The notes under the pieces were generated by a model, which was given only the letters and a program-made list of their open reading frames with translations, was not told the DNA's origin and made no database searches. From the NCBI RefSeq assembly GCF_000972785.3, contig NZ_CP011253.3, positions 5,566,312 through 5,630,311 of the forward strand: a stretch of 64,000 nucleotides of DNA, read 5' to 3'. Both the position numbers and the translations under genes were made by a program. Shown piece by piece: positions 1 through 64,000 of this stretch (position 1 is the stretch's first letter; the number at the start of each line of letters is the position of its first letter). The DNA comes from Pandoraea oxalativorans. Its GTDB lineage: Bacteria; Pseudomonadota; Gammaproteobacteria; Burkholderiales; Burkholderiaceae.

Positions 1-729
1 TTCGACCTTCAGGTGCAGCGGGTCGGTGTAGCACTTCTTCACGGCCGCGCGGATTTCGTCCGGGGAGGAGGAAATGTTGATGACGTTGCCGAGCGACTTG
101 CTCATCTTCGCCTTGCCGTCGATGCCCGGCAGACGCCCGATGGGCGGCACGAGCGCCTTTGCTTCGGTGAGGATCTCCCGACCGGCCATGCGATTGAGGC
201 GACGCGCAATTTCGTTCGTCTGCTCGATCATCGGCAACTGGTCTTCGCCCACGGGGACGAGCGTGGCGCGAAACGCGGTGATGTCCGCCGCCTGGCTCAC
301 GGGATACGTGAGGAAGCCGGCCGGAATATCGCGCTCGAAGTTGCGCAGGGAGATTTCCTGCTTCACGGTCGGGTTGCGCTCCAGACGCGCCACCGTGACC
401 AGATTCAGGTAGTAGAACGTGAGTTCGGTCAGTTCGGGCAGCCAGGTCTGCACGCAGATGGTCGTGACGTCCGGGTCAATGCCGACGGCCAGATAGTCGA
501 GCGCCACCTCGGAGACGTTGCGATGGACCTTGTCGCGGCCTTTGCCTTCGTCGTCGGTGTTATCGGTCAGCGCCTGAGCGTCGGCGACCAGAATGAACTG
601 CTTGTACTCGTGCTGATATGCAACACGGTTCTTGAGACTACCGACGTAGTGGCCCAGATGCAGCGGGCCCGTCGGACGGTCACCCGTGAGGATCACCTTG
701 CGATCCGCAGGCGCCTTCGAAACACTCAT
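1..729 (-). CDS. trpS: tryptophanyl-tRNA synthetase, N-terminal part (cut by window edge)
   Basis: Cytoplasmic class I aminoacyl-tRNA synthetase that charges tRNA-Trp. The 243 codons visible on the minus strand start at ATG 729, preceded by a strong GGAGAGGA ribosome site. The class I signature appears near residues 20-27 ([10 protein letters not shown], equivalent to HIGH), and KMSKS is near residue 206 (plus-strand positions about 97-115), followed by SLGN. The C-terminal part lies left of position 1. The gene marks the intact chromosomal border of the damaged island that follows. Family assignment is secure from these motifs. Confidence 0.96.
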
Positions 730-1040
730 TTTCCTCTCCGTAATCAAGCGTCGTTTCCGAATGGTAGCGCGTCGGCCCGATGACGGTACAGAAACCCCTC
801 CCGCAACACGTTGACGGCGCGGCCGTCTGAGCAACGCCCACACCATAAAAACCGGGGGCCGACGCCCGAAAACGAACCCAAAATTAGTCTCTTCCAACGA
901 CAGCTGGGCTTAACCAGGCACGTTCGTGAGTACCGAAAGGAGGCGTTCAAATTGAATAGCGGCGTCCGGCGACGGATATCAGAATTCGGCCTCCCGAGTG
1001 TCATTTGCACCGGGAAAACTCACTTAATGGAGAAAACCAG
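730..1040. other. non-coding leader between trpS and the peptide gene
   Basis: I see no convincing gene here. The stretch must hold the divergent promoters of trpS and of the peptide gene at 1041. A weak promoter-like pair (TTGAAT at 952, GATATC at 975) lies about 65 bases upstream of the peptide start but matches the consensus poorly. A GGAG ribosome site at 1029-1032 serves the ATG at 1041. Confidence 0.4.
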
Positions 1041-1130
1041 ATGCAACTCATTCAGATCGAACCGACGTTGTCCAACCAGTCCAATGATGCCTACAACACG
1101 CCGCACACTGCACCGGCCAAGAACAGCTAA
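1041..1130 (+). CDS. 29-residue peptide, candidate precursor of a modified peptide metabolite
   Basis: A short reading frame of 29 codons with a well-placed ribosome site (GGAG, 8 bases before ATG). It begins MQLIQIEPTLSNQSN and ends PHTAPAKNS. It has no cysteine, no signal peptide and no membrane segment; the C-terminal half is rich in Asn, Thr, Pro, Ala and contains one Tyr and one His. It lies directly upstream of a SagB-type dehydrogenase, a carbamoyltransferase and an MFS exporter on the same strand, so it could be a RiPP precursor or a peptide scaffold. I do not recognise the sequence. The alternative is a short leader peptide or a chance frame, although its ribosome site and position argue for translation. 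Confidence 0.55.
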   Translation: MQLIQIEPTLSNQSNDAYNTPHTAPAKNS

Positions 1131-1146
1131 GGACTAGACCTTGCAA

Positions 1147-1168
1147 CGGACGCTGGGCCCGGCGTCCG
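1147..1168 (+). promoter_or_regulatory. hairpin between peptide gene and sagB
   Basis: A perfect 7-base inverted repeat (CGGACGC at 1147-1153, GCGTCCG at 1162-1168) with an 8-base loop and no T-tract. It sits in the 59-base gap between the peptide gene and sagB. Its position would suit an RNA-processing or attenuation hairpin that yields more peptide mRNA than enzyme mRNA; that role is inferred. Confidence 0.4.
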
Positions 1169-1631
1169 GTCTCAGGCTTAGGCATACCAATGACACCCAC
1201 ATTGTTCTTGAAAATTCTAGACGGGCGACTCGTTCTCTGGGACTACCAAAATCACAAGCAGTATCAGGTTGACACTGCACATGTGACGAGACTTCTCGAA
1301 TTGGCTACAGGCTCCGAACGCCGCGACGACGCAATCGATACCGAGATAACCGAGGCAGGCGTGCTATCCAAATCCGACCCTGAGGCATGGGGATGGGACT
1401 GCTTGTCTAGGATGTTCCACGTGGGTACACAGGTACCCAGGAGCGAACAAGTTCCGGGGGCAATTCCATACTTGGGATACATCGAGCACTGCACCTCTGT
1501 AGCCGACAAGATTCCCGACAACGAAGTACTTCGCGGCGGACCGATTACGGCGCTCCCAGCCCCGCGCAACATCACCGGCGCGGATTTGGGTTCAACGTTG
1601 AAGGCACGATACACCTGCCGCGCTTTTCTTA

Positions 1632-2938
1632 GGTTCATTGAGCATTACCGGGGAAGGCGGCGCGGATTTTGAGGAAGAAGTATTCCTGGTCTCGGTAGCC
1701 GTAGGCGCGCCGCTTAATGACCTTGATAGTGTTGTTAATGCCCTCAACGATGCTGGTGTTTAGACGATGTCGGCATCTGGCCAGGATGCCATGCAGATAG
1801 CCTTTCAGACGCTGAGCGAAGGTGTTCAAGGGGGCTATTCCGCTTTGCTCGGCCTGCTCGCACCAGTGGTGCCAGGCTTGTTTTGCCCAGGCAGGTCTTC
1901 GGTAGAACCAGAGCCGCTTGAGTTCGTCCCTCAGGACATAGACCGTCAGCAGCGGCTGGTTGGCTTGCAGCAATTCGTCGAGCCGGACGGCCTGCTGCCG
2001 GTCTAGCTTGTCGCGGTTGCGCAATAACAGCCAGCGGCTCGATTTGATGACCCGGCGCGCGGGACGGTCCTGGCGCAGTTGGTTGGCCTGATCCACGCGC
2101 ACCCGATCAATGACCTCTCGTCCGTACTTGGCCACGACATGGAACAAGTCATAGACGATCTCCGCCCGTGGGCAGTGGGCCTGGATTTCTAACTCGTAGG
2201 CCGTAGTCATGTCGATGGCTACGGCCTTGATGCGTTGGGCGACCCCACGCGGCAATTGCTCGAAGAACGCCCGAGCCGTCTCGCGTGAGCGTCCTGGGCC
2301 GATCCACAGCACCTGCCTGCTGATCGGATCGACGACTACCGTCGCGTACCGATGCCCTTTATGCAGGGCGAACTCGTCCATCGCTAAATACTCGATCCTG
2401 GACCAATCCGGTTCGCGCACTGACGCTCGGAGCCGGGCCTTGTCCAGCGTCTTGACGGTATGCCAACCCAGCTCGAAGAACCTCGCCACCGCCTGCACGT
2501 TGCTCGATTGCAGCAATTGGCTGCAGGCCGCCGCAAGCCGATCCGTCACCCGCTGGTAGCGACCCAGCCAAGTAAGCCGCTCCAGGCGCGGGCCACCGCA
2601 TTGCTCACACAACAAGCGCCGGCGTGGAACATGAAGAACAACCCGGTACTCAAATAACGGCAGATCTCGCACCCGGCGCACCGTGGTCTCATGGACCTGG
2701 CGACATCGTGCGCCGCACTGCTCGCACAGCATCACCTTGGCGGTTGGCTTCAAATAGATCGACAGCGTGCGCCCTGTGCCCTCGGGCCACTCCACGCGTT
2801 CGACGGCATAGCCCTGCCAGCCTCCCAGCGACTCCAGCAGCTTGCGATCCAGCATCTCCACGCACTCCTGATGGCAAATTCCTGCCATCAAGAGTACGAA
2901 AACTTGTCAAATCCCTCCACGCTATTGCGCGATGAACC
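1632..2938 (-). mobile_element. ISL3-family insertion sequence, 1307 bases
   Basis: The ends are imperfect inverted repeats: GGTTCATTGAGCATTACCGG on the left and, read on the minus strand, GGTTCATCGCGCAATAGCGT on the right. They are bounded by the 8-base duplication TTTTCTTA. The element carries one transposase gene on the minus strand whose stop codon lies inside the left terminal repeat. It appears complete, and excision would reconstitute the sagB reading frame. Confidence 0.92.
1635..2855 (-). CDS. ISL3-family transposase
   Basis: About 406 residues from ATG 2855 (MLDRKLLESLGG); a longer frame from 2891 is possible but less likely. N-terminal cysteine pairs of the zinc-finger type (CEQCGARC near residue 40, CEQCGG near residue 75) precede the DDE transposase core (MDEFALHKGHRYATVVVD, AVAIDMTTAYE) and the family's C-terminal block ending FFLKIRAAFPGNAQ. 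Length and layout fit an intact ISL3 transposase, so the element may be active. Confidence 0.93.
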   Translation of the reverse strand: MLDRKLLESLGGWQGYAVERVEWPEGTGRTLSIYLKPTAKVMLCEQCGARCRQVHETTVRRVRDLPLFEYRVVLHVPRRRLLCEQCGGPRLERLTWLGRYQRVTDRLAAACSQLLQSSNVQAVARFFELGWHTVKTLDKARLRASVREPDWSRIEYLAMDEFALHKGHRYATVVVDPISRQVLWIGPGRSRETARAFFEQLPRGVAQRIKAVAIDMTTAYELEIQAHCPRAEIVYDLFHVVAKYGREVIDRVRVDQANQLRQDRPARRVIKSSRWLLLRNRDKLDRQQAVRLDELLQANQPLLTVYVLRDELKRLWFYRRPAWAKQAWHHWCEQAEQSGIAPLNTFAQRLKGYLHGILARCRHRLNTSIVEGINNTIKVIKRRAYGYRDQEYFFLKIRAAFPGNAQ

Positions 2939-3493
2939 TTTTCTTAACCGTCCCGTATCTCTTCAAGATGTGGCAGATACGCTGTGGACGACATTCGGCG
3001 CGGTCCATGGAAGCTCACGCACGGACCTGTCCCAGTTAGGAATGCGCTCCGTCGGCTATCGGCGCACCTCGCCTTCGGGCGGATCCATGCAGCCCAGCGA
3101 ACCATTTCTCGTCGCGCTCAACGTTTCCGGGCTTTCACCTGGCGTATACCACTATCGATCAATTCGCCACGAACTCTCCTACGTCGGAGATGCGCCGAGT
3201 GACGATACGGTTTGCCGATTGCTCTGCGGTCAAACGGTTGCAAAAGAGCTAGCGTATGGGGTGTTCGTGACCTCTCGCTTTGACAAGCTATGGTGGAAAT
3301 ATCCCCACTCACGCGCTTACCGTGTCGCCCTAATGGACGTGGGGTGCCTAGCGCAAACTTTTCAATTGGTGTCGACGGCACTGGGCATCCAATCATGGGC
3401 CACCGGCTACTTTATCGATACTGACGTGGTAATGCCCCCTGAAATCCACCGCTAGGAGAAGTAGAATTTTCTCGTTAAGAGGGAGTTCTGCAG

Positions 3494-3760
3494 ATGAAGA
3501 AGTCGAGATTCACGGACAGCCAGATACTGGAGGCGCTCAAGCGCGCGGAGGCTGGGCTGGCGGTGCCGGAGCTGTGCCGAGAACTGGGCATCAGTTCGGC
3601 AACGTTTTATAAGTGGCGCTCGAAGTACGGCGGCATGGACGCGTCGATGATGTCGCGCATGAAGGAGCTGGAGGCGGAGAATACCCGGCTTCGCAAGATG
3701 TACATCGAGGAGAAGCTCAAGGCTGAGATTGCCTCGGAGGCCCTGCAAAAAAAGTTCTGA
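3494..3760 (+). CDS. IS3-family transposase OrfA
   Basis: 88 residues with a helix-turn-helix ([36 protein letters not shown]) and a leucine-zipper-like C-terminal helix. The 3' end contains the slippery string A AAA AAG (A7G at 3747-3754), in the frame needed for -1 slippage, six bases before the stop codon. Slippage would fuse OrfA to OrfB, the normal way this family makes active transposase. Confidence 0.92.
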
Positions 3761-3780
3761 AGCCATCTCGTCGGCGCGAG

Positions 3781-4581
3781 ATGGCAAAGCAAGTTGTGCA
3801 ACAGCGGCGCGTGTCAATTCGTGTGGCGTGCGCGGTGCTCGGCATCAGCGAGTCGTGCTACCGGTACGCGGCGAAGTTGAACACGGAGAACGAAGAGATT
3901 GCCGACTGGCTACTGCGTATTACGGGCTGCCATCGCAACTGGGGTTTTCTGCTGTGCTACTTCTACCTGCGTAATGTGAAGGGATTCGGCTGGAACCACA
4001 AGCGCATTTACCGGATTTACCGGGAGCTGGAGCTGAACCTGCGCATCAAGCCGAAAAAGCGGCTGGTGCGCGAAACGCCGCAGCCGCTATCGGTACCGGA
4101 GGCCATCAATGAAGTGTGGTCGATGGACTTCATGCATGACCAACTGGTTGACGGGCGCAGTATCCGGACGCTGAACGTGATTGATGATTTCAACCGCGAG
4201 GCGCTGGGCATCGAGGTGGATTTCTCGTTGCCATCCGAGCGGGTGATTCGCACGCTGAAGCAGCATATGGAATGGCGAGGCAAGCCGAAGGTCATCCGGT
4301 GCGACAACGGCCCGGAATATTTGAGTGCGGCCATCGTGACATGGACGCAGAAGCAAGGCATCCGGCTGGAATACATCGAGCCGGGCAAGCCGCAGCAGAA
4401 TGCGTATATCGAACGGTTCAACCGGACTGCGCGATACGAATGGCTGTCGCAGTACCTGTGGGAGGACCTGGAGCAGGTTCGCGAAGCGGCGGCCGACTGG
4501 ATGTGGATTTACAATCACGAGCGCCCGAATATGGCATTGGGCGGTTTTACCCCGAAGCAGCGGCTTGCCATGGTCGCTTAG
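3781..4581 (+). CDS. IS3-family transposase OrfB (integrase domain)
   Basis: 266 residues from ATG 3781; in the fused product it is entered by -1 frameshift at the A7G string near 3750. The rve integrase core is complete: first Asp in VWSMDFMHD, second in [10 protein letters not shown], catalytic Glu in NAYIERFNR, followed by [17 protein letters not shown]. Nothing is missing, so the element could supply active transposase. Confidence 0.93.
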
Positions 4582-5899
4582 TTTCTACTTCTGCTGACCG
4601 TGGAAAACGGGGGCATTACCGCACATTATGTGCGCATACGCCCTTTCACCTTTTCCTCAAGGAACCGCGTGTTATGCGTTGGTGTGGGAGGGTCATATCG
4701 GTCGGTTCTATCACATGGATGAAGCACTGAATATTCAGCTGCTACGCGATGTCATGTGGGGGCCAGGAATTCGATACGCGTTCGCTTACGGCCTCATGGA
4801 CCCGTCCTTCAAACTACAGCCCGGCGCGGTGAGACTGTCCGACGCAGGAAAACTAATGGCACTGGCGGCCTACTGCGATCACATCAACCCGACCCCGGAA
4901 GAGCAGCAGTTGGTCGATATGTTGCTATCGCACCCAAATGAGATCCCCAAGTTTGGAAAAACCGATTTTCAGGAATTCTCGCAGCACAATTGCGGAGTGA
5001 CGTCGAATGCAGGAAAGCGATTGGCGCGCCTTATTTCCGATGCAATCTACAAGCACTTCGAATCTGCAATACGCGACTGTGTAATACAACGCGCACCTTT
5101 GCTGATTTCTGGCGGATGCGGCCTGAACTGCGAATGGAATTCCGCCTTAGAAGATACCGGAATGTTCTCGGACGTCTTTGCTCCTCCGTGTGCGAACGAT
5201 AGCGGTTCCGCCATCGGCACTGCTGCAGACGCACAGTTTCATTTGACTGGTTCAGCCAAGCTAAAGTGGTCTGTATATTCTGGTCCCGCCTTCGTTCTGG
5301 ACGAACTAGAACATGCGGACTTCCATCTGACTCCCGCTACCTCATGTGAGATAGCCAAACAGCTTCATGCCGGCGCGATCCTCGGCTGGGCAAACGGAAA
5401 CGCGGAGATCGGACCACGCGCACTGGGAAATCGCTCAATTCTCGCTAGCCCATTGAATCGGGGCACGCTCGAGAGAATTAATCGACTGAAGCGACGTGAA
5501 GGATTCCGGCCAATTGCTCCCATTTGCCGAGAGGAAGAGGTCTCCGAGCACTTCCTTCCTGCTACCCCTAGTCCTTATATGCTCCACTTCCGGCGCGTAT
5601 TGAGTACTCACCTGCCCGCAGTCACCCACGTCGATGGCTCAGCCCGGGTTCAAACGCTATCTAAAGAACAAAATCCTGCGCTTCACGAGGTTCTTTCCAA
5701 ATTTCGCAAACTGTCGGGGTTCGGTGTCCTTTGCAATACGTCGCTGAATTTCAACGGAACAGGATTCATTAACAGAGCGTCGGATCTAGCTCGCTTTGCT
5801 TTGGACGTCGGGTTTGTCACGGATCGGCGTAATGACGCCGGGGATGATCGCCGTAATGGCGCCAGTTTGAAGTGAGGTAAAACGCGGATTCGAACGGAC

Positions 5900-6688
5900 T
5901 CAAGAATGCGGTTTTTTTGTTGATTTCGCAAGCCGCGTCTGATCGAGGTCAGGCATTGGCCTAGGCGTTCGAAAGCTGTCACCATCGAGCACGATACGAT
6001 AGGCGCCGTGTCGCAGGCGATCGAGTGTGGCGGCGCCGAGGATGCGGTTGCCGGCAAACGCATCGCCCCATTCGCTGAAGTCGAGGTTACTGGTCAGGAT
6101 CGTCGCAGCAGTCTCGTACCTTTCCGCGATCAGGTCGTGGAAGTCTTCATCTTGCGGCGAGCGCAGCGGCTTGAGCGCGAAGTCGTCGACGATGAGAACT
6201 GGTACGCTGACAAGCTGTTTCAGTTTGCGCTCATAGGTACCGGTCGCGCGCGCTGCCTGCAGACTGTTCAATAGCCTGGTCTGCGTGGCGAACACGACAT
6301 CGCGTCCTTGCCGGGCGGCGCAATTGCCCAGTGCCTGGGCCAGGTGTGACTTGCCAGTACCTGTTGGCCCGGCAATGAGAATCGCGACCTTCTCATCGAT
6401 ATAACGGCCGGTAGCAAGGTCGTGAATATGGGTCCGATTCAGGTTTGGCAGCCGGTCGAAGTCGAACGTTTCAAGGGTCTTGCCCATTGCGAAGCCAGCG
6501 CGGGCCAAGCGGGTGCGCAGCTTCTTCTGGTCGCGCCGGGCGACTTCGTCATGCAGCAGCATGGCGAGGAACTCCGTATACGCGAGCTGGCCGTCAATGG
6601 CCTGCCGGTTGCGCTGCTCAAGAGAATCGAGCACGCCGGACAGGCGCAACTGCTTGAGGGCTGTGTTCAGTTCAGGACTGGGGTTCAT
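5900..6688 (-). CDS. istB: IS21-family helper ATPase IstB
   Basis: 262 residues. AAA+ ATPase that assists IstA in target capture. Walker A is AGPTGTGKSHLAQALG (about residue 105), Walker B is VPVLIVDDFALKPL, and the sensor region TILTSNLDFSEW follows. It is downstream of istA with a 6-base gap, the standard IS21 arrangement. Confidence 0.95.
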   Translation of the reverse strand: MNPSPELNTALKQLRLSGVLDSLEQRNRQAIDGQLAYTEFLAMLLHDEVARRDQKKLRTRLARAGFAMGKTLETFDFDRLPNLNRTHIHDLATGRYIDEKVAILIAGPTGTGKSHLAQALGNCAARQGRDVVFATQTRLLNSLQAARATGTYERKLKQLVSVPVLIVDDFALKPLRSPQDEDFHDLIAERYETAATILTSNLDFSEWGDAFAGNRILGAATLDRLRHGAYRIVLDGDSFRTPRPMPDLDQTRLAKSTKKPHS

Positions 6689-6694
6689 GGGTGT

Positions 6695-8233
6695 TTAGTG
6701 GATCAGCAGGGATTGGAGATTGCGACCGAAGCGGCCGCCGTTGACGTAGGTATCGGTGAGCGTTTGCGGGGACGCTGCGATGGGCTCGCTTTCCAGACCT
6801 TTGTCCAGAATCGTCTTGACCGTTCGCCATCTGGGACTAGCATGGGCCAACGCCCGTTCGCATGCGGCATCCAGCCGCGCGTCACCCACCTTGCCACGAA
6901 GTCGGACAATCCCCTGCGCACCGCGCAGGTTGACAAGCACCTCATCGTTGAAGAGCGTCAGAATCAGCGCGTGGCAGGCAGGACCGATTTCTTTGGCCCG
7001 CGCCAGACACCATTGCGGATCGTGTTCGAGCCACGCCTGCGCTGCCGGGGGCTGATGATCGCGGACGGTAGAGCGTGCGCCTGGCTTGCGCAGCCGGGGA
7101 TGGGTGGCCACGAGTTCGTGCTGATGGAACAGCTGCACGACCGTGTCTGTCGCCTTCACCCACAGCGTCTTGCCGACCAGGGCGAACGGCACCGAGTAAA
7201 GCGCCTTGTGATGCTGGATGTGAGCGTCACGATGAACGGTCACCGTGGACCATGCGGCGAGCACGGGCGGTACATCGGGCAGCGCCGTCAATAGCGGCTT
7301 CTCGATGGCGAAGCGCGCCAGCGGCTGTTCGCGTGTCGTGCCGTGCTCACGAACGCTGGCTTCCTGCATGATCCATTTGCGCAGTTGCCGATTGGCATCC
7401 GGCAGATCACGAAACGCGCGCAGCGGCATGAAGGACTTCTTGACGTATTTGACTCCCGATTCAACGACGCCCTTCTTCTGCGGGTCGTGCGGGGGACAGG
7501 CATCGATCCTGAAGCCATATCCTTCAGCGAGGCCCGCGTAGGAACGCTGGACCTCGGGGTCGTACGTGCATGCCCTGATGATCGCGCACTTCGCGTTGTC
7601 GATAATGATTCGCCCGGGACAGCCGCCGAACCACTCGAAGGCGCGCCGGTGACAGGCCAGCCACGTCTCGACGGTCTGATCGAACACGAGTTCGACATAC
7701 TGATGACGCGACCAGCATAGCGTCATGACGAAGAACCACGTCTTGAGCGTGCGACCTGATTCGTGGATGAGCGCGGGACCGGCGCCGAAATCAACCTGCG
7801 CGGCATCGGCCGGCGGGAAGTCCAGAATCGTCGTCGCGGTGACACTGCGTTCGGCCTCCAGATGCTTGAGGAAGCGACGCACAGCCGAGTAGCTGCCGGT
7901 GTAGCCATGGTTACGTTTGAGTGCACTGTGAATCGTCGTGCCCTGCACGTCAGCTCCGAACCAGTTGCTGATCTGCTCGCGAAAGGGCTCGAGCGTCGAC
8001 ACGCAGGTGCTGGGCAGGTGTGGCGTGCGGCCGAACTGGCCGGCGATCACGCTGTCTTGCGGCAGCGGCCGCGACGGATCGAGCCAGCCGAGCTCTTGCG
8101 CGGTGCGCCTTACGGCGGTGAGCTTCTTGCGGCCCATAAGCCCGGCGCGCGCTATGTCGCGGTCGGAATCGCCTTGCCGCATGCGGACAAGGACTTGGCG
8201 GTACTCAAACAATTCGAACCTCCGGTTGGCCAT
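6695..8233 (-). CDS. istA: IS21-family transposase IstA
   Basis: 512 residues from ATG 8233 (MANRRFELFEYRQVLVRM). The N-terminal helix-turn-helix (DSDRDIARAGLMGRKKLTAVRR) is followed by the rve catalytic core (VDFGAGPALIHESGR, ...IIIDNAKCAI..., GVVESGVKYVKKSFMPLR) and a C-terminal beta domain typical of the family. A longer frame upstream to 8329 would run into the terminal repeats and is rejected. It appears intact. Confidence 0.94.
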   Translation of the reverse strand: MANRRFELFEYRQVLVRMRQGDSDRDIARAGLMGRKKLTAVRRTAQELGWLDPSRPLPQDSVIAGQFGRTPHLPSTCVSTLEPFREQISNWFGADVQGTTIHSALKRNHGYTGSYSAVRRFLKHLEAERSVTATTILDFPPADAAQVDFGAGPALIHESGRTLKTWFFVMTLCWSRHQYVELVFDQTVETWLACHRRAFEWFGGCPGRIIIDNAKCAIIRACTYDPEVQRSYAGLAEGYGFRIDACPPHDPQKKGVVESGVKYVKKSFMPLRAFRDLPDANRQLRKWIMQEASVREHGTTREQPLARFAIEKPLLTALPDVPPVLAAWSTVTVHRDAHIQHHKALYSVPFALVGKTLWVKATDTVVQLFHQHELVATHPRLRKPGARSTVRDHQPPAAQAWLEHDPQWCLARAKEIGPACHALILTLFNDEVLVNLRGAQGIVRLRGKVGDARLDAACERALAHASPRWRTVKTILDKGLESEPIAASPQTLTDTYVNGGRFGRNLQSLLIH

Positions 8234-9199
8234 GGGCGCTCCGCTCAGAAAAGAGCGAAGCGTACCCAGTTGGGAAAGTTCGAACCGCGTTTCACTGCAC
8301 GACGCAGGTGGCGCCAATACGCCGATCATTACGTGGCACCATTACGGCGATCCTCGACTGGCGCCTTTACGCCGATCCTGCGCTGGCGCCTATGCGCCGA
8401 TCATCAATTGGCTCCTATACGGCGATCCGTGACAGGGTTAGACGGCTTCGTCATCGGAGGAAGCCTTTACATGCGTAAGCAGGGTGCAACATTGACACCT
8501 CGAGATCAGCCTTGAAACATACCTTTCGCGCACAAAGCTATTCGCGTCTGCTGGCGTCCCGCGCGGTTGGAGCTTCGATCCTATGGATAGACTTCACATT
8601 GATTTTCGAGAGTCTCGCATTTCGCTGGGATGCCGACGCTGTAGTCATTGGACTAGCCATGACGTTTTACGGAGTTCCTGGCGTTCTCGCTGGCCCATGG
8701 ATCGGTGCCTTCGTTGACCGTCGTTGTCCCTGGGTCATGCTTCGTTGGAGCTACGTCATTCGCGCGGTCGCCGCGATAGCCCTTTTGCTCGCACCTACAC
8801 TTCAGCTATTCCTGATTTGTGTGGCAATGAAAGGACTGGCCAATTTGATTCCTGGCCCAGCCGAGCAGCAATTGTTTCGCCGCCTGCTTTCCAATGACGC
8901 GCTTGCCGGAAACACAAGCAAAGTTACCTTGATCGACCAGATGGCCAAGCTCGTCGCGCCACTCATCGCCGCGATGCTAGCGGCATGGCATTTGCCAGGA
9001 TTCGCAGTGTCTGCCGCACTTGGACTTGCGGGTGTCGTTCTACTTCCTGGACGCGAAGTGTCCACGAAGCACGTCAGAGCCAACGTCCACAGACGTCCTG
9101 TATGGGCAGTGTTCCATGCCGTACTGCGGGACCACCCCCTACTACGACGTGTATTCACCGTGAACCGCCCCGGATTTTGTGGAGATACCGTCTTGCCCG

Positions 9200-10183
9200 T
9201 CAAGCGATTGCGACGTAGTTCGCCCGATAAGGCTGTCGTGTCTTCAGAACGCCGAAACACAGATGCACAAGCTTACGCATTGCAGCGCCGAGTATAGACA
9301 TGGTGGATTTGCCACGCGCTGCCAAGCGTTCACACAATGCCTTGATGTGGGGGTTATAGCGTTTAGCGACGACGGCCGCCATGTAGAGAGTTGCCCGTAC
9401 CTTGGGCGGCCCGGCCTTCGATAAACGTGAAGGGCCCTGGATCGACGATCCCGACTGCCTCTGCACCGGCACCAGGCCGAGATACGCCGCAAGTTGTTCT
9501 GCAGAATCGAAGTGGCGCGCGTGCATGATGGCAAGCAGCGTGCGGCCTACCTGAGGGCCAACTGCCGGGATACTTTGCAGCAGCATCAAGTTTGCTTTAA
9601 GGCCCGGATGGGCAGCAATGTGATCATCGATCTCGCGTTGCAGGCTGGCTAAATGGCGCTCCAAAAACTCGATCGTCTCGAGAATCGAATGCAGGACTAG
9701 CGCCGTTGGAGCCGTGATTTCCGCTTTCTCATGCCGGTTGCGCTCACGCTGAAGATCTTGTGCAAGCGCTTCACGGCGCGCCATCAGTGCTTGAAGTATG
9801 CGAGCCTCGGGCGCTGGAGGACTCCAGCGCATTGGCTGTGCGTGCATCGCAAAGCGCGCTAACACGTGGCTGTCTACCATGTCGTTCTTCGTGCGCACGC
9901 CCATTCCCGTCGCAAAAGCACGCACCTGCGCAGGATTAACGACAGACACGGAGAGCCCGGCATCGTGCAGGCCACACGCGGCCATCTCGTGATAGACGCC
10001 GGTACCTTCGAGCGCGACATGTACGTGGCTCGGCTCGGTGTGTCTCTTGCCCAACCAGCCCAACAGATCGGTTAGGCCGGCGCGGCTATTGGCAACAACC
10101 TTCGTACTATGCTTGCCGTTTGTCATGTCCAGCAGGCAGCAATCCAGCTTGGCTTTGGCAACATCAATACCGAGGTAGAACAT
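9200..10183 (-). CDS. IS110-family DEDD transposase (element A, copy 1)
   Basis: 327 residues from ATG 10183 with an AAGGA ribosome site; an upstream GTG frame start at 10249 would read through the guide-RNA region and is rejected. The N-terminal RuvC-like DEDD domain (MFYLGIDVAKAKLDCCLLD, VALEGTGVYHEMA, TKNDMVDSHVLARFA) precedes the C-terminal transposase domain with its serine (LLLQSIPAVGPQVGRTLLA, AYLGLVPVQRQSGSS). The sequence looks intact and is nearly identical to the second copy, so transposition is probably recent. Confidence 0.95.
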   Translation of the reverse strand: MFYLGIDVAKAKLDCCLLDMTNGKHSTKVVANSRAGLTDLLGWLGKRHTEPSHVHVALEGTGVYHEMAACGLHDAGLSVSVVNPAQVRAFATGMGVRTKNDMVDSHVLARFAMHAQPMRWSPPAPEARILQALMARREALAQDLQRERNRHEKAEITAPTALVLHSILETIEFLERHLASLQREIDDHIAAHPGLKANLMLLQSIPAVGPQVGRTLLAIMHARHFDSAEQLAAYLGLVPVQRQSGSSIQGPSRLSKAGPPKVRATLYMAAVVAKRYNPHIKALCERLAARGKSTMSILGAAMRKLVHLCFGVLKTRQPYRANYVAIA

Positions 10184-10199
10184 CAATTTGATCCTTAAT

Positions 10200-10393
10200 C
10201 GAGGAATCAATACCAACTCACCCACTTGCCTTGTACATACAGGGTCCACGCCCTTGGCTACCGTTCAGTGTCTGTGCTGGTGAGGGCGAGGCGAAGGGCA
10301 TTATCTCCACAGCAAGGTCCAAGCCTTCAGGCTCCAAACATGCTCACTTCACCTCATGTGACGGTAGCTAACCATCACGAAGACGAAGATACA
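10200..10393 (-). ncRNA. candidate bridge RNA of IS110 element A, copy 1
   Basis: This is the non-coding end upstream of the transposase, where IS110-group elements encode a bridge RNA. On the minus strand it contains TTTGGAGCCT (plus 10329-10338), identical to the left half of its own insertion site, then TGTGGAGA (plus 10304-10311), complementary to the right half CTCCACA. Further on are ACGGTA (plus 10259-10264), matching the element's right end GACGGTATCT, and GTACAAG (plus 10230-10236), largely complementary to its left end CTTGTATC. The order target-left, target-right, donor-left, donor-right is that described for bridge RNAs. RNA ends and folding are not determined. Confidence 0.6.
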
Positions 10394-10421
10394 AGGCTCC
10401 AACTCTTGAGAGAATGGAGCC

Positions 10422-10748
10422 ATGAACAAGAGATCGAGCAAGTTTTCCCCGGAAGTCCGGGAGCGCGCAGTGCGCCTGGTGCGCGAGCAGCGTAGCGAGC
10501 ATCCGTCGCTGTGGGCGGCGGTCGAGTCGATTGCGCCGATGATCGGCTGCACGCCGCAAACGCTGAACGATTGGGTCAAGCGCGACGAGATCGATAACGG
10601 CGAACGTGCCGGCCTGAGCGCGAGCGAGCGTGATCGCCTGAAGGCGCTGGAGCGCGAGAACAAGGAATTGCGCAAGACCAACGAGATTCTCAAACTGGCC
10701 AGCGCGTTTTTCGCCCAGGCGGAGCTCGACCGCCGTATCAAGTCCTGA
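10422..10748 (+). CDS. IS51-group transposase OrfA
   Basis: 108 residues with an N-terminal helix-turn-helix ([26 protein letters not shown]) and a coiled-coil C-terminal helix ([33 protein letters not shown]). A run of five T followed by C at 10707-10712 is a likely -1 slippage site: the shifted frame reads [10 protein letters not shown], continuing into OrfB. The usual upstream promoter region is separated from the left end by IS110 element A. Confidence 0.9.
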
Positions 10749-11399
10749 AAGCCTTCATCGATCAGCATCGCGACACCTTCGGGGTCGAGTCGATCTGCAA
10801 GGTTTTGCGGATTGCCCCGTCGGGTTACTGGCGCCATGCTGCCCAGCTTCGCGATCCATCCAAGCGCTGCGCCCGAGTCAAGCGTGACGACGTGCTGTGC
10901 CCGGAAATCCAGCGTGTCTGGCACGCCAACATGCGGGTCTACGGCGCAGACAAGGTCTGGAGGCAGATGAACCGGGAGCAAATTCGGGTGGCCCGCTGCA
11001 CGGTCGAGCGACTGATGCAGCGGCTGGGATTGCAAGGCGCGGTGCGCGGCAAACGGGTTCGCACAACGATTCCCGATGTCTCGGCACCTCGCCCGCTGGA
11101 CCGGGTCAATCGCCAATTCAAAGCCGACCGGCCGAATCAGCTCTGGGTTTCCGATTTCACCTACGTTTCGACGTGGCAGGGCTGGCTGTACGTGGCGTTC
11201 GTCATCGACGTGTTTGCACGACGCATCGTTGGCTGGCGGGTGAGTCGTACCATGCGCACCGACTTCGTACTCGATGCGCTTGAACAAGCGCTGTATGCCC
11301 GCCAACCGGGCGACGACGGGACGCTGATCCATCACTCCGACAGTAAGAATACGGGTATCAGATGTTTCCGGGCTTCTCGCGGCTTTCAATGAGGGCTGT

Positions 11400-11600
11400 C
11401 CGGCGACTTTTGGTGCCGTAAAGCGTTCCGGGCGACCTGACCCACATTCCGATCGACGTAGTGTCTTTCCCCTGACCTGTCGATCGTCCGGAACCGCCGA
11501 GCGGCGAGGTTTCGCCTCGTCGATACGTGTGACTCAAGAAGGGCCTGACGCTCTGTCGCTTTACTGTCTTGTCCAGGTACTCGATGCCGGTGAAATCGCC
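11400..11600 (+). ncRNA. candidate bridge RNA of IS110 element B
   Basis: This is the non-coding stretch upstream of the transposase. In order it contains TCCGA (11448-11452), matching the left half of the insertion site (CTCCGACAG); TCCCCTG (11468-11474), complementary to the right half (CAGGGGA); AGAAGGGC (11537-11544), identical to eight bases of the element's own right end (12722-12729); and TTACTG (11561-11566), complementary to its left end CAGTAA. All four guide classes appear in the expected order, but the short matches make this weaker than element A. Confidence 0.5.
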
Positions 11601-11630
11601 TCAATCTCATCGGCAACCGGAGCAAGGCTC

Positions 11631-12716
11631 ATGAAAGAAGAACCGGCTATTTCTGGATATCGCAACGTTGTGGGCGGCGTGGATACCCATAAGGACGTGC
11701 ATGTTGCAGCTGTCGTTGACGAACACGATCGTCTGCTCGGCAGTGAATGCTTCCCTACCACGCGGCATGGCTACAAACAGATGCTGCTCTGGATGCGCTC
11801 ATTCGGAGAGCTTGCCCGGGTTGGCGTCGAATGCACCGGCTCCTACGGAGCGGGCTTGCTTCGCTACCTTCAACTGGCCCACGTAACGGTGCTTGAGGTC
11901 ACGGCACCCGACAGGAGCGACCGGCGCAAACGCGGCAAGGACGACACGCTGGACGCTTGCAACGCGGCGCATGCTGCCTTTGCTGGTGTGCGTACAGTCA
12001 CGCCCAAGACACGCGACGGCATGATTGAATCGCTGCGCGTTCTGAAAGTCTGCCGGAAGACCGCCATCTCCGCGAGGCGCGTTGCATTGCAACTAATTCA
12101 CAGTACCATCATCAGCGCGCCTGACGAGTTACGCGAATCGCTGCGCAAGATGACACGGATGCAGCTTATTCGAACATTGGCCGCGTGGCGTCCCGATCTG
12201 TCTGACTATCGGAGCCTGATCTCTGCCAACCGGATTGCATTAAAATCACTGGGGCGTCGGTATCTCGAGTTGCACGACGAGATCGCCGACCTCGATGTCA
12301 TGATCGCGGCTCTGGTCGATGAACTCGCCCCCGATCTGGTCTCCCGGTATTCAATTGGCTATGAGTCCGCTTCGCAACTGCTACTGACCGCTGGCGACAA
12401 CAGCGACCGGCTTCAGTCAGAGGCCAGCTTCGCCGCCCTCTGTGGAGTGAGTCCCGTCCCGGCGTCTTCTGGCAAGGTGACACGACATCGACTGAATCGC
12501 GGTGGAGATCGCGCGGCCAACAGCGCCCTGCACATTATCGCCATCGGTCGATTGCGAACCGACGATCGCACAAAAGCCTATGTCGCCAAACGCGTCAGCG
12601 AGGGCCACTCAAAGCTTGAAGCGATTCGATGCCTCAAGCGCTATATCGCACGAGAGGTCTTCTACGCCATCCGGCAACGTTACCGCCAGATCGCGCAGAC
12701 CCAATTTACCTCTTGA
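11631..12716 (+). CDS. IS110-family transposase (element B)
   Basis: 361 residues from ATG 11631 with GGAG eight bases upstream. DEDD domain: VVGGVDTHKDVHVAAVVDE, VGVECTGSYGAGLL, GKDDTLDACNAAHAA. C-terminal domain: SASQLLLTAGDNSDRL, FAALCGVSPVPASSGKVTRH (serine motif), RGGDRAANSALHIIAIGRL. A longer frame starting at 11529 would overlap the guide-RNA region. It looks complete. Confidence 0.94.
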   Translation: MKEEPAISGYRNVVGGVDTHKDVHVAAVVDEHDRLLGSECFPTTRHGYKQMLLWMRSFGELARVGVECTGSYGAGLLRYLQLAHVTVLEVTAPDRSDRRKRGKDDTLDACNAAHAAFAGVRTVTPKTRDGMIESLRVLKVCRKTAISARRVALQLIHSTIISAPDELRESLRKMTRMQLIRTLAAWRPDLSDYRSLISANRIALKSLGRRYLELHDEIADLDVMIAALVDELAPDLVSRYSIGYESASQLLLTAGDNSDRLQSEASFAALCGVSPVPASSGKVTRHRLNRGGDRAANSALHIIAIGRLRTDDRTKAYVAKRVSEGHSKLEAIRCLKRYIAREVFYAIRQRYRQIAQTQFTS

Positions 12717-13687
12717 CCTTTAGAAGGGCGTCAGGGGATCGCAATATGTTTCCATTCGGTACACCGAGCGACTTGCCCAAGCGGGCATTGAGCCATCGGT
12801 CGGCAGCCGCGGCGACAGCTATGACAACGCCCTGGCGGAAACGATCAACGGTCTATACAAAACGGAACTGATTCACCGGCGAGCGCCTTGGAAAACGAAG
12901 GAATCCGTCGAGCTCGCCACCCTGGAATGGGTAGCCTGGTACAACCATCATCGGCTGATGGAACCGCTGGGCTATATCCCGCCAGCCGAGGCTGAGGCAA
13001 ACTACTACAGGCAACTCAGAAATACTGCTGAAGCGCCTGCGTTAACTTAAACCAACCGGCCTCCTCGAAAGCCGGGGCGATTCACCGTTACGCTTTGCCA
13101 AGCATTCGTTTTGGGCTTTTACGACGCATTGTTAGCCCTGTTTCTCAAGGCAAGAGGCTATCCCGACGGCACTTTTGGCAGCATCGTTGGATGTACCGCA
13201 GCGGGTGCCATCATTGGCTCGTTAGCCTTCAAAAGCGCAATCAAAAGATGTTCTCCGACCACTCTGCTAACTGTGTCATCGATACTCTTCGGCTTAACTG
13301 TATTGACGCCCGCAGCAATGGTGTTCGCACAAACCGAAGTGCCCGTCTTCGCAATGCTCTCATTGTGGATAGGCAACGGATTCGGGTACGGACTGGGGGT
13401 CATGTTGGTGATGCTCATGTTCCAACAATATTGTCCGCGCGAAGTATTAGGAACAGTCACGTCCACGGGCAGAAGCCTCCAATTGCTTCTGATGATCATC
13501 GCGCCTCTGCTCGGGGGCGCTCTATCAAACGTGACCAGCATTGAGTTTGTTTTCTTGTGCTCAGGCATGACCGCCATCGGTCTTGGGATATTTACCCGAA
13601 TGGTCCCGATCTCACGCACTCCATCGGCCCACTAAGCCCTCGTCCATACAGCCGTCGGGTGTCACTGGAGTAAGCGGCGCGACCAAC

Positions 13688-13739
13688 AAAAAACGACGGT
13701 GGGACAGCGACTCGTATCGCTTGCTCCACCGCCGTTTTT
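13688..13739. terminator. bidirectional rho-independent terminator
   Basis: AAAAACGACGGTGG (13689-13702) pairs with CCACCGCCGTTTTT (13726-13739), with one mismatch, giving a stem with T-runs on both strands. It lies between the converging exporter gene and the indolepyruvate oxidoreductase gene and can end both transcripts. Confidence 0.85.
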
Positions 13740-13789
13740 CTCTCGAAGCAAATCATTCCTGCTGCGAACAGCGAAAATGATTCCGGTAC

Positions 13790-16700
13790 TTACCGCGACG
13801 TCACCACCGGAATGCCCTTGAGCGACTTGCCGCTGCTGCGGGCGTGCGCGAGGGCCTGCTCGACAGCGTCGCCGGTGGCAGGCGTCACGCCCAGACGACC
13901 GGCAATCGTCGCTTCCACACGCTTGGCCATCGCCAGATTCCCCAGCTTTACGTGTCCGTAGCCACGAATCTTCGCCGGGGCTTCGGCCAGCGCAATCGCG
14001 TCGGCCAGCGTGTCCGCCGAGAGAACGGCCAGCACGCGCTCAATCGTCGTGCGGTAGTCGGCGATCAGCTGGCGCTCCATGCGACGCTCCAGCGTGTAAC
14101 CGAAGACGTCGAGCGCACCGCCACGCAGACCGCGCAGCTTCGCCATCCCGCGCAACACCGGCCACAGCCACGGTCCGATCGTCACCTTCTTCGGCACACC
14201 GCCGTCCTTGCCACGAGCGATGAGCGGCGGCGCCATGTGGAATTCCAGACGGAAGTCGCTGCCCGGCTTGCCTTCGAACGTCTCACCCAACGCATCGGTG
14301 AATGTCGTGGCAGCGTACAGACGCGCCACTTCGTACTCGTCCTTGTAAGCCATCAGACGCGAGAGCTGCTGAGCCACCGCACGCGAGAGACGTCCCGGCG
14401 CACCGGTCACACGCGTTTCCGCATCGGCCACCTGCTTCACGAACGCCGTGAATTGCGAGGCGTAGGCCGCGCTCTGATACTGCGTCAGCAAGTCCACACG
14501 ATGCGCGACGAGCGCGTCGAACGTCATGTCGTCGGCGACTGGCGCATGCATCGGTGCGTGCGTCGCCTTGGCGGTCGTTTCCGTCAGCGCAGCCGGGTCG
14601 CCCGCCGCCAGACGGCCGATTGCCAGCGCCAGATGGTTCATCGGCACGGCCACGTTGTTCAGTTCGATGGCGCGTTGCAGTGCCTGCAGCGAGACCGGCA
14701 CCAGACCCAGTTGCCACGCATAGCCGAGCATGATGATGTTCGAGCCCATCGTGTCGCCGAGGAAGCGCTGCGCGAGCGCTTGCGCGTCGCAGGCGTCGAG
14801 CTTGTCGTTGCCCGCCGCGTGACGCATCTTCTCCAGCAGCGCCCCCGCGTGCAGTTTCGCATCCGGGTTCTGCACGAAGGTCGCATTCGGAATCGCATGC
14901 GTGTTGACCACCACACGCGTGCGGTCGCGGCGCACCGTCTGCAACGCGTCGGCACTCGCCCCCACCACCATGTCGCACGCGAGCAGCACGTCGGCCTGCT
15001 GCGTGTCGATACGCACCTGATTGAGCGCTTGCGGCGTGTTCGCGAATCGCACGAACGACAGCACGGCACCGCCCTTCTGCGCAAAGCCCATGAAGTCGAG
15101 CACCGACGCGCTCTTGCCTTCCAGATGCGCGGCCATCGTGATCAGCGCACCGATCGTCACCACGCCCGTGCCACCCACGCCCGTGACCATGATGTCGAAC
15201 GGCGCATCGCCTGCGAGCGCCACCGGCTGCGGCAACGCGTTCAGACGTCCCTCGAACGCGGCCTGATCGAATGCGGCAGCCAGCGCCTTCTTCAACTGCG
15301 CGCCCTTGACCGACACGAAGCTCGGGCAGAAGCCGTTCACGCAGGAGAAGTCTTTGTTGCACGACGACTGGTCGATGCGACGCTTGCGTCCCATCGCCGT
15401 TTCCACCGGTTCGACCGACAGACAGTTCGACGCCACACCGCAATCGCCGCAGCCTTCGCAAACCGCTTCGTTGATGAACAGACGTCGATCCGGATTCGGG
15501 AACTCGTTTTTCTTGCGACGGCGACGCTTTTCGGCGGCACACGTCTGGTCGTAGATCAACACGGTCGCGCCGGGAATCTCGCGCAATTCGCGCTGCACGG
15601 CGTCGAGTTCGCTGCGGTGATGGAACGTCGTGCCCTTCGGGAATTGCCCTTCGTGACCGATGTACTTCTCCGGCTCGTCGCTCACCACGACCAGCTTGGC
15701 GATGCCCTCGGCTTCCACCTGACGCGCGATCTGCGGCACGGAAATGGAGCCGTCGACAGGCTGTCCGCCCGTCATCGCCACCGCATCGTTGTAGAGGATC
15801 TTGTAGGTGATGTTCGCCTTCGACGCGACCGCCTGACGAATCGCCAGCAGCCCCGAGTGGAAGTACGTGCCGTCGCCCAGATTCTGGAAGACATGCGCGC
15901 GCTTCGTGAAGTGCGAATGCGCCGCCCAGTCCACGCCCTCGCCGCCCATCTGGATCAGCCCGGTCGTGTCGCGATCCATCCACGACGCCATGAAGTGACA
16001 ACCGATGCCCGCCTGCGCGATGGACCCCTCGGGGACCTTCGTCGACGTGTTGTGCGGGCAGCCCGAACAGAAATACGGTACGCGGCGCACGCCGTCGGCC
16101 GCATTCGACAGAATGTCGTGCGCGACGAGATCGACCACGCGCTCACGACGGTCCAGCGTCGGACGATGCTTCGCCAGCCATTCGGCAAACACCGGCAGCA
16201 CGCGCGACGGACGCAACTCGCCCAGCGCGGAGAGCAACGTACGGCCTTCGGCATCGGTCTTGCCAAGCACGACGGGACGCGTGCCCGTGGTGCGGTTGTA
16301 CAGGTACTGCTTGATCTGCTGCTCGACGACCGGGCCCTTCTCCTCGATGACGAGGATTTCCTTCAGCCCGGCGACGAAGGTGTCCAGACGCGACATGTCC
16401 AGCGGGAACGACAGCCCCACCTTGTAGATGCGCACACCGGCGGCCGCGAGGTCGTCGACGGTGATGTCCAGACGGCGCAGCGTCTCCATCAGGTCCAGAT
16501 GCGCCTTGCCGCACGTCACGATGCCGATGTCGGCGTCGGGTGCCGGGGCAATCCACTTGTCGATGCTGTTCACGCGCGAGAAGGCGCGCACGGCGTCGAG
16601 CTTGTCCGCCAGACGCGCTTCGAGCGCCAGACTCGGCAGATCGGGCCAGCGATTGTGCAGACCGCCCGCCGGTGCCACGTAGTCGAGCGGCTCGGCCCAG

Positions 16701-17407
16701 TCGGTGCGGATCTTGTCGAGATCGACGGTGCCGCGCGACTCGACCGTCTCGGAGATGGCCTTGAGGCCTGCCCACGCACCGGAGAAACGCGACAGCGCGT
16801 AGCCATACAGACCGAACTCGACCAGTTCGCCGATATCGGCCGGATTGAGCACCGGCATGCTCCACGACATCATCGTGAAGTCGCTCTGGTGCGGCATCGA
16901 CGACGACACGCAACCGTGATCGTCACCCGCCACCACGAGCACGCCGCCATGGCGCGATGCGCCGTATGCGTTGCCGTGCTTGAGCGCATCGCCCGCGCGG
17001 TCCACGCCGGGGCCCTTGCCGTACCACATGCCGAACACGCCTTCGACGGTGCGCTCGGGGTCCGCTTCCACGCGCTGCGTGCCCATCACGGCCGTGCCGC
17101 CCAGTTCCTCGTTGATCGCCGGCAGGAACTTGACGCTCGCCGCGTCGAGCAACTTCTTCGCCTTCCACAGTTGCTGGTCGACGCCGCCCAGGGGCGAGCC
17201 ACGATAGCCGCTGATGAAGCCCGCCGTGTTCAGGCCGCGTGCCGCATCCAACTGGTGTTGCATCAGCAGGATGCGCACCAGCGCCTGCGTACCGGTCAGG
17301 AAAATCTGACCGCTACGCGCGGTGAGCGCATCGGAGAGCTGGTAATCGGGATGGGCCAGGGGGTTGGCGGTGGGCGACGCAAGGGCGGCGCGCATGGGGG
17401 CATTCAT
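13790..17407 (-). CDS. fused indolepyruvate ferredoxin oxidoreductase family protein
   Basis: 1205 residues, a single-chain fusion of the alpha and beta parts. This family oxidatively decarboxylates aryl or branched-chain 2-oxoacids to acyl-CoA with thiamine diphosphate, passing electrons to ferredoxin. From the N terminus: pyrimidine-binding region (GFISGYRGSPLGGVD), a domain with HNTSTKVPEGSIAQAGIGCH and MGGEGVDWAAHSHFT (diphosphate-binding side), a cysteine cluster (CEGCGDCGVASNC, later CNKDFSCVNGFC) for an iron-sulfur centre, and the gamma-like domain (VTGVGGTGVVTIGALI). ATG 17407 has an AGGAG ribosome site. A divergent Lrp-type regulator starts 229 bases away and may control it in response to an amino acid. 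Confidence 0.9.
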   Translation of the reverse strand: MNAPMRAALASPTANPLAHPDYQLSDALTARSGQIFLTGTQALVRILLMQHQLDAARGLNTAGFISGYRGSPLGGVDQQLWKAKKLLDAASVKFLPAINEELGGTAVMGTQRVEADPERTVEGVFGMWYGKGPGVDRAGDALKHGNAYGASRHGGVLVVAGDDHGCVSSSMPHQSDFTMMSWSMPVLNPADIGELVEFGLYGYALSRFSGAWAGLKAISETVESRGTVDLDKIRTDWAEPLDYVAPAGGLHNRWPDLPSLALEARLADKLDAVRAFSRVNSIDKWIAPAPDADIGIVTCGKAHLDLMETLRRLDITVDDLAAAGVRIYKVGLSFPLDMSRLDTFVAGLKEILVIEEKGPVVEQQIKQYLYNRTTGTRPVVLGKTDAEGRTLLSALGELRPSRVLPVFAEWLAKHRPTLDRRERVVDLVAHDILSNAADGVRRVPYFCSGCPHNTSTKVPEGSIAQAGIGCHFMASWMDRDTTGLIQMGGEGVDWAAHSHFTKRAHVFQNLGDGTYFHSGLLAIRQAVASKANITYKILYNDAVAMTGGQPVDGSISVPQIARQVEAEGIAKLVVVSDEPEKYIGHEGQFPKGTTFHHRSELDAVQRELREIPGATVLIYDQTCAAEKRRRRKKNEFPNPDRRLFINEAVCEGCGDCGVASNCLSVEPVETAMGRKRRIDQSSCNKDFSCVNGFCPSFVSVKGAQLKKALAAAFDQAAFEGRLNALPQPVALAGDAPFDIMVTGVGGTGVVTIGALITMAAHLEGKSASVLDFMGFAQKGGAVLSFVRFANTPQALNQVRIDTQQADVLLACDMVVGASADALQTVRRDRTRVVVNTHAIPNATFVQNPDAKLHAGALLEKMRHAAGNDKLDACDAQALAQRFLGDTMGSNIIMLGYAWQLGLVPVSLQALQRAIELNNVAVPMNHLALAIGRLAAGDPAALTETTAKATHAPMHAPVADDMTFDALVAHRVDLLTQYQSAAYASQFTAFVKQVADAETRVTGAPGRLSRAVAQQLSRLMAYKDEYEVARLYAATTFTDALGETFEGKPGSDFRLEFHMAPPLIARGKDGGVPKKVTIGPWLWPVLRGMAKLRGLRGGALDVFGYTLERRMERQLIADYRTTIERVLAVLSADTLADAIALAEAPAKIRGYGHVKLGNLAMAKRVEATIAGRLGVTPATGDAVEQALAHARSSGKSLKGIPVVTSR

Positions 17408-17635
17408 CGGGTATCTCCTGATCCCCGCGTCCGGCGGGCAACGTCATCGGTGTATCGACGTGCCAGCGGTGCTTCGGGGGCATTTGTTCTGTTCGTTTCG
17501 ACGGCGTTGCGCATGGCGCGTGAACGCGTCGGTTATGGAAGCAGTGTATGGGGAGGCCCGAGAAAGATTTTTACTATTTCACTCCTTTCGGCGCACAATA
17601 AGAAACGTTCATTTCGCAAAAGGCGATTTCGAGAA

Positions 17636-18097
17636 ATGGAATTACTCGACAACTTTGCGCGGCAGATCCTGCGTCTGCTGCAGATCGACTCGCGCCGTTC
17701 GGCGCAGGAACTGTCTGAAAACGTCGGCCTGTCGGCCACGCCGTGCTGGCGCCGCATCAAGGACATGGAGCAAAGCGGCGTGATCCAGCGCTACACGGTG
17801 CTACTCGACCGGGAAAAGCTCGGCCTGCATGTGTGCGCCCTCGCCCACGTGCAACTCACGCGTCACACGGAAGGCGGCACGGAGCAGTTCGAACGCGAGA
17901 TCCGCACCTGTCCAGAAGTCACCGAGTGCTACAGCACCACCGGTGAGGCGGATTACATCCTCAAGATCGTGGCGCCGGACATCAAGGCGTACGACGCCTT
18001 CCTGCACGAACACATCTTCCGTCTTCCTGCGGTTTCCAACGTTAAGACCAGCGTTGTACTGCGTGAAATCAAGTTCGATACGAGTTTGCCCATCTGA
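17636..18097 (+). CDS. Lrp/AsnC-family transcriptional regulator
   Basis: 153 residues. The N-terminal winged helix (LDNFARQILRLLQIDSRRSAQ, LSATPCWRRIKDMEQSGVI) and C-terminal RAM ligand domain (ALAHVQLTRHTE, VTECYSTTGEADYILKIVAPD) have the usual family length. It is divergent from the indolepyruvate oxidoreductase gene. The intergenic region has A+T-rich inverted-repeat-like blocks (CATTTCGCAAAAGGCGATTTCG near 17609-17631) that could be its operator. By family behaviour, it probably senses an aromatic or branched amino acid and regulates the oxidoreductase; the ligand is unknown. Confidence 0.9.
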   Translation: MELLDNFARQILRLLQIDSRRSAQELSENVGLSATPCWRRIKDMEQSGVIQRYTVLLDREKLGLHVCALAHVQLTRHTEGGTEQFEREIRTCPEVTECYSTTGEADYILKIVAPDIKAYDAFLHEHIFRLPAVSNVKTSVVLREIKFDTSLPI

Positions 18098-18161
18098 CGT
18101 CGGGTGATTTTCGCGGCTTCTGTGAGACTTCCCATACGCTGACATTGCGCAACATTCCCTC

Positions 18162-18208
18162 TTGACGGACCGGAGGATCTTCGCTAAAAATGCAAATGAT
18201 TCTCATTT
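18162..18208 (+). promoter_or_regulatory. Fur-controlled promoter of the heme uptake operon
   Basis: TTGACG (18162-18167) and TAAAAA (18185-18190) are spaced by 17 bases as -35 and -10 boxes. Immediately downstream, AAATGA-TTC-TCATTT (18194-18208) is a perfect inverted repeat resembling the core of a Fur box. Iron-bound Fur would block the start region, so the heme genes should be induced in iron shortage. Confidence 0.75.
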
Positions 18209-18433
18209 AAGTCTTTTCAAGTCCTTATCCAAGCTCTTCGTCTCAAGGCCGAACATTGCGGCCGGGTGGCGTGAGATTTTTTCGCCAGCCGCGCCTGCCA
18301 GCGTGTAGTGAAGCGTCGAGAGACGCCGCTCACACGCCGATTGCCACGAGCGCTCGCCAGCCAGCAACGGGGTTTTTTGCACTGGGAGCCAGCAGTGAAG
18401 CAGTCGTCGAGCGGCGGGGGCCGCGCCTTTGTC

Positions 18434-20857
18434 ATGTCCATGCGCCGGGAATACGGCGCCAACGGTTCGACCAGCGCCCTGCGTGGCGCACGAGCCGAAG
18501 CCTCGCGACGCCCACCGGCGTCCGAGTCACGCCGGCGTCTGCATCCGCTCGCAGGCGCGGTGCTTGCCGCGTTCTGGCTGCCTGCCGCTTTCGCGCAAAA
18601 GGCTCCGGCCGACGGTTCGGCGCAGCCCGCCAACCCCGTCCAGTCCACCCAGACGATTCAGCTCGCGCAGGCATCGCCGTCGCGTAACGCACCGATTCAG
18701 CTTGCCGAAGCCAATCTGCGAGAGGTGAACGTAACGGCAACGCGCACACCCACGGCCAGCGAACGTACGCCAGCCTCGATCTCGGTCATCACCGATCAGG
18801 ACATCGAGGAACAGCAGGCGCAGGACATTAAGGAAGCGCTGCGCTACGAGCCCGGTGTTACCGTGCGTCGCGCACCGTACCGTCCGGCCTCTGCTGCTGC
18901 CGGTGGCGGTCGCGATGGGAACTCCAGCATCAACATCCGCGGTCTCGAAGGCAATCGCGTTGCGCTGTTCGAAGACGGTATCCGCATGCCTTCCTCGTAC
19001 TCGTTCGGTCCGCTCGAAGCCGGCCGTGGCGACTACATGGGCATGGACCTGCTGCGTCGCATCGAAATCCTGCGCGGTCCGGCCTCATCGCTGTATGGCA
19101 GCGACGGCCTGACCGGTGTCGTCAACTTCCTCACCAAGGATCCGCAAGACCTGCTCGACGTGTTCGGCAAGTCCACCTACTTCTCGCTGCGTCCGTACTA
19201 CAACTCGATGGACCGTAGCTTCGGCACGACCGCGCAGGCCGCGTGGGGTGGCGAGCAGTGGCAAGGCATGTTGATCGTGGACGGCAACAAGGGCCACGAA
19301 CTCGACGGCAAGGGCACTAACAACTCCGCGAGTACCGCGCGCACGACGGCGAACCCGCAGGACACCAACGGCGACTCGATCCTCGGCAAGCTCGTCTTCA
19401 AGGCCACGCCTTTCTCGACGTTCAAGCTCACCGCCGAGAACGTGCGCCGTCGCACCGATTCGGACGTGCTGTCCGCCGTCAACCCGCCCACGACGCTCGG
19501 CCTGCACACGAGCGACCGTCTGGAGCGCAACCGCGTCAGCCTCGATTACGACTTCAACGACGCCTCACAGGCCTACATCCAGAACGCACACGCGCTGCTG
19601 TACTTCCAGGACGCGAAGAACAGCCAGTACTCGTACGAAAAACGCACGGCCGGCGACCGTACGCGCGACAACACGTACAAGGAACGCACCGTGGGCGGCT
19701 CGTTGCAAGCCGAGAGCAACTTCACCACCGGTGCGCTCGCGCACAAGCTGGTGTACGGCACCGACGCGAGCCTGGCCTACATCACCAGCTACCGTAACGG
19801 CACCGTGCCGGGCGTGGGGGAGTCGTTCCCGAACAAGGCCTTCCCGGACACGAACTACACGCTCTTCGGCGCGTTCCTTCAGGACGAAATCCGTTACGGC
19901 GCGCTGACCGTCACGCCGGGTATCCGTTACGACGCTTACTGGCTGTCGCCCAAGCAGAACGACCCGCTGTACGTCTCGCAAACGGCATCGGGCGCACGCG
20001 TGCAGCCCACGTCGTCGAACGACTCCGCCTTCTCGCCGCGCATCGCGGTGATGTACGAGATCGCGCCGTCGCTGATTCCGTACGTGCAATACGCGCGCGG
20101 CTTCCGCACGCCGACGCCCGATCAGGTCAACAACGGCTTCTCGAATCCGATCTTCGGCTACATGTCGATCGCGAATCCGAACCTCAAGCCTGAGACGAGC
20201 GACACCATCGAGCTGGGTCTGCGCGGCCGTCTGGCCACCACACTCGGGCCCGTGACGTACAGCACCGCCGTGTTCGCGGGCAAGTACCGCAACTTCATCT
20301 CGCAGCAGAACATCAGCGGCTCGGGCCGCCCGAACGATCCGCTCATCTACCAGTACGTCAACTTCAGCCGCGCCAACATTCAGGGCTGGGAAGGCCGCGC
20401 GACGTGGGCGCTCAAGGGCGGCATTACGTTGCGCACCGCCATGGCGTACACGCACGGCACGACGGAAGACAACGGCGCCGCGAGCCAGCCGCTCAACACC
20501 ATCAACCCGTTCTCGATGGTTCTGGGTGTGCGCTACGAGCCGAACAGCACGTGGTTCGCGCAGGCCGACCTGATGTTCCAGGCCGCCAAGTCGCAAAGCC
20601 TGATCGCGAAGACCTGCACGGCCGGCACGCAGCAGAACCAGAACTGCTGGGCACCGCCGACCTCCATCGTGTTCGACTTGTCCGGTGGCTATCACATCAA
20701 CAAGCACGCAACGGTGTACGCCGGGATCTACAACGTGTTCGACCGCAAGTACTGGAACTGGTCGGACGTTCGCAACCTCGCCGGCAACTCCAACGTCAAG
20801 GACGCCTATTCGGCACCGGGCCGCAGCGTGGCTGTGAGCCTGAAGCTTCAGTACTGA
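18434..20857 (+). CDS. TonB-dependent heme/hemoglobin receptor
   Basis: Outer-membrane receptor, about 807 residues if started at ATG 18434; a GTG at 18308 would add 42 residues and neither has a good ribosome site. A long N-terminal region precedes a signal-like segment (LHPLAGAVLAAFWLPAAFAQ). Then follow a TonB box-like segment (LREVNVTATRTPT), the plug (ISVITDQDIEEQQAQDIKEALRYEPGV, NIRGLEGNRVALFEDGIRMP, EILRGPASSLYGSDGLTGVVNF) and a 22-strand-type barrel with the FRTPTPDQ motif and C-terminal VAVSLKLQY ending in an aromatic. It is first gene of the heme operon behind the Fur-type promoter. No tonB-exbBD is nearby. Confidence 0.93.
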   Translation: MSMRREYGANGSTSALRGARAEASRRPPASESRRRLHPLAGAVLAAFWLPAAFAQKAPADGSAQPANPVQSTQTIQLAQASPSRNAPIQLAEANLREVNVTATRTPTASERTPASISVITDQDIEEQQAQDIKEALRYEPGVTVRRAPYRPASAAAGGGRDGNSSINIRGLEGNRVALFEDGIRMPSSYSFGPLEAGRGDYMGMDLLRRIEILRGPASSLYGSDGLTGVVNFLTKDPQDLLDVFGKSTYFSLRPYYNSMDRSFGTTAQAAWGGEQWQGMLIVDGNKGHELDGKGTNNSASTARTTANPQDTNGDSILGKLVFKATPFSTFKLTAENVRRRTDSDVLSAVNPPTTLGLHTSDRLERNRVSLDYDFNDASQAYIQNAHALLYFQDAKNSQYSYEKRTAGDRTRDNTYKERTVGGSLQAESNFTTGALAHKLVYGTDASLAYITSYRNGTVPGVGESFPNKAFPDTNYTLFGAFLQDEIRYGALTVTPGIRYDAYWLSPKQNDPLYVSQTASGARVQPTSSNDSAFSPRIAVMYEIAPSLIPYVQYARGFRTPTPDQVNNGFSNPIFGYMSIANPNLKPETSDTIELGLRGRLATTLGPVTYSTAVFAGKYRNFISQQNISGSGRPNDPLIYQYVNFSRANIQGWEGRATWALKGGITLRTAMAYTHGTTEDNGAASQPLNTINPFSMVLGVRYEPNSTWFAQADLMFQAAKSQSLIAKTCTAGTQQNQNCWAPPTSIVFDLSGGYHINKHATVYAGIYNVFDRKYWNWSDVRNLAGNSNVKDAYSAPGRSVAVSLKLQY

Positions 20858-20978
20858 TCCTGCGAAGACAGGTCGCCAGAACCGCGTCGGCGCGAGCAGC
20901 TCAACGTCTGAGCTTCGCCGCGCCGGCGCATGCCAGCCATCCGCTATCGCCAGCAAACACGCTATTCAAGGAACTGCC

Positions 20979-22316
20979 ATGATGAACGCTCAAAACGCCC
21001 CTTCCACCGCCCGCCCGGCATTCCCCGCGCTCGCCGACGTCACCCGTCTGCGCAGCGAATTCCAACGAGTGAAGACGGAACAGAACCTGCGTGATCGCGA
21101 CGCTGCCGCCGCGCTCGGTGTGTCCGAAGGGGAGACGGTCGCGGCATTCGTCGGCGAGCACGTCGTGCGCCTGCGTCCGGAATTCGTCGAGATCGTTGAA
21201 GCGCTGCCTGCGCTCGGACGCGTCATGGCGCTCACGCGCAATAACGCCGCCGTCCACGAGAAAGACGGTCAGTACGAAAAGCTCTCGCATCAGGGCACCA
21301 TCGGTCTGGGGCTGGGCAAGGACCTCGATCTGCGCATTTTCTATCACCAGTGGGCCTACGGTTACGCCGTCGAAACACCGACGGAAAACGGCCCGCGCCG
21401 CTCGCTGCAATTCTTCGACAAGACCGGCACCGCCGTGCACAAGATGTTCCTGCGCGATCACAGCGACGTCGCCGCCTTTGAAGCGCTCGTCGCCCGTTTC
21501 CGCGCCGACGATCAAACGCCGGGGCAGCACGTGGTCGCTGCCGACGCCCCGGAGGCCGAGACCCCCGACGCCGACATCGACGTCGACGCCTTCCAGCGCG
21601 ACTGGCTTGCGATGACCGACACGCATCAGTTCTTCGACATGCTCAAGCGTCACGGTGTGTCGCGCGCGCAGGCCTTGCGTCTCGCGCCCGCCGGTCACGC
21701 ACAGCGCGTGTCGGCCACCGCCGTCCGTACGCTGCTCGAAGACGCCGCCGGTACCGATTTGCCGATCATGGTGTTCGTCGGCAATGGGGGCATGATCCAG
21801 ATCCACACCGGTCCGGTGAAGAACATTCGCATGATGGGTCCGTGGGTCAACATCCTCGATCCGGGCTTCAATCTGCATCTGCGCGAAGACCTCGTCGACA
21901 CCGCGTGGATCGTGCGCAAGCCGACGGCGGACGGCATCGTCTCGTCGCTCGAACTGCTCGACGCCTCGGGCATGGTGATCGCCATGTTCTTCGGCGAGCG
22001 CAAGCCGGGTCAGGCCGAACGCGAAGACTGGCGCGCGACGCTGGTGCGCGTGGAGGGTTCGCAAGGGGTTGTGGAGATACCGTCTTGCCCGTCAAGCGAT
22101 TGCGACGTAGTTCGCCCGATAAGGCTGTCGTGTCTTCAGAACGCCGAAACACAGATGCACAAGCTTACGCATTGCAGCGCCGAGTATAGACATGGTGGAT
22201 TTGCCACGCGCTGCCAAGCGTTCACACAATGCCTTGATGTGGGGGTTATAGCGTTTAGCGACGACGGCCGCCATGTAGAGAGTTGCCCGTACCTTGGGCG
22301 GCCCGGCCTTCGATAA
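20979..22316 (+). CDS. hmuS: heme-degrading/heme-handling protein HmuS, C-terminus altered by IS110
   Basis: Cytoplasmic heme-binding protein of the HmuS/HemS/ChuX type, which receives heme from the HmuTUV transporter. ATG 20979 has AAGGA upstream. Two homologous halves are visible (for example FVGEHVVRLRP...ALTRNNAAVHEKDGQYE and VFVGNGGMIQIHTGPVKNIRMMGPWVNILDPGFNLHL). The native coding part ends at 22076 (VEGSQGVVE); without IS110 it would finish after three more residues, ASA, with the stop overlapping the hmuT start. The insertion replaces these three residues with a 79-residue foreign tail read from the element, giving 445 residues. The enzyme core is complete, so activity may persist. 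Confidence 0.88.
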   Translation: MMNAQNAPSTARPAFPALADVTRLRSEFQRVKTEQNLRDRDAAAALGVSEGETVAAFVGEHVVRLRPEFVEIVEALPALGRVMALTRNNAAVHEKDGQYEKLSHQGTIGLGLGKDLDLRIFYHQWAYGYAVETPTENGPRRSLQFFDKTGTAVHKMFLRDHSDVAAFEALVARFRADDQTPGQHVVAADAPEAETPDADIDVDAFQRDWLAMTDTHQFFDMLKRHGVSRAQALRLAPAGHAQRVSATAVRTLLEDAAGTDLPIMVFVGNGGMIQIHTGPVKNIRMMGPWVNILDPGFNLHLREDLVDTAWIVRKPTADGIVSSLELLDASGMVIAMFFGERKPGQAEREDWRATLVRVEGSQGVVEIPSCPSSDCDVVRPIRLSCLQNAETQMHKLTHCSAEYRHGGFATRCQAFTQCLDVGVIAFSDDGRHVESCPYLGRPGLR

Positions 22317-23075
22317 ACGTGAAGGGCCCTGGATCGACGATCCCGACTGCCTCTGCACCGGCACCAGGCCGAGATACGCCGCAAGTTGTTCTGCAGAATC
22401 GAAGTGGCGCGCGTGCATGATGGCAAGCAGCGTGCGGCCTACCTGAGGGCCAACTGCCGGGATACTTTGCAGCAGCATCAAGTTTGCTTTAAGGCCCGGA
22501 TGGGCAGCAATGTGATCATCGATCTCGCGTTGCAGGCTGGCTAAATGGCGCTCCAAAAACTCGATCGTCTCGAGAATCGAATGCAGGACTAGCGCCGTTG
22601 GAGCCGTGATTTCCGCTTTCTCATGCCGGTTGCGCTCACGCTGAAGATCTTGTGCAAGCGCTTCACGGCGCGCCATCAGTGCTTGAAGTATGCGAGCCTC
22701 GGGCGCTGGAGGACTCCAGCGCATTGGCTGTGCGTGCATCGCAAAGCGCGCTAACACGTGGCTGTCTACCATGTCGTTCTTCGTGCGCACGCCCATTCCC
22801 GTCGCAAAAGCACGCACCTGCGCAGGATTAACGACAGACACGGAGAGCCCGGCATCGTGCAGGCCACACGCGGCCATCTCGTGATAGACGCCGGTACCTT
22901 CGAGCGCGACATGTACGTGGCTCGGCTCGGTGTGTCTCTTGCCCAACCAGCCCAACAGATCGGTTAGGCCGGCGCGGCTATTGGCAACAACCTTCGTACT
23001 ACGCTTGCCGTTTGTCATGTCCAGCAGGCAGCAATCCAGCTTGGCTTTGGCAACATCAATACCGAGGTAGAACAT
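22092..23075 (-). CDS. IS110-family DEDD transposase (element A, copy 2)
   Basis: 327 residues, identical to the copy at 9200-10183 except Arg for His in NGKRSTKVV. It has the same DEDD and serine motifs, and the ATG at 23075 has an AAGGA ribosome site. It is transcribed against the heme operon, so it could produce antisense RNA to the extended hmuS 3' end. Confidence 0.95.
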   Translation of the reverse strand: MFYLGIDVAKAKLDCCLLDMTNGKRSTKVVANSRAGLTDLLGWLGKRHTEPSHVHVALEGTGVYHEMAACGLHDAGLSVSVVNPAQVRAFATGMGVRTKNDMVDSHVLARFAMHAQPMRWSPPAPEARILQALMARREALAQDLQRERNRHEKAEITAPTALVLHSILETIEFLERHLASLQREIDDHIAAHPGLKANLMLLQSIPAVGPQVGRTLLAIMHARHFDSAEQLAAYLGLVPVQRQSGSSIQGPSRLSKAGPPKVRATLYMAAVVAKRYNPHIKALCERLAARGKSTMSILGAAMRKLVHLCFGVLKTRQPYRANYVAIA

Positions 23076-23091
23076 CAATTTGATCCTTAAT

Positions 23092-23285
23092 CGAGGAATC
23101 AATACCAACTCACCCACTTGCCTTGTACATACAGGGTCCACGCCCTTGGCTACCGTTCAGTGTCTGTGCTGGTGAGGGCGAGGCGAAGGGCATTATCTCC
23201 ACAGCAAGGTCCAAGCCTTCAGGCTCCAAACATGCTCACTTCACCTCATGTGACGGTAGCTAACCATCACGAAGACGAAGATACA
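23092..23285 (-). ncRNA. candidate bridge RNA of IS110 element A, copy 2
   Basis: This is the same non-coding sequence as in copy 1. Its target-guide segment TTTGGAGCCT (minus strand) pairs with the hmuS site GAAGCCT with one G-T wobble, and TGTGGAG pairs fully with CTCCACA. Both known insertion sites thus fit the same guide. Confidence 0.58.
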
Positions 23286-23295
23286 AGGCTTCAGC

Positions 23296-24276
23296 GTGAA
23301 CAAGCCCGACGAGAACAATCCGGTAGACGCACCCCGGGCACACGAGGCACACGGGGCGTCCCGCATCACGCGTCGCGCCCTGCTCGGCGGTGGCGCGACG
23401 CTCGCCGCTGGCGCATGGCTAGGCGCGCTGCTCCCGCATGCGCTCGTAGGCGCGGCGCATGCGGCAACGGATGCGCCCGTCGCCAAGGACGGACCGAAGC
23501 GCGTGATCGTCGCCGGTGGCGCGCTGACGGAAATCGTCTACGCACTCGGTGCGCAGAACCGCGTGATCGCCAACGACCTGACGAGCCTGTATCCGGAAGC
23601 GGCGACCCGGCTGCCCAAGATCGGCTACCTGCGCTCGCTCTCGGCCGAGGGTGTGCTCTCGCTGCACCCCGATCTGTTGCTTGCGGGCGCGGAAGCCGGG
23701 CCGCCCAACGTGCTGTCGCAGATTGCGGCCGCCGGCGTGACCGTGCAGCACTTCAAGCACGGTTATACGGCCGAGCTGGTACGCGACAACATTCGCGGCG
23801 TCGCGAACGCGATGAAGCTGAACGACGAAGGCGTGCGCGTGGCAGGCCGCTTCATGTCCGACTGGATTCAGGCGCGTGGCAAGGTCGAAGAGATGTACGG
23901 CATTCAAAAGCGTCCGCGCGTGCTGTTCATCCTCGGCCATACGGGCAATCAGGTCATGGTCGCGGGGCAAGACACCGCCGCCGATGCGATGCTGGCTTAT
24001 GCCGGTGCCGAGAACGCGCTGCGCGGGTTCAATGGCTACCGTCCGCTGACTGCGGAAGCGGCCGTCGCAGCGCAACCCGACGTGCTACTTACGACCACGA
24101 CGGGCCCCTCGCCCGCCGACCCGGCCACCACATTGCTCGCGCAGCCGGGACTCGCCAACACACCGGCGGGTCGCGCCAGACGCGTCGTCAGTTTCGACGC
24201 GCTTTATCTGCTCGGCTTCGGCCCGCGCCTGCCACAGGCGGTCGCCGAGCTTGCCAGACGCGTGCATACCACCTGA
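23296..24276 (+). CDS. hmuT: periplasmic heme-binding protein of ABC importer
   Basis: 326 residues from GTG 23296, which in the uninterrupted operon overlaps the hmuS stop codon (GTGA). The leader has a twin-arginine-like motif (SRITRRALLGGG, Arg 26-27), a hydrophobic stretch and AHA cleavage-like site near residue 56. The mature part is a TroA/BtuF-fold binding protein (RVIVAGGALTEIVYALGAQNRVIAND, LPKIGYLRSLSAEGVLSLHPDLLLAG). It binds heme in the periplasm for HmuUV. IS110 ends eight bases before its start, so its ribosome site and promoter are now partly element-derived. Confidence 0.92.
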   Translation: MNKPDENNPVDAPRAHEAHGASRITRRALLGGGATLAAGAWLGALLPHALVGAAHAATDAPVAKDGPKRVIVAGGALTEIVYALGAQNRVIANDLTSLYPEAATRLPKIGYLRSLSAEGVLSLHPDLLLAGAEAGPPNVLSQIAAAGVTVQHFKHGYTAELVRDNIRGVANAMKLNDEGVRVAGRFMSDWIQARGKVEEMYGIQKRPRVLFILGHTGNQVMVAGQDTAADAMLAYAGAENALRGFNGYRPLTAEAAVAAQPDVLLTTTTGPSPADPATTLLAQPGLANTPAGRARRVVSFDALYLLGFGPRLPQAVAELARRVHTT

Positions 24277-24391
24277 GGGCCTTTACGTGAGCGTGGCGTG
24301 ACGTTGCGACCGACTTCGTGCCGTCACCCCAATGCCCCTCCTCCGGCCCCAACCCCCGTCATTCGCCAGCCACTCGCCAGTCATCGTTGCC

Positions 24392-25582
24392 ATGTCAGCT
24401 GCTCCTCCGATTCCGAAGCCCATTTCGTCGAGTTCGTCGAGTTCGTCGAGTTCGTCCAGCACGCCCAGCCGCAGCGGGACCGCGACGTCCGATGCCTCGA
24501 CCGCCCGTCACGATGTGCCACGCCACACCGGTGCTGCACGTCGGCGTCCGCCGCGCTGGATCGTCATGACGGTACTCGTCGGCCTGCTCGCCGCAGCCGT
24601 GCTGGCCGCGTTGTGTGGCGGCGCCTATCGCATCGCGCCCGTCGACGCTATCACCGCCCTGTTCCGTGGGGCGACGGGCGACTTTGCGCAGGATCAGGCG
24701 TGCAACGTGATGCTGCAGATCCGTTTGCCGCGCATCGTGCTGGGGGTGCTGGTCGGCGCAGGGTTCGGTGCGGCCGGTGCCGCGTTGCAAGCGCTCTTTC
24801 GCAATCCGCTGGCCGATCCGGGGCTGATCGGTGTGGCAAGCGGTGCGGCGCTCGGCGCGGCCAGCGTGATCGTGCTCGGTACGGTATTGCTACCTGCCGC
24901 GCTCGCGGCGTCGCTCGGCTTGTGGATGCTGCCGCTCGCGGCGTTCGTGGGTGCGCTGGGGGTCACGGCGCTCGTCTATCGTCTGGCCGCCGGACGCGGC
25001 CGCCTCGCCCTGCCGTTGCTCCTGCTCGCGGGTATCGCGATCAATGCCGTCTCGGGGGCCGCCATCGGCTTGCTGACGTATCTCGCTAACGACACGCAAT
25101 TGCGCACGCTCACCTTCTGGACGCTGGGCAGTCTGGGCGGCGCGCAATGGTCGATGCTCGCCGTGATCGTGTGGCCGGTCGCGCTGGGCATCGTCGCCCT
25201 CGCCTCGCAGTGCCGCTCGCTCAATGCGTTGCTGCTCGGGGAAGCGGAGGCGCTGCACCTCGGCGTGGCGGTGCAATCGGTCAAGCGACGCGTGATGGTG
25301 GCGTGTGCGTTGTGCGTGGGCGCGTTGGTGGCGTCGAGCGGCATGATCGGTTTCATCGGACTGATCGCGCCGCATATCGTGCGCCTGGTCGTCGGCCCCG
25401 ACCCGCGCGCCGTGCTGCCTGCGGCAGCCCTCTTCGGCGCGATTCTGACGCTGCTTGCCGACCTCGTGGCCCGCACGTGGGTTGCGCCTGCGGAACTGCC
25501 GCTGGGCATTCTGACGGCGCTGCTCGGCGCCCCCTTCTTCCTCATGCTGCTGTGGCGACGCCGCGGGCAGTTCGGTCTGTGA
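24392..25582 (+). CDS. hmuU: heme ABC transporter permease (FecCD family)
   Basis: 396 residues from ATG 24392; an in-frame ATG at 24332 is less likely. Inner-membrane permease with about 10 segments and FecCD motifs: NVMLQIRLPRIVLGVLVGAGFGAAGAALQ, RNPLADPGLIGVASGAALGA, MVACALCVGALVASSGMIGFIGLIAPHIVR, ARTWVAPAELPLGILTALLGAPFFLMLL. The cytoplasmic N-terminus has an unusual run of 12 serines coded by a 9-base repeat. It lies between hmuT and hmuV. Confidence 0.94.
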   Translation: MSAAPPIPKPISSSSSSSSSSSSTPSRSGTATSDASTARHDVPRHTGAARRRPPRWIVMTVLVGLLAAAVLAALCGGAYRIAPVDAITALFRGATGDFAQDQACNVMLQIRLPRIVLGVLVGAGFGAAGAALQALFRNPLADPGLIGVASGAALGAASVIVLGTVLLPAALAASLGLWMLPLAAFVGALGVTALVYRLAAGRGRLALPLLLLAGIAINAVSGAAIGLLTYLANDTQLRTLTFWTLGSLGGAQWSMLAVIVWPVALGIVALASQCRSLNALLLGEAEALHLGVAVQSVKRRVMVACALCVGALVASSGMIGFIGLIAPHIVRLVVGPDPRAVLPAAALFGAILTLLADLVARTWVAPAELPLGILTALLGAPFFLMLLWRRRGQFGL

Positions 25583-25666
25583 CGGGCGCTTGCGCCCACC
25601 AGACGACCACCGCCGCGACCACGACCTCTGCCGACCGACAACACCGGCCAACATCAGGACATCGCC

Positions 25667-26509
25667 ATGCTCAGTGCCTACGACCTCACCATTGCCCACT
25701 CGGATTCGCCCGTGCTCGACGGCCTTTCGCTCGAGATCCGTCCCGGCGAGTTGCTTGTGTTGCTTGGCCGGAACGGCGCGGGCAAAAGCACGCTGCTCAA
25801 AGCGCTGGCGGGGGAGCCGTTGCCGCCGCGCACGCATATGAGCGGCGCGATCACGCTCAACGGTGCGCCGCTCTCGCAATACTCGACGGCGGCGCTGGCG
25901 CGTCTGCGCGCCGTGCTACCGCAAACGGCGCAGTTGTCCTTTCCGTTCAGTGCGCTGGAGATCGTGACGATGGGACGCCTGCCGTTTCCGAAGGCGAGCC
26001 GTAGCGACACGGAGATTGCCGCACTCGCCCTCGATCAGGCGGGTGCGCTGTCGCTGATTCATCGCGACGTAATGACGCTCTCAGGCGGGGAATGGGCACG
26101 CGTGCAGTTCGCGCGGGTGCTCGCGCAGTTGTGGCCGGACGGGCCGGGTGAGAGCGCGTCCGCCGCGTCGGTGCCGCGCTACCTGTTGCTCGACGAGCCG
26201 ACGGCGGCGCTCGACCTCGCCCATCAGCATCATCTGCTGTCGCTCACGCGCACGCTGGGGAAGTCGTGGGGATTCGGTGCGATGGCCATCGTGCACGACG
26301 TGAACCTCGCGGCGCGTCACGCCGACCGTATGGCGTTGCTGGCGGACGGGCGCATTCTCGCCACCGGCACGCCACACGAAGTCATGCGAGCCGATCTGAT
26401 CGAAACGACGCTGGGCCTGCCGGTACATGTGATTACGCCGGAGGCGGCAGCGCGATACCCGTTGCCGACGGGGGCATCCGCAGGTGTGCCGTTTGCGTTG
26501 CCCGCTTAG
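25667..26509 (+). CDS. hmuV: heme ABC transporter ATPase
   Basis: 280 residues. Walker A GRNGAGKSTLLKAL (residue about 36), Q-loop LPQTAQLSFPF, signature LSGGEWARVQFARVL, Walker B YLLLDEPTAALDL and switch His in AIVHDVNLAARHADR. It drives heme import through HmuU. It is last gene of the heme operon; the 84-base gap after hmuU contains no obvious terminator. Confidence 0.95.
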   Translation: MLSAYDLTIAHSDSPVLDGLSLEIRPGELLVLLGRNGAGKSTLLKALAGEPLPPRTHMSGAITLNGAPLSQYSTAALARLRAVLPQTAQLSFPFSALEIVTMGRLPFPKASRSDTEIAALALDQAGALSLIHRDVMTLSGGEWARVQFARVLAQLWPDGPGESASAASVPRYLLLDEPTAALDLAHQHHLLSLTRTLGKSWGFGAMAIVHDVNLAARHADRMALLADGRILATGTPHEVMRADLIETTLGLPVHVITPEAAARYPLPTGASAGVPFALPA

Positions 26510-26584
26510 TGGCGCGCTTAATAGCCTGCTTGATAGCCTGCTAATGGCCTGCTTGATCGCCCGCTTTATGGCCCGCCGATTTGC

Positions 26585-27556
26585 TTAAGCGGCGGGCACA
26601 CCATCCTTCGCAAGATTCGCGCGTGCGCACAGCACCGCAGCGAGATCCCACAGCGCGTAACCCACGCTCTTGAAGAGTACCGGCCCGCTTGATCGGAAAC
26701 GGTCGGGCGTGATGATGGCGTCCATCAGGGGCGCGGCGCGTCCCCAGTCGATGGCGGCGTGCAGCAGATCGCCCGCCTCGTGCTTCACTTCCCACGTATC
26801 GACCACCAGCGTGCCGCGCACGGCGGCGTCGCGGCATAGCTGCGGCGGCAACTCGCGCATGTCCGGGCGGAATGCGCCCACGCCCGCCACGAAAATGTCG
26901 TCGCGCCAGCGCGTCACGTCGCTGTCGGGCAACACCGGTTCGTTGCTGGTCGTCGCCGTGATCACGATGCTCACGGTATTGAGTACAGGCTCGATCGCAT
27001 CCACCACGGTCGCTTCCACACCCAGTGTTGCGGCGTGATCGGCCAGCGCGTGGGCGCGCTCCGGACTGCGCGAGAAGATCATGAAATGACGCGTGCCCAT
27101 GCCCGCCGCGAAGGCCTCCAGATGCGCCTTCGCCTGCACACCCGCACCGACGATCAGCACCGGCCCCTTCGGACGCGGTGCAAACTTTCTCGCGGCAAAG
27201 AGCGTGACGGCAGCGGTCCGCCGCCCGGTGACGGTCGGTCCGTCGAGCAGCATCTGACGCTCGCCCGTGTGCGGGTCGAACACCATCACCTCGCCGATAA
27301 TCGACGGTTTGCCCGCACGGCAATTCTCGGGATGCACGGTGATGTGCTTGGTCATCGCGACCTCCCGATTGACGGCTGGCATCACGAGCAGCACGCCGGT
27401 GCGGCGGCCGCGTTCGGGTTCGGTCAGGGGAAAGTGCAGACGCTCCGGGGCGCGGGCGGTGCCCGAGCGCATCTCCATGAGCATGGCCTCGATGCCATCG
27501 GCCAATTGAGGATAAGGCAACAACTGCGCGGTTTGATGCGCATCCAGCGTGATCAT
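26585..27556 (-). CDS. ornithine cyclodeaminase/mu-crystallin family protein
   Basis: 323 residues from ATG 27556, preceded by GGAG; longer frames to 27586 or 27628 lack this. NAD(P)-binding Rossmann signature is VLIVGAGVQAKAHLEAF, with an N-terminal substrate domain (HITVHPENCRAGKPSIIGEVMVFD, LDGPTVTGRRTAAVTLFAA). The family includes ornithine cyclodeaminases and delta1-pyrroline-2-carboxylate/piperideine-2-carboxylate reductases of proline and lysine catabolism; the sequence by itself does not decide, although the reductase role is common in this bacterial group. It stands alone, converging with hmuV. Confidence 0.85.
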   Translation of the reverse strand: MITLDAHQTAQLLPYPQLADGIEAMLMEMRSGTARAPERLHFPLTEPERGRRTGVLLVMPAVNREVAMTKHITVHPENCRAGKPSIIGEVMVFDPHTGERQMLLDGPTVTGRRTAAVTLFAARKFAPRPKGPVLIVGAGVQAKAHLEAFAAGMGTRHFMIFSRSPERAHALADHAATLGVEATVVDAIEPVLNTVSIVITATTSNEPVLPDSDVTRWRDDIFVAGVGAFRPDMRELPPQLCRDAAVRGTLVVDTWEVKHEAGDLLHAAIDWGRAAPLMDAIITPDRFRSSGPVLFKSVGYALWDLAAVLCARANLAKDGVPAA

Positions 27557-27763
27557 CGATTGTCTCCGCTTCGGGGCGTACGCCATCGGGCGGCGGAGTT
27601 TGCACTCGTCGTCCTCACATCGCGTCACGCTTTGCCAAGTCTGATTTCAGTGTAGCGCGCATCGCGTGAACGCGTCTGCCTCATCAAAATTTAATCGTGA
27701 CATTTCGTGTCGACGCAACGCGTCGGACCGTCGCGATGGCGAAGCTTCATCGCGCACATGCGC

Positions 27764-30106
27764 TCAGCGGCTCGCATTGCGCATGCGTTTGCCGTCGTTG
27801 ACGGTCGCACCGCGTACCTCGAAGCGAACGCTGTCGCGCACCGTTCCGCTTGCATCGACCAGCTCAAGCGTGTGACGCCCCGGCCACGGCAGCCACCCCA
27901 CGCGCGAGGTGCCCGAAAGCGGCTTTCCGTCGAGTCGCCACGCCGCGCCTTTAGGCCACGCAGCAGGCACCTGAAACCACAGTCGCTGGTTGGCGGGCGG
28001 GATATCGGGGTCGAGTGCGACGATGGTGCCGTCCGTCGGTCCGGCAATGCGCCAGAGCGGGCCGCTCGGGGCCTTCGTGGCGAGTGCCGACAAGGCCATC
28101 GTGCTTTGCGACGTGCCGGGCAAAAACCACTCCTCGCGTGCGGGTTCGACGTGCTCCGCATACTGCACTGCGACATGCTCCAAGCCGGGTGGCGGCACAG
28201 GCGGCAGGCTTGCGGTTCGACGATGCAGATAGTCCATCACGCGATGCCAGATCGGGGCGGCGCCGGAGACACCGGAGACGTCCCACATCGGCGCGCCGTC
28301 CGCATTGCCGACCCAGACACCCACGGTATAGCGACGCGAATACCCGACCGCCCAGTTGTCGCGCATGTCCTTGCTGGTGCCCGTCTTCACGGCGGTCCAG
28401 TAGCGTGTCGAGAGCGGACTGTCGAGACCGAACGTGCGCGTTCTCGCCTGTCGATCCGCGATCATGTCGGACGCAATGAAGCTCACTTGCGGCGAGAAGA
28501 CCGCGGTGCCTTGCGCCGTATGCGTGCGGTTGTCGTCACGAACCTTCTTGCCCGCCGGTTTATCGTCCGTTCGTACTCGCGACGTCGATGCGACACGCTC
28601 CGGCATGCGCTCGCGAATGTCACTCGCCGTACCGCCGTTCGCCAGCGCGCGATACGCGTTCGTGAGCGAGAGCAACGTCACGTCGGCGCTGCCGAGCGCC
28701 AGGCTGAAGCCGTAGTAATCACCACTTTGCGTGAGCGGCAAACCCAGCGAGACGAGCGTCTGCGCAAACCGGCGCGGTGTGACCATCACGAGCGTGCGAA
28801 CGGCGGGCACGTTGAGCGACGAGCCGAGCGCGGTGCGCGCACTGACCCATCCCTTGAAGTGACGATCGTAGTTCTGCGGAATGTACAGACCGCCGCCCGT
28901 GGGCAGATCGATGGGCGAATCGTCGAGCAGCGACGCCGCCGTCAGGCGCTGCTCGGCAATCGCCTGCGCGTAGAGAAACGGCTTGAGCGTGGAGCCTGCC
29001 TGACGCAGCGACGTCACGCCATCCACCTGCGCCGCCGACGACAGCGGGCCTGACGATCCGACCCAGGCAAGGATGTCGCCGCTCGCGTTGTCGATCACGA
29101 CAATCGCGCCGTCCTGCACGTTGCGCGCACGTCCCGGCGTGCTCAACTCACGCAGCGTCTGCCCTAGCGTATTCACCGCCATGCGCTGCAGATTCGCGTC
29201 CAGCGTGCTGGTGATGCGCGTGCCCGCTGGCGGACGGCTTTCGCTGAACACGCGACGCGCGAAATGCGGTGCAAGACTCACGGCGTCGCGCGTCGTCATC
29301 ACGCTCGCGGGACGCGAAAACACTAGCTGCGTATAACCGTCCAACCCGCTGCAATCGGCCCCTTGTCCCATGTCCTTCAGAATGCCGCAGGCGCGCTGGG
29401 AGACGCGCGCGGCAGGCGCATTGGGGGCACGCAGCAACGCGACGGCGATCGCCGCCTCACGCGCGTCGAGGCCGATCGGAAGCTTGCCGAACAGCGTTTG
29501 CGAGACGGCCGAGATGCCAACGAGTTCGCCGCGAAAGGGCACGAGATTCAGATACGCTTCGAGAATCTGATCCTTGCGCCAGCGCTGCTCCAGCCAGAGC
29601 GCCGTCGCTGCCTGCCCGATCTTCTGCGTCACCGAGCGATTGCGCGCATTGGGGCGCAGATCGTCGTCGAGCAAGCCCGCCAGCTGCATCGTGAGTGTGG
29701 ATGCGCCACGCGTACGCGAATGCCAGAGATTGCCCCACGCGGCGGCGGCAACGCCCCGCCAGTCGACCCCGCTGTGCTCGTAGAAGCGCTTGTCTTCCGA
29801 GACGATCAGCGCCTCACGGAATGCAGGCGACACATCAGCCAGCGTCACCCAGTCGCCGCGTTGCGCCTGCATGTCGGCGCGCAGGCGCTGCAACGGCTCG
29901 CCGCGACGATCCAGCAGAATCCAGTCGGACGCACGCCAATCCTGACGCACCTCGTCGAACGAAGGCACCGCGTGTGCGACGACCGGCGCCTGAAGCAACC
30001 CGAGCGCCAATGCGAGACTCAGCACGACGCGACGCCCAACGCCTCCACGACGGACACCATGACGGCCGCCACGACGGCCATCAGGCACTGCGCACATTGG
30101 TTTCAT
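27764..30106 (-). CDS. pbpC: penicillin-binding protein 1C
   Basis: 780 residues, bifunctional peptidoglycan synthase. A signal anchor near residues 26-46 is followed by the glycosyltransferase domain (VSEDKRFYEHSGVDWRGV, GASTLTMQLAGLLDDD, WRKDQILEAYLNLVPFRGELVGI), the transpeptidase domain with catalytic SxxK (GSTLKPFLYAQ), SSLN and KTGTS, and a C-terminal BiPBP domain. Its start overlaps the stop of the preceding yhhN-like gene by 4 bases (ATGA), so it is translationally coupled. Pairing with an alpha-2-macroglobulin gene matches the E. coli pbpC-yfhM arrangement. Confidence 0.95.
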   Translation of the reverse strand: MKPMCAVPDGRRGGRHGVRRGGVGRRVVLSLALALGLLQAPVVAHAVPSFDEVRQDWRASDWILLDRRGEPLQRLRADMQAQRGDWVTLADVSPAFREALIVSEDKRFYEHSGVDWRGVAAAAWGNLWHSRTRGASTLTMQLAGLLDDDLRPNARNRSVTQKIGQAATALWLEQRWRKDQILEAYLNLVPFRGELVGISAVSQTLFGKLPIGLDAREAAIAVALLRAPNAPAARVSQRACGILKDMGQGADCSGLDGYTQLVFSRPASVMTTRDAVSLAPHFARRVFSESRPPAGTRITSTLDANLQRMAVNTLGQTLRELSTPGRARNVQDGAIVVIDNASGDILAWVGSSGPLSSAAQVDGVTSLRQAGSTLKPFLYAQAIAEQRLTAASLLDDSPIDLPTGGGLYIPQNYDRHFKGWVSARTALGSSLNVPAVRTLVMVTPRRFAQTLVSLGLPLTQSGDYYGFSLALGSADVTLLSLTNAYRALANGGTASDIRERMPERVASTSRVRTDDKPAGKKVRDDNRTHTAQGTAVFSPQVSFIASDMIADRQARTRTFGLDSPLSTRYWTAVKTGTSKDMRDNWAVGYSRRYTVGVWVGNADGAPMWDVSGVSGAAPIWHRVMDYLHRRTASLPPVPPPGLEHVAVQYAEHVEPAREEWFLPGTSQSTMALSALATKAPSGPLWRIAGPTDGTIVALDPDIPPANQRLWFQVPAAWPKGAAWRLDGKPLSGTSRVGWLPWPGRHTLELVDASGTVRDSVRFEVRGATVNDGKRMRNASR

Positions 30107-30822
30107 CCTTTCTCATTCGACGGCGACGGCGCCTGCCCGGGCGTGCGGATCGCCATGATGCCCGCCACGAGCAGCAACTGCGCGAGCGCATACAGAATCC
30201 AGATCGCGTACTCCTGCACGGGCACCGAGCCGACAAAGCGGGTGGTACCGATAAGCGCATCCGATACGGTGAAGAGCAGCGCACCGACCGGCGCCCATTC
30301 GCCCCGGACGTCGGCCAGCAGCGCCGCCGAGGCCATCATGGCGAGCACGACGACGTAGCACGCGACCGGCGCCTTTAACGCCCCCATGCCCGGCCAGTAG
30401 AGGGCGTACAGAAGCGCCTCCGCAAGCCACACCAGAACGATGGCGACGCGATGCCAGCGCGGCACCTGTGCCCACGGACGACGCACGCGCCAGAACAGCA
30501 TGAAGTACGCGAGGTGGGCCACCAGAAACGCCCCCAGTCCGAACACGAAGCCCTGAGCGAGCGTCGGGAGCGCGAGCAGCACGTCGCCCGCCCCGGAGAA
30601 GATGAGCGCCGCACAGAGCCAGACCCGCTCGCCCGGCGCCCGGTGATACAGCGCGGCAAACAACAGCAGCGCACACAGGAACACCTTGGCGATGGCCTGA
30701 TCCGCATACGGCGCGCCCCGCAACGAGACGGCATAAGCGACCCCAGCCACAACCGCGAGCCACCAGAAGCGGCGGGCCTCGCGCGGCAGCGCCGACGCAG
30801 GCGCAAAGCTGTTCGACGTCAT
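30103..30822 (-). CDS. YhhN-family membrane protein (lysoplasmalogenase-like)
   Basis: 239 residues from ATG 30822, with about eight hydrophobic segments. The family consensus is recognisable (AALIFSGAGDVLLALP, GLGAFLVAHLAYFMLFW, GALLFTVSDALIGTTRFV). Characterised homologues hydrolyse the vinyl-ether bond of lysoplasmalogens; bacterial substrates are mostly unknown. It is wedged between the alpha-2-macroglobulin gene (20-base gap) and pbpC (4-base overlap), so the three form one operon. Confidence 0.88.
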   Translation of the reverse strand: MTSNSFAPASALPREARRFWWLAVVAGVAYAVSLRGAPYADQAIAKVFLCALLLFAALYHRAPGERVWLCAALIFSGAGDVLLALPTLAQGFVFGLGAFLVAHLAYFMLFWRVRRPWAQVPRWHRVAIVLVWLAEALLYALYWPGMGALKAPVACYVVVLAMMASAALLADVRGEWAPVGALLFTVSDALIGTTRFVGSVPVQEYAIWILYALAQLLLVAGIMAIRTPGQAPSPSNEKG

Positions 30823-30842
30823 TGCAATCGGTCTCCCGTGCG

Positions 30843-33800
30843 TTATTGCTTGGCCGGCACGACTTGCACCGGGGCGTTCGGCGTCTCGCCATACATCGCG
30901 GGCTCGTACATCGCTTCGACGCGCGTGGGCGGCGTGGCGAACTTGCCGACGTTGTTCAGACGCACGGTGTACTCGATGCGATGCTGCCCCTTCGGCAGAT
31001 AGTCGTAGTACGCGCGATAGGCGTCCTGCGCGCGCTCTTCGAACGCAGGCATCGCGCCTTCGCTCTTCTCGCCTTGCGTCGCAATGACCGAGTCGCGTCC
31101 AAGCCCGCCACCCAGCACAGTCGCGCCGCCCGGCAGCGGATCGCTCACGACCACCCAACGCATGTCGGCCTGCGCATCGATATCGAGTCGTACGCGCAAC
31201 ACGGCACCCCGCACGAAGCTGTCGCCGGATTTGTCCGCCGCATCCTGAACCTGAACGCTGCGCGTGACGCGATAGCCTGCCGCAAACGGCGCTTTGAGCG
31301 GGACTGCCGCGACGCTCTGAATCGTCGCCCACGGCTTGCCCGCACCGGATTGGTCAAGTCGCAACACATCGCGCGCGTTGTCGGTACCGGCGGCCGCATT
31401 GCTCAGCCACGGCAGCGACACGGTCGGCGGCAACGTGCCTGCCTTGAGCTTGTCCCAGTCGACGCTCTGCACGCCGCCGCTCGTCTGGTTGTCGCGCTGC
31501 CACTGGAGCGTGGTCTGTCCGGTCGGCGTATCGCGTTCGAAGCGCGCCGAGAAACGGTCCACCGCCAGTCCGCCCCAGACGTTGGCCGTCGTCGTCGACC
31601 ATGCACCGCGCGACTGGAGGCCCAGCAACCCGATCACGAGACGCGGCATGTCGTCCTTCCATGCCGGGTTCGCGTTCATCAGCAACGCCAGCCGCGCCGC
31701 GTTGGTCTCCGGACCGACCATGAGCCACCAAAGGCCGTCGGTGCCTTGCGTCGAGAAGCCCACCCGCGTGCCCTGATACGACAGGCGCGAGCGCAGAATC
31801 TGCTCGGCCTGCGCCATGCGCTCGGCCCGTTGCGGCGCATCGGGCAGACGTTGCAGGATCGCGTACCAGTCGATCACGGCCGACGTCGGCCAGTCGTTGG
31901 GCGCAATCGTCAACGAACCGAGCATGCGGGCGTTGGCGCGACCGTAGCGCGAGAGCGCTTCGATCGCACTGAGCTTGCGCAGCGTCAGATCGTCGCGCGG
32001 GGCCCAGAAACGTCGCGTGAGGCGGCCTTCCACGAACGCCGTCAGTCCGTCCTCCATGCGCGCAAGCGCGTCGTCAGGCAAACCGTAAGCGGGGTCCAGC
32101 GCTTTCGCCTCGTTGCTCATGGCGAGCAGATAGGCCGTCAGCGTATCGCTGCCCTGATTGGCGAAGCCCTCCTGCGGCGGGAAGTAGCTCGCGAGGCCAT
32201 CTTCGTCGAGGTACGACGGCAATGTGCCCATCACGCGCTTCCACTGCGCAACGTCGCGCAAGCCGAGCGCCTTAGACGCCTGCTGCTCCAGACACGCATA
32301 CGGATACAGCTCGAACCAGCGCTTGACACCCGGCAGCCCCTGCGACAGACGTGGCTGCATGTTGACGCGCACCCCGCCCCGCAGCTTGCCCGTGCTGTCC
32401 CCCACCGCCCCTGCGGGCGGCGCCATCGGCAACGTGAGGCTGCCTTCGACCTGCGTAAGCACCGACTGCTGCACCGTCGCTGGCAAAGACGGCTGAATGT
32501 CCTGCCCGACCTTGATGGCGTCGCTGGCGGCCGGTGCACCGCCTGCTGCCGGCGCCTGCGCGCTGACCTCCCACAGCACCCGCTGCGCACGCGTGTCGGC
32601 CAGCCCCGTCGGCGCAGTGACCTCCCACGTCACCTCGCGCGATTCCCCGGCCGGCACGTCGATGCGTTGCGGTGCGAGCGTGAGTTGCGTGGCACGCGCG
32701 CTCAGTTGCACCTGCATGGCGTGCTGCGTCGTATTACGCACGGTGAACTGCGCACGGTAGTTGTCGCCTTCGCGAACCAGCGCCGGCAATCCCGAAATCA
32801 GTTGCAGGTCCTGTGTCGAGCGGATCGTCGCCGAGCCGGTGCCGAACCAGCCAAGTGCCTGCGCGCCGGGCTTACCGTCATCCGCCACCGCCACGATCCG
32901 GAAACTCGACAGCGAGTCGTTGAGCGGCACGTCCACCGTCGCCTCGCCCTTGTCGTCGAGCACCACGCGCGGCTGCCACAGCAACAGCGTGTCAAACAGC
33001 TCGCGGGTCGGGCTTTTGCCCCCGCCGCCGCCCGCAGGCACCGCCTTGCGCCCGTAGTGACGACGCCCAATGATCTCCATTTGCGCCGTCGCCGTCGTGA
33101 CGGTATAGCTGCGGCGCTGCCACATGGCGTCGAGCAGATTCCAGCTCGTGTTGGGCGCGAGTTCGAGCAGGGCTTCGTCCACCGCAGCGACCGCGACCTC
33201 CGACCCTGCTGCGACCGGCTTCCCGTCCGGCTGCGTGACCTTGATGCGGACCTTCGCGTGACCGCGCACGGGATAGGTCGCAGCATCCGGCTTCACTTCC
33301 ACGGCAAGGCGCTGGCCCGCCGTCCCCACACGCAGCTCGGTCAGACCGAACCGGTATGCGGGCTTGCCCAGATCGACCAGACCGGTCGGCGCCTGATATT
33401 CGCGCCCCTCGTACCAGAACGCGCGGAACCACTCCAGAGGCTGTTTCCACCCCCACTGGAAGAAGGAGTACCAGGGCACTTCGTGGATGCGACCGCGTAC
33501 CGCGAGCACCGAGACATAGACGTTCGGCCCCCATGTCGGGTCGACCTTCAGAGAGATGTTCGGGTCCTTGCCCGAAATCTCCACCGTGCGCGTCTCCATC
33601 ACACCTTCGCGTTCGATGGCCACCAGCGCCGTTGCCGAGCGGAACGGCATGCGCACCTGCAACTTGGCCGTCTCGCCGGGCTCGTAAGCGCGACGCTCCG
33701 GCAGCACGTCCATACGGTCCGTGTTGTCGCCGCCGAACCAGACTTCGCCCCTGCCAGTGACCCACACGCCGGTCGTCGAGGTGCTCAGGTTGCCCTTGTC

Positions 33801-36800
33801 GTCCTTCGCCTGCGCAACCAGCGTGATTTCGCCCGGCTGGGCGAGCGACACGTCGCACGCCAACTCGCCACGCTCATCCGTCTTGCCGCTGCACACCTTG
33901 CCGAGATCCTTGACCTCGGTGCGGTTGTCGTAGGCATAGAAGCCCCCCACCATCCGCTTACGGCTGCTCGTGGTGATACGTGCCTCCGCGCGCACCTCCA
34001 TCGCCACGCCGGACTTCGGCTTGCCCTGCAAATCCAGCGCCAGCGCCCTGACCGGCAGCTTGTTGGTCACCGACACCCAGCTTTCGCTGCGCACGCCGGT
34101 GATCAGATTGGCCGGCCACAAGGTGGCATTGCCACGAAGCGTCTGAATCTCGCCGTTCGGATCGGCAAAGCTCGCTTCGAGCACCAGATTGCTCGGCCGG
34201 TCGACCTTCGGCAGGTCCTTGAGCGTCAGCGTGCCCGCCCCGTTGCGGTCGAGCACGAGCCGTTGCTTGTCGGCCACCAGCTTCTGGTCGCTCGATCCCG
34301 AACTTTCGTCGTTGCCCTGATCGTCATCGTCACCGCCCGATTGGGCAGCCGGCGGACGATAGGGCGTGAAGCTGTAGTCGTCGTATCCGTCGAACGTGAG
34401 ATCGCGCACGCGCATCAATGCCGACACGCGCACCGGCAAATTGCCCGCCGGTCCCCCCGCGACGTAGTTCACCTGCACATTCACCGGCGCTTCGGTCTTG
34501 TTGATCAGCGGCGACTTCGCTGCGTCGCGTACGCCAATCGATCCTGCCAGCACCGGCAGGCGGAAGGCCTCCACGCGGAAGTGCCCGGCGTCGAGCGACT
34601 GCGGATAGGTCTTCGGCCGCGAATCGTTGTCCGTGTAGTTCAGCGTGACCGCGTATTCGCCCAGCTTCGCGCCCTGCGGAATCTGGAAAGTGTTCTCGGC
34701 CAGGCGTCCGTTACGCCAGGTAAGGGGCTGCGTGTATGTCTGTCCGGAACCCTCGTGCGTGATCGTCATTTGCGAGGGCAGGCTCGCCGGTAATCCCAGC
34801 CCCTGCATCGTCTCCTGACGGATGAAGTGCTTCATCGACACTGTCTCGCCCACACGGAACAGCATGCGATCGAACACCGTCTGCGCGCGCACGGTCGGGC
34901 TGTTGCCGCCGTCGGTCGGCACGTGAAAACGCCACGGTTCGATGCCACGATCCCAATCGGACGACACGAACGCCATATCGGGATCGTTGCCCTGCGTGCG
35001 TGCCACCACGAAGTAGCCCGAGCGACCGGTCTTCTGGCAGTACTTGTAACGTTCGAGCGCCTTGTCGATCTTCGCCACGCCCGTCTTGTCGGTGACGGCC
35101 GTCGCGACTTCGCTGCCGTCACAGTCGAGCACGCGCACTTTCGCGTTGGCCACCGGCTGCCCCTTGTCGAGCGTGGTGACCCATGCGACGGCATTCTCGC
35201 GGCCCATCTTGAAGTGCACGCCCAGATTGGTCACCAGCACCGTGGTGCGCACGTACATCGGCAACGACTTGCCCAACAGCGCCGCCCCGAGCGAGGGGGA
35301 CGCCAGTTCCACGACATAGAAACCGGGCTTCTGGAACGGAATACCGACCACTTCGAACGGCCTGGGGTCCTTCTCCTTCGGCACGGGCAGCGTCAGCGCC
35401 TGAACCCCTTGCAGCCCCGAGAGCAGGGACAGACTGCGAGTGTCGTATCGCGTGACCTTCTCTTCGACGGTGGCCGCCGCGTTGGGTCCGAACGCTTCCT
35501 TCGCCGCCGGCGCCGTCAGGATCGACGGCATTTCCTGGGCGATCTGCTTGCGCGTCATCGTCGTCTCGTCGAAGCGACGCACGCGCGACGTCCAGGTCAG
35601 CACCTCGGCGTCATCGTCGACACGCAATTGCAACGTCCGCCCCGCTTCACCGGCGCCTCCTGCCTTCGCCGCTTCGCCCGCTACGCCCGCCACGCCGAGA
35701 CCGTTGATTTGCAGCGCCGGTTCGACCTTGCGCAACGTGACCGGCAACATCGGCGGCATGCCCGGCTCGGCGAACCGCTCCACGATGCCGAAAGGTGCCG
35801 CAGCAAACTTGGCCAGCGGCGGCATCGTTGCCGTCTTCGTCTTCAACGGGAATTCGCTGGCGTTATCGAGCGCACGACCGCTGTCGTCCGTAAAGCCTTT
35901 TGGCAGAGTGATGGTCAGGTCGGCCTTCTCCGGGAACGGCGCATCGAAGGTGACGTCCGTCACGCTCGACGAGCGGTCCGAATCGCTGGCCTTCGGCGAG
36001 CGCTCGGCCCCCGCCCCCTGCACGCGAATCTTCGCGGCCATGTCTCGCGCTACGGGGGAGTTGAACGTCAGACGCAGCGGACGCAGCGGCGTGCACGGCG
36101 CATTGGCATTCTCGCGCTCGCAACTGAAGCTCGCCGTGAACGGCTCACGCACGTCGTATTCGAAACGGCGCGCCTGTTTGGTCGGCACCCCGGACGGCGT
36201 GGCGATCCCCGCCCCCCAGACCAGATGCATCTTCGTACCGGCCGCAAGCGTGCGATTGCACTGCAACATGACGACACGCGCCGCCTGCTTGTCGAGATTG
36301 AAACGCTTGAGCAACGCCGTGCGCGTGTCGCCCTCGATCCATTTCACGCCGATACGCTCGCCCACGCCTTCGGTTTCGCACCAGGCGTTCTGGCGCACGC
36401 TGGCAGGCGTTGCCGCTCCGTTGAGCGTAAGAATGAAAATCTGGTTTTCGTCGACAGGACCGTACGACGGACGGATGGACGAGACGGCCGGACCGCCCGT
36501 GTTGAATGCGTATTTCGTGGTGCCGGAGAGCGCCGTGCCGGAGACGGCGGACAGGCCGCTGCGCATCTCGACGGAACACTTCGCGCCCGGCGGCAAGTCG
36601 CTCTTGAAGTCAAAGACCCAGATCTTGGGTTCGAGCCAGTGACCGTCACCGGTCAGCGACGCATCCGTACACCGCACGGCAGCGGGCGCCGTCGCCCGAG
36701 GATCGCCTGCGGGCACCATCGCTTCGTCGAACTTCACGACGACCTGATTCACGCTCGCGACCTCGCCCTGTGGGCTGACGCTTACGACGCGAGCGGCCTG

Positions 36801-36887
36801 TACTGGCGACGCCATGATCATTGCAAGACTCAGCGCCGCCCACGCCAACGGCGCGGTCGGCCAGACGCGTTGCGTTCGGCTATGCAT
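30843..36887 (-). CDS. bacterial alpha-2-macroglobulin, thioester type
   Basis: 2014 residues, the largest gene here. Signal peptide ALSLAMIMASPVQA without lipobox cysteine, unlike lipoprotein homologues such as E. coli YfhM, so the protein is probably soluble in the periplasm. MG domains fill the N-terminal half (MG1, MG2-like regions), with the A2M core around VVLDDKGEATVDVPLNDSLSSFRIVAVADD. The thioester motif CLEQ is near residue 1531 (plus positions about 32283-32295, YPYACLEQQASKALGL). It would trap proteases that breach the outer membrane while PbpC repairs peptidoglycan. First gene of the operon with yhhN and pbpC. Confidence 0.93.
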   Translation of the reverse strand: MHSRTQRVWPTAPLAWAALSLAMIMASPVQAARVVSVSPQGEVASVNQVVVKFDEAMVPAGDPRATAPAAVRCTDASLTGDGHWLEPKIWVFDFKSDLPPGAKCSVEMRSGLSAVSGTALSGTTKYAFNTGGPAVSSIRPSYGPVDENQIFILTLNGAATPASVRQNAWCETEGVGERIGVKWIEGDTRTALLKRFNLDKQAARVVMLQCNRTLAAGTKMHLVWGAGIATPSGVPTKQARRFEYDVREPFTASFSCERENANAPCTPLRPLRLTFNSPVARDMAAKIRVQGAGAERSPKASDSDRSSSVTDVTFDAPFPEKADLTITLPKGFTDDSGRALDNASEFPLKTKTATMPPLAKFAAAPFGIVERFAEPGMPPMLPVTLRKVEPALQINGLGVAGVAGEAAKAGGAGEAGRTLQLRVDDDAEVLTWTSRVRRFDETTMTRKQIAQEMPSILTAPAAKEAFGPNAAATVEEKVTRYDTRSLSLLSGLQGVQALTLPVPKEKDPRPFEVVGIPFQKPGFYVVELASPSLGAALLGKSLPMYVRTTVLVTNLGVHFKMGRENAVAWVTTLDKGQPVANAKVRVLDCDGSEVATAVTDKTGVAKIDKALERYKYCQKTGRSGYFVVARTQGNDPDMAFVSSDWDRGIEPWRFHVPTDGGNSPTVRAQTVFDRMLFRVGETVSMKHFIRQETMQGLGLPASLPSQMTITHEGSGQTYTQPLTWRNGRLAENTFQIPQGAKLGEYAVTLNYTDNDSRPKTYPQSLDAGHFRVEAFRLPVLAGSIGVRDAAKSPLINKTEAPVNVQVNYVAGGPAGNLPVRVSALMRVRDLTFDGYDDYSFTPYRPPAAQSGGDDDDQGNDESSGSSDQKLVADKQRLVLDRNGAGTLTLKDLPKVDRPSNLVLEASFADPNGEIQTLRGNATLWPANLITGVRSESWVSVTNKLPVRALALDLQGKPKSGVAMEVRAEARITTSSRKRMVGGFYAYDNRTEVKDLGKVCSGKTDERGELACDVSLAQPGEITLVAQAKDDKGNLSTSTTGVWVTGRGEVWFGGDNTDRMDVLPERRAYEPGETAKLQVRMPFRSATALVAIEREGVMETRTVEISGKDPNISLKVDPTWGPNVYVSVLAVRGRIHEVPWYSFFQWGWKQPLEWFRAFWYEGREYQAPTGLVDLGKPAYRFGLTELRVGTAGQRLAVEVKPDAATYPVRGHAKVRIKVTQPDGKPVAAGSEVAVAAVDEALLELAPNTSWNLLDAMWQRRSYTVTTATAQMEIIGRRHYGRKAVPAGGGGGKSPTRELFDTLLLWQPRVVLDDKGEATVDVPLNDSLSSFRIVAVADDGKPGAQALGWFGTGSATIRSTQDLQLISGLPALVREGDNYRAQFTVRNTTQHAMQVQLSARATQLTLAPQRIDVPAGESREVTWEVTAPTGLADTRAQRVLWEVSAQAPAAGGAPAASDAIKVGQDIQPSLPATVQQSVLTQVEGSLTLPMAPPAGAVGDSTGKLRGGVRVNMQPRLSQGLPGVKRWFELYPYACLEQQASKALGLRDVAQWKRVMGTLPSYLDEDGLASYFPPQEGFANQGSDTLTAYLLAMSNEAKALDPAYGLPDDALARMEDGLTAFVEGRLTRRFWAPRDDLTLRKLSAIEALSRYGRANARMLGSLTIAPNDWPTSAVIDWYAILQRLPDAPQRAERMAQAEQILRSRLSYQGTRVGFSTQGTDGLWWLMVGPETNAARLALLMNANPAWKDDMPRLVIGLLGLQSRGAWSTTTANVWGGLAVDRFSARFERDTPTGQTTLQWQRDNQTSGGVQSVDWDKLKAGTLPPTVSLPWLSNAAAGTDNARDVLRLDQSGAGKPWATIQSVAAVPLKAPFAAGYRVTRSVQVQDAADKSGDSFVRGAVLRVRLDIDAQADMRWVVVSDPLPGGATVLGGGLGRDSVIATQGEKSEGAMPAFEERAQDAYRAYYDYLPKGQHRIEYTVRLNNVGKFATPPTRVEAMYEPAMYGETPNAPVQVVPAKQ

Positions 36888-37130
36888 GCCGGACTCCTCC
36901 CGGGTTCTGGTGAGGCGATTCTAACCCGCAGTCTTTGGCATATCGAACCGTTTCCCAACAGAACTTGGACGGAAAACGATATTTGGGATGGGATCCACGG
37001 ACGGGTCGGAATCGTCCGGGCAGTCGCTCGGAATGCGCTTCGAAAATCTTGTGAATGTCTTGCGAATGGGCAAACAGGAAAGCGGCCTATGTCACACTGG
37101 CGCTTCCCGCATTCATCGCTCGCACCGCCA

Positions 37131-37646
37131 ATGTCCATCGCCTTTCTGCACCCGAAGAAGAACGCGCTGGTCTATCTCGTCAAGATTCTTACCGGGTCGC
37201 TGATCGTCTGGTTCGGTCTGCGCGCCGCAGGATTTCCCGAACCGTACTGGGCGATGATCTCGCTCATCATCGTGACCGAGCCCGATCCGTTGCAAGCCCG
37301 CAGCAACTTCAAGGCGCGCTCGATCAACACGATCACCGGGGCGGTCGTGGCATGTATCGTGCTGCTGGTGATGGGACCGGGTCTGGCGGCGATGCTCGTG
37401 GGCATTACGATTGCGACGCTCGCGGCCATGCTGGTGCAGAACTATCCGGCGAACTGGCGTCTGGGACCGGCCACGGTCGTGATTCTGATGTCGGCGGCGC
37501 TTAGCGGACAGGGGCAAGGGCTGCACGAAGAGCTCAGCCTCGCCATGCTGCGCGTGATCGAAGTGTTGATCGGCTCCACCGTCGCGCTTATCCAGTCGTT
37601 GATCTACGGACGCTACGTGAAGCCGTGGCTGATGCCGGAGGATTGA
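37131..37646 (+). CDS. FUSC/aromatic-acid exporter family membrane protein
   Basis: 171 residues from ATG 37131, or 185 from ATG 37089, which has the better ribosome site (AGGAAAG). Five to six hydrophobic segments: LVKILTGSLIVWFGLRAAGFPEPYWAMISLIIVTEPD, SINTITGAVVACIVLLVMGPG, MLVGITIATLAAMLVQNYP, GPATVVILMSAALSGQGQ. It resembles the N-terminal membrane half of FUSC proteins without their soluble part. The first segment's W-A-M-I-S/T-x-x-x-V pattern is typical. Substrate unknown. Confidence 0.75.
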   Translation: MSIAFLHPKKNALVYLVKILTGSLIVWFGLRAAGFPEPYWAMISLIIVTEPDPLQARSNFKARSINTITGAVVACIVLLVMGPGLAAMLVGITIATLAAMLVQNYPANWRLGPATVVILMSAALSGQGQGLHEELSLAMLRVIEVLIGSTVALIQSLIYGRYVKPWLMPED

Positions 37647-37705
37647 ACCCCGTCCCGGGGCAACGCGGCGGCCGGTGCCGCGCAGCGTCGCCATCGTCAC
37701 GACAT

Positions 37706-37740
37706 CGATCAGCGATCAGCGATCAGCGATCAGCGATCAG
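37706..37740. repeat. five tandem CGATCAG units
   Basis: The 7-base unit CGATCAG occurs five times in a row. The last copy supplies the TGA stop (minus strand, 37737-37739) of the Lrp-type gene to its right. Because seven is not a multiple of three, unit gain or loss would change only sequence beyond the stop, not the protein. The string lies between converging genes. Confidence 0.95.
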
Positions 37741-38231
37741 CGTGACGCCGGACGGTTGTTCGACAGATAGCTCAGTGGCAACGCGTTGCTGCGCTTGAAC
37801 GCGCTCAGCACGATGTTCGAGCGCACGTTCTCCACGCCCGGCACCTGCATCAGCCGCTTCATCACGAACGCCGACAAGGCGTTCAGATCCGGCACCACGA
37901 TCCTCAGCAGGTAATCGGCCTCGCCCACCACGGCGTGGCACTCCAGCACTTCGGGCAGCAAATCGATCTCCGCCTGAAACCGTTCGATGACCTGATCGCC
38001 GTGATGTTGCAGGCGCAGGGTCGTGAACGCGGTCACCGCCAGGCCTAACGCCTCGGGGCGCAATACCACGCGATACCCCTCGATCACGCCCGCGGCTTCG
38101 AGCCGTTGCAGGCGTCGACCGATCTGCGACGCCGACAACGCCACATGCTCTGCCAACTGGTGATGGGTGGCCCGGCCTTCCTTCTGCAAGGCGTCCAAAA
38201 GGGCCAAATCGAAGCTATCCAGATCAAGCAT
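37737..38231 (-). CDS. Lrp/AsnC-family regulator divergent from phhAB
   Basis: 164 residues from ATG 38231 (MLDLDSFDLALLDALQ). Winged helix with ATHHQLAEHVALSASQIGRRLQRLEAAGVI; RAM domain VLECHAVVGEADYLLRIVVPDL. It is transcribed away from phhA from a shared 141-base region rich in TATGCGAAAT-like repeats. Its position implies control of phenylalanine hydroxylation, probably sensing phenylalanine or tyrosine; this is inferred from arrangement. Confidence 0.9.
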   Translation of the reverse strand: MLDLDSFDLALLDALQKEGRATHHQLAEHVALSASQIGRRLQRLEAAGVIEGYRVVLRPEALGLAVTAFTTLRLQHHGDQVIERFQAEIDLLPEVLECHAVVGEADYLLRIVVPDLNALSAFVMKRLMQVPGVENVRSNIVLSAFKRSNALPLSYLSNNRPASR

Positions 38232-38372
38232 GACGATTCTCCGCAATAAATCACATTTTTATGCGAAATTTATGCAAACGACTTTCACCACAGGCGCATT
38301 ATGCGCCCATTTCGCATGCCATGCGCAATACACTTTCAATCATTGTCACCGCTTAATTGAGTCGTTCGCATC
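38232..38372. promoter_or_regulatory. shared lrp-phhA control region with Lrp-like sites
   Basis: An A+T-rich divergent region containing TTATGCGAAATTTATGCAAA (about 38258-38277) and a second cluster, CGCATTATGCGCCCATTTCG (about 38292-38311), plus GCATGCCATGCGCAAT. Repeated, partly palindromic ATGCG/CGCAT blocks at about 20-40 base spacing look like binding sites for an octameric Lrp-type protein. Confidence 0.55.
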
Positions 38373-39218
38373 ATGTCCCTTACTGCCATGCTCCAGGAGC
38401 AATTCGACGCAGGTCTCACGACCCGCTCCGACTTCACCATCGATCAACCCGTCGAGCAATACGGCGCGGTCGATCACGCGGTGTGGCAGCAGTTGTACGA
38501 ACGTCAGACGGCGATGTTGCCCGGTCGAGTCTGCGATGCCTTCATGGAGGGCATTCGTGCTCTCGACATGGACGCACGTCGCGTGCCGGAGTTCGAACGT
38601 CTGAACGAAAAGCTGATGGCAGCCACCGGCTGGCAGGTCGTGGCGGTGCCCGGACTCGTGCCGGACGAAGTCTTCTTCGACCATCTCGCCAATCGCCGCT
38701 TCCCGGCAACCTGGTGGATGCGCCGTCCGGACCAGCTCGACTACCTTCAGGAACCCGATTGCTTTCACGACGTGTTCGGTCACGTGCCGCTGCTCGCCAA
38801 TCCCGTGTTCGCCGACTTCATGCAGGCCTACGGGAAAGCGGGCACGGTCGCGCAATCGCTCGGCGCGCTGCCGCTGCTGGCACGTCTGTACTGGTACACG
38901 GTTGAATTCGGTTTGATGCGTGACGGCGACGGTCTGCGGATCTACGGCGCAGGCATCGTATCGAGCCGTGGTGAAACGGATTTCTCGCTGACCTCGCGCG
39001 AGCCGAATCGTATCGGCTTTTCGCTTGAGCGCGTCCTGCGCACGCAATACCGCATCGATACGTTTCAACAGACGTACTTCGTCATCGACGACTTCGCCCA
39101 GTTGTTCGACGCCATGCGCGCCGACCTCCCGGCGCTGTTCAAGGCGTTTGCCGAACAGCCGTCGTTCGAAGCCAACGCACGCCGCCCGGAAGACACACAG
39201 ATTCTGCTGCCGGCATGA
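38373..39218 (+). CDS. phhA: phenylalanine 4-monooxygenase
   Basis: 281 residues. Non-heme iron, tetrahydropterin-dependent enzyme converting phenylalanine to tyrosine. Iron ligands are His132 and His137 in EPDCFHDVFGHVPLL and Glu178 in YWYTVEFGL. The length is that of bacterial single-domain enzymes, lacking the eukaryotic ACT domain. It is followed after 177 bases by the pterin-recycling dehydratase phhB, and is divergent from an Lrp regulator. Confidence 0.97.
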   Translation: MSLTAMLQEQFDAGLTTRSDFTIDQPVEQYGAVDHAVWQQLYERQTAMLPGRVCDAFMEGIRALDMDARRVPEFERLNEKLMAATGWQVVAVPGLVPDEVFFDHLANRRFPATWWMRRPDQLDYLQEPDCFHDVFGHVPLLANPVFADFMQAYGKAGTVAQSLGALPLLARLYWYTVEFGLMRDGDGLRIYGAGIVSSRGETDFSLTSREPNRIGFSLERVLRTQYRIDTFQQTYFVIDDFAQLFDAMRADLPALFKAFAEQPSFEANARRPEDTQILLPA

Positions 39219-39395
39219 TGGCACGTCCCGGGGCGACCCGGGCGCTTTCGTCCCAAGCCCCCTTCAAGCGCTATCAGACGCAAGCGCAATCAGACAGCGC
39301 TTACACACGTGCGCCGCCCGCCTGTGAAACAATAGGCCGAATGAACCGGCGAACCGGCCGTTCATGGTTGCAAGAAACGTTTTGAAAGGAATGCC

Positions 39396-39701
39396 ATGAC
39401 AACACGACTCTCATCCGAGGCACGCGCCAGCCTGGCCGAAGTACTGCCCGAGTGGCACCAGGTGGTCGGACGCGACGCCATCCAGCGCAGCTTCACGTTT
39501 CACGACTTCAACGAAGCCTTCGGCTTCATGACGCAAGTCGCGCTCAAGGCGGAAAAGATGGACCATCACCCGGAGTGGTTCAACGTCTACAACCGTGTGG
39601 ACATCACCCTCTCGACGCACGACGCCGATGGTCTGACGCAACGCGACGTCGACCTGGCCCTGGCCATCGACCAGTTCGCCGGCGACCGCGCATCGCGCTA
39701 A
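39396..39701 (+). CDS. phhB: pterin-4a-carbinolamine dehydratase
   Basis: 101 residues. Dehydrates 4a-hydroxytetrahydrobiopterin so that the phenylalanine hydroxylase cofactor can be recycled. The catalytic motif is present as [31 protein letters not shown] (shown in part: the conserved [E/D]xxxHHP..xxxY..V.[V/I].L.TH). ATG is preceded by GAAAGGAA. It is probably cotranscribed with phhA. Confidence 0.95.
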
Positions 39702-39722
39702 CCTTCCCCGTCTTTCATGCGC

Positions 39723-40175
39723 TCAGCGCTTCGGCGCGAGCAGCGTGCCGCGACAGGCCTTGCTGCCGCAGTGGCAAGCGTATTCGCGTTTGAGTTTCTT
39801 GGTATAGCGGGCGTCGATCACAAGACCGTAATCGTAGAAAAGCTCTTCGCCCGCATCGATATCGCGCATCGCATAAATATAGACGTGCTCCCCTTCCTCG
39901 CGCGCTTCGCAGTTCGGCGAGCACGCGTGGTTGATCCAGCGAGCATTGTTCCCGTCGACCTTGCCGTCGATGCAGCGACCGTCTTCCAGGCTGAAGTAGA
40001 ACGTATGGGTCGGATGATCCGGATCGTGCGGATGGCGACGCAACGCCTCGCGCCACGAAATGATCTCGCCCTTGTACTCGATCACGCGATCCCCTTTCTT
40101 GAGGCGCTTGACCGCATACACCCCCTTACCGTGGACGCCCGACTTCCTGACTTCGATTCTGCGCTTGGCTGCCAT
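39723..40175 (-). CDS. SET-domain protein-lysine methyltransferase
   Basis: 150 residues consisting almost wholly of a SET domain: GVHGKGVYAVKRLKKGDRVIEY, the NHxCxPN motif in ARWINHACSPNCEA, GEELFYDYG and a post-SET zinc site CHCGSKACRG. Such proteins transfer a methyl group from S-adenosylmethionine to lysines; the bacterial target is unknown. It lies tail-to-tail with phhB. The length is short but complete for stand-alone bacterial SET proteins. Confidence 0.9.
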   Translation of the reverse strand: MAAKRRIEVRKSGVHGKGVYAVKRLKKGDRVIEYKGEIISWREALRRHPHDPDHPTHTFYFSLEDGRCIDGKVDGNNARWINHACSPNCEAREEGEHVYIYAMRDIDAGEELFYDYGLVIDARYTKKLKREYACHCGSKACRGTLLAPKR

Positions 40176-40256
40176 CTCTATGCGATGAGGTTTCGTGGAT
40201 GCAAAAAAGCGCAGTGTACAGGCACGCGGCGCTCATGTGCGTGACAACGTCCGACG

Positions 40257-40288
40257 AAAAAAAACGTCACCCGGTCGCGGATGACGTT
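40257..40288 (-). terminator. rho-independent terminator after the MarR gene
   Basis: On the minus strand AACGTCA (rc of 40282-40288) and TGACGTT (rc of 40263-40269) form a stem followed by eight T. It lies about 60 bases past the stop of the MarR gene at 40351. Confidence 0.8.
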
Positions 40289-40350
40289 CTCCCCCTTGAT
40301 TCGCCCTGCTCGGGCATCTCGCCCGAGCGCAGCGAATGCCGGTCCGGCGT

Positions 40351-40992
40351 TCAGCTCTTGCTGTAAAGCTTCCAGACCTTGTTGCGCGTCGCCAGGTCGG
40401 CTTCCTGGTGCGCATTGCAGTCGATCGCAAGACGCGAATCATCGTACGTCGTATTGAAATAGTTGCAGTGGTACATGCCCTTGCCGCGCGGTGCGGCTTC
40501 GAAGTGCTCGCACGTCAGGCACATGCGTTGCTGCGGCATGTCTCCGCGGCTCTCCATTGTGGACATGAGCTTGACGAGCATGCGGTACAGCTGTGCCCGG
40601 TCCTTCTCGCTCAGCACGTCGGCAGCCGTTGTCACGAAGCTCGCCCATTGCGAAGCCCGTTTGGCAGACGTTCGGCCCTTGGCCGTCAGGCGCAAAGCCA
40701 GCGCGCGACCGTCGTTGGCGTCGCGACGCTTCTCGACGAGGCCCTTGCTCTCAAGCGTACTCACGGCCTCGCTGACCGTGGCCGATGTGAGCGCGGCATC
40801 CTCCGCAATTTCGCCCAGTCGCATCGGCACGCCGCGCATGAGCAGGAGCGTGAGAATCTCACCCTGCGTCGGCGTCAATCCAGACAGTGCCGCGCCTTCC
40901 CAGGCGTGGCTCCGTAACGCAGTTCCCATGCGCAGCAAACTTGCCGTGACGCGCTTGGAAAGCGGTTCATCAAGTGGGGTCGGGGTAGCCAT
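40351..40992 (-). CDS. MarR-family regulator with cysteine/histidine-rich C-terminus
   Basis: 213 residues, longer than usual for MarR (about 140-160). The winged helix occupies residues 40-115 (LTPTQGEILTLLLMR, LTSATVSEAVSTLESKGLVEKRRDANDGRA). The extra tail has Cys158, Cys161, His163, His175, Cys176, Cys192 and His195 (CLTCEHFE, YHCNYFN, AIDCNAHQ), suitable for a zinc or iron-sulfur/redox site. It is a single gene next to the long non-coding region with DnaA boxes. Its target is unknown; metal or redox sensing is inferred. Confidence 0.88.
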   Translation of the reverse strand: MATPTPLDEPLSKRVTASLLRMGTALRSHAWEGAALSGLTPTQGEILTLLLMRGVPMRLGEIAEDAALTSATVSEAVSTLESKGLVEKRRDANDGRALALRLTAKGRTSAKRASQWASFVTTAADVLSEKDRAQLYRMLVKLMSTMESRGDMPQQRMCLTCEHFEAAPRGKGMYHCNYFNTTYDDSRLAIDCNAHQEADLATRNKVWKLYSKS

Positions 40993-41836
40993 GATTTTCG
41001 TTAGGATTTCTAAAAACTATACGTCGATAAAACAGCTTGTCAAATGAACTCACGGGCGGTGCATCACACGTCTCTGCCTATTGCTTCGTATATTTCGGCG
41101 CCCCGCCCGGGGGAAACCCTAAGCCACTTCCGTGTCGATACTCGACGGCGAGTCGCTGTTGAACCCGCCGCCCCACCACGATTCCATTGTGTGTTCTGAG
41201 TTTAATTTTGGCGTATCAGTTCTTGTACTGATCTCCCAAATCCTACTCTCGATGTTTACAAAATATTGGTGTCCTGCGCACTTGTGGAGCGAAGCGTCGC
41301 GTCGGAAAAAACGTTTCGCATCCCATGCGAATTACATCGCTCGCTGAATTGATGTAACGCGCGGCGGCGTGTCGAAGCACGTCGTACCCCAGACCAATTC
41401 GCACCTCGCTCGCAAAGCCTCTCCGGACGTGGCTCGTAGACCGTAACGACGCGCGGCGCGTGCGCAGCGTCCCTGTTACGTCCCCTCCCAAAATCACTAG
41501 ATATTCGAGACAACGCCGCCTTGCTCGTGTCAGGACGCGCGCGCGCAGCCCTCCCTTGCGTTTAGGACAGAACGCAAATGATTTGAAACACGACCGTCGA
41601 TCGTCAGTGGCCGAGGGTCGTGCTGCGCGAAAAAAAAGGGAAAGAACTGATCGGCGTGTCGGCAAGCGAGTGCTGCGGAACACGCGAAATGAGAAATTTG
41701 GCCGAAAGGGGGCTGTCGCTCGTTACGGCTATCAAAACCAACATCATTCACTTCTTACACCACGTACGGCAGGTCCGGGATTCGGCGTGGCGAGATTGTA
41801 GCCGCGAACCGGTCGGCCAATGCGAGAACGTCAAAA
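40993..41836. other. long non-coding stretch, left part
   Basis: No convincing gene. Open frames here (for example 41243-41683 on the minus strand) lack ribosome sites and recognisable domains. The sequence is of lower G+C than the flanks and includes a purine-rich stretch near 41625-41650. It leads into the DnaA-box cluster. Confidence 0.5.
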
Positions 41837-42137
41837 TTATCCACAAAACCGTGTTTTTCGAGGTGCTTTGCACAAAATTTTAGCGCCTGTGGATAACTTT
41901 ATGGATAAGTTATCGGACTAGTTGTGCATGGGTTCGGGATAAGTCGCGAATCTTTCCACAGGGGTCGAAAACTGTTCCGGGTTGTTCTCTGGATACCCGC
42001 TGTTTGTCCATCCAGTTCTCATTCCGGCAAGGTCCTGTTTACTCGACGTTTACTGTGGTTATCCACAGAAGTGGGTCGCCTTTGTTAACTACTACTATGT
42101 ATACATACAGTAAACCTATTAAAACCTTAAAACCTTG
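41837..42137. other. DnaA-box cluster with A+T-rich tract (origin-like)
   Basis: Three perfect DnaA boxes: TTATCCACA at 41837-41845 (+), TGTGGATAA at 41888-41896 (minus box), TTATCCACA at 42059-42067 (+). Three one-mismatch boxes: CTTTGCACA 41866-41874, TATGGATAA 41900-41908, CTTTCCACA 41952-41960. Next to them, 42085-42137 is strongly A+T-rich, as in a duplex-unwinding element. No gene is nearby for 850 bases left and 250 bases right. This architecture fits a replication origin or a DnaA-binding locus. Confidence 0.6.
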
Positions 42138-42310
42138 CTATGAGCCTCGCGAAAACGGCGAAAAAGCCTGTCGGTCCACACAGTGGAAAAAGTGGGGAGC
42201 GCAGCGCCCGCGATGCGTGATTCCTTGGACGTGAGCCCCTGCAAAGCGTGTTCGCACACAGGTTTGCCTCTAAACAAGACTCAAACCCCCACGGCAAACC
42301 GTCGGGCAAG

Positions 42311-42335
42311 AAAAAACCCCGCCGAGGCGGGGTTT
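42311..42335 (-). terminator. rho-independent terminator after the ybdK-like gene
   Basis: AAACCCCGCC/GGCGGGGTTT stem (42314-42335) with six A on its left (42311-42316), i.e. a T-run at the 3' side on the minus strand. It ends the antiporter/ligase transcript 52 bases after the stop at 42387. Confidence 0.85.
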
Positions 42336-42386
42336 CGTCAAACCGGTCGTCAGACAACCGACAGGACTTGCAACAAGTGTTTCAGG

Positions 42387-43502
42387 TCATGCGGCCCAGC
42401 GAAGGCATTGCTGACGAACCATCTCGTTAAGCGACTTGGCGTCTGCATGGATCTCACGCAACCAGACCGCATCGTTCTTTCCTGAGGACACGAGCTGACG
42501 GATGTCCTCGCAGGCCGCTTCGGCTTCTAGGGCCGCAGCGTGAGGTTTGATGAGTTCCAGGGTCTTTGCAATGTGATCGCCCAGCATCGAGCGTTCACCC
42601 GTCTGCGGATCCACGTAAGCGCCTTCCAGACCGAAACGGCACGCCTCGAAGCGATTGAACGTGTAGACCAGGTAATCGTCCTCGCTGAGCTCGAACGGAC
42701 GCTCATTGAGCAAATAATGGGCCAGAGACTGAATGTAACAGGCGATAGCGGCCGCCCGGTCTACCGACAAGGGGGTATCCATCACCCGGACCTCGATCGT
42801 CCCAAAACCCGGTTTGGGACGGATATCCCAGTAGAAGTCCTTCATGCTCTCGACCACGCCCGTCTTCACCATCTTGTCGAAGTAGGTCTCGAAGTCGGAC
42901 CACTTCAGGACAAACGGCGCACGGCCCGACAATGGGAACGCGAAAACCGAGTTCAGACGGGCCGAATGGAAACCGGTGTCCACCCCCTGCACGTAGGGCG
43001 ACGAGGCCGACAGCGCGATGAAATGGGGGATGTAACGCGACATGGCGTGCAGGAGGTACAACGCGCTGTCCGGATCCGGGCAACCGATGTGGACGTGCTG
43101 ACCAAAAACGGTGAACTGCTTGGCCAGATAACCATAGAGTTCGGACAGGAAGTGAAAGCGCGGCGAGTCGTAGATCGTGCGCTCGCTCCAGCGCTGGAAG
43201 GCATGTGTGCCGCCGCCACACAGGCCGACGTTGAGCTGGTCGCTGGCGGCCACCAGCACGTCGCGCACACGACGCAACTGCGCGACGGCATCGCTGTGGT
43301 GGTGGCAGATGTCGGTCGACAACTCGATCATGCTTTCCGTCATCTCCGGCTTGATCTCGCCCGGATGCGTCTCCTTGGCGACGAGCCGCAGCACGTCGGA
43401 CGCGGCCTTGGTCAGATCGTAATCGTGACGATTGACGATCTGCATCTCCAGCTCCACACCGAAGGTGCAAGGCTTCGAGGGAATGAATTCTTCTAATGAC
43501 AT
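42387..43502 (-). CDS. YbdK-type glutamate-cysteine ligase family (carboxylate-amine ligase)
   Basis: 371 residues. Family GCS2: [93 protein letters not shown]. It forms a gamma-glutamyl amide bond with ATP; E. coli YbdK is a weak gamma-glutamyl-cysteine ligase, so the true substrate may differ. It starts 3 bases after a cation/proton antiporter ends, so the two are one operon; glutathione-gated antiporters make this pairing notable. Confidence 0.9.
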
Positions 43503-43505
43503 GGC

Positions 43506-44711
43506 TTAATCCTTCCGTTCACCGACAAGGGCCAACGCCCAATAGACCACCAGCGGGCCAGCCAGTTGCAGCAATGCGATGGTGCACATCACCACGGCCT
43601 TGAGCATCGGGTCGAACTGCGGGTAGATGTCGTATGTGTCGGCGACGAGTACGAACGCGAGACTGGCCATCGGGCACAACGACATCCCGAGCGCGACGGC
43701 CTGCTTGTAACTGATCCCGGCCTGATGGGCGACGGCCACCGTCCCGACCACCTTGGCGGCGCCGCGAACGATGATGATTGCCAGCGCCGCGAGTCCGCCA
43801 AGCACGAGGTATTCCCACTGGAATGCCAGCGACGTCAGCACGAACAACACCACGGCAAGCAGCCACCCGGCGGTGCCGAAATAGGCTGGCCACAGCTGTG
43901 GACGCTCGTCCAGATTCCGGAAAATGATCCCGGCGAGCAACAGCGTGAGCGAGTTCGGCAGCTTGAGCATGTGCACCAGCGCGACCATCAGCATGATCAG
44001 ACCGATCAGCATGACGAAAGCGTGATGGTCCTGGCTGCCAAACTTGCGGAAGACCAGATTGCAGGCCTTGGCCAGCACGAACGCCAGCACGATCGAGCCG
44101 ATCAGCAGATACAGCGGATGGAACAGCACCACCCAGAAGCTGGAGTGGTAGGCCTGGTGCATCCACCCGTAGACGAGCTTGACCGCTACGACCGCATAGA
44201 CGCTGTTCAGGGCGGCCAGCGCCAGCAGACGCTCCGTGACCTGCCCCTCGGCCCGCAACTCGTTCTTGAGCTGGATGACCAGCGCTGGCGATGTGGCCAT
44301 GCTGATGGACGCGATCAGGACCGCCGTGAGTGGCGAGACACTGAACACGCGCAACACTACGTAGACCGCGATGAACGTAAGCAAAGCTTCGAGCGCGCTG
44401 GTGACGATGATCCAGGGATTGGCCCGCATCCATTTCAGGTTGAGGCGGCTACCCAGTTCGAACAGCAGCAGGCCCAGCGCCAGGTCGATCAGCAACCGGA
44501 TGGCCGCGCTGGTCTGCGCGTCCAGCATCGAGGAAAGACCCAGGGTGCCACCGACCAGCCCGACCACGGCGTAACCGGTGATGCGCGGCAGGCGCAGTCT
44601 CCGGAAACAGATTTCCCCTGCGAGACCGGCAAAGACCAATGCCAGCCCTGCGAAGAAAACGGGATCGGGCGCCGGCGGCCAGCCCGGGAAAAGGGACAGT
44701 TCCGACGTCAT
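43506..44711 (-). CDS. cation:proton antiporter (CPA2/KefB-like)
   Basis: 401 residues, about 12 hydrophobic segments and no C-terminal TrkA domain. Typical family segments: LPRITGYAVVGLVGGTLGLSSMLDA, DLALGLLLFELGSRLNLKWMRANPW, ASISMATSPALVIQLKNELRAEG, KVVGTVAVAHQAGISYKQAVALGMSLCPMASLAFVL. It exchanges Na+ or K+ for protons across the inner membrane. Upstream partner of the ybdK-like ligase gene (3-base gap). Confidence 0.88.
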   Translation of the reverse strand: MTSELSLFPGWPPAPDPVFFAGLALVFAGLAGEICFRRLRLPRITGYAVVGLVGGTLGLSSMLDAQTSAAIRLLIDLALGLLLFELGSRLNLKWMRANPWIIVTSALEALLTFIAVYVVLRVFSVSPLTAVLIASISMATSPALVIQLKNELRAEGQVTERLLALAALNSVYAVVAVKLVYGWMHQAYHSSFWVVLFHPLYLLIGSIVLAFVLAKACNLVFRKFGSQDHHAFVMLIGLIMLMVALVHMLKLPNSLTLLLAGIIFRNLDERPQLWPAYFGTAGWLLAVVLFVLTSLAFQWEYLVLGGLAALAIIIVRGAAKVVGTVAVAHQAGISYKQAVALGMSLCPMASLAFVLVADTYDIYPQFDPMLKAVVMCTIALLQLAGPLVVYWALALVGERKD

Positions 44712-45174
44712 TAATGCTCGCTTTGCGCCGCTTGACGGCGCATCAAATGGTGAAAAGGAAAGAAAGTCGCGCGCGGGGTTGCAGATGAAAAGACAAATGC
44801 GCGACGGACCCGAAGGGTTGGGGTCATTTTGCCACAGACGGTTTCAGAGGCTTTCAAACGGTCGTCTAGACGGCCACCGCCCCGCTGCTCGGGCGTGTCC
44901 GGGCACTTCACCGCCAGTCGCCGGATTTCTGCAAGGCATTCAGGGACGCGGACCGCACTTTGGACGCTTCAGATCGGTGCCGGGGCAGGAAAGTACGGGG
45001 GCAAGCGCCGGCGGCGCGTCGCCCCCGCATGGGGCGGACGTTGAACCCCTATAGGGTCAGATTCGATTTATTGAGGGTGTCGGCATTTTCAGAGAACCGG
45101 CCCATGACGTGGCAGATCCGAGAGTGACGAAGGGCGCGAATAACGGCTAGCGTTGGGTTTTGCCGTTTCGCCCA
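44712..45174. other. non-coding gap between antiporter and mnmC
   Basis: I see no gene, RNA or clear regulatory element. The right part, near 45045-45075, has a small A+T-rich patch; mnmC ends at 45175 and no T-run terminator is obvious. It must contain the promoter of the antiporter operon near 44720-44850. Confidence 0.4.
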
Positions 45175-47184
45175 TCACGCTTTGCGCAGTGCGTGTATCA
45201 GATAGCGCGCCGGATCGATAGCGTCTGCGAGATCGCTGCCGATGGGCCACGGCTCGCCCTCGATCTGGCTGGCGACCAGCTCCGCGCACAACGACGCGAA
45301 TACCAGCCCCCGCGACCCAAAAGCGAAGCTCGCGTATAGGCCGTGCAGACGTGGCAGATCCCGCAGATGCCCGCCGGTCAGACGCCGCCGTAGCGGCTCG
45401 ATGGCGCTCAGATCCGGCAACTGCCCCGCCATCGGAAGACGATCGGGGACCATCGCGCGAAACGCAGTGCGCCCGCCCAGCTCGGCGGCGGCGCTTGCAT
45501 TGGCAAGGCCCTCGTCCCCGAACAACTCGGCATGGGCCGGGAGCAGCGCAGCGAGGCGTCGCAGGTTCGCCTGATGGTCGGCCAGACGCACGTCCTCGAC
45601 CGGATCGTCGAATCCGTAGGTCGCACCCGTGATGGGCCCGGCACCGCCCAAGGGGGACGGCGCGACATAACCGTCTCCACACACCGGCACGCGCAGGCCA
45701 GGCAAGACGTCGGGCGGCAAAAAGGTCAGTTGCCCGCGCACCCGCCGTACCGGGAGGTACTCGGGCCCGAGATAAGGCGAGAGCAGCTCCTGGGAGACGT
45801 CGGCCGCCGTCACGATGACGACATCCGCTTCGGCCAGCGCGCGGCCCGCGTCGTCCAGTGCCGTCCAGCGGCCGTCCTCACGGCGCTCGAGCCGCTCGAC
45901 GCTCACCCCGTAACGCGCATCGAGCGACGGCCCCGCAGCGACCAGCTCGGCGCGGCAGAGCATCGATGGCGCAAGCCATCCGCCCTCCGGATACCAGACG
46001 CCGCCATATGCGAGCGTCTGCCCGGCGAGCGCCGAAGCCTGTCCAACGTCGACCCACTTCGCGTACGACTCTGGATACGCCTGCGCATCCATGAGGTGCT
46101 GCAAGGCTTTTGCTTCCGTGTCGGACGTGGCGACCTGAAGCAAACCGTCAGCGTGTCCGGGCAGTCCGCCGGGCAGCGTTCGCCATTGGGAGAGTGCGTA
46201 GAGAAAGCCGGCGCGCGTCAGTCGCGAGAGCACGTTGTCGTCGGCCGACAATTGCGGATGGAAGACGCCGGCCGGGTTGCCCGAGGCGGCGGTGCCCGGG
46301 GCCTGCGCCCGTTCGAAAAGACGCACCCGCCACCCGCGCGCGACGAGCCGACGCGCCATCGCCGCGCCCGCCATGCCTGCGCCGACGACGATGGCCTCGC
46401 GCGCGCGAGGCGAAGGTACCGGCGGCGGATCGTAGCGTCGCATGCGGTACGGCGGTGTGTAGGGCCCCGCGAGCATCGAGCGCTTCGGCCCGTCGCCGTC
46501 ATGCCGTACGACCTGAAACCCGGTGGCGACGAGGTCATGTCGGACCTGCGCCTCAGCGGTGTACGTCGCAAGCGTTGCGCCATCGCGCGCGAGACGCCCG
46601 AGCGCCTTGAAGACTGCCACCGTCCACATATCGGGGTTCTTCGTCGGGGAGAACCCGTCGAGGTAAAACGCGTCCGCCCCGACGCGCAGCGTCGGCAGCA
46701 GATCGACGACGTCGCCGAAGCCCACGCTCAGCACGACCCCGGGGGCCAGTTCCAACCGGTGCCAACCCGCCACGGGGGCTGGCCACACGTCGCATAGCCG
46801 CTGCACCAGCGGCGCCAGTTCGGTCATGCCCGGCTGCACGAGCATCGGTTCGAGCAGGCGGCGCAAATCCAGCGGGCGGAAGGGAAACTTCTCGATGGAG
46901 ACGAAGTGCAGCCGCGCAGGACGTTGCAGGTCTTCGCGCCACGCCGCCCACGTCGCGAGAAAGTTAAGGCCCAGACCGAAGCCTGTCTCGACGACGACGA
47001 ACTGATCGCGGCCGCGCCAGCGCCCGGGCAGGCCGTTGCCTACCAGAAACACATGGCGCGGCTGAACCAACGCGCCGCCGGCGCGGTGATAGACGTCATC
47101 GAACAATTCCGAGTATGGCGTGCCGTTTTCGGTCGTCGACGGCTGCGCGGGAACGAGCGGACCAGTGCCCGGGCGGCGATTCAT
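45175..47184 (-). CDS. mnmC: bifunctional tRNA 5-methylaminomethyl-2-thiouridine enzyme MnmC
   Basis: 669 residues. The N-terminal SAM-dependent methyltransferase half (SELFDDVYHRAGGALVQPRHVFLVGNGLP, FVVVETGFGLGLNFLATW, DAFYLDGFSPTKNPDMWT) and C-terminal FAD oxidoreductase half (AIVVGAGMAGAAMARRLVARGWRVRLFER) are both complete. It finishes the wobble uridine modification of tRNAs that MnmE (at 58931) begins. Its start overlaps the stop of the ClC gene by 4 bases, so it is translationally coupled. Confidence 0.96.
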   Translation of the reverse strand: MNRRPGTGPLVPAQPSTTENGTPYSELFDDVYHRAGGALVQPRHVFLVGNGLPGRWRGRDQFVVVETGFGLGLNFLATWAAWREDLQRPARLHFVSIEKFPFRPLDLRRLLEPMLVQPGMTELAPLVQRLCDVWPAPVAGWHRLELAPGVVLSVGFGDVVDLLPTLRVGADAFYLDGFSPTKNPDMWTVAVFKALGRLARDGATLATYTAEAQVRHDLVATGFQVVRHDGDGPKRSMLAGPYTPPYRMRRYDPPPVPSPRAREAIVVGAGMAGAAMARRLVARGWRVRLFERAQAPGTAASGNPAGVFHPQLSADDNVLSRLTRAGFLYALSQWRTLPGGLPGHADGLLQVATSDTEAKALQHLMDAQAYPESYAKWVDVGQASALAGQTLAYGGVWYPEGGWLAPSMLCRAELVAAGPSLDARYGVSVERLERREDGRWTALDDAGRALAEADVVIVTAADVSQELLSPYLGPEYLPVRRVRGQLTFLPPDVLPGLRVPVCGDGYVAPSPLGGAGPITGATYGFDDPVEDVRLADHQANLRRLAALLPAHAELFGDEGLANASAAAELGGRTAFRAMVPDRLPMAGQLPDLSAIEPLRRRLTGGHLRDLPRLHGLYASFAFGSRGLVFASLCAELVASQIEGEPWPIGSDLADAIDPARYLIHALRKA

Positions 47185-48956
47185 TCCGTACCCCGCTCTT
47201 CGGTCACGATTTCAATCAGCCCGGGCAGCGAGACCACGCCCAGCCACTTCCCGTCGACACCCGTCACCGGCACCCAGTCGGCGTGCATCTTGCCGACCGA
47301 GCGAAGCGCGCTGACCAGCGCCATATCGCCGTCGAGCGCCTTGCATGGCGTAACGGTTTGCGTCCACAGTTCCGGTTTGCCCGTCGCCTGGCGACGCCAC
47401 CAGCTTGCGGCGTCGAGCGTGCCGATCAGGCGACCGTCATCCGCGCGCACGACGAGGTTGCGGTACCCGGTCTCGACGAAGCGCTCGCCGATGGTCTCCG
47501 AACTGTCGGCGGCGCTCACCACCGCGTCGTTATCCACCGCCAGCGACGACAGGCGCATCTCGCTGCCCTCGCCCGTCATCGAGAGCCAGCGGCCTGCCAC
47601 CAGATTGCGCCGCAGCGACTTGGCGTACACCGACTCGGCGCGCAGCGTGTGCGCCGTCAGATAGGCCGTGACGCAGGCGAGCATGAGTGGCAGAACGACC
47701 TGATAGCTCAGCGTCATCTCGAAGATCATCAGAATCGACATCAGCGGCGCGTATGTCGTAGCTGCCAGAAACGCCCCCATGCCGACCACAGCGTAGCTGC
47801 TCGCGACCGATGCTGTCGACGGGGCCAGTGCGTTCATCGCCAGCCCGTACAGGCTGCCGAGCGCAGCACCCACGAAGAGCGTCGGCGTGAAGACCCCGCC
47901 CACCGCGCCCGAACCGGCGGACGAAGCCGTCGCGAGCACCTTGAAGACCAGCACCATCGCGAGCGCCTGCCACGCCCAGTGCGTGTGCAGGATCGAGTTC
48001 ACGACGCTGTAACCATTCCCCCAGACCTGCGGCACTCGCAACGACAGCACGCCCACGATCAGCCCGCCAATCGCAAGACGCAGGAACAGCGGGACGGGCA
48101 AGGCGCTAAAGCGTTGCTTCGCGGTGTCGAGCAGGCGCAGGAACAGCGGCGCGAGCACTCCGGCCAGTACGCCGAGCCCGACATAGAAAAAGACCTCCCA
48201 GCCGGAGACGAAGTCGAAGCGCGGCATCTGATAGACGGCGTCGTAGCCGAGGAACTGGCGGATCACGATATTGGCGATGACCGATGCCACGACCAGCGGC
48301 CCGAGTGTGGCCGTCGAGATCGAGCCGTAGACGATTTCCGAGATGAACAGTGCGCCCGCGATGGGGGCGTTGTAAGCGGACGTGATACCGGCCGTAGCAC
48401 CGCACGCGACCAGCAGGCGCAGCCGCTCGGGCGGGAACGCGAGAATGCGGCCGACCAGCGACGCGAACATCGCGGCGAGTTGCACCATCGGCCCTTCCCG
48501 GCCAATCGACGCGCCTGAGGCCACCGAGCATAGCGAGGACAGACTTTTGACGAGCGTCTGACGCAGACTCAGGACGCCCGTGCCGATGGCAATGGCTTCC
48601 ATGTAGTCATCGGCGCCCTTCTTGGGCACCCAGAGCGTGGCGTACTGGAGGATGAGTCCCGCGATCAGGCCGCCTGCGGTGGGCAGTAGCAGGCGCTGCC
48701 ACCAGTCGAAGTTCAGGGCCAGCTCGACCATGCCGCTGCGATGACCGGCCAGGAGAAATTGCAAACCGGAGAGCGCTTCACGAAACGCCACGGTCGCCAG
48801 CGCCCCCAGCAGCCCGACGATGCCGGCGAGCAGCAACGTGATTTGCAGGGTGTTCGGTGCGAACTGACGCCGCACCCACACAACGACAGGCGATTTGGCC
48901 CAGGCGGACACTGCTGGCACGGATAGAAGACAGTTGTTGTCGTAGTTGGGCCTCAT
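47181..48956 (-). CDS. ClC-family chloride channel/antiporter with CBS domains
   Basis: 591 residues from ATG 48956; a GTG frame to 48989 is possible. ClC selectivity motifs: GSGxxP region as CSVASGASIGREGPMVQLAA, and GSGAVGGVFTPTLFVGAALG; the region YAPLMSILMIFEMT completes the pore. Two C-terminal CBS repeats (about residues 450-590: SETIGERFVETGYRNLVVRADDGRLIG, MHADWVPVTGVDGKWLGVV) could sense nucleotides. It is upstream of mnmC with a 4-base overlap. Confidence 0.93.
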   Translation of the reverse strand: MRPNYDNNCLLSVPAVSAWAKSPVVVWVRRQFAPNTLQITLLLAGIVGLLGALATVAFREALSGLQFLLAGHRSGMVELALNFDWWQRLLLPTAGGLIAGLILQYATLWVPKKGADDYMEAIAIGTGVLSLRQTLVKSLSSLCSVASGASIGREGPMVQLAAMFASLVGRILAFPPERLRLLVACGATAGITSAYNAPIAGALFISEIVYGSISTATLGPLVVASVIANIVIRQFLGYDAVYQMPRFDFVSGWEVFFYVGLGVLAGVLAPLFLRLLDTAKQRFSALPVPLFLRLAIGGLIVGVLSLRVPQVWGNGYSVVNSILHTHWAWQALAMVLVFKVLATASSAGSGAVGGVFTPTLFVGAALGSLYGLAMNALAPSTASVASSYAVVGMGAFLAATTYAPLMSILMIFEMTLSYQVVLPLMLACVTAYLTAHTLRAESVYAKSLRRNLVAGRWLSMTGEGSEMRLSSLAVDNDAVVSAADSSETIGERFVETGYRNLVVRADDGRLIGTLDAASWWRRQATGKPELWTQTVTPCKALDGDMALVSALRSVGKMHADWVPVTGVDGKWLGVVSLPGLIEIVTEERGTE

Positions 48957-49654
48957 GGTATCGATCGACGCCTTTTTTTGAAAGCGCACGGCCCGAGGTG
49001 GATCTTCGTCGCGAAAACTGAGGGTTGCTCAGATAACGTAATTTTTGGAGGGCGTTTTGTCGAGAATGCGTTACAGCGAGGCTCGCTGGGGCGAAGCGGA
49101 TTTTTCCGAATCGAAATTCGCCGCTTCTTTCTCCTCGGAGCGATTTTGGGCGTGCGGTTTGCCGTCCCCGCCTCTGGCACGGCGTTGATGTAGAGGGATG
49201 CCGGGGAGGTCGATTTTCCGGAAGGCCTTCTACCGGTTAAATAAAAACTGAGGATTGATCAGGTAAGGCATTTTTCCGTGCCTCGTTTTCAACCGAGTCG
49301 AGGAAATCCGCAGCGCAGCGCAACGCGACGCCGTCGATTTCCCCCTTCCCTGCGCTTCGGCTTCGGTGAATTCCGATTTCCGGGGGTGGTCCACGGCCAG
49401 ACGCCAGGCAGACGGATGCCGCGATGGCTTCGGTCCCGGCGCTTTTCCCTGCCCTGTCGACCGGGAGCAGGACCGCGCCGTCGTCGCCGCTCTCCATTAG
49501 CGGGCACGACAGGCGCGATACTCCGGCGTCGATGTTTCGACCGTGCCAAACACGCCGTCGTGCTCATCGCCATACCGCGCTTCGCGCTGGTCACATTCCA
49601 CGCGGTGAAATAGAATGGCGCGCAATCGAATTGGAACCGAAGCGTCATACCCGA
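48957..49654. repeat. gene-poor stretch with two diverged copies of a 32-base motif
   Basis: AAAACTGAGGGTTGCTCAGA (from 49014) and AAAACTGAGGATTGATCAGG (from 49244) begin two similar blocks of about 32 bases ending in a T-run, each followed by a GAGGC/CCTCG-like segment. Translated, both give KTE-x-x-S-like short peptides, but no ribosome site supports a gene. The remainder, to the MarR start at 49655, shows no feature. Confidence 0.45.
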
Positions 49655-50110
49655 ATGGCAGTGAGCAAAAAGGCCGCACAAAAAACGCCCGTGCGTCTGG
49701 AAGATCAATTGGGCTTCGCGTTGTACTCCGCATCGCTGGCGATGACCAAAGCACACAAACCGATGCTCGACAGACTCGGTCTGACCTACTCGCAATACCT
49801 CGCGATGGTCGTGCTTTGGGAGCAGGACGACATCGCCGTCAATCAGTTGGGTGCACGTCTGGGACTCGACTCCGGAACGCTGACACCTTTGCTGAAAAGA
49901 CTGGAAACCATGGGGCTTTTGACGCGTCGTCGCGGCGAAGTCGACGAACGTCAGGTGTTCATCGATCTCACGCCGCGTGGCGCGAATCTGCGTCGCGAGG
50001 CACGTCAGGTGCCCGCGCAAGTGCAGACAGCGACAGGGCAGTCGGACACCGCGCAAAAGACGCTGCGTAACCTGCTTCTGCAATTGCGCGACGCCCTCAA
50101 AGACGCGTAG
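49655..50110 (+). CDS. OhrR-like MarR regulator lacking cysteine
   Basis: 151 residues from ATG 49655. The sequence follows OhrR organic-peroxide sensors closely (RLEDQLGFALYSASLAMTKAHKPML, LTYSQYLAMVVLWEQDDIAVNQLGARLGLDSGTLTPLLKRLETMGLLTRRRGEVDERQVFI). However, the reactive cysteine of the LCFALY motif is Gly20 here and there is no cysteine anywhere in the protein. No ohr gene is next to it. It probably uses another signal or acts constitutively. Confidence 0.92.
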   Translation: MAVSKKAAQKTPVRLEDQLGFALYSASLAMTKAHKPMLDRLGLTYSQYLAMVVLWEQDDIAVNQLGARLGLDSGTLTPLLKRLETMGLLTRRRGEVDERQVFIDLTPRGANLRREARQVPAQVQTATGQSDTAQKTLRNLLLQLRDALKDA

Positions 50111-50120
50111 TCGAAACAAA

Positions 50121-50150
50121 ACGCGCGCTTCCTTGCGGAAAAGCGCGCGT
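50121..50150. terminator. terminator between MarR and DedA-rhodanese genes
   Basis: ACGCGCGCTT (50121-50130) pairs perfectly with AAGCGCGCGT (50141-50150) over a 10-base loop. The minus strand continues TTTTGTTT, so it best terminates the leftward DedA-rhodanese gene, but it also closes the MarR transcript. Confidence 0.75.
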
Positions 50151-50189
50151 CATTCAGTTGTGCGCAATCGAATGCGCGAGCGTCAGATA

Positions 50190-51137
50190 TCAGTGCGCAG
50201 GCACGAGCATTTCCATGCCGTCGATTTTCTCGACCGTGTAGCCGGCGTCACGCCATGCATCGAGTCCGCCGAGCAGCGGACGCACCTCCGAAAATCCCTG
50301 TCGGCGCAGGTCTTGCGCCAGCTTCGCTGCCGTCACTTCGTTGGGACATGCGCAGAACACCACGATCCGGCGATCGCGCGGGACGTCTTTCAGTTTGGCC
50401 GCGATCTCGTCCGGCTCGATAGCCAGTGCGCCCGGAATCGTGAACGGGTCCACGGCGCGGCGCGCGGCCGAGCGCACGTCGATCACGACCGGTGTGATGT
50501 CGTCCTTCATCCACGATTCGAGCGTCTGCACGCCGATACGCGCCATGCGCAGCGAGCGCAACAGCCGGTAACGGTTGAGCCAACGGTTGAGCAGGTACAG
50601 CGCGAAAATCAGCACCACCAGCCAGAGCACGCCGCGGCCAAGGGTATCGAAGGCGTCGAGCACCGCGACGATGTGCGAGGCAAAGCCGACGCCGAGCGCC
50701 ACCGCAAGCCCCGACCAGAGCACGGCACCGATGGCGTCGTACATCAGAAACGTGCGCCACGAGACCCCGAGCGCGCAAGCCATCGGCACCGACAACGCCG
50801 AGAGGCCCGGCACAAAGCGCGCGAACATCAGTACCCGCACACCGTGACGTCCGATGGCCCCTTCGGTGCGGCTCACGCACGTGTCGGGCGAAATCGACAG
50901 ACGACACATCAGGCGCAGGATGTGGTGGCCGTAGCGGCGTCCGGCGAGGAACCAGAGCGCGTCGCCCAGTAGTGCAGCAACGACCGCCAGTGCGACGATC
51001 GACATCGGCGGGAACAGCGATGTCGAGGCCGTCACGATAAGCGTGGGATAAGCGCGCAACGGCAGCCCCAGCGCCTGTCCGAAGATATTCAGAAAGACGA
51101 GCCAGAGTCCGAAGCGGGCGATGAGATCGAACAACAT
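50190..51137 (-). CDS. DedA-family membrane protein fused to a rhodanese domain
   Basis: 315 residues from ATG 51137. Residues 1-200 form a DedA/SNARE-associated membrane domain (GDALWFLAGRRYGHHIL, GAIGRHGVRVLMFARFVPGLSALSVPMACALGVSWRTFLMYD). After a linker of charged residues comes a rhodanese domain (VVIDVRSAARRAVDPFTIPGALAIEPDEI, VVFCACPNEVTAAKLAQDLRRQGF) with active-site Cys in FCACPNE. DedA proteins act in lipid-carrier flipping and envelope homeostasis; the fusion would place sulfur chemistry at the inner membrane. Confidence 0.93.
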   Translation of the reverse strand: MLFDLIARFGLWLVFLNIFGQALGLPLRAYPTLIVTASTSLFPPMSIVALAVVAALLGDALWFLAGRRYGHHILRLMCRLSISPDTCVSRTEGAIGRHGVRVLMFARFVPGLSALSVPMACALGVSWRTFLMYDAIGAVLWSGLAVALGVGFASHIVAVLDAFDTLGRGVLWLVVLIFALYLLNRWLNRYRLLRSLRMARIGVQTLESWMKDDITPVVIDVRSAARRAVDPFTIPGALAIEPDEIAAKLKDVPRDRRIVVFCACPNEVTAAKLAQDLRRQGFSEVRPLLGGLDAWRDAGYTVEKIDGMEMLVPAH

Positions 51138-51359
51138 GCCGGGTACCTGTTGGCAGAGAAACGTTGCGGGGGAACCAAAACGCAAATACGCCCAACCGGG
51201 CGCAATACCGCATGTTAGCGCTGTGCAGTGACGCCCAGAAGCCGCGAAGTCGAAAAGTATTGTTGCGGATCTGGAACGATGACCGTGATGTACAGGGAAC
51301 ACGCGCCCCTATCGCGCCGATAGTGCCCCCGCGCGATAGGGAGGGCCGGGGATCAGGGA

Positions 51360-52925
51360 TCAGTGCCCCATCGCCGCCGATGTTCCCTTCTTCGGTTTGG
51401 TCAGCCAAACCAGCGCCGCCATCGCGAGAAAGACGTATCCCGAGAGATGGAAGATGTCGTTCGTCGCCAGCATGAAGGATTGCCGCGTGACGAGATCGTT
51501 GAGCACCCCGAGATCCGCGCCGTTCGTGAGACCGAGCCCCTGACGGAGCTGGTCGAGGTAGCTTGTCGTGGCGTCGGAGTACGGCGTGACGTGCTCGACG
51601 AGCCGCGCGTGATGATAGATCGCGCGGTCCTCCCACATCGTCGTACTGACCGCCGTGCCGATGGCGCCCGAGAGCGTCCGGAAGAAGTTCGACAAGCCCG
51701 AAGCCGCCGCCAGACGTTCGTCCGAGATACTGGAAAGCGTGATGGTCGTGACCGGGACGAAGAAGCACGCGATGCCGATGCCCTGCACGAGTCGTGGCTC
51801 GATGACCTTCGCGAACGACAGATTCAGCGCGAAATTTGAGTTCCAGAACGACACCCCCGCGAACACGAAAAACGCGAACGAGGCGACGGCGCGCAGATTC
51901 AGCCGGTTCATGTTCTGTCCGATGATGGGCGAGAGAACGAGCGCCAGCAGGCCCACCGGCGCTGTCGCAAGCCCTGCCTTGCCCGCCGTGTAGTCCATCA
52001 CCGTTTGCAACCACAGCGGGAAGATCACGACCGACGCGAAGAACGTCATGAAGCCGAACGAAATCACCACGACGCCCAGCGCAAAGTTTCGATCCTTGAA
52101 CAGGGTGAGATCGACGATCGGTTTGTCGGACGTCAGCTCCCACAGGATCAGGAACGACAGACAGATCGCGGCAGTGAGCGCGAGAGTGACGATCAGGCTG
52201 TTGTTGAACCAGTCGCGATCCTTGCCTAGGTCGAGCATCATCTGCAACGAGCCGACGCCGATGGCCAGCAGCGCGAGACCGATCAGATCGATGGGCAGTT
52301 TCTGTGTCTTTGTTTCATGCCCACGCAGCAGGATCAGGCACGATACGGCCGAGAAGATGCCGACCGGTACGTTGATGTAGAAGATCCACGGCCAGGTGTA
52401 GTTGTCGGTGATCCAGCCGCCGACGACGGGGCCGAAGATCGGCGCGACGATGACGGTCATGGCCCACAGGCCGAGCGCAAGGCCACGTTTTTTCTCGGGG
52501 AAGCTGCGCAGCAGAATCGTTTGCGAGAGCGGCACCATCGGGCCGGAGACCAGTCCTTGCAGCAGACGGAAGAAGACCAGCGACTCCATGTTCGGTGCGA
52601 GGCCGCACAGCATCGATGCGATGGTGAACGCCGCCACGGACATGACGAAGAGCCTCGCTTCGCCCACGCGCCGCGCGAGCCATCCCGTCAGCGGCACAGC
52701 GATGGCGGCGGCCACCGCGTACGAACTGATCACCCACGTGCCCTGGCTGTTCGACACGCCGACGCTCCCGGCAATGGTCGGCACGGCAACGTTGGCGATG
52801 GACGTGTCGAGCACCTCCATGAACGTGCCCAGTGCGAGACCCACGGTGAGGATCGCCAGTCGTGCGCCGGTGAGCGGCGCGCCTTGCGGCGGGGCGGCGG
52901 AGGATGCCGTGGCGGCGTCTGCCAT
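51360..52925 (-). CDS. EmrB/QacA-type drug efflux MFS protein (DHA2, 14 segments)
   Basis: 521 residues. MFS motifs: LALGTFMEVLDTSIANVAVPTIAGSVG (DHA2 motif D1), GWLARRVGEARLF, RLLQGLVSGPMVPLSQTILLRSFP, WAMTVIVAPIFGPVVGGWITDNYTWPWIFYINVPVG (motif C). Closest in type to EmrB, the inner-membrane proton antiporter of a tripartite pump; no emrA adaptor or outer-membrane channel gene is adjacent, so the partner is elsewhere or it works alone. Confidence 0.93.
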   Translation of the reverse strand: MADAATASSAAPPQGAPLTGARLAILTVGLALGTFMEVLDTSIANVAVPTIAGSVGVSNSQGTWVISSYAVAAAIAVPLTGWLARRVGEARLFVMSVAAFTIASMLCGLAPNMESLVFFRLLQGLVSGPMVPLSQTILLRSFPEKKRGLALGLWAMTVIVAPIFGPVVGGWITDNYTWPWIFYINVPVGIFSAVSCLILLRGHETKTQKLPIDLIGLALLAIGVGSLQMMLDLGKDRDWFNNSLIVTLALTAAICLSFLILWELTSDKPIVDLTLFKDRNFALGVVVISFGFMTFFASVVIFPLWLQTVMDYTAGKAGLATAPVGLLALVLSPIIGQNMNRLNLRAVASFAFFVFAGVSFWNSNFALNLSFAKVIEPRLVQGIGIACFFVPVTTITLSSISDERLAAASGLSNFFRTLSGAIGTAVSTTMWEDRAIYHHARLVEHVTPYSDATTSYLDQLRQGLGLTNGADLGVLNDLVTRQSFMLATNDIFHLSGYVFLAMAALVWLTKPKKGTSAAMGH

Positions 52926-53396
52926 GTAAAACGTCTCCCTGTATTGGTCGCCGGACGATGTCGACCCCGGTAGCGTCCGGCATCCGTGACATCGCGGCCA
53001 AAAGTCTTCCCCGGATGGTGCCGTACATCCCGCGCGCTGTGCGACGCAGGTTTGGAAGCGAGTCTCTAAATTGTCAGCTTACGCTCGTAACCCTCTCGCA
53101 ATTTAGCTCATCTCGCGTGAATCACGCGCCCTGCAAGGGTTTGCGACCCGCCCTCATCGGGGCGTTCGAGGCTGGCACGGCGATTCATCGGCGGCGCCCG
53201 AACGTCAGACGTTTTTGCCTCTTGACGGCGTTCGGGCGGCGGGATTGAATCGCCGGAAGCGCCCGACGTTAGCGATGCAACGTCGCAGTCCCGGCGCGCT
53301 ATCGTCGCTTGATCGATGTCGTGCAGGCTCAAATAAGAAAACGCTCGTCCACCGCCTACCGGCGTCCCGGCGACAGCAAAATCACAGGGTAAGCCC
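52926..53396. other. non-coding divergent region between efflux and MHYT genes
   Basis: Contains the divergent promoters for emrB-like and MHYT genes. I see no gene. TTGTCA near 53068 and AATTTAGC-like A+T-rich patches near 53098 are possible promoter elements but are not strong. Confidence 0.35.
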
Positions 53397-54191
53397 ATGC
53401 AGCCAGGTAGCGTCGTTCCTCTTTATTACAGCGAATTCCGTGTCCTGCTTTCCTTTGTGATATCGGCGCTGGGGGCTTATGTCGCGCTGGTCGCGGCGTC
53501 GCGCATTCGTGACGAAGACGGACGCATCAGCCTTGGCTATCTCTCGGTGTCTGCGCTGGCGCTCGGTGGCATCGGCATCTGGGGCATGCATTTCATCGGG
53601 ATGGCGGCGCAGCGCATGCCGTTCCCCGTCTCCTATTCCCTCTGGCCGACCCTTGGCAGTCTGGTGCTTGCAGTGGTCGTCTCCGGGGCGGCGCTCTGGT
53701 TCGTGGCGCGTGCGCCGTATCGCAACATCCTGCAATGCACGATTGCGGGCGTGGGCGCAGGGCTGGGCGTCGCCGGCATGCACTATCTCGGCATGAGCGC
53801 GGTGCGCACGCAGGCGTATTTCGAATGGGACACCACGATCATTGCGCTGTCCGTGCTGATCGCGATTGTGGCGGCGAGCGTGGCGCTGTGGCTGGCGTTC
53901 CATCTGGAAACGAGTCTGCAACGCGCGCTGGCGGCGCTGGTGATGGCGGTCGCGGTTTGCGGCATGCATTACACGGGTATGCGTGCGGGAACGATCATCT
54001 GCACCGCCGAGACGCGCGCGCAAGTCAGCTTGCGACTCGGGGGCGATACGCTGCCTTACGGTGTGTTCGCCATTGCCTGCGTGGTGCTGCTGGGCATGGC
54101 GTTTCTGCTATATCGCACGTCGCGCAGACGGCGTGAGCGCATGGCCGCCCGGCTCGACGCGCTCATGCGCCAGCGTGCGGGGCATGTTTGA
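53397..54191 (+). CDS. MHYT-domain integral membrane sensor
   Basis: 264 residues, seven hydrophobic segments. Three copies of the defining motif, MHFIGM, MHYLGM and MHYTGM, lie near the outer ends of alternate helices, as in MHYT proteins proposed to bind copper and sense oxygen, CO or NO. Unlike many relatives it has no GGDEF, EAL or kinase domain; the C-terminus ends in a basic RRRRERMAARLDALMRQR helix. Partner unknown. Confidence 0.9.
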   Translation: MQPGSVVPLYYSEFRVLLSFVISALGAYVALVAASRIRDEDGRISLGYLSVSALALGGIGIWGMHFIGMAAQRMPFPVSYSLWPTLGSLVLAVVVSGAALWFVARAPYRNILQCTIAGVGAGLGVAGMHYLGMSAVRTQAYFEWDTTIIALSVLIAIVAASVALWLAFHLETSLQRALAALVMAVAVCGMHYTGMRAGTIICTAETRAQVSLRLGGDTLPYGVFAIACVVLLGMAFLLYRTSRRRRERMAARLDALMRQRAGHV

Positions 54192-54235
54192 CGCGCACCT
54201 TTCGGACGTCGCGCCGAATCCATTGCATCCATGAA

Positions 54236-54269
54236 AAACGCCGACCTGTCTTTCGACGGACCGGCGTTT
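54236..54269 (+). terminator. rho-independent terminator after the MHYT gene
   Basis: AAACGCCG (54236-54243) pairs with CGGCGTTT (54262-54269), with A-run before and T-run after, 45 bases past the MHYT stop. Confidence 0.75.
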
Positions 54270-54312
54270 CTCATGTGTCGCCTAGCAAGCGCCTCGCGGC
54301 GCAGCACGACCT

Positions 54313-54528
54313 TCAATGCAGGATGGGGCTTCCCCCAATGGGCATGACATCGCCTGTTTCTATCAGGTCGACGATGTCGAACGGTTCGGTACTGAGTTCG
54401 CGCGACGCACCAGGTTGGCCGTCATACCACTTAACCATCGCCATATGACCCAGCACACGGGTCACGATGCCAAGGGCACCACGCGGCACTGCAAAGTGAT
54501 TGGATTTGACGATCGATCCGACTTGCAC
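54313..54528 (-). CDS. small conserved-looking protein, function unknown
   Basis: 71 residues: MQVGSIVKSNHFAVPRGALG followed by IVTRVLGHMAMVKWYDGQPG, a beta-rich KOW/SH3-like pattern (V-x-S/N....G..G.V......V.W). An AGGAGGT-like ribosome site precedes its ATG at 54528 (plus 54532-54541). It is not recognised further. It may be an RNA- or protein-binding small barrel; this is inferred from the pattern only. Confidence 0.7.
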   Translation of the reverse strand: MQVGSIVKSNHFAVPRGALGIVTRVLGHMAMVKWYDGQPGASRELSTEPFDIVDLIETGDVMPIGGSPILH

Positions 54529-54585
54529 ATGAACCTCCTGCGAATGACGAGAAACCGATACGCCGACCGGACGGCCGGCACATCG

Positions 54586-55182
54586 TCATCCGACTATACC
54601 GTATTGCGTTGCGGGCATTGCCGATTTCTCGGCGGACGTCTCGAATAAGCCGTCGGTTTGCCCGCCGGACGGTCCGCCATGGTGCTCGGCCAGCAAGCGA
54701 TAGTGTGGCCCGCGCGGTGTGCGCACCGAGTGTACGAGGACGTAGCCGTCGCAATGCCAGATCAGCGCAGGCGGATAGAGATCCGACGGCGCTCGCCGCG
54801 CATGACGCAGCAGCGACACGTGGGGACGGAAGGACTGCGTTACGACCCGCGCACCGGTAGCGCGCCATTGAGCGAGCAGCGTGTCGCGGGCGGCGATGAG
54901 AGGGGCAGGCACGCTCGGCGCACCCGCCCAGACGATCTTCCTGTCCGACCAATAGCCCAGATGATCGAAGCTCAGCGTGAACGGTTCGAGCGGCGTGCGT
55001 TGCATGAGCGCGAGCAACACGGGTAGGCGCGCAGGATCGACCTCGTCGAGGAAGGCGAGCGTGAGATGCAACGTCTGGGCGCGGAGCACGCGTCCGCCGC
55101 ATTCCGAATGCGCCGACAAGGCCCACTCGTGAAGCTGCGCACGCACGCTCGGCCCCGGCCAAAGCGCAAGGAAGAGTCGCAT
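54586..55182 (-). CDS. thpR: RNA 2',3'-cyclic phosphodiesterase / 2'-5' RNA ligase
   Basis: 198 residues from ATG 55182 (MRLFLALWPGPSVRAQLHEW). The 2H phosphoesterase signature has two His motifs: LHLTLAFL near residue 40 and RPHVSLLR near residue 128, in the family's HxT/HxS form. It hydrolyses 2',3'-cyclic phosphates of RNA ends. It stands alone, and the extended frame to 55482 has no support. Confidence 0.93.
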   Translation of the reverse strand: MRLFLALWPGPSVRAQLHEWALSAHSECGGRVLRAQTLHLTLAFLDEVDPARLPVLLALMQRTPLEPFTLSFDHLGYWSDRKIVWAGAPSVPAPLIAARDTLLAQWRATGARVVTQSFRPHVSLLRHARRAPSDLYPPALIWHCDGYVLVHSVRTPRGPHYRLLAEHHGGPSGGQTDGLFETSAEKSAMPATQYGIVG

Positions 55183-55276
55183 GGGAACACCAGGGAATGG
55201 ATCCGACTGATGATTCTCATAGTAGGCGGGCGTTCCGGCGAATGCCAGGGGGACGGCGCGTCGCCGCCGTCCGATC

Positions 55277-55657
55277 TCAGTTCGTGGAGATGCCTGGCGT
55301 GATGCCCCGGCGATTGCGGCGCGGCGTCTCAGGTGGCTTCTCCTCGGCCTTGGGCGCGGGCGGACGCGTGATGCTGTTCCAGTTGTTCTGGATCGCGGTG
55401 TCGGCGGTGTCGCGGGAGACGGCGCGCGAGATATCGGCGCTCGGATTGAACACGGAAGAACCGCCTGCGGGGGCTGCGCCATTGGCCGGGGCAGGCGTGT
55501 TTTGCGCGTGCGCGTGCGGGGTGACGAACAATGCGGCGGCGATGGCCGCAGGCAGCGTCAGCCATAGCGCTTTATGGAGCGACTTATGCGGCGGCTTTTG
55601 GAACACAGATGCGCTCGGTATGCGGGAGGTGAAGCGGGACGTCGAGTCGTGGGCCAT
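55277..55657 (-). CDS. small secreted or anchored protein, function unknown
   Basis: 126 residues. A basic N-terminus followed by hydrophobic LHKALWLTLPAAIAAALFVTPHAHAQ, a signal peptide ending AHA-Q. The mature part is about 75 residues rich in Pro, Ala and Asn (SSVFNPSADISRAVSRDTADTAIQNNWNS) with a basic tail (PRRNRRGITPGIS). No known domain is recognised. Exported by Sec if the signal is cleaved. Confidence 0.65.
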   Translation of the reverse strand: MAHDSTSRFTSRIPSASVFQKPPHKSLHKALWLTLPAAIAAALFVTPHAHAQNTPAPANGAAPAGGSSVFNPSADISRAVSRDTADTAIQNNWNSITRPPAPKAEEKPPETPRRNRRGITPGISTN

Positions 55658-55754
55658 CGGATGTCTCGTGCGAGAACACGTACGACGGACAATGTCTGTG
55701 CCCGGGCGGGCTGACGTCGGCTGACGGCTGTCTTCTCGCTATTGTCGATAGGGG

Positions 55755-56369
55755 TCAGTAGCTGCCGGGCGGCGGCTTCCAGCCCGGGGGCGGAGGCGGC
55801 GGCGGTGCATAGCGCTGAATCGGTTGCGACGATACCATGTCGCCGCGCACGGGAACGCGATTGCCTGAGGCGTACATGCACTGAACGTAGGCCTGATCAT
55901 AACGGCTTTGCGTCAGGTATGCAGACGACTGGGCGTTGCCCGCGCCGACGGCGCCGCCTGCGAGCAGACCGGCCCCGGCCCCGATGGCAGCCCCCGATCC
56001 GCCGCCGATGGCGGCACCCGCTGCCGCGCCCAGCGCGGTGCCGAGTACGGCGCTACCGATGGCGCTGGAATTGGCGGCCGTGGTGGCATCCGCGCCACCG
56101 TTTTGTCCGGATGCGTATTGGCGGCAGGAGAAGTCGTCCTGCCGGAACTGATCGAACGACTTCCCGGTGCCGGGCAGCGCCATCAGGCTCGGGCCGCTAG
56201 GGAGCACGACGCAACCCGCAAGCATTGCTGCGGCAATGACTGCAGCGGCCGGGGCGGCGAGACGTTTCAGACGCGGCGTGTGCGACCTTGCGGCGTCGAC
56301 GGTAGACATCGACTCAAGGTCGAGTTTGCGGCGTTGATCCGACGACGGGTACTGCGAGTCGAATGACAT
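55755..56369 (-). CDS. glycine-zipper lipoprotein
   Basis: 204 residues from ATG 56369 (or from the internal ATG at MSTVDAARS). Hydrophobic AAPAAAVIAAAMLAGC ends in a lipobox LAGC, so the protein is probably lipid-anchored. Mature region: FDQFRQDDFSCRQYA, then a long Gly/Ala zipper (AIGSAVLGTALGAAAGAAIG and following), then YDQAYVQCMYASGNRVP and a polyproline tail. Such proteins sit in the outer membrane; role unknown. Confidence 0.85.
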   Translation of the reverse strand: MSFDSQYPSSDQRRKLDLESMSTVDAARSHTPRLKRLAAPAAAVIAAAMLAGCVVLPSGPSLMALPGTGKSFDQFRQDDFSCRQYASGQNGGADATTAANSSAIGSAVLGTALGAAAGAAIGGGSGAAIGAGAGLLAGGAVGAGNAQSSAYLTQSRYDQAYVQCMYASGNRVPVRGDMVSSQPIQRYAPPPPPPPGWKPPPGSY

Positions 56370-56383
56370 CACGTGTTTCTCGA

Positions 56384-56737
56384 TCAATTCGATGCCGGTT
56401 GCGCGGGCACTTCGCGCCATCCGGCAGGACACGTTTTCACGTAGGGATAGTAGGCGCCCGCCTTGTCGCAGTAGTACCAGGTGTCGCTGTTCGCGCCGGG
56501 CTGATCGTATTGCGCACCGGCTTGCGGCTGCTCGACGTACTGCTGCGGTTGGCTGGGAACGACGACGAGGGGCGGCGCGTAATACGGCGACGGCGCGGCG
56601 TACGGATAGGCGTAGGGGTATGGGTAATAGCCGGGACCGACCCAGACGCCCACGCGGCCATGCCAGGCGAAGGCGCTGCTGCTGGCCATAGCAGCGGCCA
56701 CGGCGACGAAGCCGAGGACAACAGGAAGACGTTTCAC
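56384..56737 (-). CDS. small secreted Tyr/Pro-rich protein
   Basis: 117 residues. Signal peptide MKRLPVVLGFVAVAAAMASS ending in AFA-WHG. A Pro/Tyr-rich central part (GYYPYPYAYPYAAPSPYY) is followed by the conserved-looking ending WYYCDKAGAYYPYVKTCPAGW. Two Cys could form a disulfide. It is 14 bases upstream of the glycine-zipper lipoprotein gene and on the same strand, so the two are probably cotranscribed. Confidence 0.8.
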   Translation of the reverse strand: MKRLPVVLGFVAVAAAMASSSAFAWHGRVGVWVGPGYYPYPYAYPYAAPSPYYAPPLVVVPSQPQQYVEQPQAGAQYDQPGANSDTWYYCDKAGAYYPYVKTCPAGWREVPAQPASN

Positions 56738-57038
56738 GACGCGGACCTCGAAGAACCCTGGAACTGACGTCTCCGAGTCTAGGCCCGACGGCCCCTGCGA
56801 GCAATTACGTTGCCCGTCAGAAGTGTTTCAAAGCATTACCTTTCGGGCGCGGGCGACGGTGCGGGAGAAGGCGTGGCTGGTGTATCGAGACGTGTACCGC
56901 AAGCGCTCGGCTACATGTGGTTACACGTGCGGTGATCTCGGGGTGAGCGTCTTAAGATCCGCTTAAACTTGGCTTCGCATACTGGGTTCGTCACTCACAC
57001 ACCACTCGCATCGCAAGTGCCGCTCACAGAGACCCATC
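56738..57038. other. non-coding divergent region
   Basis: I see no gene in these 301 bases. They should carry divergent promoters; TTAAGA...CTTAAAC near 56951-56970 is the most promoter-like A+T-rich patch upstream of the DUF2076 gene at 57039. Confidence 0.35.
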
Positions 57039-57836
57039 ATGAACCCGCAAGAAATGCAGACCCTTCAGAGCTTTTTGACGCAACTCACGCAAGCGCAGGC
57101 AGGCGTCAAGGACGAGCAAGCCGAGGCGTTGATTGCCGACACCGTGCGCCGTCAGCCCGATGCCGCGTACCTGCTGGTGCAGCGCGCATTGCTGCTCGAC
57201 CATGCGCTGGTCTCGGCGCGCGCGCAGATTGCGACGCTGCAATCGCAGTTGCAAGCCGCGCAGGCGTCGCAAGGTGTTCAGGGCGCTCAGGGCGGCGCTC
57301 ACGATTCGTTCCTTGGCGGAGGGAATGCGTGGGGCAATGGCGGGAGTGCGGCGGGCGCAACTGGCGCGCCGGGTTCGGCTGGCGTGGGGGGCTACAGCGG
57401 CCCTGCGGCTGCGCAGGCGTCGTATCCGGCGCAGGTGCCCGCCCCGGCTCAGGCGTCACCCCAACCGGCTGCACCGGCCCAGCGTTCGGGCTGGCTGAGC
57501 GACGGCGCACGCGGCACGCTCGGCAGCATCGCGACGACTGCCGCAGGCGTGGCGGGCGGCGCTTTCCTCTTCCAGGGCATCGAGAGCTTGTTCCACCGAA
57601 ACGGTGGCGGGGGTTTCTTCGGTCAACCGGCGATGGGCGGATTGGGCAGCAGCATGATGCCCTCGGAGACGATCATCAACAACACGATCTACGAGAACGG
57701 AAACGGTAATGGCAGCAGTGGTGTGAGTGGCGGCGGAAGCGACAACTTCCTCGACACGTCGAACTCGGATTTCTCGAACATCGACGACGGCCTGATGGAC
57801 ACCGACGACTACGACGACGATTCGAATTTTATTTGA
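57039..57836 (+). CDS. DUF2076 protein
   Basis: 265 residues. The N-terminal helical region (MNPQEMQTLQSFLTQLTQAQ, RRQPDAAYLLVQRALLLDHAL, with AQIATLQSQLQAA coiled coil) is characteristic of DUF2076. It is followed by a Gly/Ala/Pro linker, a short membrane-like segment (TLGSIATTAAGVAGGAFLFQGIESLF), and an Asp-rich C-terminus (DDGLMDTDDYDDDSNF). Function unknown; possibly membrane-associated. Confidence 0.85.
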   Translation: MNPQEMQTLQSFLTQLTQAQAGVKDEQAEALIADTVRRQPDAAYLLVQRALLLDHALVSARAQIATLQSQLQAAQASQGVQGAQGGAHDSFLGGGNAWGNGGSAAGATGAPGSAGVGGYSGPAAAQASYPAQVPAPAQASPQPAAPAQRSGWLSDGARGTLGSIATTAAGVAGGAFLFQGIESLFHRNGGGGFFGQPAMGGLGSSMMPSETIINNTIYENGNGNGSSGVSGGGSDNFLDTSNSDFSNIDDGLMDTDDYDDDSNFI

Positions 57837-57866
57837 GTCTGACGGCGTGCCTCCACCTCCGAGTCA

Positions 57867-58916
57867 TCAAACTTCTCCGACGCCCATGTGGGACTGATCG
57901 TCCGTTCCCAATGTCTTGACTATCTTGTCAAAATCACTTTCGAACAGGCGATCCTGGACGATGCGGTATTTTTCGAATTCACTCTCCGCATGCATTTGGG
58001 CAATTTTTGCGGACACCTTGCCGCTGTCCCGAAGTACGTCACGATCGTCAAATGCCAGAAAGGCATCGAGGCGTTTAGACCAGTCTTCCATGGACATGGG
58101 GATCTTGCGTCGGGCACGTTCTTCTGCGAGTTCCAGATACGCGTTGACGATACGGCCTAGAGAATCCAACTCGTCTTTTAGTAGATAATTTTTTGCGACT
58201 GTTACGTCGGTCTTCAATATCTTGCCGTCCGGCGCGCCAGCCCACGACATGAGCCCCATATGGGGCTTATTGCTATCGGCACGACTGCGGATGAGTTCTG
58301 CCGCTGTCTGTCCGTGAATGGCGTAATGCAGCTTGTTCTGCACCTTGGCAAAGAAAGCCTTACTTGTCGGTGCGTTCTTGTTGTAGTCCACGCTGGTCGC
58401 GTAGATATCGGTAATTTTTTGATAAAACCGTCGCTCGCTGAGGCGAATTTCGCGGATTTCAGCGAGCAATCGGTCGAAGTAGTCTTCGCCAAGAAAACTA
58501 CCGTTTTCCATGCGCTGACGGTCCAGCACAAAGCCCTTGATGGCGAACTCGCGCAGGACGCCGGTCGCCCATTGACGAAATTGAGTGGCTCGAATGGAGT
58601 TGACGCGATAGCCAACGGAAATGATGGCATCGAGGTTATAGAAATCTACGGATCGCGACACCTCGCGCGAGCCTTCCTGCTGAACTATCCGGAATTTCCG
58701 GATAGTTGCCTCAGCAGTAAGCTCATCGCTGGCGAAGATGTTCTTCAAATGTTCGCTGACGGTACGCACGTCGACGCCGAACAACTCCGCCATCAATTTC
58801 TGAGAAAGCCACAAGGTTTCATCCTCATAGCGTGCCTCGATGCTTTGCTCCCCGGCCTGACCGGTGAAAATCAGGAACTCTGCTGTGCTATTACGTATCA
58901 GCTTTGTACGGCTCAT
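57867..58916 (-). CDS. RhuM-family protein
   Basis: 349 residues. The family's N-terminal Bro-N/KilA-like part (EARYEDETLWLSQKLMAELFGVDVRTVSEHLKNIFASDEL) and RhuM core (VDFYNLDAIISVGYRVNSIRATQFRQWATGVLREFAIKGFVLDRQRM) are clear. RhuM was named from a Salmonella pathogenicity island; its biochemical role is not established, though DNA binding or toxin-like activity has been suggested. The gene is lower in G+C than neighbours and stands alone next to mnmE, so it was probably acquired. Confidence 0.9.
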   Translation of the reverse strand: MSRTKLIRNSTAEFLIFTGQAGEQSIEARYEDETLWLSQKLMAELFGVDVRTVSEHLKNIFASDELTAEATIRKFRIVQQEGSREVSRSVDFYNLDAIISVGYRVNSIRATQFRQWATGVLREFAIKGFVLDRQRMENGSFLGEDYFDRLLAEIREIRLSERRFYQKITDIYATSVDYNKNAPTSKAFFAKVQNKLHYAIHGQTAAELIRSRADSNKPHMGLMSWAGAPDGKILKTDVTVAKNYLLKDELDSLGRIVNAYLELAEERARRKIPMSMEDWSKRLDAFLAFDDRDVLRDSGKVSAKIAQMHAESEFEKYRIVQDRLFESDFDKIVKTLGTDDQSHMGVGEV

Positions 58917-58930
58917 TGCCTAAGTCTCCC

Positions 58931-60325
58931 TCATTTCCCAATACAAAACCGACTGAAAATCACCCCCAGCAAATCATCCGAAGTGAACTCGCCGGTGATC
59001 GCACTGAGTTGTTCCTGGGCGAGACGCAGTTCCTCGGCGAAGAGATCGAGGGCACCGGCGTTCTGACGCGCGTGGGCGTCCGCCATCTCGATGTGATCGC
59101 GCGCCGCGCGCAGCGCCGACAGGTGACGCTCACGCGCCAGGAAAACACCTTCGTTGCCCGCCTGCCATCCCGCGATCTTCAGTAATTCCGCACGCAGGAA
59201 ATCGATCCCCTGCCCACCCTTCGCCGACAAGCGAACGCCCAGTGGCGCCGTACCTTCCTTCGGCAGTACCGTCGCCGGTTCGCCCGCCAGATCCGTCTTG
59301 TTGTACACCCGCACGATGGGCACGTGCTTCGGCAATTGCGTCGCGATGACTTCGTCTTCCGGGGTCATCCCCGTGCGCGTGTCGAGCAGATGCAGCACGG
59401 CATCCGCCTTCGCGATTTCGCTCCAGCTGCGCTCGATGCCGATGCGCTCGACCTCGTCCTCTGTCTCCCGCAATCCCGCCGTGTCGATGATGTGCAGCGG
59501 AATGCCGTCGATCTGAATCGTCTGCTGCACCTTGTCGCGCGTGGTCCCGGCAATCGGCGTGACGATGGCCAGCTCGGCGCCGGCCAGCGCATTGAGCAAC
59601 GACGACTTGCCCACGTTCGGCTGACCCGCCAGTACGACGTTGATCCCCTCGCGCAGCAACGCACCCTGCCTGGCCTGCGACAGCACCTGCGCCAACTGCG
59701 CGCGGATGCGTTCGAGTTGTCCGAAGGCGTCGGCCGCTTCCAGAAAATCGATCTCTTCCTCCGGGAAGTCGAGCGTCGCTTCCACCAGCATGCGCAGGTG
59801 AATGACCAGATCCACCAGCGAATGAATTTCGCGCGAGAACGCACCGTCCAGCGACCGGCTCGCCGAGCGTGCCGCCGCCTCGGTGCTCGCCTCGATCAGG
59901 TCGGCCACCGCCTCGGCTTGCGCCAGATCGAGTTTGTCGTTCAGAAATGCGCGATGGGTGAATTCCCCCGGTTCCGCAAGACGCACGCCAAGCGCTGCCC
60001 CTTCGTCGATACAACGCTGCAACAGCAATTGCAGCACGATGGGCCCGCCGTGGCCTTGCAATTCCAGCACGTCTTCGCCGGTATACGAATTCGGGCCGGG
60101 GAAGTACAGCGCGATACCGCGATCGAGCGCGTCGCCTGCACCGTCCAGAAACGGCAGATACGACGCGTGACGCGGTTTGAGCGGCTGACCGACCAGACGC
60201 GCAATGACTCGTTGCACCGCCTCGCCGCGATGCTTGCCGAAGGAGACGCGCACCACGCCGATACCACCGCGTCCGGGGGCAGTGGCAATGGCGGCAATCG
60301 GAACGGTGGAAACGGTAGCGCTCAT
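58931..60325 (-). CDS. mnmE: tRNA uridine-5-carboxymethylaminomethyl modification GTPase MnmE
   Basis: 464 residues from ATG 60325 ([33 protein letters not shown] N-terminus). Formyl-tetrahydrofolate-binding N-terminal domain, helical domain, and an inserted G domain (G1 [13 protein letters not shown]2 TTRDK, G3 DTAGLRE, G4 NKTD). It ends in the conserved FCIGK. With MnmG it modifies the wobble uridine of several tRNAs, the substrate later used by MnmC encoded at 45175. It has its own transcription unit, since a terminator separates it from yidC. Confidence 0.97.
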
Positions 60326-60376
60326 GGAACGGTTCGTTGAAAAACAGTGGCTTATTTTGACATGCACCAAACAAAA

Positions 60377-60401
60377 CCGCCCGCGAGAGACTCGCGGGCG
60401 G
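60377..60401 (-). terminator. rho-independent terminator after yidC
   Basis: CCGCCCGCGAG (60377-60387) and CTCGCGGGCGG (60391-60401) form a perfect 11-base stem with a 3-base loop; the minus strand continues TTTTGTTTGG. It lies 31 bases after the yidC stop. Confidence 0.9.
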
Positions 60402-60432
60402 CTATGTCGGTCAGACGGTCGAACCTGATTCG

Positions 60433-62088
60433 TCAGGCCGCCTTTTCCTTCTTTTTGGTACCGAGCATTCGGTTAATAGACCATTGCTGCGCGATCGACA
60501 ACGTGTTGTTGACCACGTAGTACAGCACCAGACCCGACGGCAGGAAGAGGAACATGACCGAGAAAATCAGCGGCATGAACATCATCATCTTGGCCTGCAT
60601 CGGATCCGGCGGCGTCGGGTTCAGCTTCGTCTGAATGAACATCGACACGGCCATCAGCACCGGCAGGATGTAATACGGATCCTGCGTCGAGAGGTCGTGA
60701 ATCCAGCCCAGCCACGGCGCGCCGCGCATTTCCACCGACGAGAGCAGCACCCAGTACAGCGCAATGAACACCGGAATCTGAATCACGATCGGGATACAGC
60801 CGCCGAACGGATTGACCTTCTCGGTCTTGTACAACTCCATGAGCGCCGCGTTCATCTTCTGCGGGTCGCTCTTGTAGCGCTCGCGCAGCGCTTGCATGCG
60901 CGGCGTGATTTCCTTCATGCGCGCCATCGACTTGTAGCTTGCGGCCGACAGCGGGAAGAACACCAGCTTGATGATCACGGTCACGGCAATGATCGCCCAA
61001 CCCCAGTTGCCGATCAGCGCATGCAGCTTCGAGAGCAGCCAGAACAGCGGCTTGGCAAGGATCGTGAAGTAACCGTAGTCCTTCGTCAGTTCCAGGCCCG
61101 GCGCGATCTGCTCGAGCATGTGCTCTTCCTGCGGACCTGCGAACAGACGCGCATCGACCGTCTCGGTGCCATTCGCCGGAATGCTCGCGAGTTGCTCCTT
61201 CACGCCAACGCGGTACAGGCCGTTGTCGATCTTGCCGATGTAGTTGTCGCGCGTTTCGCCTTCCTTCGGAATCCAGGCCGTGGCGAAGTAATGCTGCACC
61301 ATGCCGATCCAGCCATCGCTCGACTGCTTGACGTACTTCGCCTTGTCCTTGTCGATGTCGCTGAACGTGACCTTCTGGAATTTCTCGTCGCTGCTGTAGA
61401 CCGTCGGGCCCGTGAACGTGTGCGAGAACTTCGCGCCGCTGATTTCACGGCCGTCACGCACCAGTTCCATGTACAGCGTCGGCTTGATGGCGGCGTCAGT
61501 CTTGTTGACGATCGTGTTCGACACGTCGATCACATAGCTGCCGCGATGGAACGTGTAAGCACGCACCAACTGCAGGCCGCCCTTGACCGGCGATTCGAAC
61601 TTCACGGTCAGTGTGTCGCCCGTCATCGTGGTCGGGCCCGGCACTTGCGTGAAGATGTCGTTGTGGTTCGGGAAGTCGCCGCCGATCAGACCCGTGCGAG
61701 CGTAGTACTGATGGCTCGGGGTGTTGTCGAACAGCACCACGTGCTTGTCGGCCTCGTCGGCGTCCGGCCACTTCGTGAGCGCGAGGAACGACAGCGCGCC
61801 GCCCTGCGTGCTGATGTCGGCTTCATAGACGTCGGTCGTGATGCGGACCTTTTGCGCAGTGGCCGCAGCGGGTGCATTACCCGGTGCGGCGCCTGCGGCG
61901 GCACCGGCGTTGGCCGATTGCGGCAGGTCGTTCGCCGGTGTCTGGTTGTTACCCGTGGCGGCCGGGGCAGAAGCTTCCGGCGTCGGGAAGAACAACGACG
62001 AATGGCCATTGGCGCGTTGCCAGTTGTCGAAAAGCATCACGACAGACAGCGCGAAAATGACCCAGAGTACGGTGCGTTTGATGTCCAT
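60433..62088 (-). CDS. yidC: membrane protein insertase YidC
   Basis: 551 residues. An N-terminal membrane anchor ([18 protein letters not shown]), a large periplasmic domain (residues 60-340), and the conserved insertase core with five membrane segments ([87 protein letters not shown]). It inserts proteins alone or with SecYEG. It lies in the conserved rpmH-rnpA-yidD-yidC order. Confidence 0.97.
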
Positions 62089-62112
62089 GCGGTAACTCGT
62101 GGTGGACGAAAC

Positions 62113-62469
62113 TCAGGAATGGCCCGGCGCGCGGCGCGTAACTGCCGATGCGGCCGCGGGCCCGGACGAGACCGACTGCCCAGCTCGCGACGTGTCGCTT
62201 CCGGCGGCCTTGTCGGCGCCATCGGCGGGGGTGTCGGGAACGTTACAGACGTGTCGAGCCGGCGGTACGGGATCGAAACCGCCGGGATGAAACGGATGAC
62301 AGCGACATAGACGCCGGGCCGCGAGATAAGTGCCGTAACCGGCACCGTGCTCGACGATGGCCTCGCGTGCGTAGTCGGAGCAGCTCGGATGAAAGCGGCA
62401 ACGGTTCCCCAGCCAGGGACTGATCACCAGCTTGTAACCGCGCAGGAGCAACAACAGCACGCTTCGCAT
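62113..62469 (-). CDS. yidD: membrane protein insertion efficiency factor YidD
   Basis: 118 residues from ATG 62469; an upstream frame to 62520 is not needed. Motifs are [34 protein letters not shown] and HPGGFDPVP. The amphipathic N-terminus binds the inner membrane. A 45-residue Ala/Gly/Ser-rich C-terminal extension (after [12 protein letters not shown]) is longer than most homologues. It lies 24 bases before yidC and cooperates in YidC insertion. Confidence 0.96.
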
Positions 62470-62548
62470 CTCGATTCCGCCTGTCAGTCCGGCCACAGGG
62501 TGGCCGGGTGGGCGGCGCATGCCCGGGGTCGGGCGCTACCGTGTGGGA

Positions 62549-63022
62549 CTAACTACCTTCCATCTTGTCGTCGAACGCGCGGCGCTTGCGGGCAGCTTTC
62601 TCGGCTGCGTCGAAGAGCTGCGCGAACTCGGTCTGGCACAGTGTGTTCAACACTGGCGCAGCGGCCGCCGTATACGTCCCCTTGTCGAATCGCCGGGTCA
62701 GTCGCAGTACGAAGTCCCAGCCGGCCAGCGCCTCACGACGCTGACGAAACATCTCGCGAGCCTGACGTTTGATCAGATTGCGAGTGACCGCGCGCGGTGC
62801 ATGCTTCTTACCGACGACAATGCCGATGCGGCCTTCATGAGGCGTGGCATCGGCAGGGGTGTCCGGCGCTTCTTCGCGCCAGCGCATATACAACACGAAG
62901 TGCGCGCTGCGACGCAGAGGGCGCAAACTAAAAACGGATGAAAACTCATCCGTTTTGAGAAGTCGCGCGGCTTTGGGAAACCCCAGTGCCGGGACTTCGC
63001 GCCTTGCGGATTTAACGCGCAA
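62549..63022 (-). CDS. rnpA: ribonuclease P protein component
   Basis: The start is uncertain: the frame runs back to an ATG at 63109, but that would overlap rpmH, so a non-ATG start is likely; TTG 63022 is listed (157 residues). Core motifs: FPKAARLLKTDEFSSVFSLR, RIGIVVGKKHAPRAVTRNLIKRQAREMFRQRR (RNR motif). It binds the RNase P RNA to process tRNA 5' ends. It follows rpmH closely and belongs to the conserved origin-side operon. Confidence 0.9.
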   Translation of the reverse strand: MRVKSARREVPALGFPKAARLLKTDEFSSVFSLRPLRRSAHFVLYMRWREEAPDTPADATPHEGRIGIVVGKKHAPRAVTRNLIKRQAREMFRQRREALAGWDFVLRLTRRFDKGTYTAAAAPVLNTLCQTEFAQLFDAAEKAARKRRAFDDKMEGS

Positions 63023-63047
63023 ACCGCGGTACGACCGAGAACCGCGA

Positions 63048-63182
63048 TTAGACGGCCAGGCGCTTACGGCCCTTGGCGCGACGAGCGGCGATGACCTTGC
63101 GGCCGCCACGGGTCTTCATGCGAACCAGGAAGCCATGGGTGCGCTTACGGCGCGTCACGGAAGGCTGAAAAGTACGTTTCAT
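63048..63182 (-). CDS. rpmH: ribosomal protein L34
   Basis: 44 residues from ATG 63182: [20 protein letters not shown], then [20 protein letters not shown] and RLAV. This is a standard-length L34, the first gene of the leftward rpmH-rnpA-yidD-yidC unit. In most bacteria dnaA lies divergently on the other side, here beyond position 64000. Confidence 0.97.
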
Positions 63183-64000
63183 GATGCACTCATTGTGTGA
63201 AAAAATTCCCGCGCAGCAGCATCGTAAAACGCCACAAGGACACCGTGAAAACCTGCAAATTCAAGGACTTTCACGCGCGGCCCAGCCGTCGGGAGTTGGA
63301 TAGGAATCCGGTTATCTTTCTAACGAACCCGCTATTTAATCGGCTTTTCCGTTGTGTGTCAATAGGTTAGCCATCGCCCCGACGGCATCCGCGCACGATC
63401 GGTACCGCCGTTGTCGCGGAACCGCCAGCCCGTGGGGCTGTGGCTGTGGGGTAATGGCGGAAATTGCCCGGCGCTTCACTTTTTGCCGGTGGATAAATGG
63501 GAAATCGTGAAGATGTTCTGGCGGTCGCGGCAAATCGTCGCAATTGCCGGTCATTTGCGCAGCCATCGTGCGAAGTCAGGCGGGTTAACGCGGTACGCCC
63601 GCCCGCAGATGCGCGTGCTGTGGGCATTCCTGTGGATAACTCGCTTTGCGGACGCTTTGGCGTTAAAATCCCCCATCAATTTTTTTCCCAGCAGAGTACC
63701 GGTGACGCCGCCATGTGGATAGCGCGCCGGGTTTTGTCGTCTGCGCGCGCCGGAGCGACCGGCCGTACGCGCGAGACCAAGCCCGAGCGCCGCGCCGTGG
63801 TTCGTCGAATGCCGGACGTCTGCAATGCGCCGCTGGTCCGACTCGATCCCGGCCGGCCACTTGTCCCCCATGCGTTGGCGGACGGATTGCCGGCTTGGTT
63901 TGGCGCGTTCTGCCCCCATATCTGATGTAACGGATAGTGGACGGCAAGAGCGCCAGACGAAGCAGTCGGATGGGCCCCGCGCCACCTGGATACACGCTGC
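63183..64000. other. rpmH upstream region, probable rpmH-dnaA intergenic space
   Basis: No gene is supported in these 818 bases. There is one perfect DnaA box (TGTGGATAA at 63631-63639) and two one-mismatch boxes (GGTGGATAA 63488-63496, TGTGGATAG 63714-63722), and an A+T-rich run near 63665-63690. It could hold the rpmH promoter and dnaA leader, or part of the chromosomal origin. dnaA itself is not in the window. Confidence 0.5.

Follow-up and report, generated by a model that had tools for sequence, protein, structure and literature searches.

A disrupted four-gene cluster

The window, that is, the whole stretch of 64,000 nucleotides analysed here, comes from the end of contig 1 in a Pandoraea genome of 6.5 Mb. 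A short peptide gene and pieces of the genes for a SagB-type flavin dehydrogenase, a NodU-like carbamoyltransferase and an MFS exporter lie at its positions 1041 to 13635. Three of these four cluster genes are disrupted and the peptide gene alone is whole. The features are listed below, with protein identities given relative to the P. commovens locus (L016).

1041..1130, + strand: putative precursor peptide gene, 29 aa (MQLIQIEPTLSNQSNDAYNTPHTAPAKNS); protein identical in P. commovens
1147..1168, + strand: hairpin in the spacer between the peptide gene and sagB (stem 1147-1155 / 1160-1168), from folding
1190..1626, + strand: sagB piece 1 (predicted RRE-like domain and start of the dehydrogenase); 93% protein identity; DNA block
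1627..2943, no strand assigned: ISL3-type element splitting sagB, transposase 1635-2891 (- strand); PF01610; 8-base direct repeats
2944..3427, + strand: sagB piece 2, final 133 bp of the gene absent; PF00881 (nitroreductase), TIGR03605
3428..4619, no strand assigned: transposase frames 3494-3760 and 3781-4581, IS3-like by layout; occupies the place of the absent 445 bp
4620..5814, + strand: NodU-like carbamoyltransferase piece 1, initial 316 bp absent; PF16861, PF02543; 95% protein identity
5815..8434, no strand assigned: IS21-type element splitting the carbamoyltransferase gene, IstB 5900-6688 (- strand) and transposase 6695-8329 (- strand); PF01695, PF22483, rve
8435..8515, + strand: carbamoyltransferase final piece; DNA match to L016
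8512..9158, + strand: MFS exporter piece 1; MFS_1; 94% protein identity
9159..13079, no strand assigned: insert splitting the exporter gene, with two IS110-type transposase genes (9200-10249, - strand; 11529-12716, + strand) and a frame pair 10422-11392 (+ strand)
13080..13635, + strand: MFS exporter piece 2; MFS_1; 96% protein identity

Profile searches detected nitroreductase/SagB, Carbam_trans_N and Carbam_trans_C, and MFS domains in the window pieces. Aligned with L016, flanks included, the window falls into five DNA blocks of the same order and of 92.7-94.9% identity, with foreign elements between them. The sequence-only reading had recognized here the pieces of a peptide gene, sagB, a carbamoyltransferase gene and an exporter gene, and these blocks confirm that all of them are present in the order of one L016 stretch. 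The same reading had ascribed the inactivation of the cluster to mobile elements. This holds in so far as three genes are split, but the junction at 3428-4619 is no plain insertion, since 445 bp of L016, which comprise the 3' end of sagB and the initial 316 bp of the carbamoyltransferase gene, have no counterpart there. The cluster is therefore more than interrupted. No direct repeats were seen at the ends of this element; direct repeats of 5 or 8 bases flank the other three inserts (1627-2943, 5815-8434 and 9159-13079).

The ISL3-type element is present in at least 40 near-identical copies (of 84 candidates, 40 were scored) on the chromosome and two smaller contigs of the genome of the window. 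At least 14 full-length copies of the element at 3428-4619 and two of the IS21-type element were also found. These copy numbers fit a recent burst of insertion elements. An inverted-repeat search of the exporter insert produced two 17-base pairs of no evident meaning.

Intact clusters and remnants in Pandoraea

The order of a peptide gene of 29-31 codons followed by genes for a SagB-type dehydrogenase, a NodU-like carbamoyltransferase and an MFS exporter is kept in five loci (L016, L018, L019, L020 and L021), in which neighbouring genes either share 4 bases or almost abut. These intact relatives support the earlier proposal that the four genes formed one operon. A close carbamoyltransferase (E 3.3e-149 or better) was detected in 7 of the 32 Pandoraea genomes, the same ones that have a close SagB, which is in two pieces in the genome of the window. 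All four genes are located on one contig in five genomes (G009, G010, G014, G019 and G031), and in P. eparura (G011) they are split over two contig ends. Across the order, 399 genomes were searched and six gave matches, the genome of the window included.

An intact cluster had been expected between trpS and the indolepyruvate oxidoreductase gene (IOR). It was found at this site in two species, P. commovens (G009) and the species of G031; in a third, P. eparura, a contig end carries the carbamoyltransferase and MFS genes next to IOR. Only the four cluster genes separate trpS from IOR in L016 and L018. The cluster lies elsewhere in G010, G014 and G019, and trpS adjoins IOR in these genomes. Among the 30 IOR loci examined, one of which (L132) is cut by a contig end, trpS lies within 1.5 kb of IOR in 21; it was not found within this distance in G023 (L135) and G030 (L134).

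The G+C content of the island is 0.53-0.57, compared with 0.62-0.66 for trpS, IOR or the surroundings; around the P. horticolens copy it is 0.56. The low G+C ascribed earlier to the cluster was also found in the window itself, where the pieces have 0.52-0.56 and IOR 0.66. The horizontal origin suggested on this basis is thus probable, and the P. horticolens SagB groups among Cupriavidus sequences in the SagB tree. On these sequence grounds, horizontal movement of the cluster is likely.

Two genomes, G004 and G007, carry a full-length MFS gene at the trpS-IOR site (L137:5873-7069 and L138:7811-9070), and the peptide, sagB and carbamoyltransferase genes are absent from this site in both. The deletion ends differ between the two, and among the sequences compared the nearest relative of each MFS gene belongs to a different intact species (pN/pS 0.12 and 0.29). 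Two losses which both spared the exporter hint that it may protect the cell against the product, although the exporter gene of the window is itself broken. Whole, broken, exporter-only and empty states of the site thus occur within one genus.

Some weaker relatives were also encountered. In G017 (L136:7756-8853), some 12 kb from IOR, a more distant SagB is paired with a 22-aa frame of its own (MKEIQPESCVMANWTQAAIPLK). No second tailoring enzyme was recognized beside this pair, and the single carbamoyltransferase match in G017, a weak one, is on another contig. Weak SagB matches (about 1e-22), each with a stop, were found in G024 and G026, and a QTNDAY pattern match in G015.

The peptide and its partner enzymes

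In the intact loci the cluster genes are adjacent and the peptide frame is conserved, the opposite of the two outcomes which the sequence-only reading had named as speaking against it; the 29-aa protein is identical in P. commovens. In six Pandoraea rows, which leave out the longer P. horticolens peptide, codons 10-23 (LSNQSNDAYNTPHT) comprise 13 with synonymous changes only, one identical and none with a residue change. The pN/pS of the peptide is 0.22 in these six rows. In the P. horticolens-Cupriavidus group (four rows) it is 0.28, and in Pseudomonas (54 rows of equal length) 0.36. Judging from these codon changes, the peptide is under selection as a gene product.

Azoline oxidases acting after YcaO are the best-known SagB-type enzymes, and the cyanobactin azoline oxidase ThcOx acts after a YcaO cyclodehydratase. 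The 43 SagB rows all matched TIGR03605; the L016 SagB scored 105 bits and the window piece 95.9 bits, above the cut-off of 78.4. The nearest NCBIfam model by score for the cluster SagB is TIGR04511 (putative peptide maturation dehydrogenase), but the three proteins scored (142.1, 149.6 and 163.3 bits) fall below its curated cut-off of 240 and are not members. The whole SagB model had ThcOx as its best structural match, and the best matches of its N-terminal domain model were RRE-bearing proteins, ThcOx among them. The SagB N-terminus is therefore predicted from these models to resemble a RiPP recognition element (RRE). The carbamoyltransferase scored above cut-off with both PF02543 and PF16861, as expected of a NodU/CmcH/TobZ-like enzyme, and matched NovN-type, GdmN and TobZ chains. 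YcaO (PF02624) was absent from seven of eight Pandoraea genomes; in the eighth (G010), it is encoded on contig C8 and the cluster on contig C9. The YcaO cyclodehydratase that would mark a linear azol(in)e peptide/TOMM cluster was thus not found in the cluster.

A scan of a contig database, which found only proteins holding one of two short patterns, gave 110 SagB relatives, of which 80 named loci were analysed (Pseudomonas 67, Pandoraea 5, Cupriavidus 3, Paraburkholderia, Pararobbsia and Herbaspirillum one each, and two MAGs). A short frame upstream of SagB (18-60 codons, loose start pattern, ribosome-site-like motif, within 330 bases) was present in 79 of the 80 loci; among 3828 control stretches, 48 had one. 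Requiring Glu at position 7 gave 77 of 80 and 4 of 3828. What is asked of a RiPP locus, an encoded precursor next to tailoring enzymes, was thus found, both in these 79 loci and in the synonymous-only changes of the core codons. The cluster relatives are accordingly grouped here as a putative RiPP family without YcaO.

The core of the peptide changes with the second enzyme. A carbamoyltransferase is encoded in 16 loci, and all 16 of their peptides contain SN[D/N]AY; an AurF-type protein is encoded in 59 loci (PF11583 in both proteins scanned), and all 59 peptides contain [I/L]AN. Neither enzyme occurs in five of the 80 loci, so that core type tracks the partner in 75 of the 75 loci having one. 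In the tree of 43 SagB rows the carbamoyltransferase group forms one side of a branch (93/86). Since this single branch divides the partner enzymes, the match between core and partner counts as about one event. The tree carries a long-branch warning (L033; L038/L047 with L054/L064), and L017, L034 and L086 are left out of the alignments. Tyr is present in 16 of the 16 peptides with a carbamoyltransferase and in 1 of the 63 without. Reading the carbamoyl acceptor from this co-variation gives a lead only, as the SagB tree shows a single change of enzyme (93/86).

It could be argued that the substrate of SagB and the carbamoyltransferase is an unrelated small molecule, the peptide being a small protein with a task of its own, for example a signal. 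Against this, peptide and SagB are closely linked in 79 of the 80 loci and the core changes with the second enzyme; we consider this alternative very unlikely.

The spacer following the peptide gene in the window (1131-1189) folded with -23.1 kcal/mol (z -1.4). A spacer hairpin was found in all 23 loci folded, with stem sequences differing between groups; relative to simple shuffles, z ranged from -0.8 to -6.7, and several values are weak alone. Such hairpins, together with the very short frames, would suit a regulatory leader ORF (attenuation or arrest peptide) upstream of enzymes which make a carbamoylated small molecule, the peptide being no substrate. In the Paraburkholderia locus L030, however, a frame of 54 aa, starting 259 bases upstream of sagB, contains leader and core twice in tandem. 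The 25 aligned codons of the two units comprise 7 identical, 13 synonymous and 5 non-synonymous ones. The second leader does not sit at a start codon, which is better explained by enzyme recognition than by translation control. This repeat of both parts with mostly synonymous differences, the dependence of the core on the partner enzyme and the predicted RRE-like domain of SagB all argue against a leader ORF, which we consider unlikely.

A proposed RiPP pathway and related systems

The locus in the window probably represents the remains of a RiPP operon in which the first gene encodes the precursor, the enzymes modify it and the MFS protein exports the product. In the pathway proposed, the short first gene would encode the precursor, and the hairpin 3' of it would result in more precursor than enzyme being made. 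The RRE-like domain of the SagB-type flavin dehydrogenase would bind the N-terminal M-K-x-I-x-[L/I]-E of the precursor, and SagB would dehydrogenate a residue in the adjacent core with no YcaO-made azoline involved. The NodU-like carbamoyltransferase would then carbamoylate a side chain of the core, perhaps Tyr or Ser of SN[D/N]AY. A protease encoded elsewhere might trim the peptide. Finally, the MFS protein would export the peptide and protect the producer.

A different use of a peptide is found in peptide-aminoacyl-tRNA-ligase pathways, in which an amino acid is built at the end of a peptide scaffold and then released. The peptide described here might similarly be a scaffold at whose end an amino acid is built or changed before its release as an antimetabolite, with gvg-like vinylglycine as a special case. 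The vinylglycine parallel had been drawn in the sequence-only reading, and gvg clusters likewise contain a NodU-family carbamoyltransferase and small ORFs (PMC8064604, PMC8067088); the exporter-only remnants also suggest a toxic product. However, the core of gvg-like clusters consists of gvgA, B, C and F (PMC8064604), and a lysine content of about 30% is predicted for GvgB (PMC8067088). The four genes between trpS and IOR in the intact L016 and L018 do not include gvgA and gvgC beside gvgB and gvgF, and the peptide of the window, with one Lys in 29 residues, is no lysine-rich GvgB. Equivalents of gvgA, gvgC, gvgH and gvgI, the partners in the gvg cluster, are absent from the intact loci, and SagB does not appear in the published gvg gene table. 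Identity with a gvg cluster was therefore rejected on gene content and small ORF, and the parallel did not stand. The conserved part of the peptide is moreover internal, whereas its C-terminal residues vary. A scaffold role is thus very unlikely, and the cluster parts fit a RiPP better than gvg.

The RiPP reading finds partial analogues among known systems. ThcOx (PDB 5lq4, 8pz5) is also a SagB-type oxidase, but shares 18-20% identity with the cluster SagB, and no YcaO gene lies beside the cluster. In the std cluster of Streptomyces thermodiastaticus, the NodU-like StdF carbamoylates a lysine in a RiPP pathway (PMC13174530). This cluster resembles ours in the action of such an enzyme on a RiPP precursor, an MFS permease and an SN-containing core, and differs in the lysine target, a peptidase fusion, YcaO-TfuA and MNIO enzymes; as far as that account was consulted, SagB is not mentioned. 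Crocagin is likewise made by a RiPP pathway with a carbamoyltransferase (CgnI), but with the maturation proteins CgnB, C and E and another scaffold (PMC10070186). In cluster OS3 of Pseudomonas sp. Os17, a SagB-type protein is encoded beside a small precursor and homologues of sagA, sagC and sagD were reported as not found, but the precursor has 85 aa and the SagB-type protein 650 aa, and an acetyltransferase, a peptidase-like gene and RND efflux genes are present (PMC7726476). RRE-carbamoyltransferase fusions are known (PMC12710340), and SagB-like enzymes were found next to ATP-grasp enzymes (PMC8939145). As far as these sources describe them, none of the systems compared (std, crocagin, OS3 and ATP-grasp-linked SagB) shares the gene set, and in searches of an open-access library we recognized no description of this cluster.

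More tentatively, the family may constitute a new RiPP class, in which an RRE-SagB fusion would oxidise ordinary residues of an ultra-short precursor without azolines and the second enzyme would set the branch (carbamoylation at SN[D/N]AY or, in Pseudomonas, AurF-type oxygenation at [I/L]AN). The products would be antagonistic mini-peptides and the exporter would provide immunity, being kept alone by non-producing kin. Dozens of genomes encode a SagB with a predicted recognition domain next to a peptide of 21-31 aa, YcaO being absent from the sites searched for it, and two small genes would suffice to test the role of SagB on its own. Natural variants for mapping the modified residues are offered by the branches with a carbamoyltransferase and with an AurF-type protein.

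Several of the loci analysed depart from the arrangement in Pandoraea. The Pseudomonas loci L054 (11123-12670) and L064 (11124-12941) have a large gene between sagB and the carbamoyltransferase gene, with TPR and methyltransferase matches in L054; their peptides have the core SNNAY and Gln at position 7. In a gammaproteobacterial MAG (L033:8947-11751), a SagB relative is accompanied by a 23-aa frame (MKKINLERGKGRSFITYIVRKNR) and an alpha/beta hydrolase gene, and no carbamoyltransferase or AurF-type gene was found at this locus. The carbamoyltransferase of Cupriavidus necator UYPR2.512 (L028:11062-12662) has no single long frame and is perhaps another decaying copy. At about 9850-13261 of L036, a MKAITLETNKIANLAFLVAPKTR-type peptide gene is followed by genes for SagB, an AurF-type protein and an MFS protein, with equivalents in 59 of the 80 named loci. 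From its gene content this AurF-type sister cluster seems to be common in Pseudomonas, and an ilvD-like gene then follows in many of these loci.
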